A DNA stretch of 64,000 nucleotides from Aquamicrobium defluvii (lineage in GTDB: Bacteria; Pseudomonadota; Alphaproteobacteria; Rhizobiales; Rhizobiaceae): assembly GCF_004363725.1 (NCBI RefSeq), contig NZ_SNZF01000015.1:1-64000 (forward strand), written 5' to 3'. The translations under genes and the position numbers were made by a program. The notes under the pieces were generated by a model. The model ran no database searches. It was given only the letters and a program-made list of their open reading frames with translations, and was not told the origin of the DNA. Shown piece after piece: positions 1-64,000 of this stretch. Position 1 is the first letter of the stretch, and every line of letters starts with the position of its first letter.

Positions 1-134
1 CCCGAAACCTCGCCAACCCGTGCAAGCTCCTCACCCGTCACAGGGCTGCGCACCACAAGCGTTCCGCCCGAAACCGAAGCCGGCAAAACTCCAAGCCCGC
101 AGAGAAGTTCGGCCGTCTCATTTGCTATGGACAT
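1..134 (-). CDS. Aldehyde dehydrogenase, N-terminal part (cut by window edge)
   Basis: Only the first 44 or so codons are present on the minus strand. The protein begins MSIANETAELLCGLGV and continues with a GGTLVVRSPVTGEELARV stretch, the usual opening of NAD(P)-dependent aldehyde dehydrogenases. It most resembles the ALDH7 / aminoadipate-semialdehyde dehydrogenase branch (AmaB-like, lysine catabolism). The ATG at 132-134 is preceded by AAAGGTGA at good spacing. An in-frame ATG at 180-182 is possible but has a weaker site. The catalytic Cys and Glu lie outside the window, so the subfamily is an inference from the N-terminus alone. It is divergent from the acetylpolyamine amidohydrolase gene. 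Confidence 0.55.
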   Translation of the reverse strand, partial: MSIANETAELLCGLGVLPASVSGGTLVVRSPVTGEELARVGEVS

Positions 135-323
135 CAGATCACCTTTGGAAATCGAAACACGTTCGACGGCCGCAGCCGTCATACCCGGCCCTGAAGCAGG
201 GATTTTGCCTATGACTAACGGTTCCGGAACGCTTGCGCCACCCCGCTGGAAGACACGAACCACAACTTGCCAGCCCTATCGGCCGCTGTTTAGGCTGCAT
301 CCCGAAACAAGGGGCAGAACCGC

Positions 324-1358
324 ATGAAAACCGTCTTTTCGCCGCTGCACGCCGGGCACGCCGATACGTTCGAACTTGTTGCCGGCGAGCTGGTGCCCGG
401 TTTCGAGAAGCCATCGCGGGCGGAATTCATCAGGGCACGGGTGGAAAGCGAGAAGCTCGGCGACATCCTGCCGCCGCAGGAGCACGACCTTTCGGCGGCC
501 AGAAAGGTTCACGCCTCCGACTATATCGATTTCCTGTCGACCGTCTGGTCGCAATGGCAAGCGGCCGGGCATACCGGCCCGGCGGCGCTGCCCTATGTGT
601 GGCCCACACGCGGCCTGCGTGCAGACAGGAGGCCGCGCGCCATCGAAGCTCAGCTCGGCTACTACTCGTTCGATGCCGGAGCGCCCTTCGTCAAAGGAAC
701 ATGGGAGGCGGTGAAGTCCTCCTGCGATGTCGCATTGACCGCAGCCGGTCTGGTCAACACAGGCGAACGTGCCGCCTTCGCGCTTTGCCGCCCTCCGGGC
801 CACCACGCCGGCTCCGCCTTCATGGGCGGCTACTGCTACATCAACAACGCGGCCGTTGCCGCGCAGTGGTTCCGCGACCACGGCGCGGCGCGCGTGAGCG
901 TGCTCGACATCGATTATCATCACGGCAACGGAACGCAGGAAATCTTCTATTCGCGCGCCGACGTGCAGGTGCTGAACCTGCACGCCGATCCGATGGCCGA
1001 ATATCCCTTTTTCCTCGGCCACGCCGACGAACATGGCAGCGGGGCCGGGCAAGGCTGCAACCACAACTATCCGATGCCCGCCGGAACGGCGTGGGATGAA
1101 TGGAGCCTGGCGCTCGAGGATGCCTGCGCCAAAATCGGCGCCTGCCGCCCCGACGTGGTCGTCGTCTCGCTCGGTGTCGATACATTCGAGAAGGACCCGA
1201 TCAGCCGGTTCAGGCTGAAAAGCAGCGATTATCCCCTCATCGGCAAACGCATCCGCAAACTTGGCCTGCCTGTGCTTTTCGTCATGGAGGGCGGTTATGC
1301 GGTCGAGGAAATCGGCATCAACGCCGTGGGTGTCCTGACCGGCTTCGAGGGTCGCTGA
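324..1358 (+). CDS. aphA: Acetylpolyamine amidohydrolase / class II histone deacetylase-like
   Basis: A 344-residue metal-dependent amidohydrolase of the arginase/deacetylase fold that removes acetyl groups from acetylated polyamines or related amides in the cytoplasm. The deacetylase signatures are intact: RPPGHH at 156-161 supplies the two active-site histidines. DIDYHHGNG at 195-203 supplies zinc ligands D197 and H199. GVDTFEKDP at 285-293 supplies the third ligand, D286. A GGY motif places the transition-state Tyr at 325. Length and the absence of extra domains fit bacterial APAH enzymes of about 341 residues. Ornithine decarboxylase and homospermidine synthase elsewhere in the window make a polyamine substrate plausible. 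The exact substrate is inferred. Confidence 0.82.
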   Translation: MKTVFSPLHAGHADTFELVAGELVPGFEKPSRAEFIRARVESEKLGDILPPQEHDLSAARKVHASDYIDFLSTVWSQWQAAGHTGPAALPYVWPTRGLRADRRPRAIEAQLGYYSFDAGAPFVKGTWEAVKSSCDVALTAAGLVNTGERAAFALCRPPGHHAGSAFMGGYCYINNAAVAAQWFRDHGAARVSVLDIDYHHGNGTQEIFYSRADVQVLNLHADPMAEYPFFLGHADEHGSGAGQGCNHNYPMPAGTAWDEWSLALEDACAKIGACRPDVVVVSLGVDTFEKDPISRFRLKSSDYPLIGKRIRKLGLPVLFVMEGGYAVEEIGINAVGVLTGFEGR

Positions 1359-1672
1359 GCAGAAACCGAGTCGCGCATGGACTCCGAATCCGATTTTTGT
1401 CAATTCCCGTTTGATGTCGGATTCGAGTGAGGGTAGATTAAGTCCGAATCAGTCGATCCTGCGGGGGCGGGGCGAAAACTTCCAGGTCTGAAGCTTCGAC
1501 GAAACGATCGAGGCAAGACGCGATGGTTTCGCGTTCCCTGACGGAATCGTCCGGTCGGGCGTTGTCGGCGTCCCGTGCGTTTCCGGCATTTTGCGTTCCC
1601 AAAAACTTTGCGCGTTCCAGCGTGAATTCGATGCGTTTTCCCCTGCCATGGGCGTCATGCCTGCGGTGGACC
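1359..1672. other. Intergenic region before visN with an imperfect hairpin
   Basis: No convincing gene is seen. ACTCCGAATCCGA at 1381-1393 and TCGGATTCGAGT at 1417-1428 can pair as a stem with one bulged base around a loop containing TTTTTG. The octamer TCCGAATC recurs at about 1442. The hairpin could end the amidohydrolase transcript or be a regulator site. The rest, to about 1670, should contain the visN promoter, but no strong -35/-10 pair stands out. Confidence 0.4.
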
Positions 1673-2407
1673 ATGGATTGTGGCTCCAAGACTCCGATGA
1701 ACAACCTCGCATCAGACACGAAAAACCGCGGCCCGGAACACCCGCCCGCTTCACGGGGCGAGCTTACCGGCTTCCTCATGAACATGACCGCCAATACCGG
1801 CGCCGACAGCTACATGCTGGTCGCCATCGTGCACGGCGAAGCCCGCAATCAGGCCCGCATCGTTGCTTCCAACTGGCAGTTCGACGCCATAGAGCTGATC
1901 GGGCGCCAGCTCATCGCGACGCTTGCCCAAGGGCCGTGGACCGCTTCACCGGGCACGCTTCCCGCCGCCCTGACGGTCAGCAGCGCACCCGACACCGACG
2001 CGCTCATCAATGGCGAGGAAGCGAGGCTGCTTCACGTGCTCGGCCATGCCGAGGTCTATTCGCTGGCGCTCAATGTGGGCCGCCAGCGCCTGTTCATCCT
2101 TTTTTCTTCCGCGCAGGCAGGAAGCATCGACCTTTCCACGCTGGCCCGTGCCCAGATCGAATGCTGCTATGCGCTGTCGCGCACGCCCCATCTCATCGCC
2201 GGAACCGCCACCGAAGACCCGCTTTCCGACCGCGAGCGCGAATGCCTGTTCTGGGTTTCGGAAGGCAAGACCACCGACGAGGTCGCCGTCATCCTCGGCG
2301 TGTCCTCCAACACGGTGAACAGCTACATCACCCACGCCATTCAGAAGTTCTCGGCCAGCAACAGGGCGATGGCCATCGCAACGGCAATCAGGAGCGGCAT
2401 CATTTGA
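1673..2407 (+). CDS. visN: LuxR-family flagellar master regulator VisN
   Basis: A LuxR-type transcription factor. In rhizobia VisN acts with VisR, probably as a heterodimer, at the top of the flagellar hierarchy and activates rem/ftcR. The N-terminal part resembles an autoinducer-like ligand domain. The last 60 or so residues are the helix-turn-helix, beginning LSDRERECLFWVSEGKTTDE and containing the SSNTVNSYI recognition helix. The start is uncertain. ATG 1673 gives 244 residues, close to known VisN lengths; ATG 1697 would give 236. The stop overlaps the start of visR. Its position at the head of the flagellar cluster, followed by a second LuxR gene, makes the identification firm. Confidence 0.85.
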   Translation: MDCGSKTPMNNLASDTKNRGPEHPPASRGELTGFLMNMTANTGADSYMLVAIVHGEARNQARIVASNWQFDAIELIGRQLIATLAQGPWTASPGTLPAALTVSSAPDTDALINGEEARLLHVLGHAEVYSLALNVGRQRLFILFSSAQAGSIDLSTLARAQIECCYALSRTPHLIAGTATEDPLSDRERECLFWVSEGKTTDEVAVILGVSSNTVNSYITHAIQKFSASNRAMAIATAIRSGII

Positions 2408-3156
2408 CCCGGCCAGCCTTGAAGGATGTGGACCCAGGCCAGCCGCGCGCCACCTTCGGACAGGTCTGGCCGCAGGGTGGCAGCCATGGGCTCACTCTCG
2501 CGGATGCCGTGCGCCGCTGCCGCTGGATGGCGCTCGATATCAACGCGGACGCTTTCGCGCTGCTTCTCGCGCCCCCGGCACAGGAGCGCGCGCGCCTCGT
2601 GCCCTGCCTCGATTCCGACCATCCGGGCATAGGCTTCTCGAAAACAATCGACGCCGATACGGAACATGTGGTGCAGCATGTCCGCTCCTCCACCGAACCG
2701 CTGTGGTGGAGCAAGGCAGGCGACTGCGCTTCGGACACCGCTCCTGGCTCGCTGTCGTGGGTCACGCGGATCTCGCCGCTGGTCGAAGACAAAGCCGGCA
2801 TCGCGTTCCCGGTTCATGCGGAACGCAACCAGTGCGGGCTGATGGTCTTCGCGGGCGACGGGATCAGTCTTTCCCAGGACATGCTCTACGATATCCATGG
2901 GCGCTGTTTTTCGCTGTTCGCCGCCGTATCGCGCATCCGCTCCGACAATCCGGGGCTGAAACGGGCGATGACCCGTCGCGAGCTCGAATGCCTGAAGCTC
3001 ACCGCCAACGGCTATACGAGCGAGGAGATCGCGCGTCTGCTCAGGCTGTCGGTGCACACCACCAACCAGTACCTCACCCAGTCGGCGCAGAAGCTGAATG
3101 CGGTGAGCCGCACGCAAGCCGTGGCCAAGGCGCTTCGCCTCGGCCTCATAGAGTAG
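2404..3156 (+). CDS. visR: LuxR-family flagellar master regulator VisR
   Basis: The partner of VisN, 250 residues, with a C-terminal LuxR helix-turn-helix (MTRRELECLKLTANGYTSEE, then a LSVHTTNQYL recognition helix). No ATG fits. The reading frame most likely starts at TTG 2404, which lies inside the visN stop (ATTTGA overlap) and has AGGAG about nine bases upstream. This implies translational coupling of the two subunits, as expected for a heterodimer. The 3' end overlaps the convergent orf at 3146 by 11 nt. Function is inferred from the rhizobial VisNR system. Confidence 0.83.
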   Translation: MTRPALKDVDPGQPRATFGQVWPQGGSHGLTLADAVRRCRWMALDINADAFALLLAPPAQERARLVPCLDSDHPGIGFSKTIDADTEHVVQHVRSSTEPLWWSKAGDCASDTAPGSLSWVTRISPLVEDKAGIAFPVHAERNQCGLMVFAGDGISLSQDMLYDIHGRCFSLFAAVSRIRSDNPGLKRAMTRRELECLKLTANGYTSEEIARLLRLSVHTTNQYLTQSAQKLNAVSRTQAVAKALRLGLIE

Positions 3157-3595
3157 AACGGCCGAGCCCCATCGTCTCGGCAGGCCGGATTCGCGACTGT
3201 TCGATCGCCTGACGCAGCAGCGCCGTGTTCATCTGCGGGTCCTCGCGCGGCGTCTCGAAGGTGACGTAGTTGACCACCACGGAAGCCTGATGCTCTTCGA
3301 GCGTGAGCTGGAAGTAGACAGCGACCCCGGCTGGCCTCAGTTCGAGGTCGAGCACGATGCGCGGACTGCCGCCCCAGTCGATATAGGCTTCGCCGCCATG
3401 GCCGAGCCTGAGGGTGCCGGGCATGAAATAGAGCTCGGCCGCCGAATCCACGAGGTCGGCAAGGCAGGCGAAATGCTCCAGCCGGATAAAGGCGATGTAG
3501 TCGGCCACATCGACCAGCCGCAATTCTCCCACCACCTGTTCGATGGCGCGTGCCACGATGCTCTCGCGTGTTTCTGCGTGCGGCTGCCTTATCAT
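3146..3595 (-). CDS. Conserved hypothetical protein of the flagellar locus
   Basis: A 149-residue soluble protein with no signal peptide or membrane segment. It is mildly acidic, with a central region rich in short strands (YIDWGGSPRIVLDLEL, then VYFQLTLEEHQASVVVNYVTFETP). It is the last gene of the minus-strand motA-fliM-fliN-fliG-flhB run, and its ATG overlaps the flhB stop (ACATGATA), so it is probably translated with FlhB. It is not recognised as any named flagellar component. Position suggests a role in the switch or export apparatus, but this is only context. Confidence 0.6.
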   Translation of the reverse strand: MIRQPHAETRESIVARAIEQVVGELRLVDVADYIAFIRLEHFACLADLVDSAAELYFMPGTLRLGHGGEAYIDWGGSPRIVLDLELRPAGVAVYFQLTLEEHQASVVVNYVTFETPREDPQMNTALLRQAIEQSRIRPAETMGLGRSTL

Positions 3596-4674
3596 GTCAC
3601 CTGCCGGCGTTTGACCTTGTTCGAGTAGACGATCCGCACCAGTTCGGCGACGGCCTGGTAGAATTGCTGCGGGATGACGCTATCCACCGAAACTTGCTTG
3701 TACATGGAGCGGGCAAGCGCAACGTCCTCGAATACGGGAACGCCGTTCGCTTCGGCCAGTTCGCGGATCTTGAGCGCCACCAGATCCTGCCCCTTGGCGA
3801 GCATGAGCGGGGCGGCATCCTCCTCCCGCACATATTTGAGCGCAATGGCATAGTGGGTCGGGTTGGCGATCACCAGCGTGGCGCGCGGAACGGCCGCCAT
3901 CATGCGCCGGCGCGCCCTGTCGCGGGCCACGGACCGGATGCGCGACTTGACGATCGGATCGCCTTCGGACTGCTTGAGCTCGTCCTTCACCTCCTGCTTC
4001 GTCATGCGCAGGTCCTGCTTCCAGTGGAAGCGCTGCCATATGAAGTCGGCCGCGGCGATGGCGCCCATCACGAAGACGATCACGACAAGAATATCGACGG
4101 TGAAGCCGCGGATCACGCCTCCGAATTCCACCGGATTGGTGATCATGCCGGCCAGCAGGCGGCTGACGCTGTCCGAAAGCGCGATCATCAGCACCAGTAT
4201 GGCGAAGCCCACCTTGGCGACCGACTTCAGGAATTCCACGAAACCCTGCACGCCGAACATGCGCTTCCAGCCCTGCACGATGGAAATGCGCGACGCCTGC
4301 GGCCGAATGCGCTCCGCAACGAAACGAGGCATGTTCTGAGCGACCGAAGCCGTTATCCCGGCAACCACCAGCAAAACCAGCAGGGCGGCGACGCCGCGGC
4401 CGATCTCGACCATGACGCTGCGATAGAGCGCGATCATGTCAGTCTCGTTGGCCATCGGCCACACGTCGGGCTTTTCGAGGAACATGGACAGGAAGAGCCC
4501 CAGCTCCACCGCAGCGTCGCGCGCATAGAAGACGGTGTAGGCAAGGATGGCGACGAAAGAGGCGAAGATCGCGGTTTCCTTCGAATGGGGCAGCTTGCCC
4601 TTCTCGACGGTGTCGCGGATCTTCTTCTCGGTCGCCTCTTCTGTTTTCGAATCCTTGTCGACGGCCTCGGACAT
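3592..4674 (-). CDS. flhB: Flagellar type III export protein FlhB
   Basis: Inner-membrane export-gate component that switches substrate specificity from rod/hook to filament proteins. At 360 residues it has the family length. Membrane segments lie at roughly 35-55, 92-112, 150-175 and 190-212. The self-cleavage site NPTH is intact at 271-274, in ATLVIANPTHYAIALKY, followed by the conserved cytoplasmic tail. It starts 11 nt after the fliG stop and overlaps the next orf. The partner that triggers the switch would be the MotD/FliK protein encoded at 25.6 kb. Confidence 0.96.
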   Translation of the reverse strand: MSEAVDKDSKTEEATEKKIRDTVEKGKLPHSKETAIFASFVAILAYTVFYARDAAVELGLFLSMFLEKPDVWPMANETDMIALYRSVMVEIGRGVAALLVLLVVAGITASVAQNMPRFVAERIRPQASRISIVQGWKRMFGVQGFVEFLKSVAKVGFAILVLMIALSDSVSRLLAGMITNPVEFGGVIRGFTVDILVVIVFVMGAIAAADFIWQRFHWKQDLRMTKQEVKDELKQSEGDPIVKSRIRSVARDRARRRMMAAVPRATLVIANPTHYAIALKYVREEDAAPLMLAKGQDLVALKIRELAEANGVPVFEDVALARSMYKQVSVDSVIPQQFYQAVAELVRIVYSNKVKRRQVT

Positions 4675-4685
4675 GGCTCAGCCAG

Positions 4686-5702
4686 CTATGCCGCTTCGGA
4701 GGCTGGCTGCGCTCCGGGCAGTTCGAAGGCGCCTTCGCGCGAAAGGCGTACCGTGGCCGAGGCGACCGTCTTGCGGGCCTGCATGATGTCTGCAAGCGCA
4801 ATGCCCTCCGAACCCATGGAAAGCTCGGACTCGATCATGCGCCGCGCCCGCGCGCCGATGGCGGACAGCACCGCCTCGGTCAGTTCTTCCGGCGCCCCGC
4901 GCAGCGCCAGTGTGACGACGTCCGTCGACAGGCCGTCGAAAACCAGCACACGCGCCTTCTGCGACAGCAGATGCATGTCATCGAAGGAGAATACCCGCGC
5001 TTTCACGCCGGCGAGATCGGGCGTTCCGACGGATTCCAGATCCTGGATAACCTCATCGAGCTGGGCCTTGTCCATCTCGTTGAGGACGCTCGCCAGACGC
5101 GCCTGGCCCGATGAGGTGTCCTTTGAGGAAGAGCCGTCGAGCAGGCGGGCGCGGATCTGGTTTTCCACGATGCGCACTGCCGCCTGCGGCGCGCTGGCCA
5201 TCGTCACCATACGCTTCATGACCTCCGCCCGCAGCGGCTTCTCCAGCGTCAGCAGCACCTGCGCGGCAAGCTGCGACGACAGCTTCGAAAGCACCAGCGC
5301 GCCAGTCTGCGGATGTTCGCCGGCGAGGAAGCCGCCGATGCGCGCGGCGTCGAGCTTCTCCACCTGCGGCCATACCGGCAGGGGACCGGCATCGGGCTTC
5401 TTCTGCCTGCCTTCCATGATGGCGCTGACCTCTTCCGGCGACAGCGTCTCGTTGAGCAGCGTGTCCATCTTGTCGGCGGAATCGAGCAGGCCGGCGCCTT
5501 CGGTGAATTCAGCCTCGAACTCGGCCACGATCTTCTCCAGATCGGCCTGCGGAATGGTTCGCAGCATGCGCGCCGCATCGATCAGCGACTTGAGTTCCTC
5601 CTGCTTGAAGAACTTGAGCAGGCGACCCGCCGCCGGCTTGCCCATGGCCACAAGGATGGCGGCTGCCTTCTGCGGCCGGGTCAGCGTCAGCGATGTCGTC
5701 AT
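4686..5702 (-). CDS. fliG: Flagellar motor switch protein FliG
   Basis: C-ring protein that binds FliF, carries the torque-generating face toward MotA, and couples to FliM. The 338 residues contain the N-terminal FliF-binding region (RPQKAAAILVAMGKPAAGRLL), the middle EHPQTGALVLSKL segment around residue 130, typical of the FliM-binding EHPQ motif, and a C-terminal domain with charged helices near 230-330. It lies between fliN and flhB in the minus-strand run. It is diverged from the enterobacterial protein, as rhizobial FliG proteins are. Confidence 0.95.
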   Translation of the reverse strand: MTTSLTLTRPQKAAAILVAMGKPAAGRLLKFFKQEELKSLIDAARMLRTIPQADLEKIVAEFEAEFTEGAGLLDSADKMDTLLNETLSPEEVSAIMEGRQKKPDAGPLPVWPQVEKLDAARIGGFLAGEHPQTGALVLSKLSSQLAAQVLLTLEKPLRAEVMKRMVTMASAPQAAVRIVENQIRARLLDGSSSKDTSSGQARLASVLNEMDKAQLDEVIQDLESVGTPDLAGVKARVFSFDDMHLLSQKARVLVFDGLSTDVVTLALRGAPEELTEAVLSAIGARARRMIESELSMGSEGIALADIMQARKTVASATVRLSREGAFELPGAQPASEAA

Positions 5703-5745
5703 GCGGCTCTCCCCTGCTCCCGTTGCGCGCCCGTCCGGCCCGGCA

Positions 5746-6129
5746 TCAGGCGCTCTTTGCGGTGATGATCTCGGTCAGGCGGACCGCGAAGCGGGAGGAA
5801 TCGTTTTCCAGCACGGTCAGTTCGCCGCGCGCGATGCGGCGACCGTTGACCATCACGTCGATCGGCTCGCCGATGCGCCGGTCGAGAGCCACGGTTGAGC
5901 CCTTCTGCAAGGTCATCAGATCGGATACCGCCATTTCGGTGGTGCCGAGCACGATCTGCACATCGACCGGGATATCCATGATGACGCTGCTGCCGGACGA
6001 AGCGGTTTCGGGGGCCGCGTCTTGCGGGCGCTTTTCCTCCTGCTGGAGTACGCCGCGCAACTCTTCGATGGCCCGGTCGAGCTGCTCGTCCCGGTCCTCG
6101 CCCAGGGCTTCCGCATTGGAATGGCTCAT
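5746..6129 (-). CDS. fliN: Flagellar motor switch protein FliN
   Basis: C-ring base protein that dimerises through a SpoA domain. The C-terminal half ([21 protein letters not shown] to FAVRLTEII) is the SpoA domain. The N-terminal 45 residues are acidic and probably flexible. The start MSHSNAEAL at 6129 follows AGGAGAG at good spacing. The upstream in-frame ATG at 6162 lies inside fliM and is less likely. It is the third gene of the minus-strand motor operon, between fliM and fliG. Confidence 0.93.
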
Positions 6130-6158
6130 ACTGCTACTCTCCTGTTGCCAACGCCCGG

Positions 6159-7082
6159 TCAACCCGGCGCAAGCCCATCCATGAAATCCTGCGCTTCATC
6201 GTGCGGCTGCCTGATGCGCACCGTGTAGTGCTTGCCAAGCTTGCCAAGCTCGCACACGAACAATGTGCGGTCCCGCACCCCAAGCCGCGCATGGTTCTGG
6301 GCCATGTCGCCCAGTTCGATCACGTCGCCGGCGCGCAGACCGGCAAGCTGGCCGAGCGACATCTTCGCCAGAGGCATGGTTGCCGTCAGCGAAATCGTCG
6401 AACGCTTCACCTCTTGCGAGAAATGCGTCTGCCAGCGGGAGGTATCTTCCGCATCGGCATCCGCGCCGTTGCGCGCCAGGATCACCCGCTGGGGGATCGT
6501 GATCGCGACAGTGCCACGCTCGGTCGCGGTCGACAGCGCAAAGACGATGCGCACAGCGGGACCGTCGCGCAGCACATGGCGCTTCGCCTCCAGCCCTGCC
6601 ATGGCCCGCTGCACGGGAAGCCTGAGATCGAGCGAACGCCTGCCGGAGCCGTTGAGCACGTCGGCGAACTCCTGGAACACCAGCGTCGCCACATCGATCT
6701 CGACGGGAGAGAAATCCCGCTCGATCGTGGAGACGGGCCCATCGGGATCGCCGCCGAACAGCGTGCAGACCATGACGGAGACCGCTGCCGCATCCATGAC
6801 CAGCGTCATGGCATCGGACGAGATCGTCGAGGCGACGATGGTCATGGCGAAGCTGTCACCGGCAAGCGAACGCGCTTCCGCCACCCGGATGATCTCCACG
6901 CCCTGAAGGTCGACGCGCACCGGGGCGCCGATCTCTTCAGCCAGACGCTTCATGAGCAATGGCAGCGCACGCTCCGCCATGGAGCGTCCGGCGCCGATCA
7001 CCTGGCCGGCGTCGCCGCTGTCGCCCAGCAGTCGCTCCATGATCAGGGAACGGGTTCCCGCCGGGCTGGCCGGGCTGCTCAT
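6159..7082 (-). CDS. fliM: Flagellar motor switch protein FliM
   Basis: C-ring protein bridging FliG and FliN and receiving phospho-CheY. The 307 residues include a CheC/FliM-type middle domain ([20 protein letters not shown] to about residue 205) and a C-terminal SpoA domain ([40 protein letters not shown]). The start [12 protein letters not shown] follows GGAGG. The classic enterobacterial N-terminal CheY-binding motif is not evident; the equivalent position reads SLIMERLLG. It starts 25 nt after the motA stop and ends 29 nt before the fliN start. Confidence 0.92.
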
Positions 7083-7107
7083 GATGCGCAAGCCTCCACA
7101 GCCATCG

Positions 7108-7983
7108 TCATGCAGCCTTCTTCTCGGCGATGACCGCATTCATGGTGCTCTGCTCGACGGCATCGATGGACGGCCTGTCGTAGGCGGAAATGGTCTTGCG
7201 GCCGAACTCGATGGCCACCTGCGGCAAAGAACCGTTCATATAGGCCAGAAGTGTCTGCTTCACGATGACGTAGAGGCGGCTCTGCTTCTCGCGCACGGTC
7301 TTGATCTTGGAGGCCACGGGCCCCACGACGGCATAGGAAAGGAAGATGCCGAGGAAGGTGCCGACAAGCGCGGCCCCGATCAGCCCGCCGAGGATTTCCG
7401 GTGACTGGTCGAGCGCGCCCATCGCCTTCACGACACCCAAGACGGCCGCGACGATGCCCAGCGCCGGAAGGCCGTCGCCAACGGCGACCATGGAATGATA
7501 CGCCTTCAGCTTGTCGGACCGGATGGTCTGGATTTCCTCGTCCATCAGCGCCTCGATCTCATGGGGGCGGGCATTGCCGATGATGATGATGCGGCAGTAG
7601 TCACAGATGAAATTGGTGAGGTCCTTGTTCCGCAGCACGGTGGGAAATGCCTGGAAGATCGCGGACTCTTCCGGATTGTCGATATGCGCCTCGACCTCGC
7701 TGCGCGACCTGGAGCGCAATTCGCGCATCAGGCTGTGCAGGACGCCCAGCGTCTCCAGATATTCGCGCTCCTTCGGCACGGCCTGCCTGATCGCCTCGAC
7801 GACGGCGCGGCCGGTGTCCTTCACCGTCTTCATCGGATTGGCGACGAGAAAAGCGCCCAGCGCCGCACCGCCGATGATGACCAGTTCCCACGGCTGCATG
7901 AGCACATGCAGGTGACCGCCCATGGCCATGAAGCCGCCGAGAACGCAGCCGAGCGTGACCACAAATCCGATCAGAATGCCCAC
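7108..7983 (-). CDS. motA: Flagellar motor stator protein MotA
   Basis: Proton-channel stator subunit, 291 residues, with four predicted membrane segments: two at 1-55 and two around 165-225 ([41 protein letters not shown]). Between them lies a large cytoplasmic loop rich in charged residues that contacts FliG. As in other rhizobia, motA is separate from motB, which lies at 23 kb. It heads the minus-strand run motA-fliM-fliN-fliG-flhB-orf. The shared flagellar promoter element lies about 34 nt upstream. Confidence 0.95.
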
Positions 7984-8016
7984 GTTCCGTCCTTCCGCAT
8001 CTCGTATCAGACAATG

Positions 8017-8042
8017 TGAATAGCGCGCGTGCCTTGTGTGAG
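8017..8042 (-). promoter_or_regulatory. Shared flagellar promoter element upstream of motA
   Basis: On the minus strand the sequence reads CTCACACAAG, nine bases, then CTATTCA. It fits the element found before five other flagellar transcription units. The -10-like CTATTCA lies about 34 nt before the motA ATG. It faces the divergent copy at 8082-8107. It is the most deviant copy in its left half. Confidence 0.6.
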
Positions 8043-8081
8043 GCTTGAATCCGGCGACCGGCGCGCAACGTCCGGTTCAGT

Positions 8082-8107
8082 TTCGCGCAAGCAAGCCGGC
8101 CTATTCT
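8082..8107 (+). promoter_or_regulatory. Shared flagellar promoter element upstream of the DUF1217 gene
   Basis: TTCGCGCAAG, nine bases, then CTATTCT. The -10-like part lies 30 nt before the GTG start at 8137. This is an exact match to the left-half consensus. Confidence 0.7.
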
Positions 8108-8136
8108 TTCCCTTCAGCTTCGGCCGGAGGCATCGC

Positions 8137-9255
8137 GTGTTGAACACTTTCGTCAGTTACAAGCTGATTGCACGGGACATCCCGAAGGCGATCGACCGCA
8201 TCGAGCGCCAGCCGATGGTCGACCGCGAAACCAAATACTACCTCGAGAATATCGGCAAGGTCAGCTCGATCGACGAGTTCGTGAAGAACGACCGCCTGTT
8301 CAAATACGCCATGAAGGCATTCGGCCTTCAGGACATGAGCTACGCCAGGGCCTTCATGGTCAAGGCGCTCAAGGAAGGCGTGACGGACCCGGACAGCTTC
8401 GCCAACAAGCTGACCGACAAGCGCTACGCGGAATTCGTCTCCACCTTCGATTTCGCCAGGCATGGCGACGCGGCCACGATCTACAACAAGGCCCAGCAGG
8501 CGACGACCGGCAACTACGCCATCCAGGCCGCCATCGACGAAATCGATCCGGCGACGGTCAAGGCCGAGACCGACTACTACATGAGCAGGATCGCGGGCGT
8601 GAAGTCGATCGACGACCTGTTCGGCGATGCCCGGCTCTATAACTACGCCATGCGCGCCTATGCGCTCGATCCCGAAACGGAGAGCCCCGAGACGATGCGC
8701 AAGGTGCTGGAAGGCGGCATGTCCGACCCGAAAAGCCTCGCCAATACGCTGGAAGACAAGCGCTATGCAGCCTTCGCCAGCGCCTTCGACTTCGCCGGCC
8801 TTGGCGAAAAGGCCACGACCTGGACGCCCACGCATGAAAACGTGGTCGACAAGTATCTGCGGCAGACGCTTGAGGAAGATGCCGGCAACAGCAACGAAGG
8901 CGTGCGGCTGGCGCTCTACTTCCAGCGCAAGGCCGCCGACATCACCGACTGGTATCAGGTGCTGGCCGACAAGGCGCTGGCCACCGTGGTGCGGACGGCT
9001 TTCGGCCTGCCGGACTCCTTCGCCAAGGCCGACATCGACAAGCAGGTGAAACTCTTCGAATCGAAGATGAACATCGAGGACTTTGCCAACCCGGCAAAGC
9101 TGGAGAAGTTCATCACCCGCTTCACCAGCCTCTATGAGATCAGCAACCCGACCTCACCGGCCCTGAATGCAGCCAGCATCCTGTTCTCACAGCCGATGAC
9201 GGCAGGCGTCTCCACGAACCTGCTGATGGCAATGCAGCAACTCAAGTCGAAATAA
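8137..9255 (+). CDS. DUF1217 family protein of the flagellar cluster
   Basis: A 372-residue soluble protein built of internal repeats. The units FKYAMKAFGL, YNYAMRAYAL and VVRTAFGLP each follow an acidic helix, and each is followed by a SFANKL / SLANTL / EDFANP element and a phrase like DKRYAEFVSTFDF or DKRYAAFASAFDF. This is the DUF1217 repeat known from rhizobial flagellar clusters, with unknown biochemical role. The GTG at 8137 is chosen because GGAGG lies seven bases upstream and the promoter element rules out longer versions. It leads the unit with flgF and fliI, so a role in rod or export assembly is likely but unproven. Confidence 0.8.
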   Translation: MLNTFVSYKLIARDIPKAIDRIERQPMVDRETKYYLENIGKVSSIDEFVKNDRLFKYAMKAFGLQDMSYARAFMVKALKEGVTDPDSFANKLTDKRYAEFVSTFDFARHGDAATIYNKAQQATTGNYAIQAAIDEIDPATVKAETDYYMSRIAGVKSIDDLFGDARLYNYAMRAYALDPETESPETMRKVLEGGMSDPKSLANTLEDKRYAAFASAFDFAGLGEKATTWTPTHENVVDKYLRQTLEEDAGNSNEGVRLALYFQRKAADITDWYQVLADKALATVVRTAFGLPDSFAKADIDKQVKLFESKMNIEDFANPAKLEKFITRFTSLYEISNPTSPALNAASILFSQPMTAGVSTNLLMAMQQLKSK

Positions 9256-9269
9256 GGGGCGACCCGGCC

Positions 9270-9992
9270 ATGCAGGACAGCCTCTATGTCGCCCTCTCCT
9301 CCCAGGTCGCGCTGGAACGGCGGCTGAACACCGTCGCCGACAATGTGGCGAACTCGACCACCGTGGGCTTTCGCGCCACCGGCGTAAAGTTCGAGGATGT
9401 GGTTTCGGGAACCGGTCCGCGCGCCGTCTCCTTCGCGTCGTCGGGCTCCACATATCTTTCCCCCGTGAGTGGCAGCATGCTCGAGACCGGCAATCCACTC
9501 GACTTCGCCATACAGGGCGACGCCTGGTTCGCGGTGGCGACGCCTGCCGGCACGGTCATGACCCGCGACGGCCGCTTCACCCTGGCCAATTCGGGCGCAC
9601 TGGTCACCGTCGAGGGGCACCCGGTGCTGGACGCCGGCGGTGCACCGATCCAGCTCGATCCGAACGACGGTCCGCCCGAGGCCGGCAGTGACGGTTCCCT
9701 CACACAGGACGGAAGGCTGGTCGGCGCCATCGGCCTGTTCGCATTCGAGCCCGGCCTCGATTTCCAGCGCTACGGCAACTCCGGCATTCTCAACCGGAAC
9801 CGGCTGGAGCCGCAGGTCGATACGCAGGATGTCGGCGTCTCGCAGGGCTTCGTGGAACAGTCCAACGTCAATCCGATGCTGGAGATGATGCATCTTATCC
9901 AGGTGCAGCGCACATTCGAGAACATGTCGGCCCTGATCCGCGACACCGGCTCTTCCGTCGATGAGGCGATCAAGACGCTGGGTTCGAAGTAA
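9270..9992 (+). CDS. flgF: Flagellar basal-body rod protein FlgF
   Basis: Proximal rod protein, 240 residues, exported by the flagellar type III system. It has the N-terminal rod/hook signature (ALERRLNTVADNVANSTTVGFRATG), a central hook-basal-body domain with DFAIQGDAWFAVATPAG, and the C-terminal helix QVQRTFENMSALIRDTGSSVDEAIKTLGS that packs in the rod. It begins 14 nt after the DUF1217 gene and is followed after 12 nt by fliI. FlgG, its paralogue, lies at 13.3 kb. Confidence 0.94.
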   Translation: MQDSLYVALSSQVALERRLNTVADNVANSTTVGFRATGVKFEDVVSGTGPRAVSFASSGSTYLSPVSGSMLETGNPLDFAIQGDAWFAVATPAGTVMTRDGRFTLANSGALVTVEGHPVLDAGGAPIQLDPNDGPPEAGSDGSLTQDGRLVGAIGLFAFEPGLDFQRYGNSGILNRNRLEPQVDTQDVGVSQGFVEQSNVNPMLEMMHLIQVQRTFENMSALIRDTGSSVDEAIKTLGSK

Positions 9993-10004
9993 CGGCCGCG
10001 CGCG

Positions 10005-11405
10005 ATGACGGATGAAACCACGCTCGTCAGGTTGTCCGAACGCAGCGCCCCTGCCCCGGACCGGCTGACGCTGCTCGAACATGTCTGGCGGCGCTTCGGG
10101 GAGCCTTCGGCCCTTCTCAAGCACGGCGGGCGGGTCGTTGAAGTATCCTCCAACCATTACAAGGTGAGCGGTCTCAGCGAACTGGCGCGGCTCGGCGATC
10201 TGGTCGAGCATCGCAGCCGTCATGGCGGCGGCACACTGGGCGAGGTCGTCCATATCGCCCGCGACGGGATCGTGATCGCGCCCTTCGAACGCAATGCCGA
10301 TGCAGGCATCGGCGATTCCGTGTTCAGGCGCGGCCCGCTGACGGTTGCGCCGCACCCGTCCTGGCGCGGCCGCGCGATTGACGCGCTGGCACGCCCGATG
10401 GACGCGGGAGCGCCATTGTTGCGCGGCGCGGAGGAATCCGGCAGCGCCGACAGGACGCCCGGCGCCATGGAGCGCCAGCGCGTCGGCACGGGGTTCCGGA
10501 CGGGCGTTCGCGTCATCGACATCTTCACGCCGCTCTGCTTCGGTCAGCGTCTCGGCGTCTTTGCCGGGTCGGGCGTCGGCAAGTCGACGCTGCTGGCGAT
10601 GCTGGCCGGGGCGGATGCCTTCGACACCGTGGTCGTCGCCCTGATCGGCGAGCGTGGCCGCGAGGTGCGCGAGTTCCTCGAGGATACGCTGGGCGAGAAG
10701 AACATGGCCAAGACCGTGGCGGTCGTCGCCACCAGCGACGAAAGCGCCATGATGCGCCGCCGCGCCCCGGATACCGCAATGCGGGTGGCGGAATATTTCC
10801 GCGACCGCGGCGACCGGGTGCTTCTGGTTCTGGATTCCATCACCCGATTCGCACACGCGCTGCGCGAGGTGGCGACCGGCACGGGCGAACCGCCGGTGGC
10901 GCGCGGCTATCCCGCCTCCGTTTTCACCGAACTGCCAAGACTGCTGGAGCGCGCCGGCCCGGGGGCGGAAGGCGCCGGCTCCATCACAGCCATCATTTCC
11001 GTGCTGGTCGATGGCGACGATCACAACGATCCCGTGGCCGACTCCGTGCGCGGCATCCTCGACGGCCATGTCGTGCTCGACCGCGCGATTGCCGAGCAGG
11101 GCCGGTTGCCCTCGGTCGATCCCCTCGCATCGATCTCGCGCCTTGCCGGTCGCGCCTGGACACCGGAACAGCGCGCATTGGTGACACAACTCAAAGCGAT
11201 GATCGCCCGCTTCGAGGACACCCGCGACATCCGCCTTCTGGGCGCCTATCAGCCCGGCGGCGATCCGGAACTCGATGTGGCGGTGACACAGGTGCCGCTG
11301 ATCTACGAAGCCCTCAGGCAATCGCCTGTCGATCCGGCGTCGGTCGATGCCTTCGCCGATCTGGCCGGCCATCTGAGAGGCAGGAATGGCGACCATGCCC
11401 ACTGA
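10005..11405 (+). CDS. fliI: Flagellum-specific ATPase FliI
   Basis: Cytoplasmic hexameric ATPase that energises and unloads substrates for flagellar export. The 466 residues include Walker A GSGVGKST at 188-195, Walker B RVLLVLD at 271-277, and the ITRFAHALREV segment typical of FliI/SctN. The EARLY arm and C-terminal helical domain are complete. Its start is 12 nt after flgF. The 3' end overlaps the next orf by about 20 nt. Regulators FliH (22.4 kb) and FliJ (38.5 kb) are encoded elsewhere in the window. Confidence 0.96.
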   Translation: MTDETTLVRLSERSAPAPDRLTLLEHVWRRFGEPSALLKHGGRVVEVSSNHYKVSGLSELARLGDLVEHRSRHGGGTLGEVVHIARDGIVIAPFERNADAGIGDSVFRRGPLTVAPHPSWRGRAIDALARPMDAGAPLLRGAEESGSADRTPGAMERQRVGTGFRTGVRVIDIFTPLCFGQRLGVFAGSGVGKSTLLAMLAGADAFDTVVVALIGERGREVREFLEDTLGEKNMAKTVAVVATSDESAMMRRRAPDTAMRVAEYFRDRGDRVLLVLDSITRFAHALREVATGTGEPPVARGYPASVFTELPRLLERAGPGAEGAGSITAIISVLVDGDDHNDPVADSVRGILDGHVVLDRAIAEQGRLPSVDPLASISRLAGRAWTPEQRALVTQLKAMIARFEDTRDIRLLGAYQPGGDPELDVAVTQVPLIYEALRQSPVDPASVDAFADLAGHLRGRNGDHAH

Positions 11406-12078
11406 ACGCCAGCGCACGGAAACATTGCTCAACAACCTGCTTGCGAAAGCGCGCGCCGAAGAAGAAGCGGAGGCAGCCCGCGTCTCGCTGCTCTCCGGGC
11501 TCTTCGGCAAAACCCGCCCTCCCCGGCAGGCCCTCGCACCCGTCCCGGAAAGCTGGCCCGCTCCGCCTTCGGCCCCGTTTCCGAAGATCGACAGGCCCGA
11601 CCGTCGCGGCGACTTCGTCGTCGCCGGCCTCGGTGTGGCGCTCGGGCTGATCTGCGCGCTGTTCCCATGGTACATCTTCTTCAATCAGGAGCAGTTCGGC
11701 GTGCGGGCCATGAGGCTTGGCGGACAGGGCGCCAACTCGGGCCGCGTCGTCGCCGAAAGCCTGCCGCCGCCCGCCCGGATACGCGACCTTCCGGAACTTC
11801 CGGGCGAACTCGATCTGTTCAGCACCGGCAATATCGCCGACGAACCGGCCCGCGATCCGCCGGGCGCCGACGAGCAGCCCTTTCCCGGCGCAGCCGCAGA
11901 ATACAGGCTGGTCCACGTCGCCAACGGCCGCGCGATGATCGAGGACGATGCCGGCCTGTGGATCGTGCAGAACGGTTCCAGGCTGCCCGATTCCAGCCGC
12001 GTCGCCGCCATCGAGCAACGGGCCGGAAAATGGGTGCTGGTGACCAGCAGGGAGCAGGTGATCGAACTCTCCGAATGA
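11386..12078 (+). CDS. Uncharacterised membrane protein of the flagellar locus
   Basis: A 230-residue protein with a charged cytoplasmic N-terminus (coiled-coil-like ETLLNNLLAKARAEEEAEA). It has one membrane segment at about 77-98 (VVAGLGVALGLICALFPWYI) and a Pro-rich periplasmic linker. The C-terminal periplasmic domain covers about 165-228 (YRLVHVANGRAMIEDDAGLW, then GSRLPDSSRVAAIEQRAGKW). This layout suggests a bitopic scaffold. No family was recognised. It overlaps the fliI stop and precedes the flgB promoter, so it is probably the last gene of the DUF1217-flgF-fliI unit. A second ATG at 11395 is an alternative start. Confidence 0.65.
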   Translation: MATMPTERQRTETLLNNLLAKARAEEEAEAARVSLLSGLFGKTRPPRQALAPVPESWPAPPSAPFPKIDRPDRRGDFVVAGLGVALGLICALFPWYIFFNQEQFGVRAMRLGGQGANSGRVVAESLPPPARIRDLPELPGELDLFSTGNIADEPARDPPGADEQPFPGAAAEYRLVHVANGRAMIEDDAGLWIVQNGSRLPDSSRVAAIEQRAGKWVLVTSREQVIELSE

Positions 12079-12102
12079 CGGCGGGCCGGGACCGGCGCAA
12101 GG

Positions 12103-12128
12103 CCCGCGCAAGACTGGCCGCCTACCAT
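12103..12128 (+). promoter_or_regulatory. Shared flagellar promoter element upstream of flgB
   Basis: CCCGCGCAAG, nine bases, then CTACCAT. The -10-like part lies about 24-30 nt before the flgB ATG. It differs from the consensus at the first two bases but keeps the GCGCAAG core, the spacing and CTA. Confidence 0.6.
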
Positions 12129-12151
12129 GGGCAAGGATACCGGAGAAGCCC

Positions 12152-12532
12152 ATGGAGCCCGTCAACCTCTTCGATCTCGCCACAAGGCAGTCGCAATGGC
12201 TGGCCGTGCGCCAGACCGCCATCGCCGGCAATGTCGCCAACGCCAACACACCGGGCTATCTGGCGCATGACGTGGAGCCGTTCGAGCGCGTTCTGGAGCG
12301 AACCACGGTTTCGCTGAACGCGACGCAGCAAGGGCATCTCGGCTTCGGCGCCAGCGAGGCGGCCTTCCGGACGAGAGCGCAGGAATTCGACGGGGCGGTC
12401 ATGCCGTCGAAAAACACCGTCGTCATGGAAACCGAGCTGATGAAGGCCGGCGAGGTGCGCCGCGCCTTCGAGCTGAATACGGCCATCGTCAAGGCTTTCC
12501 ACGGCATGCTGCTGGCCGTGTCCAAGGGCTGA
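12152..12532 (+). CDS. flgB: Flagellar basal-body rod protein FlgB
   Basis: Proximal rod protein of 126 residues. It has the characteristic N-terminal segment [30 protein letters not shown] and the C-terminal rod helix [20 protein letters not shown]. It is the first gene of the long flgB-flgC-fliE-flgG-flgA-flgI-motE-flgH-fliL-fliP run and is preceded by the shared promoter element. flgC follows after 5 nt. Confidence 0.94.
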
Positions 12533-12537
12533 TCGCA

Positions 12538-12954
12538 ATGGATGCACTGACCGCCAGCCTCAAGATCGCCGCATCCGGCCTCGGCGCCCAGTCGGAGCGG
12601 CTGCGCGTCGTTTCGGAAAACCTCGCCAACGCCCAGTCGACCGGCAATTTTCCGGGCGCGGACCCTTATCAGCGCAAGACCGTCTCCTTCGTATCTGAGC
12701 TCGATCGCCTGTCGGGCGGATCGCTGGTGGAAGTCGGCGCCATCGACCGCGACCGCAGCGCCTTTCCGCTCGAATTCCAGCCCGGCAACATCGCCGCCGA
12801 CGAGAATGGCTACGTCAAGCTGCCGAACGTCAACGTGCTGATCGAGATGGCCGACATGACCGAGGCCAACCGGTCCTACGAGGCAAACCTCCAGGTCATC
12901 CGCCAGGCGCGCGACCTGATCTCCATGACCATCGACCTGATGAGGACGCCATGA
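12538..12954 (+). CDS. flgC: Flagellar basal-body rod protein FlgC
   Basis: Proximal rod protein, 138 residues. It carries the rod consensus near the N-terminus ([15 protein letters not shown]) and the C-terminal helix [30 protein letters not shown] conserved PNVNVLIEM stretch precedes it. The stop overlaps the fliE start, which suggests coupled synthesis. Confidence 0.95.
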
Positions 12955-13262
12955 TGATCGGCCCCGTCGGCTCCCTGCGCCTTGCCCCTTCCATCGGCAC
13001 CGAAGCGGCCGGCGCCTCCCCCGTGCAGCAGGCATCGGACGCCGGCGCATCCTTCGCCGACGCTCTCGCGCAGGCCGCTTCGCGCACGGTCGGAAAGCTG
13101 GAAAGCGCCGAAACCCTGTCGATGGAGGCGCTCAGGGGCAATGCCGATACGCGGCAGGTTGTGGATGCGGTGATGAACGCCCAGCAAACGCTGCAGGCCG
13201 CCGTGGCCATCCGCGACAAGATCGTCAGCGCCTATCTCGAAGTCAGCCGGATGAGTATCTGA
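12951..13262 (+). CDS. fliE: Flagellar hook-basal body complex protein FliE
   Basis: Adaptor between the MS ring and the rod, 103 residues, mostly helical. The hallmark region [21 protein letters not shown] and the C-terminal [26 protein letters not shown] are present. The tandem ATG codons at 12951 and 12954 leave the exact start open; the first overlaps the flgC stop. flgG follows after 2 nt. Confidence 0.93.
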
Positions 13263-13264
13263 AC

Positions 13265-14053
13265 ATGAAAGCACTCGCCATCGCCGCCACCGGCATGAAC
13301 GCCCAGCAGAACAATCTGGAAGTCATCGCCAACAACATCGCCAACATCAACACCACCGGCTACAAGCGCGCCCGCGCCGAGTTCACCGACCTGCTCTACC
13401 AGATGGAGCGGATGCCGGGCGTATCCAACCGCGCCAACGCCTCGATCGTGCCGGAGGGTGCGTCCGTCGGCCTTGGGGTCAAGCTCGCCGCCGTGCGCAA
13501 CGTGCAGATACAGGGTCCGCTCGCCAATACGGACAACACTTACGATCTTGCACTCGTCGGCAAGGGCTGGTTCCAGATAGAGGCCGCCGACGGCAGCACG
13601 CTCTACACCCGCGCCGGCTCCTTCAACACCAATGCGGAGGGCCAGCTCGTCACGATCAATGGAGCCGCATTGATCCCCGCAATCACCGTTCCTGAAGACG
13701 CGGTAGAGGTGTTCATCAGCAAAAGCGGCCAGGTTTCCGCACGTATAGACGGGGAGATGGAGGTGCGCGATCTCGGCCAGTTCCAGATCGCCAACTTCGC
13801 CAATGAAGCCGGCCTGATACCTCTCGGCGACAATCTCTTTCAGGAATCGGCCGCTTCCGGCCAGGCCATCGTGGGCATTCCCGGCGACCCCGGCTTCGCG
13901 ACCATAGAGCAGGGCTATCTGGAAAGCTCCAATGTCGATCCGGTGAAGGAGATCACCGAACTGATCTCGGCTCAGCGCGCCTATGAGATGAATTCCAAGG
14001 TCATTCAGGCCGCCGACGAGATGGCGTCCACGGTGTCGAGAAACCTCAGGTAG
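13265..14053 (+). CDS. flgG: Flagellar distal rod protein FlgG
   Basis: Distal rod protein, 262 residues, the normal length. The N-terminal motif [25 protein letters not shown] is nearly identical to the family consensus. The middle [20 protein letters not shown] and the C-terminal [31 protein letters not shown] complete the hook/rod pattern. It sits between fliE and flgA. The next gene starts directly after the stop codon. Confidence 0.97.
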
Positions 14054-14054
14054 C

Positions 14055-14531
14055 GTGATGACCGCCGTCTCCTTCATCGCCGCAATTCGTCGCGCCGGGC
14101 TGGCCATCGTCACGGTGGCGGACATCTGCACGCCCGCCCTCGCGCAGGAGGCGGTGCTGATCCCCAATCGCGTCATCTATCCGGGCGAAACCATCACCGC
14201 CGGCGCGCTCAGACAGGTGAAGCTCGTTCCCGGCAAGGTGAAGCCGGACGCGGTTGCCACCACCCTGCCCGAGCTGGACGGCAAGGTAGCGCGGCGCACG
14301 CTTCTGCCCGGCCGCTATATTCCCTCCGCGGCCGTACGCAGCGCCTGGCTGATCGAGCAGGGTGCCTCGGTGCAGGTCTATTTCATCACCGGCGGGCTGA
14401 CGATTTCGGCCACCGCCGTGACGCTGCAAGCGGGGGCGCCGGGCGACATGGTCAGGGTCCGCAATGTCGACAGCGGCAAGGTGCTGACCGGAACGGTGAT
14501 GGAAGACGGCACCGTCAGGGTCGGCACATGA
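14055..14531 (+). CDS. flgA: Flagellar P-ring assembly chaperone FlgA
   Basis: Periplasmic chaperone for P-ring assembly. It has an N-terminal signal peptide (membrane segment then ALAQ at about 28-31) and the SAF-like C-terminal domain typical of FlgA (GASVQVYFITGGLTISATAV to GTVMEDGTVRVG). At about 158 residues it is the short form usual in alphaproteobacteria. The start is GTG 14055 or ATG 14058. The stop overlaps flgI, its client. Confidence 0.9.
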   Translation: MMTAVSFIAAIRRAGLAIVTVADICTPALAQEAVLIPNRVIYPGETITAGALRQVKLVPGKVKPDAVATTLPELDGKVARRTLLPGRYIPSAAVRSAWLIEQGASVQVYFITGGLTISATAVTLQAGAPGDMVRVRNVDSGKVLTGTVMEDGTVRVGT

Positions 14532-15766
14532 AGCGCGCGCTCGCCCTTGTCCTTGCGGCCCTGATGCCGTTGCAGCCGGTGCTGGCCGATGGCCTCACCG
14601 ACAGGCAGAAGCGCGCCATCGCAGCCGAAAAGGGCGGCTTCGTCGAGACCGACTACGATCCGGCCACCGCCGCACGCATGTTCGAGGTCGCGCCTGCGCC
14701 CAGCAACCTGCCTCCCGGCCAGATCGCCGCCCGCATCAAGGATGTGGCGCAGTTGCAGAGCGCCCGCGACAACCAGCTCGTCGGATACGGTCTGGTCATC
14801 GGGCTGGCCGGCTCGGGCGATTCCCTGCGCAACTCGCCCTTCACCGAGCAGTCGATCCGCGCCATGCTGGAAAATCTCGGCATCGCCACCGAGGGCGGCA
14901 GCGCGCGCGCCCGCAACGTGGCCGCTGTCATCGTCACTGCCAACATGCCGCCTTTCGTGCAGTCCGGCGCGCGCATCGACGTGACCGTCTCCTCGATGGG
15001 CGATGCCACCTCGCTGGCGGGCGGCACGCTGATCATGACGCCGCTGAAAGCGGCCGACGGCGAAATCTACGCTGTCGGCCAGGGTCCGGTGATCGTGTCC
15101 GGCTTCAACGCGCAGGGACAGGCCGAGCAGGTGATGCAGGGCGTCCCGACTTCCGGGCGGGTTCCCAACGGGGCCATCGTCGAACGCTCGGTCTCGGCGG
15201 AATTCGGCGATCAGGCGGAGCTGACGCTGCAACTGCGCAATCCGGATTTCTCGACGGCCGTGCGCATCGCCGACGCCATCAACGCCTATACGCGCCAGCG
15301 TTTCGGCCAGCGGGTGGCGGCTGAACGCGATGCCCGCACCGTCTCGATCCGCAAGCCGAAGAACATATCGGCCGCCCGCTTCTACGCCGAGATCGAGAAC
15401 CTCGTCATCCAGTCCGATACGCCGGCACGGGTGGTGATCGATGAACGCACCGGCACCATCGTCATCGGCAATCAGGTCCGCATCTCGCGCGTCGCCATCA
15501 GCCACGGCACGCTTACCGTGCGCATCACCGAGGCGCCGCGCGTCGTCCAGCCGGAGCCCTTCTCCAAAGGGGTGACGGCAGTCGAACCCGACACGGCCAT
15601 CGACGTCGTCCAGCCGGATGCCCGTGTGGCGCTTCTGGACGGTCCCGACCTGCAAACGCTGGTATCCGGCCTCAACAGGCTGGGCGTGAAGCCGGACGGC
15701 ATCATCGCCATTCTGCAGGGCATCAAGACCGCCGGTGCCCTACAGGCCGACCTCGTGGTGCAATGA
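14528..15766 (+). CDS. flgI: Flagellar P-ring protein FlgI
   Basis: Periplasmic P-ring subunit. After a signal peptide ending near ADG the mature protein carries the family core: IKDVAQLQSARDNQLVGYGL, GSGDSLRNSPFTEQSIRAML, DVTVSSMGDATSLAGGTLI and the C-terminal LDGPDLQTLVSGLNRLGVKP. At 412 residues it is about 40 longer than many FlgI proteins. The extra length lies between the signal peptide and the IKDVA start and is charged and proline-containing. The start overlaps flgA and the stop overlaps motE, each by 4 nt. Confidence 0.95.
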   Translation: MKRALALVLAALMPLQPVLADGLTDRQKRAIAAEKGGFVETDYDPATAARMFEVAPAPSNLPPGQIAARIKDVAQLQSARDNQLVGYGLVIGLAGSGDSLRNSPFTEQSIRAMLENLGIATEGGSARARNVAAVIVTANMPPFVQSGARIDVTVSSMGDATSLAGGTLIMTPLKAADGEIYAVGQGPVIVSGFNAQGQAEQVMQGVPTSGRVPNGAIVERSVSAEFGDQAELTLQLRNPDFSTAVRIADAINAYTRQRFGQRVAAERDARTVSIRKPKNISAARFYAEIENLVIQSDTPARVVIDERTGTIVIGNQVRISRVAISHGTLTVRITEAPRVVQPEPFSKGVTAVEPDTAIDVVQPDARVALLDGPDLQTLVSGLNRLGVKPDGIIAILQGIKTAGALQADLVVQ

Positions 15767-16332
15767 CCATGTCGATCCTCCGCAATTGCCGCAAACTCTT
15801 CGCCGCTGCGATTCTCGTGGCAAGCGCTGCCGTCTCCGTCCGCGCCGGCGAGGTCCGTCAGGTGTTGCCGGGCGCGCCGGAACCGGTCCCCGCACAGGAA
15901 CTGGTCCGCGAAGCCGTTCCCGCCCTCGATCCCGATGCCAGCGAAGTCCAGCGCTTCTGCTCCAACATCGCCGATGCCGCCCGCGACCGCCGCTACGCCT
16001 TGCAAGCGGAAGAGCTGAAGCAGTTGCAGGGCGAGGTCGACAAGCGCATCAAGGCGCTCGAAGACAAGCGCAACGAATACGAGACCTGGCTCAAGCGCCG
16101 GGAGCTGTTCCTGGCCCGCGCCGAAGAAAGCGTCGTCTCGATCTATGCGGGCATGAAGCCGGATGCCGCGGCCGAACGGCTGGCCATGGTCGAAACCGAG
16201 CTGGCCGCCGCCATCCTCATGAAGCTCGACACCCGCAAGGCGAGCACGATCCTCAATGAAATGAACCAGAAGGCCGCCGCCATCCTGACAAGCGTCATGG
16301 CCAGCGCGGCACGCAGGACGGACCCCTCATGA
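15763..16332 (+). CDS. motE: MotE, periplasmic chaperone for MotC
   Basis: A 189-residue secreted protein. The signal peptide spans about 1-28 (FAAAILVASAAVSVRAGEV). A long coiled coil follows at about 80-125 (LKQLQGEVDKRIKALEDKRN). Its C-terminal MgtE-N-like segment reads AGMKPDAAAERLAMVETELA then ILMKLDTRKASTILNEM. In Sinorhizobium MotE protects MotC from degradation in the periplasm. Position between flgI and flgH, with 4-nt overlaps on both sides, matches the rhizobial order. The MotC it would serve is encoded at 24.3 kb. Confidence 0.85.
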   Translation: MTMSILRNCRKLFAAAILVASAAVSVRAGEVRQVLPGAPEPVPAQELVREAVPALDPDASEVQRFCSNIADAARDRRYALQAEELKQLQGEVDKRIKALEDKRNEYETWLKRRELFLARAEESVVSIYAGMKPDAAAERLAMVETELAAAILMKLDTRKASTILNEMNQKAAAILTSVMASAARRTDPS

Positions 16333-17033
16333 TGCGCAGATTTGCATTCGTTCTGACATGTGCGGCGCTGGCCGGCTGCGCGACCGACCTGCGCGAGGTC
16401 AACAAGGAACCGGCGCTGTCGCCGGTCGGCTCGGGCATCGAGGGCGGCAGCGTCTCGGTCTACCAGTATCCGGAGACCCCGGCGAAACCCGTCAAGCGCT
16501 TCTCCCTGTGGGACGACCGCCAGAGCCGCCTGTTCACCGACCCGCGCGCGCTACGCGCCGGCGACATCCTCACCGTCAACATCAAGATCAACGACCGCGC
16601 CCGCTTCAAGAACCAGAACGACCGCAGCCGCACCGCAAGCCGCACGCTGGGCTTCGACGCCAATATCGGCTGGGACGGCTCCTCCACCGGCGGCGCCGGC
16701 GACGGCAGCCTGAAATCGAAGACCGTGACCAATGCCGACGGCGCGACCGAGCGCTCGGAAAACATCATCCTCAACGTGGCAGCCGTTGTGACCGAGGTAT
16801 TGCCCAACGGCAACCTGATGATCAAGGGCTCGCAGGAGGTGCGCGTCAATGCCGAGCTGCGCGTGCTCCATATCGCCGGCATCGTGCGTCCGTCCGACAT
16901 CGGCGCGAAGAACACCATTTCCTACGAGCGCATCGCCGAAGCCCGCATCTCCTATGGCGGACGCGGGCGCATCTCCGAGATCCAGCAGCCGGCCTATGGC
17001 CAGCAGGTTCTGGATCAGGTCCTGCCGTTCTAG
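16329..17033 (+). CDS. flgH: Flagellar L-ring lipoprotein FlgH
   Basis: Outer-membrane L-ring subunit, 234 residues, with a lipoprotein signal ending in LAGC (acylated Cys at about 17). Family segments include FTDPRALRAGDILTVNIKIN, GSQEVRVNAELRVLHIAGIV, RPSDI and the C-terminal AEARISYGGRGRISEIQQPA. It overlaps motE by 4 nt. fliL begins 11 nt after the stop. Confidence 0.96.
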   Translation: MMRRFAFVLTCAALAGCATDLREVNKEPALSPVGSGIEGGSVSVYQYPETPAKPVKRFSLWDDRQSRLFTDPRALRAGDILTVNIKINDRARFKNQNDRSRTASRTLGFDANIGWDGSSTGGAGDGSLKSKTVTNADGATERSENIILNVAAVVTEVLPNGNLMIKGSQEVRVNAELRVLHIAGIVRPSDIGAKNTISYERIAEARISYGGRGRISEIQQPAYGQQVLDQVLPF

Positions 17034-17044
17034 GGGGCCGGGAC

Positions 17045-17530
17045 ATGGCGATGGCAGATGCCGCAACCGCACCGGTGCAAAAAGGGCCGTCGATCGTCGT
17101 CCAGATCGCGATGCTGGCTGGCCTCACCGTGGCCGCGCTCGGCATGGGCTGGGGAGCCGGCGCTTATCTGAAAAGCCAGCAGGCAGCCGCACCCAAACCG
17201 GCACCGGCTGCCGCCGCCGATCCGGTGGCGGCAGGTTCCGGCCTCAGGCTCGTCACGCAGGATTTGCCGCCGATCACCACCAACATGGCCGCGCCTACCG
17301 AAACCTGGGTACGGATGGACCTGTCCCTGCTGCTTGAGGCACCGCTGTCAACGGAACTGGCCAGCGCCGTCCATCAGGATCTTCTGGCTTTCATGCGCTC
17401 GGTCAGGATGCACCAGGTGGAAGGGCCGAGCGGTTTCCGCCATCTGAAGGCGGACCTGCGCGAACGGGCCTCGATGCGCAGCGGCGGCAAGGTGCGCGAC
17501 GTGCTGATCAGAACGCTGGTGTACGAATGA
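17045..17530 (+). CDS. fliL: Flagellar basal body-associated protein FliL
   Basis: A bitopic inner-membrane protein associated with the stator, 161 residues. It has a short cytoplasmic N-terminus, a membrane segment at about 18-40 (VVQIAMLAGLTVAALGMGWG), and a periplasmic domain ending in the FliL-like helix and strand GFRHLKADLRERASMRSGGK then VRDVLIRTLVYE. The ATG at 17045 is chosen after the flgH stop. The stop overlaps the fliP start. A second protein with a similar C-terminus is encoded at 39.9 kb. Confidence 0.88.
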   Translation: MAMADAATAPVQKGPSIVVQIAMLAGLTVAALGMGWGAGAYLKSQQAAAPKPAPAAAADPVAAGSGLRLVTQDLPPITTNMAAPTETWVRMDLSLLLEAPLSTELASAVHQDLLAFMRSVRMHQVEGPSGFRHLKADLRERASMRSGGKVRDVLIRTLVYE

Positions 17531-18258
17531 GAATAGCAGCGGGCGCGGGCGCCATTCTGCTGGCACTGACCGGCGCTGCCGGTGCGCAGCAACTCGACCT
17601 CGGCGGCCTCGGCCAGATGAGCGGCTCGACGGTCGGAACCATCATCCAGCTCTTCGGCGTCATCACGGTTCTGTCCGTGGCGCCCGGCCTGCTCATCATG
17701 GTGACCAGCTTCACCCGCTTCATCATCGCGTTTTCGATCCTGCGAGCCGGCATCGGCCTGCAATCGACGCCCGCCAACCTGATCCTCATCTCGCTGTCGC
17801 TGTTCATGACCTTCTATGTCATGGCGCCAACCTTCGACCGCGCCTGGAGCGAGGGCGTGCAGCCGCTCATGGACAACAGGATCGAGCAGTCCGAAGCCGT
17901 GGAGAAGATCGCCGACCCGTTCCGCACCTTCATGCTGGACAATGTCCGCGAGAAGGATTTCGACCTGTTTGCCGATCTGGCCCGCGAACGCGGCCAGACC
18001 GTCTCTCGTGAAGAGGTCGACCTGCGCATTCTGGTGCCGGCCTTCATGATTTCCGAAATCAGGCGGGGTTTCGAGATCGGTTTCCTGATCGTGCTGCCGT
18101 TCCTCGTCATCGACCTGATCGTGGCCACCATCACCATGGCCATGGGTATGATGATGCTGCCGCCGACGGTCGTTTCCCTGCCCTTCAAGATCATGTTCTT
18201 CGTGCTGATCGACGGCTGGAACCTGCTGGTGGGCTCGCTGGTGCGCTCCTTCACCTGA
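17527..18258 (+). CDS. fliP: Flagellar type III export gate protein FliP
   Basis: Export-gate membrane protein that forms the FliP5-FliQ4-FliR1 pore. The 243 residues start with a cleavable signal peptide (ALTGAAGAQQ). They contain the family motifs LSVAPGLLIMVTSFTRFIIA and FSILRAGIGLQSTPANLILI near the N-terminus. The C-terminal pair of membrane segments reads FEIGFLIVLPFLVIDLIVAT and GMMMLPPTVVSLPFKIMFFV. It is the last gene of the flgB-fliP run. Confidence 0.97.
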   Translation: MRIAAGAGAILLALTGAAGAQQLDLGGLGQMSGSTVGTIIQLFGVITVLSVAPGLLIMVTSFTRFIIAFSILRAGIGLQSTPANLILISLSLFMTFYVMAPTFDRAWSEGVQPLMDNRIEQSEAVEKIADPFRTFMLDNVREKDFDLFADLARERGQTVSREEVDLRILVPAFMISEIRRGFEIGFLIVLPFLVIDLIVATITMAMGMMMLPPTVVSLPFKIMFFVLIDGWNLLVGSLVRSFT

Positions 18259-18288
18259 AAGCGCGAAAAAAGCCGCTTTTACCGTCCA

Positions 18289-18335
18289 TTAACCATGTTG
18301 CTTATGCTTTTCGAAGCAAGTTCCCGCCATAATCC
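18289..18335 (+). promoter_or_regulatory. Flagellin upstream region: CtrA-like site and variant flagellar element
   Basis: In the 185-nt gap before the first flagellin, TTAACCAT at 18289-18296 matches the CtrA half-site known in alphaproteobacteria. Downstream, TTTCGAAGCAAG is followed after eight bases by ATAATCC (18329-18335). This resembles the shared element but with one extra base in the left half and one fewer in the spacer. Either could drive flaA. This is an assignment by eye. Confidence 0.4.
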
Positions 18336-18443
18336 CGGAAATGGCGGTTGATCGCACCTAGCAGATCATTGGCATGATGCCGTACCGTCATACCGGTCGA
18401 GCCGGTATGTCAGATTTCCAGTAAAATCAGGGTACGTGTATCC

Positions 18444-19454
18444 ATGGCCAGCATCATGACCAATTCATCGGCTTTGACCGCGCTTCAGAGCCTGAACGCC
18501 ACCAACAAGGCGCTCGAGACCACCCAGAGCCGCATTTCCACCGGCTACCGCGTCGCCACCGCTTCCGACAACGCCGCCTACTGGTCGATCGCCACCACCA
18601 TGCGTTCGGACAACAAGGCCAACTCGGTCGTGCAGGACTCTCTCGGCCTCGGCGCCGGCAAGATCGACACCGCCTACACGGCCATGAACAAGGCCATCGA
18701 GGTCGTCGACAAGATCAAGGAGAAGGTTCTGCTGGCCAAGACCGCCGGCACCGAGGACCGCGCCAAGATCCAGGCCGAGATCGCCACCTATCAGGCACAG
18801 CTCAAGGACAACATCGGCGGCGCCAACTATGCCGGTTCCAACCTGCTGAAGACCGACTCGACCTCGACCGGCAGCACCAAGCTGAGCGTCATCACCTCCT
18901 ACAATCGCGACGACTCCGGTAATGTGAGCACCGGCACGATCGACGTGAATTTCGGCAAGACGCGCCTCATCGACAGCAGCGCGACGGAAGGCACTCCGGC
19001 CGTTATCGACAACACGGATCCTCTGAACCCTGTTGTGGTGACGCCCGCTGTCCCCGGCACCCCCGGCAACGGCATTCTGGACAAGGTCGGCGGCGCTTCC
19101 GGCGCGTCGATCCTGAACATCGATGTCAGCGACGTGACCGGTGTTACCGGCTACTCGGCCGCCGACGAAGGCGCGGCCTTCGACAAGCTGTTGACCGACA
19201 TCGAATCCGCTCTCAGCTCCATGTCCACCGGTGCCGCCGAACTTGGCGCCGCCAAGGCCCGCATCGACCTCCAGTCCTCCTTCGTGTCGAGCCTTTCCGA
19301 CTCGATCGACAAGGGCGTGGGCCAGCTCGTCGATGCCGACATGAACAAGGAATCGACCCGCCTGCAGGCTCTCCAGGTCCAGCAGCAGCTCGGCATCCAG
19401 GCTCTGTCGATCGCCAACGGCAACTCGCAGCAGATCCTGTCGCTGTTCCGCTAA
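18444..19454 (+). CDS. flaA: Flagellin (first of two tandem copies)
   Basis: Filament subunit, 336 residues. The conserved N-terminal D0/D1 coiled-coil region (ALTALQSLNATNKALETTQS, RISTGYRVATASDNAAYWSI) and C-terminal D1/D0 region (STRLQALQVQQQLGIQALSI, ANGNSQQILSLFR) flank a short variable centre at about 130-240. The centre carries a Pro-rich insertion (VIDNTDPLNPVVVTPAVPG) lacking in the second copy. No signal peptide is present, as expected for type III export. Translation is probably adjusted by FlbT and FlaF, encoded at 32 kb. Confidence 0.96.
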   Translation: MASIMTNSSALTALQSLNATNKALETTQSRISTGYRVATASDNAAYWSIATTMRSDNKANSVVQDSLGLGAGKIDTAYTAMNKAIEVVDKIKEKVLLAKTAGTEDRAKIQAEIATYQAQLKDNIGGANYAGSNLLKTDSTSTGSTKLSVITSYNRDDSGNVSTGTIDVNFGKTRLIDSSATEGTPAVIDNTDPLNPVVVTPAVPGTPGNGILDKVGGASGASILNIDVSDVTGVTGYSAADEGAAFDKLLTDIESALSSMSTGAAELGAAKARIDLQSSFVSSLSDSIDKGVGQLVDADMNKESTRLQALQVQQQLGIQALSIANGNSQQILSLFR

Positions 19455-19490
19455 AAGCAGTCCGGTCCCAGCCGGAACCATGAAAACTGA

Positions 19491-19530
19491 AAGGCCGCGC
19501 TTCTTCGGAAGCGCGGTCTTTCTTTTTCTG
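19491..19530 (+). terminator. Intrinsic terminator after the first flagellin
   Basis: A nine-base-pair stem CCGCGCTTC / GAAGCGCGG with a TTCG tetraloop (19495-19516) is followed by TCTTTCTTTTTC. This should separate the two flagellin transcripts. Confidence 0.9.
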
Positions 19531-19642
19531 CCACCCCACCCTGCCGGCTTTAATCGTCTGTTAACCACGAATTTGTAATTATGGTTAACCGAAGGTTTCG
19601 CATGTGGCGGACCGAACGCTTGTTGACCGAGGGGTGGCACCA

Positions 19643-20596
19643 GTGTCGAGCATCATGACGAATGCATCCGCAATGACGGCTTTGCAAAGCCTGAGCGCGA
19701 CGAACAAGGCGCTCGAGCAGACGCAGGCCCGCATCTCGACCGGCTATCGCGTGGCGGAAGCCAGCGACAATGCCGCCTACTGGTCCATCGCCACCACGAT
19801 GCGCTCGGACAATCAGGCGAACTCGGTGGTTCAGGACGCGCTCGGCCTCGGTGCCGGCAAGGTGGACACCGCCTACACGGCCATGAACTCGGCCCTCGAC
19901 GTGGTCGACAAGATCAAGCAGAAGGTGCTGCTCGCCAAGGCCAGCGGCACGGAAGAGCGCGCCAAGATCCAGAGCGAGATCGACACTTATGTCGCCCAGC
20001 TGCGCGACAGCATCGGCGGCGCTTCCTATGCCGGCTCGAACCTGTTGCAGACCAGCAGCGCCAGCGGCCAGCCTACCCAGGTCAGCATCATCTCGGCCTA
20101 TAACCGCGATTCGGGCGGGGCGGTCTCGACCACCACCATCGACATCGCCTTCGCCAACATCAGGCTGATCGACAGCGCGGCCGACCCGCTGGCCACCCCC
20201 CCCGTCGCCGGAACCGGCATTCTGGACACCACGGCGGGCAACGTCTCGGGGGTTTCGATCCTCAACATCGACCTGACCGATCTTTCGGGCGTGACCGGTG
20301 CCGACGAGGCCGCGAAATTCGACAATCTGCTCACCGACATCGAAAAGGCGCTGGGCAAGATGACCAACGCCGCTGCGGAACTCGGCGCGGCCAAGGCCCG
20401 CATCGACATGCAGAAGGACTTCGTCTCAAAGCTGATGGATTCCATCGACAAGGGTGTGGGCCAGCTCGTCGACGCCGACATGAACAAGGAATCGACCCGC
20501 CTTCAGGCTCTCCAGGTCCAGCAGCAGCTCGGCATCCAGTCGCTTTCGATCGCCAACACCAACTCGCAGAACATCCTGTCGCTGTTCAAGGGCTGA
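19643..20596 (+). CDS. flaB: Flagellin (second tandem copy)
   Basis: A 317-residue flagellin, a tandem duplicate of the preceding gene. The N-terminal 110 and C-terminal 80 residues are nearly the same (for example VGQLVDADMNKESTRLQALQ); the centre is shorter and diverged. The GTG at 19643 is chosen because VSSIMTNASAMTAL aligns with MASIMTNSSALTAL of the first copy and GAGGGG lies upstream. Upstream, TTAACC and GGTTAA form an inverted pair around an AT-rich stretch at 19560-19587. It appears to have its own promoter, since a terminator lies between the copies. Confidence 0.95.
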   Translation: MSSIMTNASAMTALQSLSATNKALEQTQARISTGYRVAEASDNAAYWSIATTMRSDNQANSVVQDALGLGAGKVDTAYTAMNSALDVVDKIKQKVLLAKASGTEERAKIQSEIDTYVAQLRDSIGGASYAGSNLLQTSSASGQPTQVSIISAYNRDSGGAVSTTTIDIAFANIRLIDSAADPLATPPVAGTGILDTTAGNVSGVSILNIDLTDLSGVTGADEAAKFDNLLTDIEKALGKMTNAAAELGAAKARIDMQKDFVSKLMDSIDKGVGQLVDADMNKESTRLQALQVQQQLGIQSLSIANTNSQNILSLFKG

Positions 20597-20622
20597 TCCG
20601 GACCGCTTCCGTCCCTTTTCTG

Positions 20623-20657
20623 ATCGGGCTGCCCCACCGGCGGCCCGATTTCATTTT
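20623..20657 (+). terminator. Intrinsic terminator after the second flagellin
   Basis: ATCGGGC (20623-20629) pairs with GCCCGAT (20643-20649), with further GC pairing inside, followed by TTCATTTT. It ends the flagellin unit just before the fliF promoter element. Confidence 0.75.
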
Positions 20658-20681
20658 CGCACAAGCTTCGGCAGCTAGCCT
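20656..20681 (+). promoter_or_regulatory. Shared flagellar promoter element upstream of fliF
   Basis: TTCGCACAAG, nine bases, then CTAGCCT, 28-34 nt before the GTG start of fliF. In Brucella FtcR is reported to bind the fliF upstream region, so this copy is a good candidate FtcR target. Confidence 0.7.
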
Positions 20682-20708
20682 GTGAACGGGCCAAGATGCG
20701 GGAGCCGT

Positions 20709-22376
20709 GTGGCAGTGCCGGAACAGATCCAGACAATCATCGAAAACCTCAGGGGCTTCGGCACCAGACGTCTTGCCCTGATGGGAGGCATGGCCGCCCT
20801 GATCATGGCCACGGTCGTTGTCGGCTCGATCTTTCTGAACCGGCCCGCCTACGAGACGCTCTATGTCGGACTGGAACGTTCCGATGCCGGCCAGATCGGC
20901 ATGGTGCTGGGTGAGGCCGGAATAGAATTCGATATCGGGGCGGACGGCACCAGCGTGCTGGTCGCCGCCGGCAACACCGCCCGCGCGCGCATGCTGCTGG
21001 CCGAAAAGGGCCTGCCCAACAGCGCCAATGCCGGTTACGAGCTTTTCGACAATGTCGGCTCGCTCGGCCTGACTTCCTTCATGCAGCAGATCACCCGCGT
21101 ACGGGCCCTCGAAGGCGAGATTTCCCGGACCATACAATCGCTGGCCGGCGTCAAGGCCGCGCGCGTCCATATCGTCATGTCGGAGCGCGCCAACTTCCGC
21201 CGCGAGGAACAGCAGCCATCCGCTTCGGTGGTGATCCGATATGCCGGTGTGGACAGCACCAGGACGGCCCAGTCCATCCGCCACCTCGTTGCCGCCGCCG
21301 TTCCCGGCCTCGGCGCCGAAAAGGTGACGGTTCTCGATTCCGCCGGCAACCTGCTTGCTGCCGGCGACGACCCCTCCAACACCAGCGCCGCCCGTTCGCT
21401 GGACGTGGAGCAAACGGTCGAAACCCAGATCGAGGACAATATCAGGCGGGCGCTGACCCCCTATCTCGGACCGGATAATTTCCGCGCCAGCGTCAAGGCG
21501 AATGTGAACACAGACACGAGACAGATCGAGGAGACGATCTTCGATCCCGCATCGCGCGTCGAACGTTCGGTGCAGAGCGTACGCAACAACGAGGCAAGCA
21601 GCCAGCGCCAGTCCGCAAGCCCCGCCAGCGTCGAGCAGAACCTGCCTGAGACGCAAGCCGCCGCTTCCGATGGCCCCCAGTCCAGCTCCCAGAACGATCG
21701 CCGCGAGGAGATCACCAACTACGAGATCAATTCCCGGCGCGTCGCCACCATTTCGAACGGCTATACGGTGGACAGGATGTCGGTTGCCGTGGTGGTCAAC
21801 CAGCAGCGGCTTCTCTCCATTCTCGGCCAGGACGCAACACCGCAGCAGCTCGCGGACCGTGTCGCCGAAATTCGCAAGGTCGTCGCCTCCGCCACCGGCT
21901 TCGATGAAAAGCGCGGCGACGTCATCGATGTCTCTGCTGTGGAATTCATCGACGGGCTCGACGGCGTGGCCCTGCCGCAGCCCGGCTTGATGGATGCTTT
22001 CGGCAAATATACCGGCACGCTGATCAATGCAGCCGCCTTCGTGACCGTCGCCTTCCTCGTCGCCTTCTTCGGCCTGCGCCCGATGGCTGCCGCACTGTCT
22101 GCCCGGTCCGCTCCGGCGATTGCCGCCCCCGGCTTCGAGGAAATGCAGCGTTCCCTGCCCACCCCGGAACTGGCAGCGGAATCGGCGGGAACACCGGCGC
22201 TGGAGAGTGCCGGCCACCCCGCAGTCGCCCAGGCCGACGACATCAGCCGCAGACTGAAACCGGCGCCGCAGGAGCGTCTGGTTCGAATGGTCGACCTCAA
22301 TGAGGAGCGCACGGCCCAGATCCTGCGCAAATGGGCTGCCGCGGAAGCTGCCCCCGCCTCCGCCGAGGCGGCGTGA
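20709..22376 (+). CDS. fliF: Flagellar MS-ring protein FliF
   Basis: Forms the inner-membrane ring on which the flagellum is built; 555 residues. The first membrane segment is at about 22-44 (LALMGGMAALIMATVVVGSI). The ring-building motif region includes LLAEKGLPNSANAGYELFDN and RVHIVMSERANFRREEQQPS. A second membrane segment is at about 440-460 (INAAAFVTVAFLVAFFGLRP). The C-terminal FliG-binding tail ends LNEERTAQILRKWAAAEAAP. GTG 20709 is preferred, with GGGAG upstream. A longer start at 20682 would collide with the promoter element. The stop overlaps the next start (TGATG). Confidence 0.96.
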   Translation: MAVPEQIQTIIENLRGFGTRRLALMGGMAALIMATVVVGSIFLNRPAYETLYVGLERSDAGQIGMVLGEAGIEFDIGADGTSVLVAAGNTARARMLLAEKGLPNSANAGYELFDNVGSLGLTSFMQQITRVRALEGEISRTIQSLAGVKAARVHIVMSERANFRREEQQPSASVVIRYAGVDSTRTAQSIRHLVAAAVPGLGAEKVTVLDSAGNLLAAGDDPSNTSAARSLDVEQTVETQIEDNIRRALTPYLGPDNFRASVKANVNTDTRQIEETIFDPASRVERSVQSVRNNEASSQRQSASPASVEQNLPETQAAASDGPQSSSQNDRREEITNYEINSRRVATISNGYTVDRMSVAVVVNQQRLLSILGQDATPQQLADRVAEIRKVVASATGFDEKRGDVIDVSAVEFIDGLDGVALPQPGLMDAFGKYTGTLINAAAFVTVAFLVAFFGLRPMAAALSARSAPAIAAPGFEEMQRSLPTPELAAESAGTPALESAGHPAVAQADDISRRLKPAPQERLVRMVDLNEERTAQILRKWAAAEAAPASAEAA

Positions 22377-22987
22377 TGTCAGCCGCAGCGCTTTGGGACC
22401 TGTTGCCGGATTTTGGCGCAGCCAACGACCACGTTCGGCATCCGGCCGCGCAACCGGCGCCTGACAAGCCGGCCCAACCCGACGTCGACGCTCTGGTCGA
22501 GGCGGCGGTCGCCCGGGCCGAGGCGGCACTCGCGGCGCGTCTTTCCGAAGCCCATCAGGCGCAACTTGCAGCCGAGCGCGAAGCCGCAGCCACAGACGCG
22601 CAAGCGCTCATGGAGAGCCTCGGGTCGGATATCGGCGCGCTGATATCGGATCGCCTGGAGCGGTTGCAGGAGCATATCTGCGAAACGATGGGAGCGGCGG
22701 CAGGCCGCATTCTGGGCGGCGTTCTGAGCGACACCTTGCGCGAACGCTCGCTGGCGGCACTGGCCGCCGCAATCGCCTCGGCAATCGACGACCCCGATGC
22801 CATCCGCATCCAGGTACGCGGCCCCGCGCACCTGTTCGAAGCGCTTTGCGCCACGCTCGGCAACCGTGCCGAAAAGCTCGACTTTGTCGAGGCGCCCGGC
22901 TTCGACCTCACCGTTTCGGTCAACGAGACGGTGATCGAAACCCGGATGGGCGAATGGTCGGCCGCCTTGTCCGGGATCGTGTCATGA
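22376..22987 (+). CDS. fliH: Probable FliH-type regulator of the export ATPase
   Basis: A 203-residue soluble protein with a Pro/Ala-rich N-terminus. A long Ala/Glu/Arg-rich helix follows at about 45-95 (VEAAVARAEAALAARLSEAH). The C-terminal globular part (about 120-200) contains DAIRIQVRGPAHLFEALCAT and a FDLTVSVNETVIETRMGEW ending. This matches the organisation of FliH/SctL stalk proteins that bind FliI. It starts inside the fliF stop and ends overlapping motB. Sequence similarity to enterobacterial FliH is low, so the name rests on architecture and gene order. Confidence 0.65.
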   Translation: MSAAALWDLLPDFGAANDHVRHPAAQPAPDKPAQPDVDALVEAAVARAEAALAARLSEAHQAQLAAEREAAATDAQALMESLGSDIGALISDRLERLQEHICETMGAAAGRILGGVLSDTLRERSLAALAAAIASAIDDPDAIRIQVRGPAHLFEALCATLGNRAEKLDFVEAPGFDLTVSVNETVIETRMGEWSAALSGIVS

Positions 22988-24258
22988 GCGACACCGAAGC
23001 CACCGCGCCGAGACAGGAAATCATCATCGTCCGCCGCAGGCACGATGAGGAGGAGGCGCATCATGGCGGCGTCTGGAAGATCGCCTTCGCCGACTTCATG
23101 ACGGCGATGATGTGCTTCTTTCTCGTCATGTGGCTCATCAATGCCGCCAATGAAGAAACGCGGGCCGCGGTTGCCAGCTATTTCAACCCGATCAAGCTGA
23201 TCGACCGCAACTCCAGCCGCAAGGGCCTTGAGGATCTCGGCGAAGGGCCAGCTTCTTCCGGCCGGGCGGAAAGCGATCCGCTTGAGGCTCTTGCCAGAAC
23301 CGGGACCGATGGCCAGGGCAATGCCGGCTCCGTCGCCGAGCAGAACGAGCTTGAAAAAGCGGGCGCTCATACGCTCTCCCCGGATGAGCAGCTTTTTGCC
23401 AACCCCTACGCGGTGCTGGCCGAGATAGCCGCCGATTCGGGCCGCTTGCAGAATGTCAGCGAAAAGGGAGACGGCGGCGCGCAGAATTCGGGCCCTTCGT
23501 CGGGAGCCTCTGGCGGCGAGTTCTATCGCGATCCCTTCGCTCCGGACTTCTGGTCGCAGCAGATGACGGTTCCGCCGGGGGAAGCCAGCGCCGAACGCGC
23601 GAAATCCGGGGAGGAAACCGTCGCCCACGCCTCGCAGGAGGAAACGCAACAGGAAACAGCTCCCCACACCGATCCTGAATCCCCTGCCCGGCAGGTCGAA
23701 GCTTCTTCGGGAGGCGAAGCCACCAATGCGGGCGAAGGCAGTCCGGAGCCACATCGGCAGGAGGATCGCTCCGAAATCATCCCGCCCGACGCAAAGGCCC
23801 GGCAAACCGCCTCGGAAATCCGGCAGCAGATAGCGCAGGCTTTCGGCTCCGGCGACAAGATAGGAGAAGGCATATCCGTGGAAGCCACGGGCCGTGGCGT
23901 GGTGCTGACCATCACCGACCAGCTCGACTTCGGCATGTTCGAGATCGGTTCGGCACTGCCGCGCCGCGAACTCGTGCTCGCCATGGAAAAGATCGGCAGG
24001 ATTCTCAGGGAGAAAGAGGGTCTGCTCTCCATTCAGGGGCACACCGACGCCCGCCCGTTCCGCAGCGCGACCTATGACAACTGGCGTCTTTCCACCGCCC
24101 GCGCCCATGCTGCCTACTACATGCTGGTGCGCGGCGGCATGGACGAGGCGCGCATCAGGGAAGTCTCGGGCTTTGCCGACCGTGAACCGCGCAACAAGGC
24201 CGATCCGATGGCCGCGGTGAACCGCCGTATCGCCATTCTTCTGGAGACGCAGCCATGA
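22984..24258 (+). CDS. motB: Flagellar motor stator protein MotB
   Basis: Stator subunit anchored to peptidoglycan, 424 residues. The single membrane segment at about 33-53 contains the proton-carrying Asp in IAFADFMTAMMCFFLVMWLI. The periplasmic C-terminal OmpA-like domain is intact at about 300-420 (GHTDARPFRSATYDNWRLST, AVNRRIAILLE). Between them is a long low-complexity linker of about 220 residues, as in rhizobial MotB. It overlaps fliH and motC by 4 nt on each side. MotA is encoded separately at 7.1-8.0 kb. Confidence 0.95.
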   Translation: MSDTEATAPRQEIIIVRRRHDEEEAHHGGVWKIAFADFMTAMMCFFLVMWLINAANEETRAAVASYFNPIKLIDRNSSRKGLEDLGEGPASSGRAESDPLEALARTGTDGQGNAGSVAEQNELEKAGAHTLSPDEQLFANPYAVLAEIAADSGRLQNVSEKGDGGAQNSGPSSGASGGEFYRDPFAPDFWSQQMTVPPGEASAERAKSGEETVAHASQEETQQETAPHTDPESPARQVEASSGGEATNAGEGSPEPHRQEDRSEIIPPDAKARQTASEIRQQIAQAFGSGDKIGEGISVEATGRGVVLTITDQLDFGMFEIGSALPRRELVLAMEKIGRILREKEGLLSIQGHTDARPFRSATYDNWRLSTARAHAAYYMLVRGGMDEARIREVSGFADREPRNKADPMAAVNRRIAILLETQP

Positions 24259-25574
24259 GGCGGCGGCTGTCGTGCCTGTTGCTGTTGTGGTCGGGTTCGT
24301 GCCTGACCTTTCCAGCACTGGCTGTGGCATCGAACGAGGGCTTGCAGCCCTACCAGCTCGTGCGCTCGCTTCAGCTGGTGCAGGACCGCATCGCCGGCGG
24401 CGATCACGCTGCCCTGCCCATGCAGGGCAAGCTTCTCGAACTCACCGATGCACGCCTGAGAAAGGTCGCAACCGAGGATTTCAGGGAGCCGCGCAATTTC
24501 CGCGCGCTCCTCGTCTACGGCATGAGCGGCGGCAATCCCGCAACCTTGCACAATGCCATCTCGCAATTGCAGCTCGATGAGCGCGACAAGGCGCTGGCTG
24601 CCGGCGTCATCGCCTATCTTGAGGGAGACCCCGGCGCCGCGCTGAACGCGTTCGCACATGTCGAACTGGATGCGCTTCCCGAAGACATCTTCACCTTTGT
24701 CGCGCTGGTGAAAGGTTCGCTTCTGGCAAGGGAAGCGCCGGAGGCCGCTCTTGCGCTTCTCGATCAGGTCCGACTTCTGGCCCCCGGCACGCTGGTGGAA
24801 GAGGCCGCGTTGCGCCGTTCCATCGCCATCGCCGTCACCACCTCCAACGCCGACCGCTTCGCGCGCGCCTCCACCCAGTATGTCGCGCGCTTCCTGCATT
24901 CGCCCTATGCGAGCCAGTTCGCAGATACATTCGTCACCGGGGCCGTTGCGCTCGACGGAGCAATCGGCCGTGACGGCCTGGTCGATATCGTCTCGATGAT
25001 GGATGCGGAGCGCGAGCGGGTCATCTGGCTGCGCATAGCGCGCAGCGCTGCCATAGACGGGCTGAGCGACCTGTCTGCATTCGCTGCCGCAAGGGCGAAA
25101 GCCGATGCGGGAGAGAGCGGCGGAAGCGACGATCCCCGCACGCTTCTTTATTCCGGCCTCTCCAGCATAGCCGGTGAACCCGTGAAGGAACTTGCGGAAA
25201 AGCTCGGAAAGATCGATCGCAACAGATTGTCGCCGGGCGACCGGATGCTGCTCGACGCCGCCCGCGCTGTCACCAGCGAGGTTGTCGCTCCACCGTCCGG
25301 CATATTCGCACCGGCACCCGCACAGGAACCGGAGGCGCCCGCCAAAGCGGCGTCGAAGCAGGTCGTTGAGGCCGTGTCTGCGGAAGATGCAGAAGATTTG
25401 CCCTTGGTGGAAGGCATCATGCCCGAGCCGGCACAGAGCGACGTGGCCCCTGCCCCGCCGGTGGCGGCAAAACCGGCACTGCCGGAGAAGCCCGACGAAA
25501 CCGACGAGACCATCGCCAATATGCGCCGCACGATCGACAGGATCGACCAGCTGCTCGGGAGCGCCCCCCTATGA
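24255..25574 (+). CDS. motC: Motility protein MotC (periplasmic)
   Basis: A 439-residue secreted protein with an N-terminal signal peptide (LLLLWSGSCLTFPALAVAS). A helical repeat-like body follows (LQLDERDKALAAGVIAYLEG; ALALLDQVRLLAPGTLVEEA). The C-terminal tail is Pro/Ala-rich and ends with a short helix, IANMRRTIDRIDQLLGS. In Sinorhizobium MotC works in the periplasm with MotB and needs MotE. Gene order motB-motC-motD, with 4-nt overlaps, supports the name. Confidence 0.88.
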   Translation: MRRRLSCLLLLWSGSCLTFPALAVASNEGLQPYQLVRSLQLVQDRIAGGDHAALPMQGKLLELTDARLRKVATEDFREPRNFRALLVYGMSGGNPATLHNAISQLQLDERDKALAAGVIAYLEGDPGAALNAFAHVELDALPEDIFTFVALVKGSLLAREAPEAALALLDQVRLLAPGTLVEEAALRRSIAIAVTTSNADRFARASTQYVARFLHSPYASQFADTFVTGAVALDGAIGRDGLVDIVSMMDAERERVIWLRIARSAAIDGLSDLSAFAAARAKADAGESGGSDDPRTLLYSGLSSIAGEPVKELAEKLGKIDRNRLSPGDRMLLDAARAVTSEVVAPPSGIFAPAPAQEPEAPAKAASKQVVEAVSAEDAEDLPLVEGIMPEPAQSDVAPAPPVAAKPALPEKPDETDETIANMRRTIDRIDQLLGSAPL

Positions 25575-26794
25575 GCATCACCAGCATACTCCAGGTGTTG
25601 ACACGAACGCCCTCCCACCCTTCCCCCGAACGGCAGGGAAGGCAGGAAGGCGTGGCCGATTTCAGCAACATCCTCGATGACAAAAGCGACGGGCAAACGG
25701 AAGCCGGGCTCGCTGCCGGTGGCAAAGACGCCTTTCATATGCACCCCATCCGTCAACCCGGAAACATGATTGCACGGATCGGGCTGGATGAAGGAGGCGG
25801 AGAGCGGATCGAAGGCGAAGCGCCACTGCAAGCGCATCACATCGCCATGCAGCCGCTTTTGAAGGAAGGCACGCCGTCGCCGTTGAATCTCCCGCCGACC
25901 GCTGCGGCTTCGACTGGAGAACAGGAAGCCGCCTCCTTGCCGGAAGGGCACGGTATCCAGCATGGTCCCGCCAGCATGATCTTCCCGTCATCGGCAAGAC
26001 CTGCTGAATCCGCTGCTTTGGGTGTGGCGAAATCCGATACAATCGCCACTGGCGCAGTCGGGTGGCAAGCGAATAGAGACGCCGGCCCGGATCGGCCGGC
26101 GGGTGCCGAGACATCATCGGACCCGGCAGCTCCGGAAAAAGCGGCGTCTGCCACGGAAGTCGCGGAGCTGTCTTTCCCGCAGCCGCGCGCGCAACAGGGC
26201 CGGGATGAGCCGACACCCCGCATTTCGGTGGTCGCAATGCAAAGCTTCGCCGCACCGGCCAATACCGGTCTCGACCTGACCGTTTCCAGCGTAGTGGAAG
26301 CGCTGGCTGGTGACGAAGGGCTGAAACAGACCGCTATTGCCGCTTCTTCGCACGGCGCAGGCCTGCACAGGATCGCCGGCCCGGCCCACAGCCTCAGGAT
26401 CGAGCTGCATCCCGCGGAACTCGGCATGATCAGTGCGCGTCTCCTTCTCGCCGGGGATCAACTGTCGGTTGAGATAAGACCCGACACGCAGGAGGGCTGG
26501 CAACGTCTTTCCTCCGACAGCGAAACGATTGCCCGCGCCATGCGGGACCTGGGTTTCGAAATCTCCAGGGTCACGGTCCTGCCGCCTTCGGCCACAGCAA
26601 CGCCAGCCTCCCGCACCGATGCGGGGGCGCTCGCCGGCCGCGACGGCCCAGCCCTCGATGCAGGTGGGTCAGGCCATGAAGGCGGCTCGCAGGGAGAACG
26701 ACATGCATCCGGCAACAATGCGCAGGAAAACAGGCAACCCCTCCGCTCGTCGCCATCGGCTTCCGCGAATAGTGGCGGCGGCCTTTATATCTAG
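25571..26794 (+). CDS. fliK: Flagellar hook-length control protein FliK (rhizobial MotD)
   Basis: Measures hook length and triggers the FlhB specificity switch. The 407 residues are Pro/Ala-rich and poorly conserved for the first 270. The C-terminal FliK domain at about 275-345 is clear: LRIELHPAELGMISARLLLA, then DQLSVEIRPDTQEGWQRLSS and MRDLGFEISRVTVLP. The stop TAG at 26792-26794 lies at the edge of the repeat copy. It would be the same stop without the repeat, so the protein is unaffected. The gene was called motD in Sinorhizobium before its FliK role was recognised. Confidence 0.87.
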   Translation: MSITSILQVLTRTPSHPSPERQGRQEGVADFSNILDDKSDGQTEAGLAAGGKDAFHMHPIRQPGNMIARIGLDEGGGERIEGEAPLQAHHIAMQPLLKEGTPSPLNLPPTAAASTGEQEAASLPEGHGIQHGPASMIFPSSARPAESAALGVAKSDTIATGAVGWQANRDAGPDRPAGAETSSDPAAPEKAASATEVAELSFPQPRAQQGRDEPTPRISVVAMQSFAAPANTGLDLTVSSVVEALAGDEGLKQTAIAASSHGAGLHRIAGPAHSLRIELHPAELGMISARLLLAGDQLSVEIRPDTQEGWQRLSSDSETIARAMRDLGFEISRVTVLPPSATATPASRTDAGALAGRDGPALDAGGSGHEGGSQGERHASGNNAQENRQPLRSSPSASANSGGGLYI

Positions 26795-27416
26795 AGCATT
26801 TTGCAGCCAAATGGAAACATTTGGCGTCGCACAAATGCAGTATAAACAAATAGTTAGATCATTTCATCGATTCGGAGAAACGATGAAATGATCTAGCCTG
26901 CTGGCAAGCTCCGCCTCTGCCTCGACGAACGCATGTGAACGGGAGATCCTGCGGGCTGCGGAGCGTTACCAGATCCCGGCCGGCATCCTCTATGCGGTCG
27001 GGCTGACGGAGACGGGAAGGAAAGGCAGCCTGCAACCCAACGCATTGAATATAGAAGGGAAAGCGGTTTTTCCTAAAAACCGCTCCGAGGCCCTGACCGC
27101 CTTCCACGATGCAAGGCGCGAGGGTCGCAAACTGATCGACCTCGGCTGCATGCAGGTGAACTACCACTATCACTCCGCGAACTTCCGCAACGTGGAGGAC
27201 ATGCTCGATCCGCGCCGCAACGTCGACTATGCCGCGCGGTTTCTGGCGAGCCTCCATGCCCGTCACTCGACATGGTCCATGGCGGTGGCGCGCTACCATG
27301 CCGGCCCCGACAACGACCCCGCGCAGAAGGCATATGTATGCCGCGTCATCGCCAACATGGTGGCGGTCGGTTTCGGCAGATGGACGGACAAGGCCCGCTC
27401 TTTTTGCCGGCCGTGA
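26703..27416 (+). pseudogene. Flagellar lytic transglycosylase, interrupted by a 102-bp repeat
   Basis: Reading from ATG 26703 (AGGGAG upstream) gives MHPATMRRKTGNP and then the start of a signal peptide (RIVAAAFIS). The frame then enters the repeat and stops at TGA 26889-26891. Removing exactly 102 bases restores one continuous frame: a complete signal peptide (VAAAFISSLLASSASAS) and a mature lytic transglycosylase domain. That domain holds the catalytic Glu in YAVGLTETG, then DLGCMQVNYHYH and AVARYHAGP. No ATG, GTG or TTG lies between the stop and the catalytic Glu. A restart at TTG 27045 would lack both signal and active site. It is likely the peptidoglycan hydrolase for rod passage, now probably non-functional. 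Confidence 0.85.
26791..26896 (+). repeat. Two-hairpin repeat element (copy A)
   Basis: A 102-bp insertion bounded by a duplicated ATCTAG (26789-26794 and 26891-26896). Hairpin one pairs CCAAATG with CATTTGG, nested inside GCATTTTGC / GCACAAATGC. Hairpin two is a perfect 14-bp stem AGATCATTTCATCG / CGATGAAATGATCT. No coding capacity is seen, so it is a small non-autonomous element of a kind common in Rhizobiales. Copy B lies at 33.7 kb in the opposite orientation. Confidence 0.85.
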
Positions 27417-27559
27417 GTTGTATCCTTATTGGCCGCCCCAGCTCGAAACGAGGAAAAACCGTACAAGAACCCTCACAAACAGATACAACCCCTGCGTTTA
27501 CCCGCTCCCCAAATTCATGGTCGCAAAAATTGAAGGTTGGTCAGGATTCCGGCTGGCCG

Positions 27560-27567
27560 TTAACCAT
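27560..27567 (+). promoter_or_regulatory. CtrA-like half-site upstream of ftcR
   Basis: TTAACCAT lies 38-45 nt before the ftcR start, in an AT-richer stretch of the 188-nt gap 27417-27604. The same octamer is found before the first flagellin. No copy of the shared flagellar element is seen here, consistent with ftcR acting above that class of genes. Confidence 0.4.
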
Positions 27568-27604
27568 TTTTTTGGGGTTATCGAAATGATTCGGAGGCGG
27601 GCCG

Positions 27605-28273
27605 ATGATCGTGGTCGTAGACGAACGCGAACTCGTAACTGCGGGTTTCAACTCACTTTTCGATCGTGAAGGGGTGGCCTGCACAGGGTTTGCGCCCGGT
27701 GAGTTCGACGAGTGGGTCTCCAGTGCGGCCGAGGACGACCTGCGCTCGGTCAGCGCGTTCCTGATCGGCGACTGCCGAGACGGCAGCGTTTCTCCCCGCC
27801 ACATAAGAGGCCGCACCGGAGCGCCGGTGATCGCGCTCAGTGAACAGAACTCTCTGGAAAACACGCTGAAGCTGTTCGAAAGCGGTGTCGACGACGTGGT
27901 GCGCAAGCCGGTCCACATCCGCGAGATCCTCGCCCGCATATCCGCCATCCGCCGCCGTGCCGAGACGGAACCGGACTGTACCGAAGTCGGCCGCATGCGC
28001 ATCTTCATGGACGGCCGCGACCCGGAAATCGACGGCCAGCCGCTGCCGCTGCCGCGCCGTGAGCGCCGCATTCTGGAATTCCTTGCCGCCAACCGGGGCC
28101 GGCGCGTCACCAAGACCCAGGTCTTCAACGCGATCTACGGCATCTTCGACGACGAGGTCGAGGAGAACGTGGTGGAAAGCCACATTTCCAAGCTGCGCAA
28201 GAAGCTGCGCGAGCGGCTGGGGCACGACCCGATCGAGTCGAAGCGGTTCCTCGGCTACCGGCTCGTGCTGTGA
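27605..28273 (+). CDS. ftcR: Flagellar master regulator FtcR (Rem homologue), OmpR-type
   Basis: An orphan two-component-type activator, 222 residues. An N-terminal receiver-like domain at about 1-115 begins [19 protein letters not shown] and ends [20 protein letters not shown]-terminal winged helix at about 125-222 includes [40 protein letters not shown] and [10 protein letters not shown]. The receiver looks degenerate: the phosphoacceptor strand reads FLIGDCRDG. In Brucella (FtcR) and Sinorhizobium (Rem) this protein activates the middle flagellar genes under VisNR. The ATG has CGGAGGCG upstream. Position between the motor operon and flgE matches those genomes. Confidence 0.92.
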
Positions 28274-28278
28274 CAGCT

Positions 28279-28301
28279 TCAGGCAGTCGCCAACTGCCTG
28301 A
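28279..28301 (+). terminator. Hairpin after ftcR
   Basis: A perfect nine-base-pair stem TCAGGCAGT / ACTGCCTGA with a five-base loop starts 6 nt after the ftcR stop and ends 10 nt before the flgE promoter element. There is no T-tract, so termination is only probable. Confidence 0.5.
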
Positions 28302-28311
28302 CATCACCAGC

Positions 28312-28337
28312 TTCGCGCAAGACAGACGGCCTATCCT
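28312..28337 (+). promoter_or_regulatory. Shared flagellar promoter element upstream of flgE
   Basis: TTCGCGCAAG, nine bases, then CTATCCT, about 37-43 nt before the flgE ATG. It is an exact consensus match. Confidence 0.7.
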
Positions 28338-28373
28338 GTTTCCCACACAAGGTGGACCTGAGGAGACGTCTCG

Positions 28374-29624
28374 ATGAGCCTCTACGGAATGATGCGGACC
28401 GGCGTTTCCGGCATGGCCGCCCAGTCGAGCCGGCTGGCGACGACGGCGGACAACATCGCCAATTCCGATACCACCGGCTACAAGCGCGCCTCGACCGAAT
28501 TCTCATCCATGGTCATGCCGAACACCGGCCGCAACTATACGTCCGGCGGCGTCACGACCACCGTGATCAATTCGATAAGCCAGCAGGGTATTCACAAATA
28601 CACCACCTCCGCGCTCGACCTTGCCGTCGACGGCAACGGCTTCTTCGTCGTGCGGGGCGGCGATAATAAGGATTATCTGACGCGCGCCGGCGCGTTCGTC
28701 CCGGACGGCCAGGGCCGGCTGGTCAACGCCGCCGGCTTCCAGCTGATGGCCTATCCATACGGTTTCACGCCCGCCGTCGGCTCCGCCGATTTCGGCAGCC
28801 TCGTGCCGGTCGCCGTTCCGCAAGGCGAGATACCCGCGCAGGCCAGCACACAAGGCGCTTTTCAGGGCGGGCTGCCGACCGGCTCGACGCCCGTGCCTCC
28901 CGCCAACCTGCCATCGGCAAACGGCGTGACGGCGCAAGCCACGGTGAGCTCCTCGCTCGTCGTTTATGACGCCCAGGGCACGCAGCGGATACTGGATGTC
29001 CATTTCACCAATACCGGCCCGAACGCATGGGAAGTCGCCGTTTTCGACCGGGCGGATGCCGCCCCCGGCGGCGGTTTCCCCTATACGTCCGGTCCGCTGG
29101 GAACGGCGAACGTGACCTTCGACCCGGTGACGGGCGCGATCGATCCCGCTGTCACGCCCCTTTCGCTGTCCCTGCCGAACGGCCAGGCAATCGATCTCGA
29201 CTTTTCCCAGATGACGGAAACAGGGGCGCAGCCGACCATCGTGCAGAGCGCGGACGGTTATGCCGGCAGCGCCATCGAGAAGGTCGAGATCAGCCGCGAT
29301 GGCATCGTTTCCGCCATCTACGGCAATGGAACGATTGAAAGGCTTTTCTCCATCCCGCTGGCCGAAGTGCCGAGCCCCGACCGCCTCTCCGTCCTGCCCG
29401 GCAACGTCTTTTCCGAAAGCAGCGACTCCGGCGATGTCACCATCGGCCTCGCCAACCAGAAAACGCGTGGCGCCATCGTTTCCGGCGCGCTGGAAAACTC
29501 CAACGTCGACATAGCCGAGGAACTGACCGAAATGATCGCCGCGCAGCGCAGCTATACGGCCAATTCCAAGGTGTTCCAGACCGGCTCGGAACTGATGGAC
29601 GTCCTCGTCAACCTCAAGAGATAA
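28374..29624 (+). CDS. flgE: Flagellar hook protein FlgE
   Basis: Hook subunit, 416 residues. The N-terminal motif SSRLATTADNIANSDTTGYK and C-terminal ELTEMIAAQRSYTANSKVFQ then TGSELMDVLVNLKR are the shared rod/hook ends. The middle carries FlgE D1/D2 regions (LDLAVDGNGFFVVRGG; SSLVVYDAQGTQRILDVHFT). It is first in the flgE-flgK-flgL-flaF-flbT-flgD-fliQ unit, behind the shared promoter element and AGGAG. Confidence 0.96.
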   Translation: MSLYGMMRTGVSGMAAQSSRLATTADNIANSDTTGYKRASTEFSSMVMPNTGRNYTSGGVTTTVINSISQQGIHKYTTSALDLAVDGNGFFVVRGGDNKDYLTRAGAFVPDGQGRLVNAAGFQLMAYPYGFTPAVGSADFGSLVPVAVPQGEIPAQASTQGAFQGGLPTGSTPVPPANLPSANGVTAQATVSSSLVVYDAQGTQRILDVHFTNTGPNAWEVAVFDRADAAPGGGFPYTSGPLGTANVTFDPVTGAIDPAVTPLSLSLPNGQAIDLDFSQMTETGAQPTIVQSADGYAGSAIEKVEISRDGIVSAIYGNGTIERLFSIPLAEVPSPDRLSVLPGNVFSESSDSGDVTIGLANQKTRGAIVSGALENSNVDIAEELTEMIAAQRSYTANSKVFQTGSELMDVLVNLKR

Positions 29625-29650
29625 GGCGGCGCCAGCCGTGAAAACCTAGC

Positions 29651-31087
29651 ATGTCGCTGTCATCCGCACTCAGCATCGCTCAATCGGCGCTTCTTTCAAC
29701 GTCGCGCCAGACCAGCGTTGTCACGCGGAACGTGGCGGATGCCTCCAATGCCGACTATTCGCGCCGCATCGCCCAGGTCGTCAGCACGGCGCCCGGCGCG
29801 CGCATGGTCACCATCCAGCGCGTCGTCGACCAGCAGCTTTTCCGGCAGAATCTTTCCGCATTGTCCTCGTGGAGCGGGCAGGCGACGGTGGCAAGCGGGT
29901 TGGACCGGCTGCAACTGGCCGTGAATGGCGTCGACAATGCTGGCTCCGCCTCCACCGCCATCGGCAAGCTGCACAACGCGCTTCAGCTCTACGCCACCAC
30001 GCCGTCCAACCCGAATGTCGGCGCGACGGTGGTCGATGCGGCCAGGCAGGTGGTGCGCTCCCTCAACAGCGGCACGCAGGCGATCCAGTCCTTCCGTGCC
30101 GATGTCGACAGCCAGATTGCAGCCGCCGCTTCCGATCTCAATCACCTGCTTGCGCAGTTCGAGGACGTCAACAAGGCAATCGTTTCCGGCACGCGAACCG
30201 GCACCGACGTATCCGATGCGCTGGACAAGCGCGACGCGCTTCTGAAGAAGATTTCCGAATATGTGCCGGTGACTGCGCACATGCGCTCGGACAACGATAT
30301 GGTGATCACCACCACCGGCGGCATCACCATGTTCGAGACGGTTGCGCGGCCGGTCAGTTTCTCGCCGTCGCCCGCCTATTCGCCGGGCATGACCGGCGCG
30401 GCGCTCTATATCGACAACGTCCCGTTCTCCGTTGGCAGCGGCGAGGTTTCCGGAAAGATCGCCGGGCTGCTTCAGCTGCGCGACGGCACCACCGTCGCCA
30501 TGCAGGCGCAGCTCGATGAAATCGCCCGCGGGCTTGTAAGCGCTTTTGCCGAGACCGCGCCACCGCTGCCCGACGCGGCAGGGCTGTTCACATGGTCGGG
30601 CGCCCCCAATGTGCCCGCGACGCTGGTTAACGGTCTTGCCGGACAGATTTCCGTCAACGCCGCTTTCGATCCCGATCAGGGCGGCGACGTCAGCCTGTTG
30701 CGCGACGGTGGCGCCAACGGGGCCGGCTATGTGACCAATACGGCCGGAACCGCATCCTTTGCCGACCGTCTGATTGCGTTCGGCGACAGGCTCGACCAGC
30801 CGATGAGCTTCAGCCCGGCAACCGGCATCACGGCATCTTCCAGCGTCACGGCCTATTCCGCCAATGCGATTGGCTGGCTGGAAAATGCGCGCCAGCAGGC
30901 GACGACGCAGGCCGACACCAAAGAAGCGCTGGCGGCGCGCACCGCCGAGGCCCTGTCCAACGCAACCGGCGTCAACATCGACATGGAAATGTCGCTGATG
31001 CTCGATCTGGAACACACCTACCAGGCATCCGCCCGCCTGCTCACCACGGTGGACGAGATGCTCAAAACCCTGCTGAACGCGGTATAG
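29651..31087 (+). CDS. flgK: Hook-filament junction protein FlgK
   Basis: First hook-associated protein, 478 residues. The N-terminal SALSIAQSALLSTSRQTSVV then TRNVADASNADYSRR is the FlgK/rod helix. The central NKAIVSGTRTGTDVSDALDK then RDALLKKISEYVPV is typical of FlgK, as is the C-terminal NIDMEMSLMLDLEHTYQASA then RLLTTVDEMLKTLLNA. It lies 26 nt after flgE and 2 nt before flgL. Confidence 0.94.
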   Translation: MSLSSALSIAQSALLSTSRQTSVVTRNVADASNADYSRRIAQVVSTAPGARMVTIQRVVDQQLFRQNLSALSSWSGQATVASGLDRLQLAVNGVDNAGSASTAIGKLHNALQLYATTPSNPNVGATVVDAARQVVRSLNSGTQAIQSFRADVDSQIAAAASDLNHLLAQFEDVNKAIVSGTRTGTDVSDALDKRDALLKKISEYVPVTAHMRSDNDMVITTTGGITMFETVARPVSFSPSPAYSPGMTGAALYIDNVPFSVGSGEVSGKIAGLLQLRDGTTVAMQAQLDEIARGLVSAFAETAPPLPDAAGLFTWSGAPNVPATLVNGLAGQISVNAAFDPDQGGDVSLLRDGGANGAGYVTNTAGTASFADRLIAFGDRLDQPMSFSPATGITASSSVTAYSANAIGWLENARQQATTQADTKEALAARTAEALSNATGVNIDMEMSLMLDLEHTYQASARLLTTVDEMLKTLLNAV

Positions 31088-31089
31088 CC

Positions 31090-32136
31090 ATGAAAGCGGT
31101 CTCCGTCTCCTCCGCCGCCATTTCAAATGCGATGCGCTATTCGCAGACGCGCATGCAGGTCGATCTGGTCAAGGCCCAGAAAGAGCTGGATTCCGGCAAG
31201 GTGGCGGACACCGGGCTCGCGCTGGGGGCCAGAAGCGCGCAGGCGGTGAATTTCCAGCGCGATCTCGACCGGCTGAACGCTATCGTCGATTCGAACGCAC
31301 TGGTGGCCGCCCGCCTGAAATCGACGCAGGATTCGCTCGGCCAGATCGTGTCGGCAACGCAATCTCTGGTGAATGCGCTGACGGTTGCCGTCGCCGGCGA
31401 TGCACCCGACAGCGTCACCGCCAAAAGCGGCAGCACCGCGCTGCAATCGCTGGCCACGGTTCTCAACGCGAGCATGAACGGCGAGTATCTGTTTGCCGGC
31501 ACCAATACGGATGTGCGCCCGCTCGACGACTATATGTCGCCGTCCTCGCCTGCCAGGGCAGCCTTCGACGCGGCCTTCCTGTCGCATTTCGGCTTCGCCA
31601 AGGACGATCCGGCCGCAGCCGGCATCACAGCGGCCGGCATCGGGACCTTCATGAGCGCTGTGGTCGAGCCGCAGTTCCTGGGCGCCGGCTGGGAGGCCAA
31701 CTGGTCGAACGCGACCGACCAGACCATCGTCAGCCGCATCGCGCTCAACGAAACGACCCAAACCTCCGTCAGCGCCAACAACGAAGGGCTGCGCAAGGTG
31801 GCCATGGCCGCGACGCTGGCCTTCGAGGCGTTTTCGGGCAACCTGTCCGAAGAGGCGAGAAAGGCTGTCGCGCAGCGGGCGCAGGCTCTGGCCGGCGAAG
31901 CCGTCGCCGACCTCGGACAGCTCCAGTCGCAGACCGGCATCATCCAGAACCGCGTTTCGGATGCCAGCACGCGCATCAACACCCAGATCGACCTGTTCGA
32001 GAAGCACATCCTCGACCTCGAGGGCGTCGATCCCTATGAGGCGGCCAACCGTGTCAACGACCTGATGAGCCATATCCAGACTTCATTTGCGCTGACGGCG
32101 CGCATCCAGCAGCTCAGCCTGCTGAATTATCTGTGA
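31090..32136 (+). CDS. flgL: Hook-filament junction protein FlgL
   Basis: Second hook-filament junction protein, 348 residues, related to flagellin. The N-terminal region includes [20 protein letters not shown] and a [15 protein letters not shown] segment at about 137-151, characteristic of FlgL. The C-terminus ends [20 protein letters not shown] then [11 protein letters not shown]. It follows flgK by 2 nt and precedes flaF by 20 nt. Confidence 0.94.
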
Positions 32137-32156
32137 CCTGACGGGGCGGATTCGCG

Positions 32157-32504
32157 ATGTATCAATTCTCCTACGCCGACATCCAGACAGACTCGGTCGC
32201 CGAGGCCAGAGATCGCGAGCGCCAGTTGCTGAGCCGCTCCATAGACATGCTGATGGCGGCGTCCGCTGCCGGGCCGGACTCGCGCGAGGCGGTGGAAGCG
32301 CTGCATTTCACCATGCGCGTATGGACCGCACTTCTGGACGACCTCGGCTCCAGCGACAATGTGCTGCCGAAGGAGCTGCGCGCCAACCTGATCTCCATCG
32401 GCCTGTGGGTCCTGCGCGAGGCGGAGGACATCCGTCAGGCCCGAACCCGCGACTTTCAGGGCATCATCGAGATTTCGCAGATCATCAGGGATGGCATCCA
32501 ATGA
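32157..32504 (+). CDS. flaF: Flagellin synthesis regulator FlaF
   Basis: A 115-residue helical cytoplasmic protein. In alphaproteobacteria FlaF promotes flagellin production and secretion and opposes FlbT. The hallmark is the N-terminal [20 protein letters not shown] and the following [12 protein letters not shown], with a later [20 protein letters not shown] then EDIR segment. The stop overlaps the flbT start by 4 nt. Its clients are presumably the flagellins at 18.4-20.6 kb. Confidence 0.93.
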
Positions 32505-32944
32505 AAGGCACGCTCAAGCTTTCCCTGAAGGCGAACGAGAAGATCTACATCAACGGCGCCGTGATCCGGCCCGACCGCAAGGTGACCATCGAACTGATGA
32601 ACGACGTTCAGTTCCTGCTGGAAAACCATGTGCTCCAGCCCGAAGATGCCAGCACGCCGCTGCGACAGCTCTATTTCATCCTGCAAGTGATGCTGATGAA
32701 CCCGCAAGGCGCACCGGATGCGCGCGAGATGTTCCGCAAGTCCCTGCCACTGATGCTGGCGAGCTTCACGGACGAGCGGATTCTGGCGAGCCTGAAGCAG
32801 GTGGATCGCATGGTGGGAGAAGGCGACGTATACGGCGCGCTGAAGGCCATCCGCGCGCTCTATCCGGTCGAGCAGGCAGCACTGCGGGCAGGCCACGAGC
32901 CGGAACAGCGCGAATATGAAGCGATTGCGGTGGGAGCGCGCTGA
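32501..32944 (+). CDS. flbT: Flagellin mRNA translation repressor FlbT
   Basis: A 147-residue protein that in Caulobacter binds the flagellin mRNA leader and destabilises it until the hook is finished. The core [20 protein letters not shown], then [20 protein letters not shown] and the [15 protein letters not shown]-type segment, are conserved. The ATG is within the flaF stop (CAATGA). An upstream extension of the frame is a shadow of flaF. Confidence 0.95.
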
Positions 32945-32946
32945 TC

Positions 32947-33384
32947 ATGAACGTCGATACAACCACGGCCATTCCTGCCGGTGCCAATCAGGCATCTTCC
33001 GCCAGATCGAAGGCGATGGTGGACTACAATTCCTTCCTGCGGCTGCTGATCGCGCAGATGAAGAACCAGGATCCCACCCAGCCGATGGATTCCACCCAAT
33101 ATGTGGCGCAGCTTGCGACCTTCTCGCAGGTCGAGCAATCCATGCAGGCCAACACCAAGCTGGACCAGATCTTGCAGGCTTCCACCCTGTCGCAGGCGAC
33201 GGGCCTGATCGGTCATCACATCAGTGCGCTCGACGGCAGCATTTCCGGCGTCGTGAAGGAGGTGCGCATCTTCTCCGACGGCATGGTGGCGGTCCTTGAA
33301 AGCGGCGAGCAGGTGCTCGTCGGCCCCGGCGTCACCATCACCGCGCCCTCCACGGGCGACACCGGCACGGAGAGCGCCGGCTAG
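32947..33384 (+). CDS. flgD: Flagellar hook-capping protein FlgD
   Basis: Scaffold that caps the growing hook. The conserved N-terminal region is clear: VDYNSFLRLLIAQMKNQDPT, then QPMDSTQYVAQLATFSQVEQ. At 145 residues it is the short alphaproteobacterial form, lacking most of the C-terminal Ig/Tudor domains of enterobacterial FlgD. It starts 2 nt after flbT and ends 3 nt before fliQ. Confidence 0.94.
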   Translation: MNVDTTTAIPAGANQASSARSKAMVDYNSFLRLLIAQMKNQDPTQPMDSTQYVAQLATFSQVEQSMQANTKLDQILQASTLSQATGLIGHHISALDGSISGVVKEVRIFSDGMVAVLESGEQVLVGPGVTITAPSTGDTGTESAG

Positions 33385-33387
33385 ACC

Positions 33388-33654
33388 ATGAATGAGGCCG
33401 ATGCGCTCGACATCATGCAATATGCGGTGTGGACGGTGCTCGTCGCCGCTGCGCCCGTAGTTCTGGTCGCCATGGTCGTCGGCATCGGCATCGCGCTGGT
33501 GCAGGCGCTGACCCAGATTCAGGAAATCACCCTCACCTTCGTTCCCAAGATCGTCGCCATCATGCTCGTGGTGGCGCTGTCCGGCCCCTTCGTCGGCAGC
33601 CAGATCTCCGCCTTCGCCAACGTCATCTTCGAACGCGTCGAGCACGGCTTCTAG
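33388..33654 (+). CDS. fliQ: Flagellar type III export gate protein FliQ
   Basis: An 88-residue membrane protein with two hydrophobic segments at about 15-40 and 55-75. It carries the family core VLVAMVVGIGIALVQALTQI then QEITLTFVPKIVAIML. It forms the export pore with FliP and FliR. It is the last gene of the flgE unit. The repeat copy B and an MFS transporter follow instead of flhA. Confidence 0.95.
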   Translation: MNEADALDIMQYAVWTVLVAAAPVVLVAMVVGIGIALVQALTQIQEITLTFVPKIVAIMLVVALSGPFVGSQISAFANVIFERVEHGF

Positions 33655-33662
33655 AACGGCGG

Positions 33663-33757
33663 ACGCCCGGACAGATCCGGGCTGCCGCTCTATCTGTTTG
33701 CTTTCGGCGCATTTGTGCGACGTCAGGCGATGCCGTCTGACTGCAAAATGCTCTGGT
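33663..33757 (-). repeat. Two-hairpin repeat element (copy B)
   Basis: Read on the minus strand it contains AGAGCATTTTGCAG, an 18-base hairpin, CGTCGCACAAATGC and a later CAGATAG, the same frame as copy A. The inner stem differs in sequence but still folds (TCAGACG against CGCCTGA). A separate stem GCCCGGA / TCCGGGC (33665-33682) stands where copy A has its second hairpin. It fills the space after fliQ and may also act as its terminator. The rest of the gap to 33920 shows no gene. Confidence 0.65.
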
Positions 33758-33920
33758 CCAGCACACCATCCCGCACCGGTTCACTCGCGCCGACACTTGA
33801 CACGGCGGCGCGACGCACCCTTGTTAGGGACAAACTTCTCCGAAACGATTTGCGCCCAATATATTCGACCATGGGCAATCCCGATTGTGAAAAGGTCCGC
33901 CTCACGGCGGAGCGAAACGC

Positions 33921-35567
33921 TTGATCGACGACGACAACGGCACGCAGAGAAGCTCAACCCTCGCCCCTTTCAGGCACGGAATATTCCGCGCCGTATGGAC
34001 AGCCAGCCTCGCCTCCAATTTCGGCGGCCTGATCCAGAGCGTCGGCGCTGCCTGGCTCATGACCTCCATCACGACGTCTTCCGACATGGTGGCGCTCGTT
34101 CAGGCTTCGACGGCGCTGCCCATCATGCTGTTCTCGCTTGCCTCCGGCGCAATCGCAGACAGCTTCGACCGGCGCAAGGTGATGCTGGTTGCGCAGGGCT
34201 TCATGCTCGTCATTTCCATCCTGCTCACCATCTTCGCCTACAAGGGCCTCATCACGCCCTGGATGCTGCTGTCCTTCACCTTCCTGATCGGCTGCGGAAC
34301 GGCGCTCAACAACCCCTCATGGCAGGCCTCGGTCGGCGACATGGTGCCGCGCGAGGATCTGCCGGCAGCGGTGGCGCTGAATTCGATGGGCTTCAACCTC
34401 ACCCGCAGCGTCGGCCCCGCCATCGGCGGCATTATCGTGGCGGCAGCCGGCGCCGCCGCCGCCTTCGCCGTCAATGCAGCCAGCTATGTCGCGCTGCTCA
34501 CCGTGCTTGCCCGCTGGAAGCCCGACGTATCGCCCTCCAGGCTGCCGCGCGAGACGCTGGGGGCCGCCATGGGCGCCGGCATCCGCTACATGGCCATGTC
34601 GCCCAATATCGGCAAGGTGCTTCTGAGATCGTCCGTGTTCGGCTTCACCAGCGGCTCGATACTGGCGCTGCTGCCGCTGGTGGCGCGCGATCTGGTCAGC
34701 GGCGGTCCGCTGACCTACGGCATCATGCTGGGCGCCTTCGGCCTCGGAGCGGTCGGCGGCGCGCTGATCAGCGGCCGCCTGCGCCAGATGCTGTCCAGCG
34801 AGGTCATGGTGCGCTGCGCCTTCCTCGGCTTCTCGATCTGCTCCCTCACCGCGGCGCTCAGTTCCTATGCATGGCTAACCGCCACGGGCCTGCTGATCGG
34901 CGGCGCCTGCTGGGTTCTGGCGCTGTCGCACTTCAACGTCACGGTGCAGATGTCGACGCCGCGCTGGGTTGTCGGCCGCGCCCTGTCCATCTACCAGACC
35001 GCGACCTTCGGCGGCATCGCGCTGGGAAGCTGGGTCTGGGGCGTGGTGGCCGAAACGCATGGCGTCGAGGCCGCGCTGATTACAGCCGCGATTTCGATGC
35101 TGGCCGGCGGCGCCATCGGTTTCGCCGTGCCGTTGCCGCAACTCACCACCATGAACCTCGATCCGCTCAACCGCTGGACCGAACCGCTGCTGTCGCTGGA
35201 CCTGAAACCCCGCAGCGGGCCGATTGCGATCATGATCGAATATGTGATCGGGGAAAAGGACCTGCCCGAGTTCATCGAGCTGATGGCCGAGCGTGGCCGC
35301 ATCCGCCGGCGCGACGGCGCGCGCAACTGGACGCTGGCGCGCGATCTCGAAAATCCCGACATCTGGATCGAGAGCTACCACACGCCGACCTGGCTGGAAT
35401 ATGTGCGCCACAACACACGTGCCACCTATGCCGATGCGGCGATTTCGGAACGCATCCGCGCGCTGCACAGCGGCGCCGAGCGCCCGCGCGTGCGGCGCAT
35501 GATCGAGCGCCAGACCAGCGCCCAGCAGGCCATCGTCACCCCGAAGGGTCCGATCGACCTGCACTGA
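33921..35567 (+). CDS. MFS transporter with C-terminal ABM-like domain
   Basis: A 548-residue permease of the MFS_3 (enterobactin-exporter-like) type. It has about 12 membrane segments within residues 20-410, and the family opening FRHGIFRAVWTASLASNFGG then LIQSVGAAW. A soluble C-terminal domain of about 130 residues (IMIEYVIGEKDLPEFIELMA, then RGRIRRRDGARNWTLARDLE and WIESYHTPTWLEYVRH) looks like an antibiotic-biosynthesis-monooxygenase fold often fused to these exporters. TTG 33921 is taken as start, with GGAG upstream. It separates fliQ from flhA and has no evident flagellar role. The substrate is unknown. Confidence 0.85.
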   Translation: MIDDDNGTQRSSTLAPFRHGIFRAVWTASLASNFGGLIQSVGAAWLMTSITTSSDMVALVQASTALPIMLFSLASGAIADSFDRRKVMLVAQGFMLVISILLTIFAYKGLITPWMLLSFTFLIGCGTALNNPSWQASVGDMVPREDLPAAVALNSMGFNLTRSVGPAIGGIIVAAAGAAAAFAVNAASYVALLTVLARWKPDVSPSRLPRETLGAAMGAGIRYMAMSPNIGKVLLRSSVFGFTSGSILALLPLVARDLVSGGPLTYGIMLGAFGLGAVGGALISGRLRQMLSSEVMVRCAFLGFSICSLTAALSSYAWLTATGLLIGGACWVLALSHFNVTVQMSTPRWVVGRALSIYQTATFGGIALGSWVWGVVAETHGVEAALITAAISMLAGGAIGFAVPLPQLTTMNLDPLNRWTEPLLSLDLKPRSGPIAIMIEYVIGEKDLPEFIELMAERGRIRRRDGARNWTLARDLENPDIWIESYHTPTWLEYVRHNTRATYADAAISERIRALHSGAERPRVRRMIERQTSAQQAIVTPKGPIDLH

Positions 35568-35583
35568 CGCCGTTCGCCCCATC

Positions 35584-35609
35584 TTCGCGCAAGTTTGAGC
35601 GGCTAGCTT
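35584..35609 (+). promoter_or_regulatory. Shared flagellar promoter element upstream of flhA
   Basis: TTCGCGCAAG, nine bases, then CTAGCTT, about 38-44 nt before the flhA ATG. It lies between the MFS gene and flhA, so the flhA unit does not depend on readthrough from the transporter. Confidence 0.7.
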
Positions 35610-35646
35610 CGCGAAGAGTTTGTGCAGGGAACGGCGGCGGCGGACG

Positions 35647-37734
35647 ATGGCGATCAGCGAAAGCATTTCGACGGGCGCCCCCGCGCGCAACGCGCGCGAC
35701 GTCTTCTTCGCGCTCGGCATCGTCGTCATTCTCGCCGTGCTGTTCCTGCCTATCCCCGCCTTCCTCATCGACATGGGGCTGGCCTTTTCCATCGCGCTGT
35801 CGGTGCTGATCCTCATGGTCGCGCTGTGGATCCAGCGCCCGCTCGACTTCTCCTCGTTCCCGACCATCCTGCTGATCGCCACGATGCTGCGCCTGTCGCT
35901 CAACATCGCCACCACCCGCGTCATCCTCTCGCACGGCAACGAAGGCACCCACGCGGCGGGCCACGTCATCTCCGGCTTTTCCAGGCTCGTCATGTCGAGC
36001 GACTTCGTCATCGGCCTGATCGTGTTCCTGATCCTGATCGTGGTGAACTTCATCGTTATCACCAAGGGCGCGACCCGTATCGCCGAGGTCGGCGCGCGCT
36101 TCACCCTCGACGCCATCCCCGGCAAGCAGATGTCGATCGACGCCGACCTGTCCGCGGGCACCATCGACGACAAGACCGCGCAGTTGCGCCGGCGCGAACT
36201 GGAGGAGGAATCCTCCTTCTTCGGCTCCATGGACGGCGCCTCGAAATTCGTGCGCGGCGATGCCATCGCCGGCCTCATCATCACCGCCATCAATATCGTC
36301 GGCGGCATCGCCATCGGCTATCTGCGCCACGGCATGAGCATGGGCGAGGCCGCCGAAGTGTTCATCAAGCTTTCGGTCGGCGACGGCCTCGTCACCCAGA
36401 TTCCGGCGCTGATCGTCTCGCTGGCCGCCGGCCTGCTGGTGTCCAAGGGCGGCACGCGCGGATCGGCGGACCAGGCCGTATTCGGCCAGCTCGGCGCTTA
36501 TCCGCGCGCGCTCTACGTCGCCGCATCGCTGCTTGCCCTGCTCGGCCTCATGCCGGGCCTGCCGCTGTTTCCCTTCATGGTTCTGGCCTGCGCAATGGCC
36601 GGTCTCGGTTACGTCATCCCGCAGCGGCACAAGCGCCAGCAGGCGGCGGAGGAAGCCGTCCGGCAGAGCGAAGCCGCCGCGAAGGCCGACGAGGAAAAGA
36701 ACTCGGTCAAGTCGTCGCTCGCCACGGCCGAGATCGAGCTCCTGATCGGCAAGCAGCTTTCGACACGGCTGCTTACCTCGCATCAGGAACTCGCATTCCG
36801 GATGGGCAAGATGCGCAAGAAGTTCGCGCAACAGTACGGTTTCGTCGTGCCGGAGGTGCGGCTGACCGACGATTTCGCCATCCCGCCAAAAAGCTACCAG
36901 ATCAAGATCCACGGCACGGTGGTGGCCGAATACGAGATGCGCGTGGGCGAGATCATGGTGCTGCTCGGCAGCCGCGACCTGCCCGACATACCGGGAGAAG
37001 AGGTGAAGGAACCGGCCTTCGGCATGCGTGCCTATTCGGTTCTGGAAACATTCGCCGAGGACCTCAAGCGCGAGCAGCTCAATTACGCCGACAACATGTC
37101 GGTGCTGCTCACCCACCTGTCCGAAGTCATTCGCAACAACCTGCCGCAGCTTCTGTCCTACAAGGACATGAAGGCGCTTCTGGAGCGGCAGGACCCGGAA
37201 TATCGCAAGCTTGCCGACGAGATCTGCACCACGCACATTTCCTATCCGGGTCTGCAGGCGGTGCTGAAGCTGCTGCTGGCCGAGCGCGTATCGATCCGCA
37301 ACCTGCACCTCATCATCGAGGCCATCGCCGAGATCGCCCCGCATGTGCGCCGTACCGAGCAGATCGTCGAGCATGTGCGCATCCGCATGGCGCAGCAGAT
37401 CTGCGGCGACCTCTCCGAAGGCGGCGTGCTCAAGGTGCTGCGGCTCGGCAACCGCTGGGATCTCGCCTTTCACCAGAGCCTCAAGCGCGACGGCAAGGGT
37501 GAAATCCGCGAGTTCGACATCGACCCGCGCCAGCTTGAGGAGTTCGGGCAGGATGCCACCAAGGCGATCCGCAAGCATCTGGAGGCCGGCGAGCGCTTCG
37601 TGCTCGTCACCGCGCCGGACGCCCGGCCCTATGTGCGCATGATCATCGAGCGCCTCTACCCCACCTTGCCGGTGCTCAGCCATGTCGAGATCGCGCGGGG
37701 CGTCGAGATCAGGGTGCTCGGGACCATATCGTGA
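35647..37734 (+). CDS. flhA: Flagellar type III export apparatus protein FlhA
   Basis: Nonameric export gate, 695 residues, full length. The N-terminal half contains about eight membrane segments and the FHIPEP-type signature region ([40 protein letters not shown]). The cytoplasmic C-terminal half (about 350-695) docks FliI, FliJ and chaperones and includes [20 protein letters not shown] and the EIRVLGTIS end. The ATG at 35647 is chosen because the longer frame starts too close to the -10-like element. The stop overlaps the fliR start by 4 nt. Confidence 0.97.
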
Positions 37735-38486
37735 CAGCGCTGGCCGAAGGCGCCATTCTGGCGGCATTCCTCGCCTTCTGCCGCATCGGCGCCTGCCTGA
37801 TGATCATGCCGGGCCTGTCCAGCGTGCGCGTGCCGGTCCAGGTGCGCCTGTTCACGGCCGTCGCCGTCACCATGGCCCTGCTCACCTTCCTGTGGGACCG
37901 CATCTTTCCCTTCGTCGACGGGACGCGCCCGGCCGTCATGGTTCCGATGATCGTTTCGGAACTGCTCGTCGGCGGGCTGATCGGCGCGCTGACGCGGCTC
38001 TACATGGAGGCGATGCGCTTCATCGGCACGGCGATCGCGATGCTCATGGGTTTCAACAGCATGGGCGGCACGGCGATCGAGGAAGCCGACCCGCAAGGTC
38101 CGCTCGCCGCTCTCATCTCGCTGTCGGCGCTGCTCCTGCTGTTCGTATTCGACTTCCATCTGGAAGTGATCCGCGCGCTCGTCGCCTCCTATTCGATCGC
38201 GCCGGTCAACGTCTTCTTCAACCCGCAATCGGCCCTGATCGACGTGGCCGATACGGTTTCGGAAAGCTTCTTCCTCGTGCTGCGGCTCGGCAGCCCCTTC
38301 ATCGCCTATGCCATACTGGTCAACCTGACCATCGGCTTCGTCAACAAGCTGACGCCGCAGATACCGATCTACTTCATCTCCCTGCCCTTCGTCATCGCCG
38401 GGGGGCTGATCCTGTTCTACTTCGCCTTCTCGACCATGCTTTCCCTGTTCGCCGACGGTTTCCTCGGCATGACGCTGGCAAGATAA
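37731..38486 (+). CDS. fliR: Flagellar type III export gate protein FliR
   Basis: Export-pore subunit with FliP and FliQ; 251 residues and about six membrane segments ([40 protein letters not shown]). It also has the conserved MGFNSMGG stretch and a C-terminal [20 protein letters not shown]. It overlaps flhA by 4 nt. A FliJ-like gene follows after 3 nt. Confidence 0.95.
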
Positions 38487-38489
38487 TCC

Positions 38490-38873
38490 ATGACCCCGCG
38501 CACCAGACGCCTGAAGAAACTCGTCAGGGTACAGGACCAGATCAGGGCGCTGCACGAAATGCATCACGCCACGCATCTGGCCAACGCCGCCTCGGCAAGA
38601 CGCGAAGCCGAGGAGCTTGCCGCCGGCTTCGACGCACCGGGTTCGCTGTCGGCGCTCTTTCCGGATGTCTATCACCGGCGGATCGCCGATGCCCTCGCCC
38701 GCTGCGATGCCGAGCTTGAAAAAGCCCGCGCCGAGTCGTCCCGGCTGGCAACCGCCACGGCGCGCGCCAACATGGTGCAGCGCGATTACAGGGACGCCCG
38801 CCAGACGGACGAGCGCCGGTCCACGGAACGCATGCTGCTCGACCTCATCGAGCAGAAGCACAGGCGCAGGTGA
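38490..38873 (+). CDS. fliJ: FliJ-like export chaperone
   Basis: A 127-residue, strongly basic and helical protein made almost entirely of two coiled-coil arms (TRRLKKLVRVQDQIRALHEM and ARCDAELEKARAESSRLATA), ending ERMLLDLIEQKHRRR. This matches the antiparallel coiled coil of FliJ, the central stalk of the FliI ATPase. No sequence motif is decisive, so the call rests on architecture and its position between fliR and the rod-binding flgJ gene. Confidence 0.65.
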   Translation: MTPRTRRLKKLVRVQDQIRALHEMHHATHLANAASARREAEELAAGFDAPGSLSALFPDVYHRRIADALARCDAELEKARAESSRLATATARANMVQRDYRDARQTDERRSTERMLLDLIEQKHRRR

Positions 38874-38947
38874 CGAACGCCACGTCAGCCTGCGGCAAGC
38901 TTTCGGCGGCATGATCGGCATCGGAACAACGATAGAAGGCTCCTGTC

Positions 38948-39484
38948 TTGGCGATCTCTCCCCCCAGCGACATCGTGCTCGACGTGGCCCGCGCGGCCGG
39001 TCCCGAGGACATCCGCAAAGCCCATGCCGAACTGATGAACCGCATCGGCGGCAGCGAAGCTTCCTTCGAGGTCGCAAACCTGCCGGCTGCGCGCGCAGCG
39101 GAACCGGCAAAGGGCGGCGAAAGCTTCAGACGCTTCGAGGCGATGGTGTTGCAGACTTTCATCCAGAACATGCTGCCGAAGGACACCGAAGGTGTCTACG
39201 GCAAGGGTTTTGCCGGCGACATGTGGAAGACCCAGATGGCCGAGCGCCTTGCCGACACGGTCGCCGACCGCGGCGGCATCGGTATAGCGAAAGCGCTGGC
39301 TTCTGCGCACTATCTTTCCGGCGCGGGAGCCGAAGCGGCCGGACCCGCTTCCCCGAACCGGAACAAGGCGGAGCTGAATGCCCAGCTCAACATGTCCTCG
39401 TCGCTCGTCCACCAGCTCCAGATGCGTGTCGTGCGTTCGCTTGGCGAAGCCGGTCAGACCCTCCCAGAGTCCCGCAGCAAGTAA
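38948..39484 (+). CDS. flgJ: FlgJ-type rod-binding protein (CheL-like), no muramidase domain
   Basis: A 178-residue protein with the FlgJ N-terminal rod-binding domain at about 60-120 (FEAMVLQTFIQNMLPKDTEG, VYGKGFAGDMWKTQMAERLA, then GIGIAKAL). In alphaproteobacteria this protein lacks the C-terminal glucosaminidase of enterobacterial FlgJ, so the wall-opening activity must come from a separate enzyme. The obvious candidate in this cluster, at 26.7 kb, is interrupted. The start is TTG 38948. flgN-like follows after 9 nt. Confidence 0.85.
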   Translation: MAISPPSDIVLDVARAAGPEDIRKAHAELMNRIGGSEASFEVANLPAARAAEPAKGGESFRRFEAMVLQTFIQNMLPKDTEGVYGKGFAGDMWKTQMAERLADTVADRGGIGIAKALASAHYLSGAGAEAAGPASPNRNKAELNAQLNMSSSLVHQLQMRVVRSLGEAGQTLPESRSK

Positions 39485-39493
39485 GGCCGCGTC

Positions 39494-39913
39494 ATGCACG
39501 AATATTCCGAATTCACTTCCGGCCTGCCCGCCCCTGCCTCCTCTCCCGGACCTGGAATGTCTGCCCCTGCCGGGAACCTTGCCACGCTCATCGGCCGCAT
39601 CGAGGAGGCGGTGGAAGCCGAAACGGCCGCGATCCGCACCGACCCCGCCTTCGACATCAAGGCATCGAACGCCCGCAAGAGCCGCTATCTCTATGAGCTG
39701 AACCGGGTGATGAAATCCGGCCGCCCCGAAAATCTGGCCGAGCATCGCGACGGGTTGCAGCGCCTGCGCCAGAAACTGGCGCGCAACGAGGCGGCCATTC
39801 TGGCGCATCTCAATGCCGTCACCGAGGTCGCCAATCTGCTGAAGGATGCGATCCAGAACGCCGAGGCGGACGGCACCTATTCGTCCGGCGGCTTCGGCTG
39901 GGCGCAGCCATGA
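39494..39913 (+). CDS. FlgN-like export chaperone
   Basis: A 139-residue helical protein with a disordered Pro-rich first 25 residues. Long helices follow: ATLIGRIEEAVEAETAAIRT, then SRYLYELNRVMKSG and LQRLRQKLARNEAAILAHLN. The layout resembles FlgN, the chaperone for FlgK and FlgL, and the gene lies among export genes. Similarity is architectural only. Confidence 0.55.
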   Translation: MHEYSEFTSGLPAPASSPGPGMSAPAGNLATLIGRIEEAVEAETAAIRTDPAFDIKASNARKSRYLYELNRVMKSGRPENLAEHRDGLQRLRQKLARNEAAILAHLNAVTEVANLLKDAIQNAEADGTYSSGGFGWAQP

Positions 39914-39932
39914 CACCGGCGATCCCGTCATC

Positions 39933-40454
39933 ATGATCAAGTTTGTCGTCGCAGCTCTCTGGATCAGCGCCGCAACGGTCGGCGCGGTGTTCTATTCGTT
40001 CCAGAACTCCGGCAAGGCCGAAGACGCCCAGCCGGCGCCGGCCATGTTCGGCGGGCTCGACTATGTGAAAACCGACCTCATCACCGTTCCGATAGTGCGC
40101 AATTCCGCGGTGGAAGGATACTTCATCGCCCGCCTGGTGTTCACGGCCGAGCCGGCCAGGCTGAACAGGCTGTCGGTGCCGCCTTCGGCGCTATTCGCCG
40201 ATCAGGTCTATTCCTACCTCTATTCCAACCCGCAATTCGATATGTCCGACCGCACAGCGGTCAATCTCGACGGCTTTCGCGCCGGAATACGCGACAGCAT
40301 CAACCGGCGTGTCGGCGACAAGCTCATTCACGAGGTGCTGATCGAACAGATGGACTTCCTGACCAGGGACGATATCCGCGATCACTCCAGGCGCCGTCGC
40401 AAACCGGCAGCGCAGACAGGGTCCACATCTGAAACGACCGCGGACATGCCGTGA
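39933..40454 (+). CDS. FliL-like bitopic membrane protein
   Basis: A 173-residue protein with one N-terminal membrane segment at about 2-24 (IKFVVAALWISAATVGAVFY) and a periplasmic domain (YFIARLVFTAEPARLNRLSV; LDGFRAGIRDSINRRVGDKL, then IHEVLIEQMDFL). The last part parallels the end of the window's FliL (GFRHLKADLRERA, then GGKVRDVLIRTLVYE). A charged cytosine-poor tail rich in Arg follows. It closes the flhA unit. It may be a FliL paralogue acting near the stator, which is an inference. Confidence 0.6.
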   Translation: MIKFVVAALWISAATVGAVFYSFQNSGKAEDAQPAPAMFGGLDYVKTDLITVPIVRNSAVEGYFIARLVFTAEPARLNRLSVPPSALFADQVYSYLYSNPQFDMSDRTAVNLDGFRAGIRDSINRRVGDKLIHEVLIEQMDFLTRDDIRDHSRRRRKPAAQTGSTSETTADMP

Positions 40455-40482
40455 GATTTCGTCCCGCGCCGCTCAAATCACG

Positions 40483-40512
40483 TTGACGTAAACGTCAAAC
40501 ACCTCCTATAAA
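40483..40512 (+). promoter_or_regulatory. Promoter with a perfect 16-bp palindromic operator before the SCP2 gene
   Basis: TTGACGTAAACGTCAA (40483-40498) is a perfect palindrome whose first six bases also serve as a -35 (TTGACG). TATAAA at 40507-40512 follows at 18-base spacing. The ACGTnnACGT core resembles sites described for MerR-family acyl-CoA catabolism regulators such as LiuR. Binding here would block the -35, implying repression. The regulator is not in the window. Confidence 0.65.
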
Positions 40513-40606
40513 AGCGCCAACCGGTGCGCTGGTCGCGCCGCATGGAGCCTGGCATTGTCCCGGCAGACGCAACCGCGCAAAGGCGCACAATTCAAGGGAA
40601 GAGACC

Positions 40607-40891
40607 ATGGGCGTGCAGGACATCGCAAACAAGCTGAAGGCGCAGGTCGAGAGCGCCGGCTTCAGCCGCTCCGTCAAGTTCGACACGGGCAGCGACGGCG
40701 TGATCCTCATCGACGGCACCAGCATCTCCACCACCGACGGCCCGGCGGACTGCACCATCAAGCTGTCGCTCGACGATCTGGAGTCGCTGCTGGCCGGCGA
40801 GCTCAACCCGACCATGGCTTTCATGAGCGGCAAGCTGAAGATCGAAGGCGACATGTCGATCGCCATGCAACTCAGCCAGCTTATCGGCTGA
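40607..40891 (+). CDS. SCP2 sterol-binding domain protein
   Basis: A 94-residue stand-alone SCP2-fold protein, a small hydrophobic-ligand carrier probably for acyl-CoA or lipids. The family core is seen in GVILIDGTSISTTDGPADCT, then IKLSLDDLESLLAGELNPTM and AFMSGKLKIEGDMSIAMQLS. It is a single-gene unit between a palindromic operator and a bidirectional terminator. The physiological ligand cannot be told from sequence. Confidence 0.88.
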   Translation: MGVQDIANKLKAQVESAGFSRSVKFDTGSDGVILIDGTSISTTDGPADCTIKLSLDDLESLLAGELNPTMAFMSGKLKIEGDMSIAMQLSQLIG

Positions 40892-40911
40892 CCCGCGAAA
40901 CGCCGGTCCGA

Positions 40912-40950
40912 AAAAAAAAGAAAAAGCCGCCCGACGAGGCGGCTTTTTTT
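40912..40950. terminator. Bidirectional intrinsic terminator
   Basis: The stem GCCGCC / GGCGGC (40926-40943) is flanked by an A-rich tract on the left and TTTTTTT on the right. It can end the SCP2 transcript and the convergent GNAT transcript alike. Confidence 0.9.
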
Positions 40951-40952
40951 GT

Positions 40953-41546
40953 TCAGGCAGCCTGCACCCGTTCGTTCCGCTGCTTGCGGCCGGACGCGGT
41001 TATGATCCCGCATGCACCGTCCAGCGCACCGTTCTTCAGTTCGAGCGCCAGCAGGCGATGGCGCTCATAAGGACCCGGCATGGCAAGCGCGCCGGTGCGC
41101 GCGGACGAAAAGCCGAAGCGGTTGTAGTAGGGCTCGTCACCGACCAGAAGGATCGCGCCATGGCCGAGACGTTGCGCTTGCGCGACTGCATGGCGCATGA
41201 GCGCCGAGCCAATGCCTGCGCTCTTCACCGAAGGCTCCACGGCCAGCGGCCCGAGCAGCAGCGCCGGCTGGCCGCCGGGACCGAGCGTCACGTTCCACAG
41301 GCGCACGGTGCCGAGCAGCATGCCGCCCGCCGAGCGGGCGACCAGCGCCAGCCCTTCCGCCGGAAGGCGGCCGCGACGCAGCTTCTCGGAAGACTTGCGC
41401 TTGCGCCCCGCGCCCATGGCACGGTCGAGCAAAGCCTCCCGCGCCGCCACGTCGGCAGGCAGTTCGGCTTCCACGGTGAATGCAGGCAGGTTCCGGGCGA
41501 AACCGGCGGGATCGAAATCAGGGGTAGCGATGGCAAGGTTGTTCAT
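40953..41546 (-). CDS. GNAT-family N-acetyltransferase
   Basis: A 197-residue acetyl-CoA-dependent acyltransferase. The acetyl-CoA-binding region is clear: LLGPLAVEPSVKSAGIGSAL, then MRHAVAQAQRLGHGAILLVG and EPYYNRFGFSSA, the YhbS-like pattern. The N-terminal 50 residues form a basic segment (DRAMGAGRKRKSSEKLRRGR). The substrate is unknown. It lies downstream of ornithine decarboxylase on the same strand, separated by two strong hairpins. Confidence 0.85.
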   Translation of the reverse strand: MNNLAIATPDFDPAGFARNLPAFTVEAELPADVAAREALLDRAMGAGRKRKSSEKLRRGRLPAEGLALVARSAGGMLLGTVRLWNVTLGPGGQPALLLGPLAVEPSVKSAGIGSALMRHAVAQAQRLGHGAILLVGDEPYYNRFGFSSARTGALAMPGPYERHRLLALELKNGALDGACGIITASGRKQRNERVQAA

Positions 41547-41587
41547 GTCCGCGATCCTTCACAGGCGGAGATTTTCCACGAGCGAAC

Positions 41588-41650
41588 CCATACGCCGGTG
41601 AAGCTTCACCGGCGTATGGACGATCTGACGGGTTTATGGCCCGTCAGATC
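41588..41650. repeat. Two adjacent perfect hairpins overlapping the odc stop
   Basis: A 32-base perfect palindrome (41588-41619, arms CCATACGCCGGTGAAG) is followed after two bases by an 11-bp stem GATCTGACGGG / CCCGTCAGATC with a seven-base loop (41622-41650). The second stem contains the odc stop codon. There is no T-tract on either strand. Confidence 0.8.
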
Positions 41651-42777
41651 ACGTAGGATCGGAGAGGCTCGAAGCCGTTGAAGGCGACCGCCGAATAGGT
41701 GGTCGTGTAGGCTCCGGTGCCTTCGATCAGCACCTCGTCGCCGATGGTCAGCGACAGGGGCAGCGGATAGGGCTTCTTCTCGTACATGACATCGGCCGAA
41801 TCGCAGGTCGGACCGGCCAGCACGCAGGGCTCCACCGCATCGCCGTCACGCGGGGTGACGATCGGGTAGCGGATGGCCTCGTCCATGGTCTCGGCCAGGC
41901 CGCCGAACTTGCCGATGTCGAGATAGACCCAGCGCACATTGTCGTTGTCGGCCTTCTTCGAGATCAGCACCACCTCGGACTTGATGACGCCTGCATTGCC
42001 GACCATGCCGCGGCCCGGCTCGATGATGGTTTCCGGCAGGCGGTTGCCGAAATGCTTCGACAGCGCCTCGAAGATCGCCTGCCCATAGGCTTGCGCGGCC
42101 GGCACGTCGCTGAGATAGCGGGTCGGGAAGCCGCCGCCCATGTTGACGAGCTTGAGCACGATGCCTTCGGCCGCAAGCTTGCCGAACACACCGGCGGCAT
42201 CGGCCAGCGCGCGGTCCCAGGCCGTGAGGTCTGTCTGCTGCGAGCCGACGTGGAACGACACGCCATAGGCGTCGAGCCCGAGCGCGGCGGCGCGGCGCAG
42301 CACATCGACGGCCATCGCCGGTGCGCAGCCGAACTTGCGCGACAGCGGCCACTCGGCGCCCTCGCCGTCGGTCAGCACGCGGCAGAACACGCGGGCACCG
42401 GGGGCCGCACGGGCGATCTTCTCTACCTCCTCGACGCAGTCCACCGCGTAGAGGCGGATGCCGAGATCGTGAGCGCGGGCAATGTCGCGCTCCTTCTTGA
42501 TGGTGTTGCCGAAGCTGATGCGGTCGGGCGTGGCGCCTGCGTCCAGCGCCATCTCGATCTCGGCGACCGAGGCGGTATCGAAGGACGAGCCCATGCCGGC
42601 CAGCAGGCGCAGGATCTCCGGCGCCGGGTTGGCCTTCACCGCATAGAAGATGCGCGCGTCGGGAAGCGCCTTCTCGAAGGCGCGATAATTCTCCTGCACG
42701 ACATCGAGATCTACCACGAGGCACGGTCCGCTCGGACGGCGGGTGGCGAGGAAATCGAGGATACGCTGGGTGGCCAT
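41644..42777 (-). CDS. odc: Ornithine/lysine decarboxylase, PLP fold type III
   Basis: Makes putrescine from ornithine and is possibly also active on lysine; 377 residues, the eukaryotic-like alanine-racemase fold. The PLP lysine is K48 in FYAVKANP. Other conserved parts are SFHVGSQQTD, the phosphate-binding VNMGGGFPTRY, EPGRGMVG, and GPTCDSADV with the active-site Cys and substrate Asp. The ATG at 42777 follows a GGAGAAAA-like site. The same frame stays open far upstream through the leader, but that part lacks family similarity. Putrescine would feed homospermidine synthase at 60.3 kb. Confidence 0.94.
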   Translation of the reverse strand: MATQRILDFLATRRPSGPCLVVDLDVVQENYRAFEKALPDARIFYAVKANPAPEILRLLAGMGSSFDTASVAEIEMALDAGATPDRISFGNTIKKERDIARAHDLGIRLYAVDCVEEVEKIARAAPGARVFCRVLTDGEGAEWPLSRKFGCAPAMAVDVLRRAAALGLDAYGVSFHVGSQQTDLTAWDRALADAAGVFGKLAAEGIVLKLVNMGGGFPTRYLSDVPAAQAYGQAIFEALSKHFGNRLPETIIEPGRGMVGNAGVIKSEVVLISKKADNDNVRWVYLDIGKFGGLAETMDEAIRYPIVTPRDGDAVEPCVLAGPTCDSADVMYEKKPYPLPLSLTIGDEVLIEGTGAYTTTYSAVAFNGFEPLRSYVI

Positions 42778-43215
42778 CGGCTTTTCTCCATCGCGCCACA
42801 AGGCGCGCACAAAGGCTGCGTCGAGCGGGCGCGCGGCCTCGCATGAACGCGGTGGACAAAGCGGGAAGGGAATCGCAGGGAGCCGGCCGGTGGAGACACC
42901 GGAACCCCGAAACGCCTTTCCGCGGCGGTGAGCTGAAGCCTTGCCCGGCTCCGGCTCGCTTTGTCTGCCTTGGCTTGGATGGGAAATCCCAACCGCACTG
43001 CCGGCAATGAAGGTGTGCCTCTTCAGTAACCCCGATCTATGGACGATCGGCAGACACCAGAAAGGCCCGCACCGTCGTTGCTTCAAGGCGTCCTCGATCA
43101 TGCGGTTGGCCACTTGATCGACCGGGCTCGTTATTTCCCGGGTACCGTCCCGACTGTCCTCGCCATTCGAGGAGCCGGGGGACGCCCACAGGCACGTGCG
43201 ACTTTGGGCAAGCGC
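42778..43215 (-). ncRNA. Long odc leader, candidate speF RNA element
   Basis: From the promoter at 43216-43244 the transcript would run about 430 nt before the odc ATG. A conserved structured leader (speF motif) is known upstream of alphaproteobacterial ornithine decarboxylase genes and has about this size. Local hairpins are visible, for example CCTCG / CGAGG near 43160 on the minus strand. A short ORF, MARTVGTVPGK, lies there too. The identity as speF is inferred from position and length only. Confidence 0.5.
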
Positions 43216-43244
43216 GATATAGGAACAGTGCCTGTCACAATCAA
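43216..43244 (-). promoter_or_regulatory. Promoter of odc
   Basis: On the minus strand TTGATT (43244-43239) and TATATC (43221-43216) are separated by exactly 17 bases, a good housekeeping promoter. The predicted start is near 43209. Confidence 0.6.
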
Positions 43245-43354
43245 CCGAATTCTTTGCCCGCCTTGAAAAATCACCGGCATCGAACAATCCTGCCATCATC
43301 GTTTCACGTTTGGAGACGATGGCTGTCCGGGTTCCCCGGTGGAAGGAAGACCAG

Positions 43355-44254
43355 ATGGACACGCTTACGCGCATGCGCGCATTCATAGATGTGGTGGAAG
43401 CCGAGGGTTTTTCGGCAGCCGCCCGCAAGATAGGGCGCTCCAAGGCGTTGCTTTCCAAATATGTGCGCGAGCTGGAGGACGAGCTGGGCGCGCTTCTGCT
43501 CAACCGCACCACACGTCAGTTCTCCCTCACCGAGGCGGGCCACACCTATTACAGGCGCGCCTCCGAGATCGTGCGCGAGATCGACAGCCTTGCTGATTCG
43601 GTTCGCGAAACATCTGGTGACGTGCGCGGCCGCATCAAGCTGTCCGCCCCGCGAACCTTCGCCGACGCCCCCATAGGTCAGTCGCTGATCGACTTCGCCA
43701 GGGAATATCCCGACATCGTGCTGGAGATCAGGCTCGACGACCGCTTCGTCGATCTGGTCGAGGAGGGTTTCGACCTCGCCATCCGCATCTCGCGGCTGGA
43801 AAGCTCGTCGCTCATCGCCCGCAAGCTTGCGCCGTTCCGGGTGATGATCTGCGCATCGCCGGAACTGCTGGCCACACACCCAACCCCGCGGCAACCGCAG
43901 GACCTCGGCGGCATGCCCTGCATCATCGATACCAACGGGCGATGGCTGTCCAACTGGCCATTCAAGGGCGATGGCGGCGACACCATCAGCGTGGCCGTGT
44001 CGGGGCCCATTGAGGTAAACAGCCCCATAGCCGCCCGCGCCGCAGCCGTCTCCGGCCTCGGCTTCGCCGGCCTGCCGGATTTCATCGCCGCTCCGGAGAT
44101 CGCAGCCGGCCGGCTTGTGCCGGTGCTGGAGGACAGGGTTCTGGAAGGCGGCGGCATCTTCGCGGTCTATCCGCACCGCCGCTACCTGCCTGCCAAGGTT
44201 CGGGTTTTTGTCGACTATCTCGCCAACTGGTTCAGAACACGCGAAGCACCATGA
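43355..44254 (+). CDS. LysR-family transcriptional regulator
   Basis: A 299-residue LysR regulator. The N-terminal helix-turn-helix reads MDTLTRMRAFIDVVEAEGFS, then AARKIGRSKALLSKYVRELE. It is followed by the standard substrate-binding domain from about 90 (GRIKLSAPRTFADAPIGQSL). The start at 43355 has GGAAGGAAG upstream; an ATG at 43310 is less likely. It belongs to the CrgA-like branch by overall look. It is divergent from odc but 580 nt away, so its target is unclear. Confidence 0.9.
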   Translation: MDTLTRMRAFIDVVEAEGFSAAARKIGRSKALLSKYVRELEDELGALLLNRTTRQFSLTEAGHTYYRRASEIVREIDSLADSVRETSGDVRGRIKLSAPRTFADAPIGQSLIDFAREYPDIVLEIRLDDRFVDLVEEGFDLAIRISRLESSSLIARKLAPFRVMICASPELLATHPTPRQPQDLGGMPCIIDTNGRWLSNWPFKGDGGDTISVAVSGPIEVNSPIAARAAAVSGLGFAGLPDFIAAPEIAAGRLVPVLEDRVLEGGGIFAVYPHRRYLPAKVRVFVDYLANWFRTREAP

Positions 44255-44278
44255 CGGTTCTGTCATGGTTTCATGCCA

Positions 44279-44308
44279 TTGTCCCATTTTCGCCCGCTTT
44301 GTGATAAT
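44279..44308 (+). promoter_or_regulatory. Promoter of the nickel/cobalt gene pair
   Basis: TTGTCC (44279-44284) and GATAAT (44303-44308) at 18-base spacing lie about 40 nt before the DUF1007 gene. No RcnR- or NikR-like operator was recognised. Confidence 0.5.
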
Positions 44309-44346
44309 CCTCGGGCTCGCAGCAAGTCAGGGATACGAACCTTCAA

Positions 44347-45009
44347 ATGCCCTTTGAACGCACAGTGCCGAAGGTGGGGGCCGCACTGGCCGCCTTGCTC
44401 GCATGCACCGTTCCCGCAAGCGTGCATCCGCATGTCTTTGCGGAAGCCCGGCTCGACGTGGTGCTCGGCGCCGACCATCAGACCGTGAAGGCACTGCGCC
44501 ACCTGTGGCGTTTCGACGACCTGTTCTCCTCGACCGTGCTGATGGAATTCGACGCCAACGCCGACCTCAGGCTCGACGACGACGAGTTGCAGGAGGTGGC
44601 CAACACCATCCACGCCTCGCTGGCCGACTTCAACTATTTCCAGCTCGTCACGGTGGACGGCAAGGACGTGAAGATGAAGCCGCCCGCCGCGATCATGGCC
44701 AACTTCGAGAACAACCAGCTCATCATCCTGTTCGAATCCGAACCCGAGACCCCGATCCAGCTTGCCGGGGACATCCGTCTCGGCGTTTACGACCCTACTT
44801 TCTACACAGCCATCGACTTTACCGAAGACGCCAACATGGCGGTGGACGGCCTGCCCTCCATCTGCACGCGGACGGTGGTTCGCCCCGACCCCGACACCGC
44901 TCTGGCCGAGAACCAGCAGACGCTGACCGAGGCATTCTTCAACGACCCGGCAGGCACCGACATGAGCAAGATCTTCGCGACCAAGCTCGAAATCAAATGC
45001 CATGCGTGA
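44347..45009 (+). CDS. DUF1007 family periplasmic protein
   Basis: A 220-residue secreted protein with an N-terminal signal peptide (GAALAALLACTVPASVHPHV). The DUF1007 core includes HPHVFAEARLDVVLGADHQT, LRHLWRFDDLFSSTVLMEFD, and an acidic ANADLRLDDDEL segment. These proteins sit beside NicO/RcnA transporters and are thought to help metal handling in the periplasm. The gene is 9 nt upstream of the exporter, consistent with that. Confidence 0.88.
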   Translation: MPFERTVPKVGAALAALLACTVPASVHPHVFAEARLDVVLGADHQTVKALRHLWRFDDLFSSTVLMEFDANADLRLDDDELQEVANTIHASLADFNYFQLVTVDGKDVKMKPPAAIMANFENNQLIILFESEPETPIQLAGDIRLGVYDPTFYTAIDFTEDANMAVDGLPSICTRTVVRPDPDTALAENQQTLTEAFFNDPAGTDMSKIFATKLEIKCHA

Positions 45010-45018
45010 GGACTGCCC

Positions 45019-46119
45019 TTGAACAAGATCTTCATACGCGTGACCTTCGCCCTGCTGGCCGTCGCTTACGTGCTGTCGCATTTCGCCGGTCATGCCCATG
45101 CCCAAAGCTCGCTCGGCATCGGCGCCAACGAAGCCGTGATCCCCTCCACCGGCATGTTCTCCGGCCTGATGATGTGGATCAACCAGCACCAGCAGGCATT
45201 CTACCGCTCCCTGTCTTCGGCCATGAAGGCCATGCGCGACGACAGCGGGCAGGTGTGGATGCTGGCCGGCCTGTCCTTCGCCTACGGCGTGTTCCATGCG
45301 GCCGGACCCGGACACGGCAAGGCCGTCATCTCCTCCTATATGCTGGCCAACGAGGTGGCGCTGCGCCGCGGCGTCGTCCTGTCCTTCATCTCCGCCTTTC
45401 TTCAGGCGGCCACTGCCATCGCAGTCATGCTGCTCGCCTATTTCGTGCTGCGCGGCACGTCCGTGTCCATGACCAATGCCGCGCACTTCCTCGAAATCGC
45501 GAGCTACGTCTTCGTCACCGGATTCGGCGCATGGCTCCTGTGGAAGAAGGCCGGTCCCGTGGTGAGGCGCATGATCGGCGCCGCCCCCGCCTACAGCCTT
45601 TCCGCCGCAAGCGCCCCGCATGCGCATCACGATCACGACACCGGACATCATCATCTTGACGGCCAGTGCTGCCACGGCCACCACGATCATGACGATGCGC
45701 ATCGTCATGACGATCATGCACATCATCACGAGGAAGGAATGGTGTGCTCAAGCTGCGGCCATTCCCATGCCGTCGACCCCAGCCTTCTCGCATCCGAGCG
45801 GTTCGACTGGCGCACCGCATGGTCGGCCATGGCCGCCGTCGGCCTCAGGCCATGCTCGGGGGCGCTGATCGTCCTGTCCTTCGCCCTGCTGAACGGCTTG
45901 TGGATGGCGGGAATCCTGTCGGTTCTGGCAATGGCGCTGGGCACCGCCATCACCGTCTCGACGCTGGCGGTTCTGGCGGTTACGGCCAAGAACTGGGCCG
46001 TGCTTCTGGCCGGCGGCGGCAGGCTGGGCAACCGCATTCACACCGCCATCGAGATCGGCGCGGCCGCCTTCATATTCCTTGTCGGCCTGACGCTGCTTTC
46101 GGCAAGCCTGAGCGTCTGA
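45019..46119 (+). CDS. NicO/RcnA-type nickel-cobalt transporter
   Basis: A 366-residue inner-membrane protein with about six membrane segments. The NicO signature [20 protein letters not shown] lies at about 93-112. The segment with [20 protein letters not shown] lies around residue 275. Between them is a very His/Asp-rich cytoplasmic loop at about 195-245 ([20 protein letters not shown], then a CSSCGHSH motif) that should bind metal. Direction is probably export, by analogy with RcnA. It forms a pair with the DUF1007 gene. Confidence 0.9.
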
Positions 46120-46135
46120 CCCGTATCGGGCGCCT

Positions 46136-46336
46136 TTACCTGCCGTTGCGGCTCCGGGAGCGGAGCCAGAAAAACGCAAACGGCGCAATCAGCACCAGCC
46201 CCATGAACACGCCGCCGAGCACCGGCGAGATGTTTCCGACCGCCAGCATGATGGTCGGGACGAAATAGAGGAACGTTCCGAATACTGCGAGAATGAGAAA
46301 GGTGGCGAGCGCCGTCTGTCTGGTTTCACGGTCCAT
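46136..46336 (-). CDS. Small two-segment membrane protein
   Basis: A 66-residue protein with two hydrophobic segments (ATFLILAVFGTFLYFVPTIM and LGGVFMGLVLIAPFAFFWLR) and a basic tail RSRSRNGR. The ATG at 46336 has GAGGAACG upstream. It is convergent with the nickel transporter and downstream of the CDF exporter. No family was recognised; it may be expressed with the CDF gene. Confidence 0.65.
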   Translation of the reverse strand: MDRETRQTALATFLILAVFGTFLYFVPTIMLAVGNISPVLGGVFMGLVLIAPFAFFWLRSRSRNGR

Positions 46337-46380
46337 CGTCGTTCCTCGGCAGGCTGCGGCCGCACGCATGTCGGCCTTGT

Positions 46381-47367
46381 TCAATGTTGGTGCGCCTGCT
46401 TTGCCACGTCGCGCCCGCAATGGCCATGGTGTTGGTCATGATCGCCGTCGCCGTCCGCACAGCGGTCGAGTTCCGTTTCGACGGTTGCATGCTCCACGCC
46501 ATGCTCCGAAGCCAGGCGGGCCTTGATGGCGCCGACGACCACATGGGGGTCGGCCCCCTCGTCCAGACGCGCGTGGAGCGTGGCCATATGCTTCGAGCCG
46601 TCCAGAGACCACAGATGCACATGATGCACCTCGCTCACGCCGGCGACGCTGGCCCTGAGATCGGAGGCAATCGCATCGCGGTCGAGCGTCTCGGGCGTGC
46701 CCTCCAGAAGCAGATGCGCAGCCTCGCGCATCAGCCGCCACGCGGTCGAAAGGATGATGACGGCCACCAGCACCGACAGGATCGGATCGATCGGGTTCCA
46801 GCCGGTGGCGAGGATGATGAGCGCAGCGGCAATCGCCGCCACGGAACCGAGCAGATCGCCGACCACATGCAGGATCGCGCCGCGCATGTTGAGGCTTTCG
46901 CGGTCGCCGCCGTGCAGGATCAGAAAGCCGGCGATGTTCACCAGCAGGCCGAGCGTGGCGATGACCAGCATCGGCGCACCGAGAACAGGCGGCGGCTCCA
47001 TGAAACGCCGCCACGCCTCGTAGACGATCCACAGTGCAATGACGAAGATGGCGATACCGTTGGTATAGGCGACGAGGGTCTTCACCCGCCCGAAACCGTA
47101 GGACATGCGGCTGGTGGCCGGCCGTTCGGCAAGGTGGAATGCGTACCAGGCGAGGCTGAGCGCCAGCGTGTCGGTGAGCATGTGGCCTGCATCGGCAAGC
47201 AGCGCCAGAGAGTTGGTGAAGATGCCGCCCAGCGCCTCTGCGATCATGAAGCCGCCGGTGAGGCAGGCTGCGATCATCACCCGGCGCTTGTCGGTCGGGC
47301 CGTGGCCATGCGCTCCGTGATCGTGCGTCCCATGGTCGTGGCCGTCATGATCGTGCGAATGCGCCAT
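46381..47367 (-). CDS. Cation diffusion facilitator (DmeF/CzcD-like) metal exporter
   Basis: A 328-residue CDF protein. The N-terminus is His-rich (AHSHDHDGHDHGTHDHGAHG). About six membrane segments follow, with the HxxxD-type metal sites in SLALLADAGHMLTDTLALSL and GAILHVVGDLLGSVAAIAAA. A cytoplasmic C-terminal domain ends in a second His-rich tail (DHDQHHGHCGRD). Probable substrates are Co, Ni or Zn. It starts 14 nt after the GNAT gene, so the two are likely co-transcribed. Confidence 0.92.
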   Translation of the reverse strand: MAHSHDHDGHDHGTHDHGAHGHGPTDKRRVMIAACLTGGFMIAEALGGIFTNSLALLADAGHMLTDTLALSLAWYAFHLAERPATSRMSYGFGRVKTLVAYTNGIAIFVIALWIVYEAWRRFMEPPPVLGAPMLVIATLGLLVNIAGFLILHGGDRESLNMRGAILHVVGDLLGSVAAIAAALIILATGWNPIDPILSVLVAVIILSTAWRLMREAAHLLLEGTPETLDRDAIASDLRASVAGVSEVHHVHLWSLDGSKHMATLHARLDEGADPHVVVGAIKARLASEHGVEHATVETELDRCADGDGDHDQHHGHCGRDVAKQAHQH

Positions 47368-47381
47368 GGGAGCGATGCCTT

Positions 47382-48068
47382 TCAGGCGCCGGACGCGGCG
47401 CGGAACTCTTCCAGCCTTTTCACCTGCCGGCCCTCCCCGTCGAAATTCGAAGGATCGAGCCATGCCTCATAGGCGCCTTTCAGCGCCGGCCATTCCTTGT
47501 CGATGATCGAATACCACGCGGTGTCGCGATTCGCGCCCTTGACCACCATATGCTGGCGGAAAATGCCCTCGAAACGGAAGCCGAAACGTTCTGCTGCACG
47601 TTTCGACGGCTCGTTGGCGTTGTTGCACTTCCATTCGTAACGGCGATAGCCGAGATCGTCGAAGACATGGGACGCGAACAGGAACTGCGCTTCGGTGGCC
47701 GCCGGCTTGCGCGCCACGAGCGGCCCCCAATAGATATTGCCGATCTCCGCCACGCCATTGGCCGGATCGATGCGCATCAGCGTCTGACGCCCCGCGACCT
47801 TGCCGCTGGCCTTGTCGATGACCGCAAAGAACAGCGGATCGGGACTCGCCACCGCCTTGTCCAGCCATGGCTGGAAGGATGCGCGGTCCTGCGGCGGCAG
47901 TTCCGGCAGCCAGGCGAAACGCAATGCGGCATCCGGCACCGAAGACGCCTCGAACAGTTCGTCCCCATGGCGGGCGGCATCCAGCGGCTCCAGCCTCACG
48001 GTTCGGCCTTCCAGAACCCGGCGCTCGGGGCGCGGTCTCGGCTGCCATTTGCTCAGCTCGTCGGCCAT
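47382..48068 (-). CDS. GNAT-family N-acetyltransferase (RimJ/RimL type)
   Basis: A 228-residue acetyltransferase. The RimJ/L-like pattern is seen in RTVRLEPLDAARHGDELFEA, AEIGNIYWGPLVARKPAATE, and YRRYEWKCNNANEPSKRAAE then RFGFRFEGIFRQHMVVKG. The start MADELSKWQ follows AAGGAGAG. The target amine is unknown. It is upstream of, and close to, the CDF exporter gene. Confidence 0.9.
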   Translation of the reverse strand: MADELSKWQPRPRPERRVLEGRTVRLEPLDAARHGDELFEASSVPDAALRFAWLPELPPQDRASFQPWLDKAVASPDPLFFAVIDKASGKVAGRQTLMRIDPANGVAEIGNIYWGPLVARKPAATEAQFLFASHVFDDLGYRRYEWKCNNANEPSKRAAERFGFRFEGIFRQHMVVKGANRDTAWYSIIDKEWPALKGAYEAWLDPSNFDGEGRQVKRLEEFRAASGA

Positions 48069-48164
48069 GGTCTCTCCTTGCCTGTTCACCGTACAAGGCT
48101 CACAGGAAAGCAGCCAGCGGGAAAGAACCAGCGGGGCTTGAGAAATGTCCCAGGAGAGCGGGGC

Positions 48165-48920
48165 TTATCCCCTGCCCACGAATGGCATCTTCGTCGCCAT
48201 CACCGTCATGAACAGCACATTGGCGTCGAGCGGCAAACCGGCCATGTAGACGACCGCCTCTGCCACCCGCTCGACATCCATCACCGCCTCGACGGCAATG
48301 CTGCCGTCCGCCTGCGGGATGCCTGCCGCCATGGGCGCTACCATTTCCGTCAGGGCGTTGCCGATATCGATCTGGCCGCACGCAATGTCGAAGGGCCGTC
48401 CGTCCAGCGCCAGCGTCCTGGTCAGTCCGGTGATGGCATGCTTGGTGGTGGTGTAGGGCACGGAACCCGGCCGCGGCGCGTGAGCCGAGATCGATCCGTT
48501 GTTGATGATGCGGCCGCCCATCGGGCTTTGCCGTCGCATGGCCCCGAAGGCAGCACGGGCGCACAGGAAGGAGCCTGTGAGATTGACACCCACCACCTCG
48601 TTCCAGCTTTCGACCGGAATTTCGTCGATGGGCGCAGCCTTGCAGCCCATCCCGGCGTTGTTGAACAGGAGATCGATCCGACCAAAGGCTTCGACCGCGA
48701 CACCAAAAAGATCCTCGACCTGTTCGGGCACGGTCACATCGCAGGAAACCGCGAGACCTTTTGCCTCGGCGCCCTCGACTTCACGCACGGCTGCGTCCAG
48801 CGGTTCCTTGCGGCGACCGCAGAACACCGTGTTCCAGCCATCGCGCAACAAAGCCTGCGCCACGCTCCTGCCGATGCCGGAGCCTGCGCCGGTGACGACG
48901 GCCGTTCCCTTTATTGTCAT
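48165..48920 (-). CDS. Short-chain dehydrogenase/reductase
   Basis: A 251-residue NAD(P)-dependent oxidoreductase of the classical SDR type. The cofactor motif TGAGSGIG lies at about 10-17. NNAG lies around 87-90. The catalytic Ser and Tyr-x-x-x-Lys are in [20 protein letters not shown]. An Arg in CGRRKE suggests NADP preference. GGAGG precedes the ATG at 48920. The substrate cannot be inferred. Confidence 0.92.
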
Positions 48921-48978
48921 GCCAATTCCTCCAGACTGGCAGAGGGAATCGCAAATGCCGAAGGTCAAGGCAAGCATA

Positions 48979-49008
48979 CAAAAAGGGCGGTCATTCGCGA
49001 CCGCCCCA
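48979..49008 (-). terminator. Intrinsic terminator of the TerB-like gene
   Basis: On the minus strand GGGCGGTC / GACCGCCC (48985-49006) forms an eight-base stem followed by a T-run (complement of 48980-48984). It lies about 90 nt after the TerB-like stop. Confidence 0.85.
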
Positions 49009-49098
49009 ATTTGCGTACAGCGCCCGGGAGGAGGAAGGCACTTCGCCTGTGTGCAATCCTGCTCCTGCAGGGTTAACAATACCTTAACGGCTACAACG

Positions 49099-49833
49099 TC
49101 ACCAGGGCGAGCCGGGGACCGGTGCCGGCTGCGGGGCGCCGGACGACGTGACCGTCGCCTCGATGTGATCGACAAGCTGATCCGCCAGACCGAGGCGCCC
49201 GGCCAGCAGATCGAGATAGCCGCGTTCCGCGCGCGTGTCGGCATCGACGGCAAGACGCGAGGCGGTGTAAAGCTCCACCTTCTGCGCTTCGGTTCTGGCG
49301 GCCGCCACCAGCGTGTCGAGGTCGAGCGGCGATTCCAGTTCTGCCTTGAGGAAGCTTTCGGCCTCGGCATCCAGCCCCGACAGGCTGAGCTTCTCGCCGA
49401 TGCGCCGCTTCTCGTCGTCATCGATCCGGCCATCGGCCCTGGCGGCCGCGATCATGGCGCGCACCAGCGTCAGCGCGAACTCAGCCTCGCCCTGCGGGGC
49501 CTGCGAGGGATGGAATTCGGTATCCTCGGGCGGGGGCAGCAGAACCTGTTCGTCGGCCTGTGCGGGTTCAGCCGGCTGCCTGCCGTTCTGGTAATTCTGA
49601 TAGGCTTTGTAGGCGAGCCCGCCGATGGCGGCCAGACCGCCCAGCTTGAGCGCCGCGCCGCCTACCTTGCGGCCCGGTTGGGTGCCCAGAAGAACCGCTG
49701 CGATTGCGCCGGCCGCGAGTGGATTGTCCCTGGCCATCTGCACGGCCTGCCCGGCCTTGTCGCGCACGGTACCGGTGGTTCCGGGCACTTGCGAGCCGAG
49801 AAGGTCGTCGAGAAGTTTCTTGGGATCGAACAT
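49099..49833 (-). CDS. TerB-like DUF533 membrane protein
   Basis: A 244-residue protein. The N-terminal part has a hydrophobic Gly/Ala-rich segment at about 40-78 ([40 protein letters not shown]), typical of the YebE/DUF533 family. The C-terminal TerB-like helical domain at about 115-225 includes [20 protein letters not shown]. The start [12 protein letters not shown] follows GGAGG. The role of this family is unknown; tellurite-resistance links are by fold only. Confidence 0.85.
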
Positions 49834-49997
49834 CGGCACCTCCGCTGGAGCAATTTCAGGACATCTGGAAACCCGGTTTCCGTTCGGAATTGCGTTAACG
49901 CCCTCATCCCGGTCGGCGGTTTCCTGTCGGGGACAGGTAGGGCGGCGACCATGTCATTACAATGACGCGGGTCACGCAAGCCCGCACAAAAAACGGA

Positions 49998-50924
49998 TCA
50001 GCTTCCGATATGCTCCCTGCCCCGCCTCGCCGCCAGTTCGACCTGGCGCTGGCGCTCTGCATAGCGCGCCCGGTCCTCCTCGGAGCGGCTGTCATGGCAG
50101 TAATCGCATGAGATGCCGGGGCTGTATTTCGCAGAAGCGCGTTCGGCCGGGGTGAGCGGGTGCCGGCAGGCGCGGCACAGTTCCGCCTCGCCTTCCTCCA
50201 GCCCGTGCGTCACGGAAACGCGCTCGTCGAAGACGAAGCATTCCCCTTCCCACAGGCTTTCTTCGGCCGGCACGTCCTCCAGATATTTCAGGATGCCGCC
50301 CTTGAGATGGAACACATCGTCGAAGCCGAGCGACTTCACGAAGGCTGTTGCCTTCTCGCAGCGAATGCCGCCGGTGCAGAACATGGCGATCTTGCGATTC
50401 TCCAGTTCACCCCGGTGTTCCTCCACCCATTCCGGAAATTCGCGGAATGTAGCCGTGCGCGGATCGACCGCGCCCCTGAACGTGCCGAGCGCCACTTCAT
50501 AGTCGTTGCGCGTATCGATGACGATCGTGTCCGGGTCGGAGATCAGCTCGTTCCATTCGGATGGAGCGACATAGGTGCCGACGCTCGTTTGCGGATCGAT
50601 GCCATCGACCCCCATGGTCACGATTTCGCGTTTCAGGCGAACCTTCATGCGGTGGAACGGCATTTCGGCCGCATGGCTGTATTTGACTTCGAGGCCGGTC
50701 AGCTCCGGCTGGGACGTGAGCCAGGCGACCAGTTCGGCAATCGCCGCCTCGGTGCCGGCAACCGTTCCGTTGATGCCTTCGCGCGCGAGAAGCAGGGTGC
50801 CCCTGATGCCCCGCCCGCAACAGAAGGCGGCAAGCGGCGCGCGCAGTTCCCCGAACCGTTCCAGCCGGCAGAAGCGGTAGAGGGCGGCGACACGGAAAGA
50901 CGCAGGGGCGATGGTCTCGTTCAT
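49998..50924 (-). CDS. trhO: tRNA uridine(34) hydroxylase TrhO (rhodanese fold)
   Basis: Catalyses the oxygen-dependent hydroxylation of tRNA uridine-34, a step toward cmo5U/mcmo5U. The 308 residues contain the N-terminal ferredoxin-like domain and a rhodanese domain at about 120-220. [20 protein letters not shown] and the catalytic C183 loop CTGGIRCEK are present. A C-terminal Cys-rich tail ([14 protein letters not shown]) resembles a metal-binding knuckle seen in this family. The ATG at 50924 is the family start. Confidence 0.93.
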
Positions 50925-51117
50925 GATGCCGGGCGTAACGTTTCCGGGCCGTGGATTCAAGATGCCGACACGCCACGGCCACCAATGCGGAAAAGCCATG
51001 CGTTTCCGCTGGTTGAAGCCCCGCATGTGCTGTCGCGGCAAGAGATTTGTGCCCGCCCTGAAAATCTGGCCGAAACTTCTCCCGCCAAAAAATGTTTTCA
51101 GCAAAGAGGTCGGGCCG

Positions 51118-51996
51118 ATGTTCAACGATGCCGTCATCACAGAAGCGAATGCCGCGGCAGCGCTGGCCGGGATCGAGCCGGCCGCCCTGCTTGCCGTCAT
51201 GGAGGTTGAAAGCGGCGGTCGCCTGTTTGCCGTCGTGAATGGGCGCAACGAACCGCTCATCCGCTTCGAGGGGCATTATTTCGATCGCCGCCTGACAGGC
51301 AGCAAGCAGGCACGCGCCCGCGAACTCGGCCTTGCCGCGCCCGCGGCTGGCGCGATCGCCAACCCCTCCACACAGGCAGGACGCTGGGCCCTGCTGGGCA
51401 AAGCCACGCAAATCGATGCAAGGGCGGCCTATGAATCGACCTCATGGGGCATCGGCCAGGTCATGGGCGCACACTGGCTGTGGCTCGGCTTCGCCAACGT
51501 CCAGGCCCTTGTGGCCGAAGCCCGTTCAGGTGCCGGCGGCCAGATCAGGCTCATGGTGCGCTATATCGACAAGGCCGGGCTGATCAAAGCGCTCAACTCA
51601 CACGACTGGCAGGCTTTCGCGCGCGGCTACAATGGCCCCGGCTACGCGAAGAACGCCTACGACAAGAAACTGGCTGCCGCCTATGCCCGCCGGGCGTCCG
51701 GCGCGAAGCAACCTGCCGGCACCGGCCCGCTGCTGCGGCTGGGCTCGAAGGGCGAGGCGGTTGCGGATATCCAGAACCGCCTCGTTCGGCTGGGCTATCC
51801 GCTTCAGGTAGACGGACAATTCGGTCCTGCGACACGGGAAGCCGTGCGCCGTTTCCAGAAGGACGGGGGCCTGGCGGCGGACGGAATCGTCGGCGCAAAA
51901 ACCCGAGCCGCGCTGACCGAAACCGTTCCCGGACCAGTCTCGCGCTGGTGGAGCGCCGTGAAAAGCGGCCTCGCCCGCATTCTGGGCAGAGCCTGA
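51118..51996 (+). CDS. N-acetylmuramidase with peptidoglycan-binding domain
   Basis: A 292-residue endolysin-like enzyme. The muramidase domain (DUF3380 type) at about 20-190 has the catalytic Glu in MEVESGG and later [19 protein letters not shown] and [23 protein letters not shown]_binding_1 domain follows at about 205-265 ([20 protein letters not shown]). No signal peptide is evident. GAGGT precedes ATG 51118. The type is phage-derived, but no phage genes surround it. It could be a wall hydrolase in cell growth. Confidence 0.88.
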
Positions 51997-52067
51997 TTTC
52001 AGGCTTCATGGACTTGCAATCCGGCCCATGTTAAATCGGTTGAAATTTGCATTGTCGAAAGATTGCC

Positions 52068-52712
52068 ATGTCGAACAAGTCCGAAAAACTGGTTTCCCTG
52101 CTCGCCGGCCAGCCGGTGATTCCGGTGCTGAGGATCGCCGATGCGAAGCAGGCGGTGCCGCTCGCCCGTGCGCTTGCGCGGGGTGGCCTGAAGGCCATCG
52201 AGATCACGCTGCGGACCCCGGACGCCCTTGAAGCGATCAGGCGCGTGGCGGGCGAGGTCGAGGAATCCGTCGTCGGCGCCGGCACCATCCTCGATCCTGC
52301 GCAATACGACGCCGCGGCACAGGCCGGCTCGCGTTTCATCGTCAGCCCCGGCATCACCAAGGAGCTTCTGAAAGCCTCTGCCGACAGCGACATCCCGTTT
52401 CTGCCGGGGGCGATCACACCGGGCGAGATCATGGCCGCCAGACAGGTCGGCCTGACCTTCCTGAAGTTCTTCCCCGCCGAGCAGGCCGGCGGCGCAGCCT
52501 TCCTCAAGGCACTCGCCTCCCCGATCGCCGACGTGAAATTCTGCCCCACCGGCGGCGTCAGCGCGACCAACGCAGCCGGCTATCTCGGCCTGCCGAATGT
52601 GATCTGCGTCGGCGGTTCATGGGTTGCGCCGGACGATCTCGTCGTCAACGGCGAGTGGAGCCGGATCGAGGATCTGGCCCGCGCGGCGGCCGAGCTGCGC
52701 AAGCCGGCCTGA
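52068..52712 (+). CDS. eda: KDPG/KHG aldolase
   Basis: Cleaves 2-keto-3-deoxy-6-phosphogluconate to pyruvate and glyceraldehyde 3-phosphate (Entner-Doudoroff pathway). The 214 residues have the key Glu in KAIEITLRT (E45), the Schiff-base Lys K133 in FLKFFPAEQAGG, and the phosphate-binding FCPTGGV. It is a single-gene unit with a strong terminator. Other Entner-Doudoroff genes are not in the window. Confidence 0.95.
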   Translation: MSNKSEKLVSLLAGQPVIPVLRIADAKQAVPLARALARGGLKAIEITLRTPDALEAIRRVAGEVEESVVGAGTILDPAQYDAAAQAGSRFIVSPGITKELLKASADSDIPFLPGAITPGEIMAARQVGLTFLKFFPAEQAGGAAFLKALASPIADVKFCPTGGVSATNAAGYLGLPNVICVGGSWVAPDDLVVNGEWSRIEDLARAAAELRKPA

Positions 52713-52722
52713 CGACGGAAAC

Positions 52723-52752
52723 AAAAAAAGCGCCTGCATGACAGGCGCTTTT
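52723..52752. terminator. Bidirectional intrinsic terminator after eda
   Basis: The stem GCGCCTG / CAGGCGC with loop CATGA (52730-52748) is flanked by seven A and four T residues. It can serve eda and the convergent DUF882 gene. Confidence 0.88.
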
Positions 52753-52797
52753 CAGATCGGCTTTGTCGTCGGCCTCAGGCGGATCCGCTCCGAGACC

Positions 52798-54618
52798 TCA
52801 GTTCACCTTCGACTCGAAGCGCGCGACGGACAGGAAGTTCACGGCAGTGCCGGTGAACTGATTGGCCCTGGCCATTTCGTTGCGGGCCTGGAAGCCGGTG
52901 GTATAGACCTCGGTCGGCGCCGTGCGGACCAGATTGTAGGCATAGCGCGGCGCGGTGGCCGCGTTGGAGGCCTTCACCACATAGTCGCCGGAGTTGAGCG
53001 CCCAGCGCGCCCGCTCGGGCGCGGCCGAGACGACCACGGCCCTCGGTTCGGACCTTGCGACTTCGGCGGTCGGGCGGGCCGACTTGCGCGTCGTCTTTAC
53101 GTTTCCGCCGATTGCGCCAGCCGGATCGGCCGGTGTCCCGATGGCTGCGGCGCGCGGCGATGCAGGAGCGGCATCGACACCCGTCGGATCGGCGAAGGCC
53201 GAACGCGGAGTGGGAATTGCCGCAATCTGATATTCCTCGTCGCCTGCTTCTTCGAGCAGGGCCTTGACCTCATCACCCGGACGGGCGCTCGGCACCACCG
53301 CCAGCGTATCGGCGGTTGGTACCGCCTCATCGGATGCCAGTGCCAGAAGCGCCGATGCATTGTCGGACGCAGGCGCAAGCTGCGGGCGGAAGCTCGGCAC
53401 CGGAACCGCTGCCGCCGGAGCCTCGCTGGAGGCCACCTGGGATGCCGGCTCGCCACTCGCCTGTGCGAAGGGCACATCTTCAGGCGTCGGGCGAAGCGCT
53501 GCGGTCTGCACCGGGCTGACATCGGCCACGCCGAATGGAACCGTATCGGGCGTCTGCACGCCCACATCCGCCTTGGGGCGCGGCGCCGCGCCGGGCACGG
53601 GAATGCTGCGCACCGGAAGCGCTGCGATGATCGTTTCCGGAGTCTCCTGCGGTTCCTCCGCAAGCTCCGGGACTTCCGCGCGCCTTGCCTGATCAGGCGA
53701 GATGACGGCGATGCCCGGCAGATTGCTCTGTGTTCCGGCAGCCGGTTTCCTGGCAGCCGTGGCGACGGGCTTCTTCGGGGCCGGAGCGGCGGCAACGGCC
53801 ACGCCGTTATCCTCTTCCTCGTCGGCTCCGCCGCCGAACAGTGCCGCAAGCAGGCCGCCGGACTTGCCGGACTTGCCGGAACCGGAAGTGGTGGGGCCGG
53901 CGAGAGCGATCGCAGGCGAACCTGCCGCGCTGCGCGACTTGTAGGCGGCGAGAGCCTGCTCGTAGCCGGGCAGCGGCTTGCCGTCGCTGGGAACATGCAG
54001 CGTCTTGCCGTTCGGGAAGACGCTTGCCAGTTCCTTGCGGCTGATGCCGGGCCAGTGGCGGACATTGCCGACATCCATATGGACGAAGGGCGAGCCCGAG
54101 GTCGGATAGTAGCCGACGCCGCCACCCTGCATCTTGAGGCCGATATCGCGCAGCTTCTTCAAGGGCACGCCCGGGATGAAGAAGTCCATCGCCTTGCCGA
54201 GCATGTGCTGGCTTTTCTGGGCGACACCCTTCGAGCGGCCGCGCAGCATGTTGTTGGTCGCAGGCGAGCGATAGGCGCTGACGACGTGGATATATTCGCG
54301 CGAGCCGGTCGCCCGGTAGGCTTCCCACACGAGGTCGAGCAGGCGCGGGTCCATCTTGGTGGGCTCGTTGCGACGCCAGTCGCGCAGGAAAACGTTCAGC
54401 TTTTTCAGCCCGGCCTGGTCGTAGCGCCCGTTGCGCTTGAAGACGATTTCCGCCTTCTCCTTGGTGTGCAGATTATGGAGCTTGAGCGCCCTCACCTCCG
54501 CCTGCGCGGCGGGGGCGGAAACCGTGTAGAGACCGAAAGCGCATACCGCCGCCACCAGCCATCTGGTGATGCTGCCGCAGGGATGCCGACCGTTTTTGTG
54601 CCGTTCGCTTCTGTTCAA
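52798..54618 (-). CDS. DUF882 (YcbK/M15-like) periplasmic protein with long Pro/Ala-rich region
   Basis: About 606 residues. A signal peptide (RWLVAAVCAFGLYTVSAPAA) precedes the DUF882 peptidase-like domain at about 45-205. That domain has VVSAYRSPATNNMLRGRSKG, QHMLGKAMDFFIPG and SPFVHMDVG, which carry the His/Asp metal ligands of the M15/MepK fold. It probably acts on peptidoglycan cross-links. A low-complexity linker of about 300 residues follows, then a short conserved-looking end (YAYNLVRTAPTEVYTTGFQA, then RNEMARANQFTGTAVNFLSV). The TTG at 54618 is preferred; TTG at 54663 is an alternative. Confidence 0.85.
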   Translation of the reverse strand: MNRSERHKNGRHPCGSITRWLVAAVCAFGLYTVSAPAAQAEVRALKLHNLHTKEKAEIVFKRNGRYDQAGLKKLNVFLRDWRRNEPTKMDPRLLDLVWEAYRATGSREYIHVVSAYRSPATNNMLRGRSKGVAQKSQHMLGKAMDFFIPGVPLKKLRDIGLKMQGGGVGYYPTSGSPFVHMDVGNVRHWPGISRKELASVFPNGKTLHVPSDGKPLPGYEQALAAYKSRSAAGSPAIALAGPTTSGSGKSGKSGGLLAALFGGGADEEEDNGVAVAAAPAPKKPVATAARKPAAGTQSNLPGIAVISPDQARRAEVPELAEEPQETPETIIAALPVRSIPVPGAAPRPKADVGVQTPDTVPFGVADVSPVQTAALRPTPEDVPFAQASGEPASQVASSEAPAAAVPVPSFRPQLAPASDNASALLALASDEAVPTADTLAVVPSARPGDEVKALLEEAGDEEYQIAAIPTPRSAFADPTGVDAAPASPRAAAIGTPADPAGAIGGNVKTTRKSARPTAEVARSEPRAVVVSAAPERARWALNSGDYVVKASNAATAPRYAYNLVRTAPTEVYTTGFQARNEMARANQFTGTAVNFLSVARFESKVN

Positions 54619-54828
54619 ATCAAAAGGCCTTGCAGGCTGCCGTTTGTCCCCGGATTTGAGCAAACGGATATGGATTAACCAAATCCGAATATCAATCCTA
54701 ATGGTTAATCATCGCTTATTGAAGCCCAAATGCGGTGACAGCGTGGCAGCCCGAAGGCCGAAAAGGTGCAAGGCGGTGTATGGTTAATCAGAAGTTTAAT
54801 CAGATTTAACAAAACCTTATCGAAAGTT

Positions 54829-56328
54829 TCACGAGTCGCCACAATTCGCGGCGTCGGTGCCTGCGACATTACGGACAGCGTCCGGGTCGATCCCGTATTC
54901 CCTGAGCTTGCGGTAAAGCGTCGAACGGCCGATGCCCAGCCGGCGCGCAACCTCGCTCATGCGCCCGTTATAATGGTCGATGGCGAAACGAATCATTTCC
55001 AGTTCGGTGGAGGCGAGTGCGCGCACCTCGCCACGTTCGTCCAGCATGGAAACGAGGCCGGGCTGAGGTTTCGGCTCGCGGCACGCTGCCGCCGCCGCCG
55101 GAACGGACGCCGCCACTGCGGTGGCGCCGTCACGATCGTCGAGACTGATCCCGCCTTCCACCTGCGCCCTGATCTGCGGGAACTCTGCTTCGGTCAGCAT
55201 GTCCCCTTCACAGAGCACGGCGGCGCGGAAAACCGCGTTCTCGAGCTGCCTTATATTGCCGGGCCAGTCGTAAGCCTGAAGCAGCGCCAGAGCTTCCTCC
55301 GATATGCCGCGTGGCGGCTTGTCCACGCCCACGGTGCGCAGGAAGTGGCGCACGAGCAGCGGAATGTCCTCACGCCGGTCCCGCAGCGGCGGCACGTAGA
55401 TCGGAAACACATTGAGGCGATAGAACAGGTCCTCGCGAAACCGCCCTTCCTTCACCTGCTGGATCAGGTCGCGATGCGTGGCGGAGATCAGCCTGATGTC
55501 GACCTTCACCGTCTGGCGTCCGCCAACCGGGTCGACCTCGCCTTCCTGCACCGCGCGCAGCAGTTTCACCTGCACATCGAGCGGCAGGTCGCCCACTTCA
55601 TCCAGGAACAGCGTGCCGCCGTCCGCTTCCACGAACTTGCCGACATGCTTTTCCATGGCGCCGGTGAAGGCGCCTTTCTCATGACCGAACAGGATCGATT
55701 CGACCAGATTTTCGGGGATGGCCCCGCAATTGACCGTTACGAACGGCTTTTTGCGACGGTCGCTGCTGCCCTGTATGGCGCGCGCAACCAGTTCCTTGCC
55801 GACGCCGGATTCCCCCTCGATCAGGATCGGAATGCGCGAGGCGGCCGCCTTCTGGCCGAGCCGCACGACCCGGTCCATGGCCGGACTGTGCGTCAGCAGG
55901 TCCCTGAAGGTCAGCACACCGGCGCCACGCCTGGCGGCGCTTCGTGTCCTGCCCTCCGCTGCCCCGACCTTCAGCGCCCCCGAAATGGCCGCCTGAAGAC
56001 GCTCTGGCGAAGCGGGCTTGACCACGAAGTCGAAGGCGCCGTTGCGCATGGCCTGCACCACCGTATCGATGCCGCCCTGCGCCGTCTGCACGATGACCGG
56101 TACGCGTATGTCGCGCTCGCGCATCGCCTTGAGCACGCCGATGCCATCGAGGCCGGGCATCGCAAGGTCCAGTATGGCGACCGAAATATCGTCCTGCCCG
56201 TCGAGCGCCAGGAGGCCGGCTTCCCCGCCATCGGTGACCACGGCCCGGTGGCCGAATTTCGAGACCGCCGCCTCCAGCAGCCTGCGCTGGACCGGATCGT
56301 CATCGACTATGAGCACGGAACCTGACAT
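54829..56328 (-). CDS. Sigma-54-dependent response regulator (NtrC family), orphan
   Basis: A 499-residue enhancer-binding protein. The receiver at about 1-120 has phosphoacceptor D54 in ILDLAMPG. The AAA+ domain at about 140-375 has Walker A GESGVGKE (172-179), the sigma-54 contact motif GAFTGA (219-224) and Walker B TLFLDEVGDL. A Fis-type helix-turn-helix lies at about 445-485 (MSEVARRLGIGRSTLYRKLR). No histidine kinase is adjacent. It lies upstream of the DUF882 gene on the same strand, about 210 nt away, so it could regulate envelope genes. Confidence 0.93.
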   Translation of the reverse strand: MSGSVLIVDDDPVQRRLLEAAVSKFGHRAVVTDGGEAGLLALDGQDDISVAILDLAMPGLDGIGVLKAMRERDIRVPVIVQTAQGGIDTVVQAMRNGAFDFVVKPASPERLQAAISGALKVGAAEGRTRSAARRGAGVLTFRDLLTHSPAMDRVVRLGQKAAASRIPILIEGESGVGKELVARAIQGSSDRRKKPFVTVNCGAIPENLVESILFGHEKGAFTGAMEKHVGKFVEADGGTLFLDEVGDLPLDVQVKLLRAVQEGEVDPVGGRQTVKVDIRLISATHRDLIQQVKEGRFREDLFYRLNVFPIYVPPLRDRREDIPLLVRHFLRTVGVDKPPRGISEEALALLQAYDWPGNIRQLENAVFRAAVLCEGDMLTEAEFPQIRAQVEGGISLDDRDGATAVAASVPAAAAACREPKPQPGLVSMLDERGEVRALASTELEMIRFAIDHYNGRMSEVARRLGIGRSTLYRKLREYGIDPDAVRNVAGTDAANCGDS

Positions 56329-56477
56329 GAATGCCCGAACTGCCCGCCTGTTTTCCCCTATGGATCAACATGGCACAGGGTTCTAAATAAGGTTTCAAAA
56401 AAGCCGGTGAACGAATTGTTTCGCATTTGACCGGCTTTTCGCCCCGCATCGAACAAAGCAGACCCGAAAGGTTTCCC

Positions 56478-58328
56478 ATGCCCAGCTTCCCGGACAGACA
56501 GTTTGCCGCGCCATCTGCCGCTGCCGCGCTCGCGAAGGCGGACCTCGGCGATCTGCCCGAATGGAACCTCTCCGACCTTTACGCCGGCATCGACGCGCCG
56601 GAGCTGAAGCGCGATCTGGAAAAGGCCACCGGCGACGCCACTGCCTTCGAGGAGCGGTGGAAGGGCAAGCTCGCCGCCGAGGCCGGGCGCGGCAGCCAGG
56701 GCAGGCTTGGCGAGGCCATGCGCGAATATGAAGCGCTCGACGAGCTGGCAGGCCGCATCGGCTCCTATGCCGGACTGCTCTATACGGGCGATACCTCCGA
56801 CCCCGTCCGCGCCAAATTCTATGGCGACGTGCAGCAGAAGCTGACCGATGCCGGCTCGCATCTGTTGTTCTTCGGGCTGGAACTGAACAAGATCGACGAT
56901 GCGCTGATCGAAAAGGCACTGTCGGAGGACCCCGCTTTCGGCCACTACAGGCCGTGGATCGAGGACCTGCGCAAGGAAAAGCCCTACCAGCTCGAGGACC
57001 GCGTCGAGCAGCTCTTCCATGAAAAGTCGGTCACGGGTCGCGGTGCCTGGAACCGCCTGTTCGACGAGACCATGACGGGCCTGCGCTTCACGGTCGACGG
57101 CGAGGAACAGACGCTGGAGCCGACCCTGAACCGCTTGCAGGATGCCGACGGCGAGGTGCGCCGCAAGGCTGCCGAAGCGCTGGCCGCCACCTTCTCGAAG
57201 AACATCCGCACCTTCACGCTGATCACCAACACACTGGCCAAGGACAAGGAAATTTCCGACCGCTGGCGCGGCTTCCAGGACATTGCCGACTCCCGCCACC
57301 TCGCCAACCGCGTGGAGCGCGAGGTCGTGGACGCGCTGGCGGCAGCTGTGCGCGAAGCCTATCCGCGCCTGTCGCACCGCTACTATGCCATGAAGGCGCG
57401 CTGGCTCGGCATGGAAGCCATGAACCACTGGGACCGCAACGCGCCGCTACCGGAGACGCCGCAGGCGGTCATCGGCTGGAACGAAGCGAAGAACACGGTG
57501 CTCGACGCCTATCACGGCTTCGCGCCGCAGATGGCCGGCATCGCCCGCCAGTTCTTCGACCGCAACTGGATCGACGCCCCGACGCGGCCCGGCAAATCGC
57601 CCGGCGCCTTTGCCCACCCGACAGTTCCGTCCGTGCATCCCTATGTGCTCCTGAACTACATGGGCAAGCCGCGTGACGTGATGACGCTGGCACACGAGCT
57701 CGGCCATGGCGTGCATCAGGTTCTGGCCGGCGGACAGGGCGCGCTGATGGCCGCCACGCCGCTGACGCTGGCCGAAACCGCCTCGGTGTTCGGCGAGATG
57801 CTCACTTTCCGCTCGCTGCTCGACCGCACGACCGACAGGCGCGAGCGCAAGGCCATGCTTGCCCAGAAGGTCGAGGACATGATCAACACGGTGGTGCGCC
57901 AGGTCGCCTTCTACGAATTCGAGCGCAAGGTGCATACCGAGCGCCGCAATGGCGAGCTGACATCCGATCAGCTGGGCCAGTTCTGGATGGACGTGCAGGC
58001 CGAAAGCCTCGGGCCGGCAATCAGGCTGCGCGACGGCTACGAGACCTTCTGGGCCTATATCCCCCACTTCATCCACTCGCCCTTCTATGTCTACGCCTAT
58101 GCGTTCGGCGACTGTCTGGTGAACTCGCTCTACGCCGTCTACCGGAATGCCGAAAGCGGCTTCCAGGAGAAGTATTTCGACATGCTGCGGGCGGGCGGCA
58201 CGAAGCATCACTCGGAACTCCTGAAGCCGTTCGGCATCGACGCCACCGATCCGGGCTTCTGGCAGACGGGCCTCGGAGTCATCTCGTCGCTGATCGACGA
58301 GCTGGAAGCTCTGGACAAAGCAGCCTGA
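56478..58328 (+). CDS. pepF: M3-family oligoendopeptidase F
   Basis: A cytoplasmic zinc metallopeptidase that trims peptides of about 7-17 residues; 616 residues. The zinc site HELGH lies at 406-410, in TLAHELGHGVHQVLAGG. The third ligand Glu is downstream in LAETASVFGEML. The surrounding SVHPYVLLNYMGKPRDVMTL and the RQVAFYEFERKVH segment fit PepF/YjbG. The start MPSFPDRQF follows AAAGG; an ATG at 56427 is less likely. It is divergent from the response regulator. Confidence 0.94.
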   Translation: MPSFPDRQFAAPSAAAALAKADLGDLPEWNLSDLYAGIDAPELKRDLEKATGDATAFEERWKGKLAAEAGRGSQGRLGEAMREYEALDELAGRIGSYAGLLYTGDTSDPVRAKFYGDVQQKLTDAGSHLLFFGLELNKIDDALIEKALSEDPAFGHYRPWIEDLRKEKPYQLEDRVEQLFHEKSVTGRGAWNRLFDETMTGLRFTVDGEEQTLEPTLNRLQDADGEVRRKAAEALAATFSKNIRTFTLITNTLAKDKEISDRWRGFQDIADSRHLANRVEREVVDALAAAVREAYPRLSHRYYAMKARWLGMEAMNHWDRNAPLPETPQAVIGWNEAKNTVLDAYHGFAPQMAGIARQFFDRNWIDAPTRPGKSPGAFAHPTVPSVHPYVLLNYMGKPRDVMTLAHELGHGVHQVLAGGQGALMAATPLTLAETASVFGEMLTFRSLLDRTTDRRERKAMLAQKVEDMINTVVRQVAFYEFERKVHTERRNGELTSDQLGQFWMDVQAESLGPAIRLRDGYETFWAYIPHFIHSPFYVYAYAFGDCLVNSLYAVYRNAESGFQEKYFDMLRAGGTKHHSELLKPFGIDATDPGFWQTGLGVISSLIDELEALDKAA

Positions 58329-58341
58329 ACACGGGGCAGGC

Positions 58342-59493
58342 GTGACGGACGCTCCCTTCATTCTCTTCCGCAACGACCCGGCCGGCGATGAAACGCTGTT
58401 CGGGCGACCCTCGGAGATCGTTGCGCCTTTCGGGCCAGCCGAGTTCGATAACGCCTGGAAGCGGCTTCAGGCCGCCCATGAGGCGGGGAAATGGCTGGCC
58501 GGCTATGTCTCCTATGAGGCCGGCTACCTGCTGGAACCGAAGCTCGCGCCATTGCTGCCGGAGGGCCGGCGCGCGCCCCTGCTTTGCATGGGCATCTTCG
58601 ACGCGCCGCAGGAGCGGGGCATTCCCGCCCCTGCCGATGCGGCGAGCAACGGGCCGATCTACGATGCGCGGGCAAGCTGGTCCTTCGCGGACTATGTAAA
58701 GCGCTTCGCCCGCCTGCACCGGCATCTGCGCGAAGGCGACTGCTATCAGGGCAACCTGACCTTCCGCGTCGATGCGCAGTGGACGGGCACGCCTGCGGCC
58801 GCGTTCGACGCGCTGACCGGGCGCCAGCCTGTGCGCTATGGCGCGCTGGCTTCGCTGGGCGCCGGCCCCGTCGTGCTGTCGCGCTCGCCCGAACTGTTCT
58901 TCGAAGTAGACGCCGACGGCTGGATCGAGACCCATCCCATGAAGGGCACCGCGCCGCGCGGGGCAACACCTGCGCAAGACGAACGATTGAAGGATTTCCT
59001 GCGCAACGACGAGAAAAATCAGGCCGAAAACCGGATGATCGTCGACCTGCTGCGCAACGACATTTCGCTGATCTCGGAAGTCGGCTCGCTCCACGTGCCG
59101 GAACTCTTCCGCATCGAAAGCTACCCGACCGTGCACCAGATGGTGAGCAGGGTGCGCGCAAAGCTCCTGCCCGGCCTGTCCTTGCGCCGCATCTTCGCCG
59201 CCCTCTTCCCATGCGGGTCGATCACCGGCGCACCCAAGATCAGGGCGATGGAGATATTGCGCGAACTGGAAACCGGCCCGCGCGACGTCTATTGCGGCGC
59301 CATCGGCTGGGTCGCGCCGGGTGGAGAAATGCGCTTTTCCGTCGCCATCCGCACCATCTCGCTCTTTGCCGGCGGCGAGGCCATCTACAATGTCGGCGGA
59401 GGCGTGGTGTTCGATTCCACCGCCGAAGAGGAATATCGGGAATGCCTGCTGAAAGCCCGCTTCGCGACGGGAACGGTCCCGGCTTCAAGCTGA
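58342..59493 (+). CDS. pabB: Aminodeoxychorismate synthase component I
   Basis: Converts chorismate to 4-amino-4-deoxychorismate for folate synthesis. The 383 residues contain the chorismate-binding signature: THPMKGTAPRGATPAQDERL, EKNQAENRMIVDLLRNDISL, and FPCGSITGAPKIRAMEIL. The N-terminal part is short, as in other PabB of this group. It begins at GTG 58342, 13 nt after pepF. It overlaps the following lyase gene by 52 nt. Confidence 0.94.
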   Translation: MTDAPFILFRNDPAGDETLFGRPSEIVAPFGPAEFDNAWKRLQAAHEAGKWLAGYVSYEAGYLLEPKLAPLLPEGRRAPLLCMGIFDAPQERGIPAPADAASNGPIYDARASWSFADYVKRFARLHRHLREGDCYQGNLTFRVDAQWTGTPAAAFDALTGRQPVRYGALASLGAGPVVLSRSPELFFEVDADGWIETHPMKGTAPRGATPAQDERLKDFLRNDEKNQAENRMIVDLLRNDISLISEVGSLHVPELFRIESYPTVHQMVSRVRAKLLPGLSLRRIFAALFPCGSITGAPKIRAMEILRELETGPRDVYCGAIGWVAPGGEMRFSVAIRTISLFAGGEAIYNVGGGVVFDSTAEEEYRECLLKARFATGTVPASS

Positions 59494-60107
59494 TCGAAAC
59501 GCTGCGCTGGGAGCCGGCGAGCGGCTTCCTGCGGCTGGGGCGGCATCTGGACCGCCTTGCCGGTTCGGCTCGGGAACTTGGCTTCAGCTACGACCCGGGC
59601 AGGACCCGGCAGGCGCTGGAACATGCCGTCGCCGGAAAAGAAATGCCGCTGCGCCTGCGCCTGCTTCTCGAACCGAACGGCTCGCCGGAGGCAACGGCAC
59701 AGCCGTTCCAGCCTCTGCCGGAAGGCGCGGTCTGGAAGCTGCGGCTGGCGGCTGCACGCCTCTCCTCCACCGACAGGCTGCTGCGCCACAAGACCACGCG
59801 CCGCGAGACCTACGAACGGGCCCGCGCCGAATATCCCGCGACCGAAGCGGATGAGGTTCTGCTGTGCAACGAGCGCGGAGAGATCTGCGAAGGCACGATC
59901 ACGAATCTCTTCGTGGAGTTCGGCGACGGCATCCTCGTCACCCCGCCGCTCGGCTGTGGGCTTCTGGCAGGCGTATTGCGCAAGGAATTGATCGATCAGG
60001 GCCGCGCCGTGGAAGGTGTGATGACGCCTGAAACGCTGGGCTCCGCACGCGCGATCTTCATGGGAAACTCCCTGCGCGGCCTGATTCCGGCGCGCCTGCT
60101 GCCGTAG
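59442..60107 (+). CDS. pabC: Aminodeoxychorismate lyase / class IV aminotransferase
   Basis: PLP enzyme of the branched-chain aminotransferase fold that releases pyruvate and forms p-aminobenzoate; 221 residues. The family parts are KLIETLRWEPASGFLRLGRH, LDRLAGSARELGF, the active-site Lys in LLRHKTTRRETYE, and EVLLCNERGEICEGTITNLF. The ATG at 59442 lies inside pabB, which explains coupled synthesis of the two consecutive enzymes. In some genomes the two are a fusion; here they are separate overlapping frames. Confidence 0.88.
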   Translation: MPAESPLRDGNGPGFKLIETLRWEPASGFLRLGRHLDRLAGSARELGFSYDPGRTRQALEHAVAGKEMPLRLRLLLEPNGSPEATAQPFQPLPEGAVWKLRLAAARLSSTDRLLRHKTTRRETYERARAEYPATEADEVLLCNERGEICEGTITNLFVEFGDGILVTPPLGCGLLAGVLRKELIDQGRAVEGVMTPETLGSARAIFMGNSLRGLIPARLLP

Positions 60108-60258
60108 CGTAAGCGCCTTCCGCCGCTTACCATATTGCCAGATTGGCATGCAACGACATCGAACCTGGCGGGTTTCACTGGTATGTGACAAATATCTGTG
60201 ATTGTTGCGCCAGGCTGCGCAAGGCTGACGACAGCGCACCAACAGGAGCGAGCGAAGA

Positions 60259-61722
60259 ATGGCGAATGCGAAGTGGCCGGTTCACGGCGAGATCACCGGC
60301 CCCATCGTCATGATCGGTTTCGGCTCCATCGGGCGCGGCACGCTGCCGCTGATCGAGCGCCATTTCCGCTTCGACAAATCGCGCCTGACCGTGATCGATC
60401 CGCGCGACACCAACCGCAAGCTGCTGGACGAGCGCGGCATCGCCTTCGTTCAGGAGGCCGTGACCCGCGACAATTACAAGGATTTGCTGACACCGCTGCT
60501 CACTGCGGGGGAAGGTCAGGGTTTCTGCGTCAACCTGTCGGTCGACACCGGCTCCGTCGAGCTGATGCGGCTGTGCCGTGAACTGGGCGTCCTCTATGTC
60601 GATACGGTGATCGAGCCCTGGCTCGGCTTCTATTTCGACGACAAGGCGGACAATGCATCCCGCACCAATTATGCCCTGCGCGAAACGCTGCTCAGGGAAA
60701 AGCGCAAGCGGCCCGGCGGCACCACCGCAGTCTCCACCTGCGGCGCCAATCCCGGCATGGTTTCCTGGCTCGTCAAGCAGGCGCTCCTCAATCTGGCGGG
60801 CGACCTCGGCATGGCAATCGGCGAGCCGCCGGCACCGCAGGACCGCGACGGCTGGGCGAAACTGATGCGCGACGCCGGCGTCAAGGGCATCCACATCGCC
60901 GAGCGCGACACGCAGCGGGCGAAGAAGCCCAAGCCGCTCGGCACCTTCTGGAACACATGGTCCGTCGAAGGTTTCATCGCCGAAGGTCTCCAGCCGGCCG
61001 AACTCGGCTGGGGCACGCATGAGAAATGGATGCCGAAGAATGCGCGCAGGCACAAGAAGGGCTGCGGCGCGGGCATCTGGCTCGAACAACCGGGTGGCAA
61101 CACCCGCGTGAGGAGCTGGTGCCCGACACCCGGCCCGCAATATGGCTTCCTCGTTACCCACAACGAGGCGATCTCGATCGCCGATTTCTTCACCCTGCGT
61201 GGCAAGAAGGGGGGCGGCAAGAAGGGCAAGGTGCACTACCGTCCGACCTGCAACTACGCCTATCATCCCTGCAACGACGCCGTGCTCTCGATACACGAGA
61301 TGTTCGGCGCCGCCGGACGCGCGCAGGAGACACAGCACGTTCTGGAGCAGAACGAGCTGGTCGACGGCATCGACGAGCTCGGCGTGCTGCTCTACGGTCA
61401 CGACAGGAACGCCTACTGGTATGGTTCGCAGCTCTCGCTGGCCGAAGCGCGCAAGCTGGCCCCCTATCAGAACGCCACCGGGCTTCAGGTCAGTTCCGCC
61501 GTGCTTGCCGGCATGGTCTGGGCGCTCGAAAACCCGCAGGCCGGCATCGTCGAGGCCGACGAAATGGACTACCGGCGTTGCCTCGAGATCCAGTCGCCCT
61601 ATCTTGGCCCCGTGAATGGCTATTATACGGACTGGACACCGCTCGAGAACCGCCCCGGCCTGTTTCCGGAAAATATCGACGCAAGCGATCCGTGGCAGTT
61701 CCGCAACATACTGGTGCGATAG
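60259..61722 (+). CDS. hss: Homospermidine synthase
   Basis: NAD-dependent enzyme that condenses two putrescine molecules (or putrescine with spermidine) to homospermidine, the typical long polyamine of many Rhizobiales. The 487 residues start with a Rossmann motif IGFGSIGRGT at about 19-28 and contain VIDPRDTNRKLLDERGI, TVIEPWLGFYFD and VSTCGANPGMVSWLVKQALL. GGAGCGAGCG precedes the ATG. It uses the product of the odc gene at 41.6 kb, although the two are 17 kb apart here. Confidence 0.95.
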   Translation: MANAKWPVHGEITGPIVMIGFGSIGRGTLPLIERHFRFDKSRLTVIDPRDTNRKLLDERGIAFVQEAVTRDNYKDLLTPLLTAGEGQGFCVNLSVDTGSVELMRLCRELGVLYVDTVIEPWLGFYFDDKADNASRTNYALRETLLREKRKRPGGTTAVSTCGANPGMVSWLVKQALLNLAGDLGMAIGEPPAPQDRDGWAKLMRDAGVKGIHIAERDTQRAKKPKPLGTFWNTWSVEGFIAEGLQPAELGWGTHEKWMPKNARRHKKGCGAGIWLEQPGGNTRVRSWCPTPGPQYGFLVTHNEAISIADFFTLRGKKGGGKKGKVHYRPTCNYAYHPCNDAVLSIHEMFGAAGRAQETQHVLEQNELVDGIDELGVLLYGHDRNAYWYGSQLSLAEARKLAPYQNATGLQVSSAVLAGMVWALENPQAGIVEADEMDYRRCLEIQSPYLGPVNGYYTDWTPLENRPGLFPENIDASDPWQFRNILVR

Positions 61723-61805
61723 GTCTGGGCGTACTCCGTCCGCACAGCTTGCAATCGCGCCGAAATCGCGCAATTGAACAAGGGCGGATCGAGGAGAAGC
61801 GCAAC

Positions 61806-62186
61806 ATGAACACCCCCCGTAGACTTGTAACGGCAGCCATCGTTCTGGCGGCCGCCGGTGCACTCGCTGCCTGCACCACCAGCCCGCCCCCTCCTCCCGG
61901 TGGCGGTGGGGTCGCGCGCAGCGGCGTCGAAGGCTCGTGGATCGATGCCCAGGGCACTGGCCTTTCGACCTTCAGCGGCGGTGTCTTCCAGACCGTGGCA
62001 ACGGATACCGGGCAGAAGCTCTCCGACGGCAGCTACCGCATGACGGGCCCCACCTCGGTCGAGATTTCCGGCACCTCGCTGATCCGTCAGTCGCCGATCA
62101 GCTTCAACTGCCTGATGATCTCCACCAGCCAGCTCAACTGCACCAGCGTCACCGGCCAGAATTTCGTTCTGACGCGCAGGGCCTGA
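61806..62186 (+). CDS. omp10: Outer-membrane lipoprotein Omp10
   Basis: A 126-residue lipoprotein, the same length as Brucella Omp10. The signal peptide ends LAAC, and the acylated Cys is followed by a Pro/Gly-rich linker. The small beta-barrel domain reads GVEGSWIDAQGTGLSTFSGG, VFQTVATDTGQKLSDGSYRM, and FNCLMISTSQLNCTSVTGQN, closely matching Omp10 with its conserved cysteine pair. hemH follows, the same neighbour as in Brucella. Confidence 0.88.
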   Translation: MNTPRRLVTAAIVLAAAGALAACTTSPPPPPGGGGVARSGVEGSWIDAQGTGLSTFSGGVFQTVATDTGQKLSDGSYRMTGPTSVEISGTSLIRQSPISFNCLMISTSQLNCTSVTGQNFVLTRRA

Positions 62187-62304
62187 ACCCGCCCGGAAAG
62201 GTGCATGCGGCGCGACGTCCGCCGCATGCGGGGTGCGGCTAGACGCAGCATTGCATCCTTGCGGCGCCACGCTAGTTTCTGCGGCTCGTAGAGAAAGCGA
62301 GCGC

Positions 62305-63366
62305 ATGTCCAGAACCGACCAGACCGAAGCCCGGATCGCCACCCTTTCGGCGACGCCGGCGGGCCAGAGCGCCACCCGCCCCGCCAGGGTCGGCGTCATG
62401 CTGCTCAACCTTGGTACGCCAGACGGCACCGAGTTCAAGCCGATGTGGCGCTATCTGCGGGAGTTCCTGTCCGATCCGCGCATCGTGGAACTGAACAGGC
62501 TGGTCTGGTACCCGATCCTCTACGGGCTGGTGCTCACGGTACGGCCGAAAAAGTCCGGCGAGAACTATGCCCGCATCTGGAACCGCGAGCGCAACGAATC
62601 GCCGCTGCACACCTTCACCCGCTCCCAGAGCGAGAAGCTCGGCGCGGCCCTGCGGGACCTCGCCAATGTCAGCGTCGACTGGGGCATGCGCTACGGCAAC
62701 CCCTCGACCGGCTCCGTCGCCCGCAAGCTGGTGGAGCGCGGCTGCGACCGCATCCTCTCCTTCCCGCTCTATCCGCAATATTCGGCGACCACCACCGCCA
62801 CCGCCAACGACCAGCTCTTTCGCGCCCTGATGAAGATGCGGCGCGCGCCGGCGCTGCGCACCGTACCGCCCTATTATGACGATCCGGTCTATATCGACGC
62901 GCTCGCCGCTTCGATCCGCAAGCATCTCGCCACGCTCGAATTCGAGCCTGAAGTCGTCCTTGCTTCCTACCACGGCATTCCGAAGGCTTTCTCCGACAAG
63001 GGCGACCCCTATCGCCGCCATTGCCTCGAGACGACGCGCCTGCTGCGCGAGAAGCTCCGCTGGGGCGAGGAAAGGCTGATGACCACCTTCCAGTCGCGCT
63101 TCGGCGCGCAGGAATGGCTCCAGCCCTACACCGACGCCACCGTCGAGAAGCTGGCCAGGGACGGCGTGAAACGTATTGCCGTTTTAAATCCCGGCTTTGT
63201 CTCGGACTGCATCGAGACGCTGGACGAGATCGGTCGCGAGGTCTGCGAGAAATTCCTCCATGCCGGCGGCGAGAAGTTCAGCCACATTCCATGCCTGAAC
63301 GACACTCCGGAGGGCATGGCGGTGATCGAGACGCTGGTGCGGCGCGAACTGGCCGGCTGGGCCTGA
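62305..63366 (+). CDS. hemH: Ferrochelatase
   Basis: Inserts ferrous iron into protoporphyrin IX, the last step of heme synthesis; 353 residues. The family parts are VMLLNLGTPDGTEFKPMWRY, FPLYPQYSATTTATAND, the active-site His in SYHGIPKAFSDKGDPY, and LNPGFVSDCIETLDEI with the acidic proton-shuttle residues. The ATG at 62305 fits the family N-terminus. It is next to omp10, an order conserved with Brucella. Confidence 0.96.
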   Translation: MSRTDQTEARIATLSATPAGQSATRPARVGVMLLNLGTPDGTEFKPMWRYLREFLSDPRIVELNRLVWYPILYGLVLTVRPKKSGENYARIWNRERNESPLHTFTRSQSEKLGAALRDLANVSVDWGMRYGNPSTGSVARKLVERGCDRILSFPLYPQYSATTTATANDQLFRALMKMRRAPALRTVPPYYDDPVYIDALAASIRKHLATLEFEPEVVLASYHGIPKAFSDKGDPYRRHCLETTRLLREKLRWGEERLMTTFQSRFGAQEWLQPYTDATVEKLARDGVKRIAVLNPGFVSDCIETLDEIGREVCEKFLHAGGEKFSHIPCLNDTPEGMAVIETLVRRELAGWA

Positions 63367-63397
63367 ACACCGCGATCCTTCATCCTGCGGGAAGGCC

Positions 63398-63452
63398 GTA
63401 ATCCGGTTTTTTCGGAAAACCGCTTTCCACTTTCAGGCCCAATGCTTTAATG
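63398..63452 (-). repeat. Dispersed Rhizobiales-type intergenic repeat
   Basis: On the minus strand the sequence reads AGCATTGGGCCTGAAAGTGG, then AAAGCGGTTTTCCG and AAAAAACCGG, the layout of a common Rhizobiales intergenic repeat. A stem CGGTTTT / AAAACCG (63404-63422) is internal. It lies between hemH and the band-7 gene and may also end the hemH transcript. Confidence 0.55.
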
Positions 63453-63490
63453 GTCCTTCGACGGCGGATGCTTTCGAAAGGTGACGGTCC

Positions 63491-64000
63491 ATGCTCGCAG
63501 GGTTCGATATTGTCATAGTGGTGCTGGCTGTCGTTGTGCTGCTGGTGCTGTTTGCAGGCGTCAAGACGGTGCCGCAGGGCTACAACTATACCGTCGAGCG
63601 TTTCGGCCGCTACACGCGCACCCTGTCTCCCGGCCTGAACCTGATCGTCCCCTTCATCGACCGCATCGGCGCGAAGATGAACATGATGGAGCAGGTGCTG
63701 GACGTTCCCACGCAGGAAATCATCACCCGCGACAACGCCATCGTCGCCGTCGACGGCGTCGCCTTCTATCAGGTGCTGAACGCCCCGCAGGCGGCCTACC
63801 AGGTGGCCGGGCTGCAAAACGCCATCCTCAACCTGACCATGACCAATATCCGCACGGTGATGGGCTCCATGGACCTTGATGAGCTGCTTTCCAACCGCGA
63901 CACCATCAACGAGCGCCTGCTGCGCGTCGTCGACGAGGCGGCGCACCCTTGGGGCATCAAGGTCACCCGCGTCGAGATCAAGGACATCAATCCGCCCGCC
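63491..64000 (+). CDS. SPFH/band-7 (stomatin-like, QmcA) protein, N-terminal part
   Basis: The first 170 residues are present; the gene runs off the right edge. An N-terminal membrane anchor ([20 protein letters not shown]) precedes the band-7 domain: [59 protein letters not shown], and [16 protein letters not shown]. This is the QmcA/stomatin pattern, a membrane-microdomain scaffold. These genes are often followed by an NfeD-like partner, which would lie outside the window. Confidence 0.93.

Follow-up and report, generated by a model that had tools for sequence, protein, structure and literature searches.

A structured leader of the ornithine decarboxylase gene in Alphaproteobacteria, in which the ar45 and speF RNAs probably form one cis-acting element

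The odc gene of Aquamicrobium defluvii, which encodes ornithine decarboxylase, is preceded by a long RNA leader. The 3' half of the leader belongs to speF, a riboswitch candidate that has remained an orphan since 2005; the 5' half belongs to ar45, a small RNA without an assigned function. The question raised by this locus is whether the two halves are neighbouring elements or parts of a single one. If they form one element, the two puzzles merge into a single question that can be tested on the whole RNA with its pseudoknot intact, rather than on either half. The locus was analysed in a window of 64,000 nt (the whole stretch of DNA under study), together with related loci. The reading preferred here is one cis-acting odc leader made of ar45 and speF. 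An early stop of transcription would release ar45; read-through would close a pseudoknot between the two halves and make the odc mRNA. The probability of this reading is estimated at about 0.66.

Parts of the odc leader

The features of the locus are summarized in Table 1. The initial annotation had placed a promoter and a transcript start about 430 nt ahead of odc, and both agree with the present analysis: the promoter is found in the window, and the leader is 432 nt long (43209..42778) with the transcription start put at 43209 on the basis of homology with the S. meliloti start. Among 182 unique upstream stretches, the −35 element has T in 98%, and a looser TAT(A/T)T-like block lies at −13..−9 relative to the GCCC start, with the commonest letters reaching 48-59% per column. 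A generic sigma-70 scan, whose rules are stricter, reported no promoter at the odc leader. The leaders of 28 family loci and two plasmid-collection records were 397 to 457 nt long by the chosen start.

A structured speF leader had also been proposed for this region, and this part of the annotation is borne out. The leader folds better than its dinucleotide shuffles (z −3.92; 0/100 shuffles as good), and it matches RF00518 well above the gathering cut-off. The speF match precedes odc in relatives too. What the annotation had missed is that the 5' half of the leader is a separate Rfam family, ar45 (RF02347), which also exceeds its cut-off. The two matches lie 8 nt apart on the same (minus) strand in the window, with speF directly ahead of odc. 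Matches of the leader to other Rfam families were weak, and all of them fell far under their cut-offs.

Table 1. Features of the odc leader in the window (positions of the window; bit scores from cmscan).
Feature	Position	Strand	Evidence or remark
Promoter TTGATT-17-TATATC	43216..43244	-	TTGATT 43244..43239, TATATC 43221..43216; conserved in relatives
ar45 domain (RF02347), 5' half of leader	43061..43209	-	144.3 bits (gathering cut-off 40)
Conserved 5' segment GCCCAAAGUCGCACGUGCCUGUGG	43186..43209	-	alignment of leaders
GCCC, 5' strand of P1	43209..43206	-	start of GCCCAAAGUCGCACGUGCCUGUGG
GCAACGAC, ar45 3' side	43074..43081	-	invariant across 71 leaders
GGUG, pseudoknot strand 1	43070..43073	-	covariation
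GGGC, 3' strand of P1, directly 5' of U-rich stretch	43065..43068	-	re-paired sequences in relatives
U-rich stretch CUUUCUGG, weak in window; UUUUUUGG in most relatives	43057..43064	-	
speF leader (RF00518)	42907..43052	-	92.2 bits (gathering cut-off 37)
hp1, CCGAUC-GUCCAUA-GAUCGG, 7-nt loop with UCCA	43032..43050	-	two-sided changes in 6/6 pairs
speF hairpin GAGGC...UUGCC	43003..43021	-	leader alignment
CACC in speF hairpin loop, pseudoknot strand 2	43012..43015	-	covariation
hp2, GGUUGGGAUUUCCCAUCC hairpin	42977..42994	-	two-sided changes in 4/6 pairs
hp3 position, CCGGUGUCUCCACCGG	42887..42902	-	window departs from the 7-nt-loop form of relatives
odc, ornithine decarboxylase	41644..42777	-	ORF; ATG 42777; orthologue is odc2 in S. 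meliloti Ak57

From the ORFs, the neighbours of odc on the plus strand (43310-46119) are a divergently oriented LysR-type regulator, followed by a DUF1007 protein and by a putative metal exporter that has a loop rich in His; the gene downstream of odc (40953-41546, minus strand) encodes an N-acetyltransferase. The annotated order in S. meliloti Ak57 is similar, including the DUF1007 protein, the LysR regulator, odc2 and the N-acetyltransferase.

Occurrence of the leader and pairing between ar45 and speF

Matches to ar45 were found in 12/289 genomes of the class, 74/199 of the order and 172/199 of the family. Twelve of the same 289 class genomes also matched speF, and 11 genomes were shared with ar45 (E 0.001). 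The only class genome with ar45 alone (G260) had a match of 29.5 bits, which is below the cut-off, and contained no odc in its 3.1-kb locus; the only one with speF alone (G283) has the ar45 core in its sequence. A joined core model (R1) matched 18/385 class genomes (two with weak scores of 24-25 bits) and 30/249 phylum genomes. All these 30 genomes are of the same class or closer, which is a weak sign that R1 is absent outside the class, the number of the 249 lying outside it not being given. The carriers among the matches listed in a pattern scan include Bradyrhizobium, Methylobacterium, Microvirga, Azorhizobium, Stappia, Thalassospira and Pelagibius. No Agrobacterium leader was found; protelomerase, taken as a marker of that genus, was present in 0/50 chosen genomes.

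The position of the leader before odc is constant. From 215 loci, 12 without a parsed core were removed to give 203, and L142 was lost at the next parse (202); on inspection it does carry the leader and odc. The odc gene lies downstream on the same strand in 198/203 loci, of which a script identified 196 and inspection added L204 and L142; the remaining five pieces end 62-250 bases past the match. Some of the 203 loci are repeats, and the distinct leaders that extend to odc number 177. An odc-like start also follows the divergent leaders L261, L262 and L263. As side observations, L262 and L263 (about 1300-1800), from a distant family, have the ar45 core and the U-rich stretch before odc, and a speF hairpin of the usual form was not recognised in them by eye; such loci could reveal the essential half. 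The locus L204 holds the leader and odc at 2100-2620 (minus strand) and another odc match in the same 8 kb, and may therefore have two odc genes.

For the pairing counts, 156 unique leaders were obtained, and 155 remained after removal of L198, which had no register; 146 of them had enough Odc sequence for the tree. A separate count used 71 leaders, one per sequence type out of the 155. Some family, S. meliloti and R1-found loci were left out of the pseudoknot counts and contributed to leader length, odc linkage, transcript ends and P1 alone. The counts of pair 1 and of the U-run are biased in 119 loci picked by a pattern, because the U-run and the first G of the pseudoknot are set by this pattern; pairs 2-4 are unbiased by it.

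The GGUG strand at the base of the ar45 stem pairs with CACC in the loop of the speF hairpin in the window. Among relatives, the strand after GCAACGAC varies by lineage (GGUG, GUAG, GUAA, GGAU, GGAG, GAAC and others), and the speF loop varies in step with it (CACC, CUAC, UUAC, GUCC, GUUU). The register of the pseudoknot was fixed by the 3' end of the loop, and not by complementarity. Pairs 1-4 were standard (GU counted) in 154, 153, 148 and 116 of the 155 unique leaders; the means after shuffling of the partners were 154.0, 71.7, 101.2 and 70.6. These means indicate that pair 1 gives no evidence and that pairs 2 and 3 give the most, and pair 4 fails in 39/155 leaders. Pair 2 was Watson-Crick in 153/155 (GC 74, UA 57, AU 22; shuffles mean 60.6, max 79) and pair 3 in 148/155 (AU 118, UA 30; shuffles mean 101.2, max 114). 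On the Odc tree with 146 tips, pair 2 showed 14 changes, 12 of them double, and pair 3 showed 9 changes (4 double, 5 one-sided). The same two pairs rank 1 and 2 among 5,090 column pairs.

In the 71 leaders, 19 pairs of the pseudoknot, hp1, the speF hairpin and hp2 had a covariation of 0.326, compared with 0.145 for shuffled and at most 0.123 for slid pairs; the four pseudoknot pairs were 89.3% standard in this count, which uses a different alignment. The three GC pairs of the speF hairpin hardly ever vary and therefore provide no covariation evidence. Among 76 leaders found from the Rfam models alone, pairs 2 and 3 were Watson-Crick in 74/76 and 71/76. The ar45-speF leader is a conserved structured RNA with covariation, as is usual for riboswitches. 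As a unit of evolution, ar45 is not independent of the downstream leader, since it covaries with the speF loop. This pairing across the boundary of the two families indicates that ar45 and speF are one element.

A second long-range pairing between CGCACG in ar45 and CGUGCG in speF is not claimed here, and it falls outside the top 45 column pairs. Both strands are almost invariant; by eye, L082 and L088 compensate, and L010 and L011 break the pairing.

Release of a short RNA and rival explanations

The helix P1 is GCCC/GGGC in most leaders. It is re-paired as ACCC/GGGU in L074 and L078, as CCGUC/GACGG in L261 and as GACGC/GCGUC in L263, and is swapped to another paired sequence in L262; a U-rich stretch still comes after each re-paired P1. 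In L087, P1 is imperfect. Six U follow P1 in 59/76 Rfam-found leaders, a search made without use of that sequence. The U-run of the window is CUUUCU only, and in 3/155 leaders, which keep the fold, it is broken as UUCCUU. Together, P1 and the U-run resemble an atypical stop signal of a stem and a U-run, located where the ar45 domain ends. Beside the U-run, P1 of the window has only 4 bp and an internal loop, unlike a standard terminator, and a generic terminator scan found nothing on the minus strand at the window leader. A nearly invariant GGUCUC also follows the U-run in 62/76 Rfam-found leaders, which exceeds the needs of a terminator.

A transcript of S. meliloti corresponds to the ar45 domain. 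The deep-sequencing RNA SmelC706 spans 3105298-3105445 on the minus strand (148 nt; PMC2873474), and its intergenic region spans 3105052-3105637 (PMC2573895); these coordinates place its 5' end 394 nt from the odc2 side. In L244, from the different strain S. meliloti Ak57, the distance from the first G of GCCC to the annotated start of odc2 is 394 nt, and nt 148 counted from that G is the last U of GGGCCUUU. The length of SmelC706 and its distance to odc2, as given in these sources, match the same stretch in L244, and its ends agree with ar45. By homology, the U-rich stretch would be the end of a short RNA in the window. For the same S. meliloti RNA, an older study inferred a length of 181 nt from an end placed at a U-run, which disagrees with 148 nt (PMC2780559). 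In Methylosinus sporium, ar45 has been termed an intergenic unit (PMC12403871).

The fold, the pseudoknot, P1 and the fixed place of the leader ahead of odc are shown above; the single leader could work as follows. Transcription would start from 43209, and the ar45 domain would fold first. P1 stands directly before the U-rich stretch, where the polymerase may stop and release an "ar45" of about 148 nt. On read-through, the speF hairpin would form, and its CACC loop would pair back to GGUG to give a pseudoknot that spans the stop site; hp1, hp2 and the pre-odc hairpin would complete the fold, which may also act on the translation of odc. A single promoter would then have two products, and the choice between them might be regulated by a signal related to polyamines or ornithine. 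The pseudoknot cannot itself decide termination, because it forms only after the stop site has been passed; for the same reason, its most likely role is in the read-through RNA, for stability or translation, or in a sensor acting at a second step. The short RNA could also arise by cleavage rather than termination, and the released ar45 could have a second role in trans. A broader proposal, which is tentative, is that the leader represents a single riboswitch class of Alphaproteobacteria. The helix closing the sensor would be the terminator stem, and read-through would lock the pseudoknot, with two checkpoints (transcription and translation) on putrescine synthesis; the ligand might be a compound of the polyamine pathway beyond the published negatives, for example homospermidine. 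The model specifies base swaps that are able to prove or break it.

Several other explanations were considered. The two halves might be separate elements; ar45 would be a trans-acting sRNA that has a promoter and a terminator of its own, and speF a distinct odc leader that follows by chance. The separate entries in Rfam would agree with this, as would a report (PMC7717549) in which ar45 of Bartonella bacilliformis was expressed separately from speF, a speF probe detecting a transcript of >700 bases, and ar45 of S. meliloti co-precipitated with Hfq. However, the ar45 bases covary with the speF loop bases, and ar45 adjoins speF before odc in all the parsed loci that reach far enough; two separate elements are thus improbable. 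It is also doubtful that the U-rich stretch serves the pseudoknot as a structural linker, with the short RNA as a processing product and control by translation only. The weak U-run of the window and the extension of the conserved block past the U-run as GGUCUC are in line with a linker; whereas SmelC706 ends exactly at the U-run by its published coordinates, and the U-rich stretch is retained where the P1 sequence has changed. The third possibility is a leader operated by a protein, and it concerns the hairpins hp1 and hp3, which share the 7-nt loop NUCCANN in relatives (commonest CUCCAAA, CUCCAUC and CUCCACA) and would be two sites for one regulator of read-through or translation. The strict hp3 (7-nt loop, at least 4 bp) was found in 146/177 leaders compared with 6.0 expected with shuffled flanks, and lies 61-90 nt before odc in 100/146 cases; the strict hp1 (7-nt loop, at least 3 bp) was found in 105/177. 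Moreover, the UCCA of hp1, which directly follows the U-run, is nearly invariant while the stem changes. Such a protein-operated leader is nevertheless unlikely: no protein is known for it, the loop could dock in RNA instead, and the strict hp1 is missing in 72/177 leaders and the strict hp3 in 31/177, including the window and several family relatives. Pairing of the hp1/hp3 loop with the Shine-Dalgarno sequence was also considered and is unsupported, the first loop base not tracking the matching base. Bacterial tRNA-Trp has CUCCAAA as its anticodon loop; because the position after CCA varies freely, mimicry of a tRNA is no more than speculation.

The initial annotation had raised the possibility of a polyamine- or ornithine-sensing attenuation that involves a peptide. 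In a leader-peptide attenuator, ribosomes on a short frame would sense ornithine or polyamines in the manner of SpeFL in enterobacteria. The odc frame is indeed open through the leader (ORF 41644..43512, minus strand), and the stretch MIEDALKQRRCGPFWCLPIV is present, with its ATG at 43101 instead of the annotated 43103. A short core of the MIEDALKQRRCGPFWCLPIV frame is free of stops in 127/155 leaders, compared with 4 and 75 for the other two frames. We take this open core, the sole count leaning toward a peptide, as what invariant stop-free RNA letters would give. The distance from GCAACGAC to the 3' strand of P1 is 4, 5, 6 and 7 nt in 26, 116, 12 and 1 of the 155 leaders, and the frame is shifted in the middle of the peptide because the length varies between these two blocks. 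An upstream in-frame ATG is found in 6/155, and 60/155 have no ATG, GTG or TTG. Even within the same genus, L027, L028 and L030 are without the ATG, and L029, L031, L032, L033 and L034 have stops in the MIEDALKQRRCGPFWCLPIV frame. The letters that vary follow the base-pairing with the speF loop. MIEDALKQRRCGPFWCLPIV was therefore rejected as a peptide on the frame-shifting lengths, the stops and the missing starts, and a peptide attenuator is very improbable. The second annotated frame, MARTVGTVPGK, is present and starts at 43166; its significance was not confirmed, and by eye, in the leaders inspected, it falls in the variable ar45 insertion. Across relatives, the structure of the leader is conserved and the peptide is not, and attenuation without a peptide is likely.

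Comparison with known systems

Part of this leader had been described before. Corbino et al. 2005 (PMC1273637) described an 'extended' speF whose beginning was close to a putative start of transcription; its stem carried a large insertion, and a conserved block came next. The available text on speF, figures aside, mentions no pseudoknot. The same source reports no binding of ornithine, lysine, diaminopimelate, putrescine, cadaverine or spermidine. The construct used for binding in 2005 (−400 to +3) might have been too short to include the 5' strand of P1; with leader lengths of 397 to 457 nt and no Agrobacterium leader to compare, no conclusion here draws on this idea. In a review (PMC7266159), Greenlee et al. 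2018 is credited with further conserved sequence and structure in speF, and this revision may already show the ar45-speF pseudoknot. The available parts of the literature compared here, Greenlee et al. 2018 itself excepted, contain nothing joining ar45 and speF by a pseudoknot. The novelty of this link is therefore limited to its absence from that literature and to the separation of ar45 and speF in Rfam 15.

The leader resembles speF (RF00518) in its match above the gathering score and in its position upstream of an odc orthologue; whereas the Rfam model spans the 3' half only and has no link to ar45. The SpeFL/speF system of enterobacteria, in which ribosomes on a leader peptide sense ornithine or polyamines, is similar in that a leader controls ornithine decarboxylase, but the present leader differs in having no conserved peptide or conserved short reading frame. 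The ar45 RNA (RF02347, also SmrC45 or SmelC706) likewise matches above the gathering score, and the ends in S. meliloti agree. It is catalogued as an independent sRNA, whereas here it is the 5' domain of an odc leader and is paired to speF. If the two are one element, this is a caution that an 'sRNA' entry based on RNA-seq may represent a prematurely ended leader of the gene that follows.
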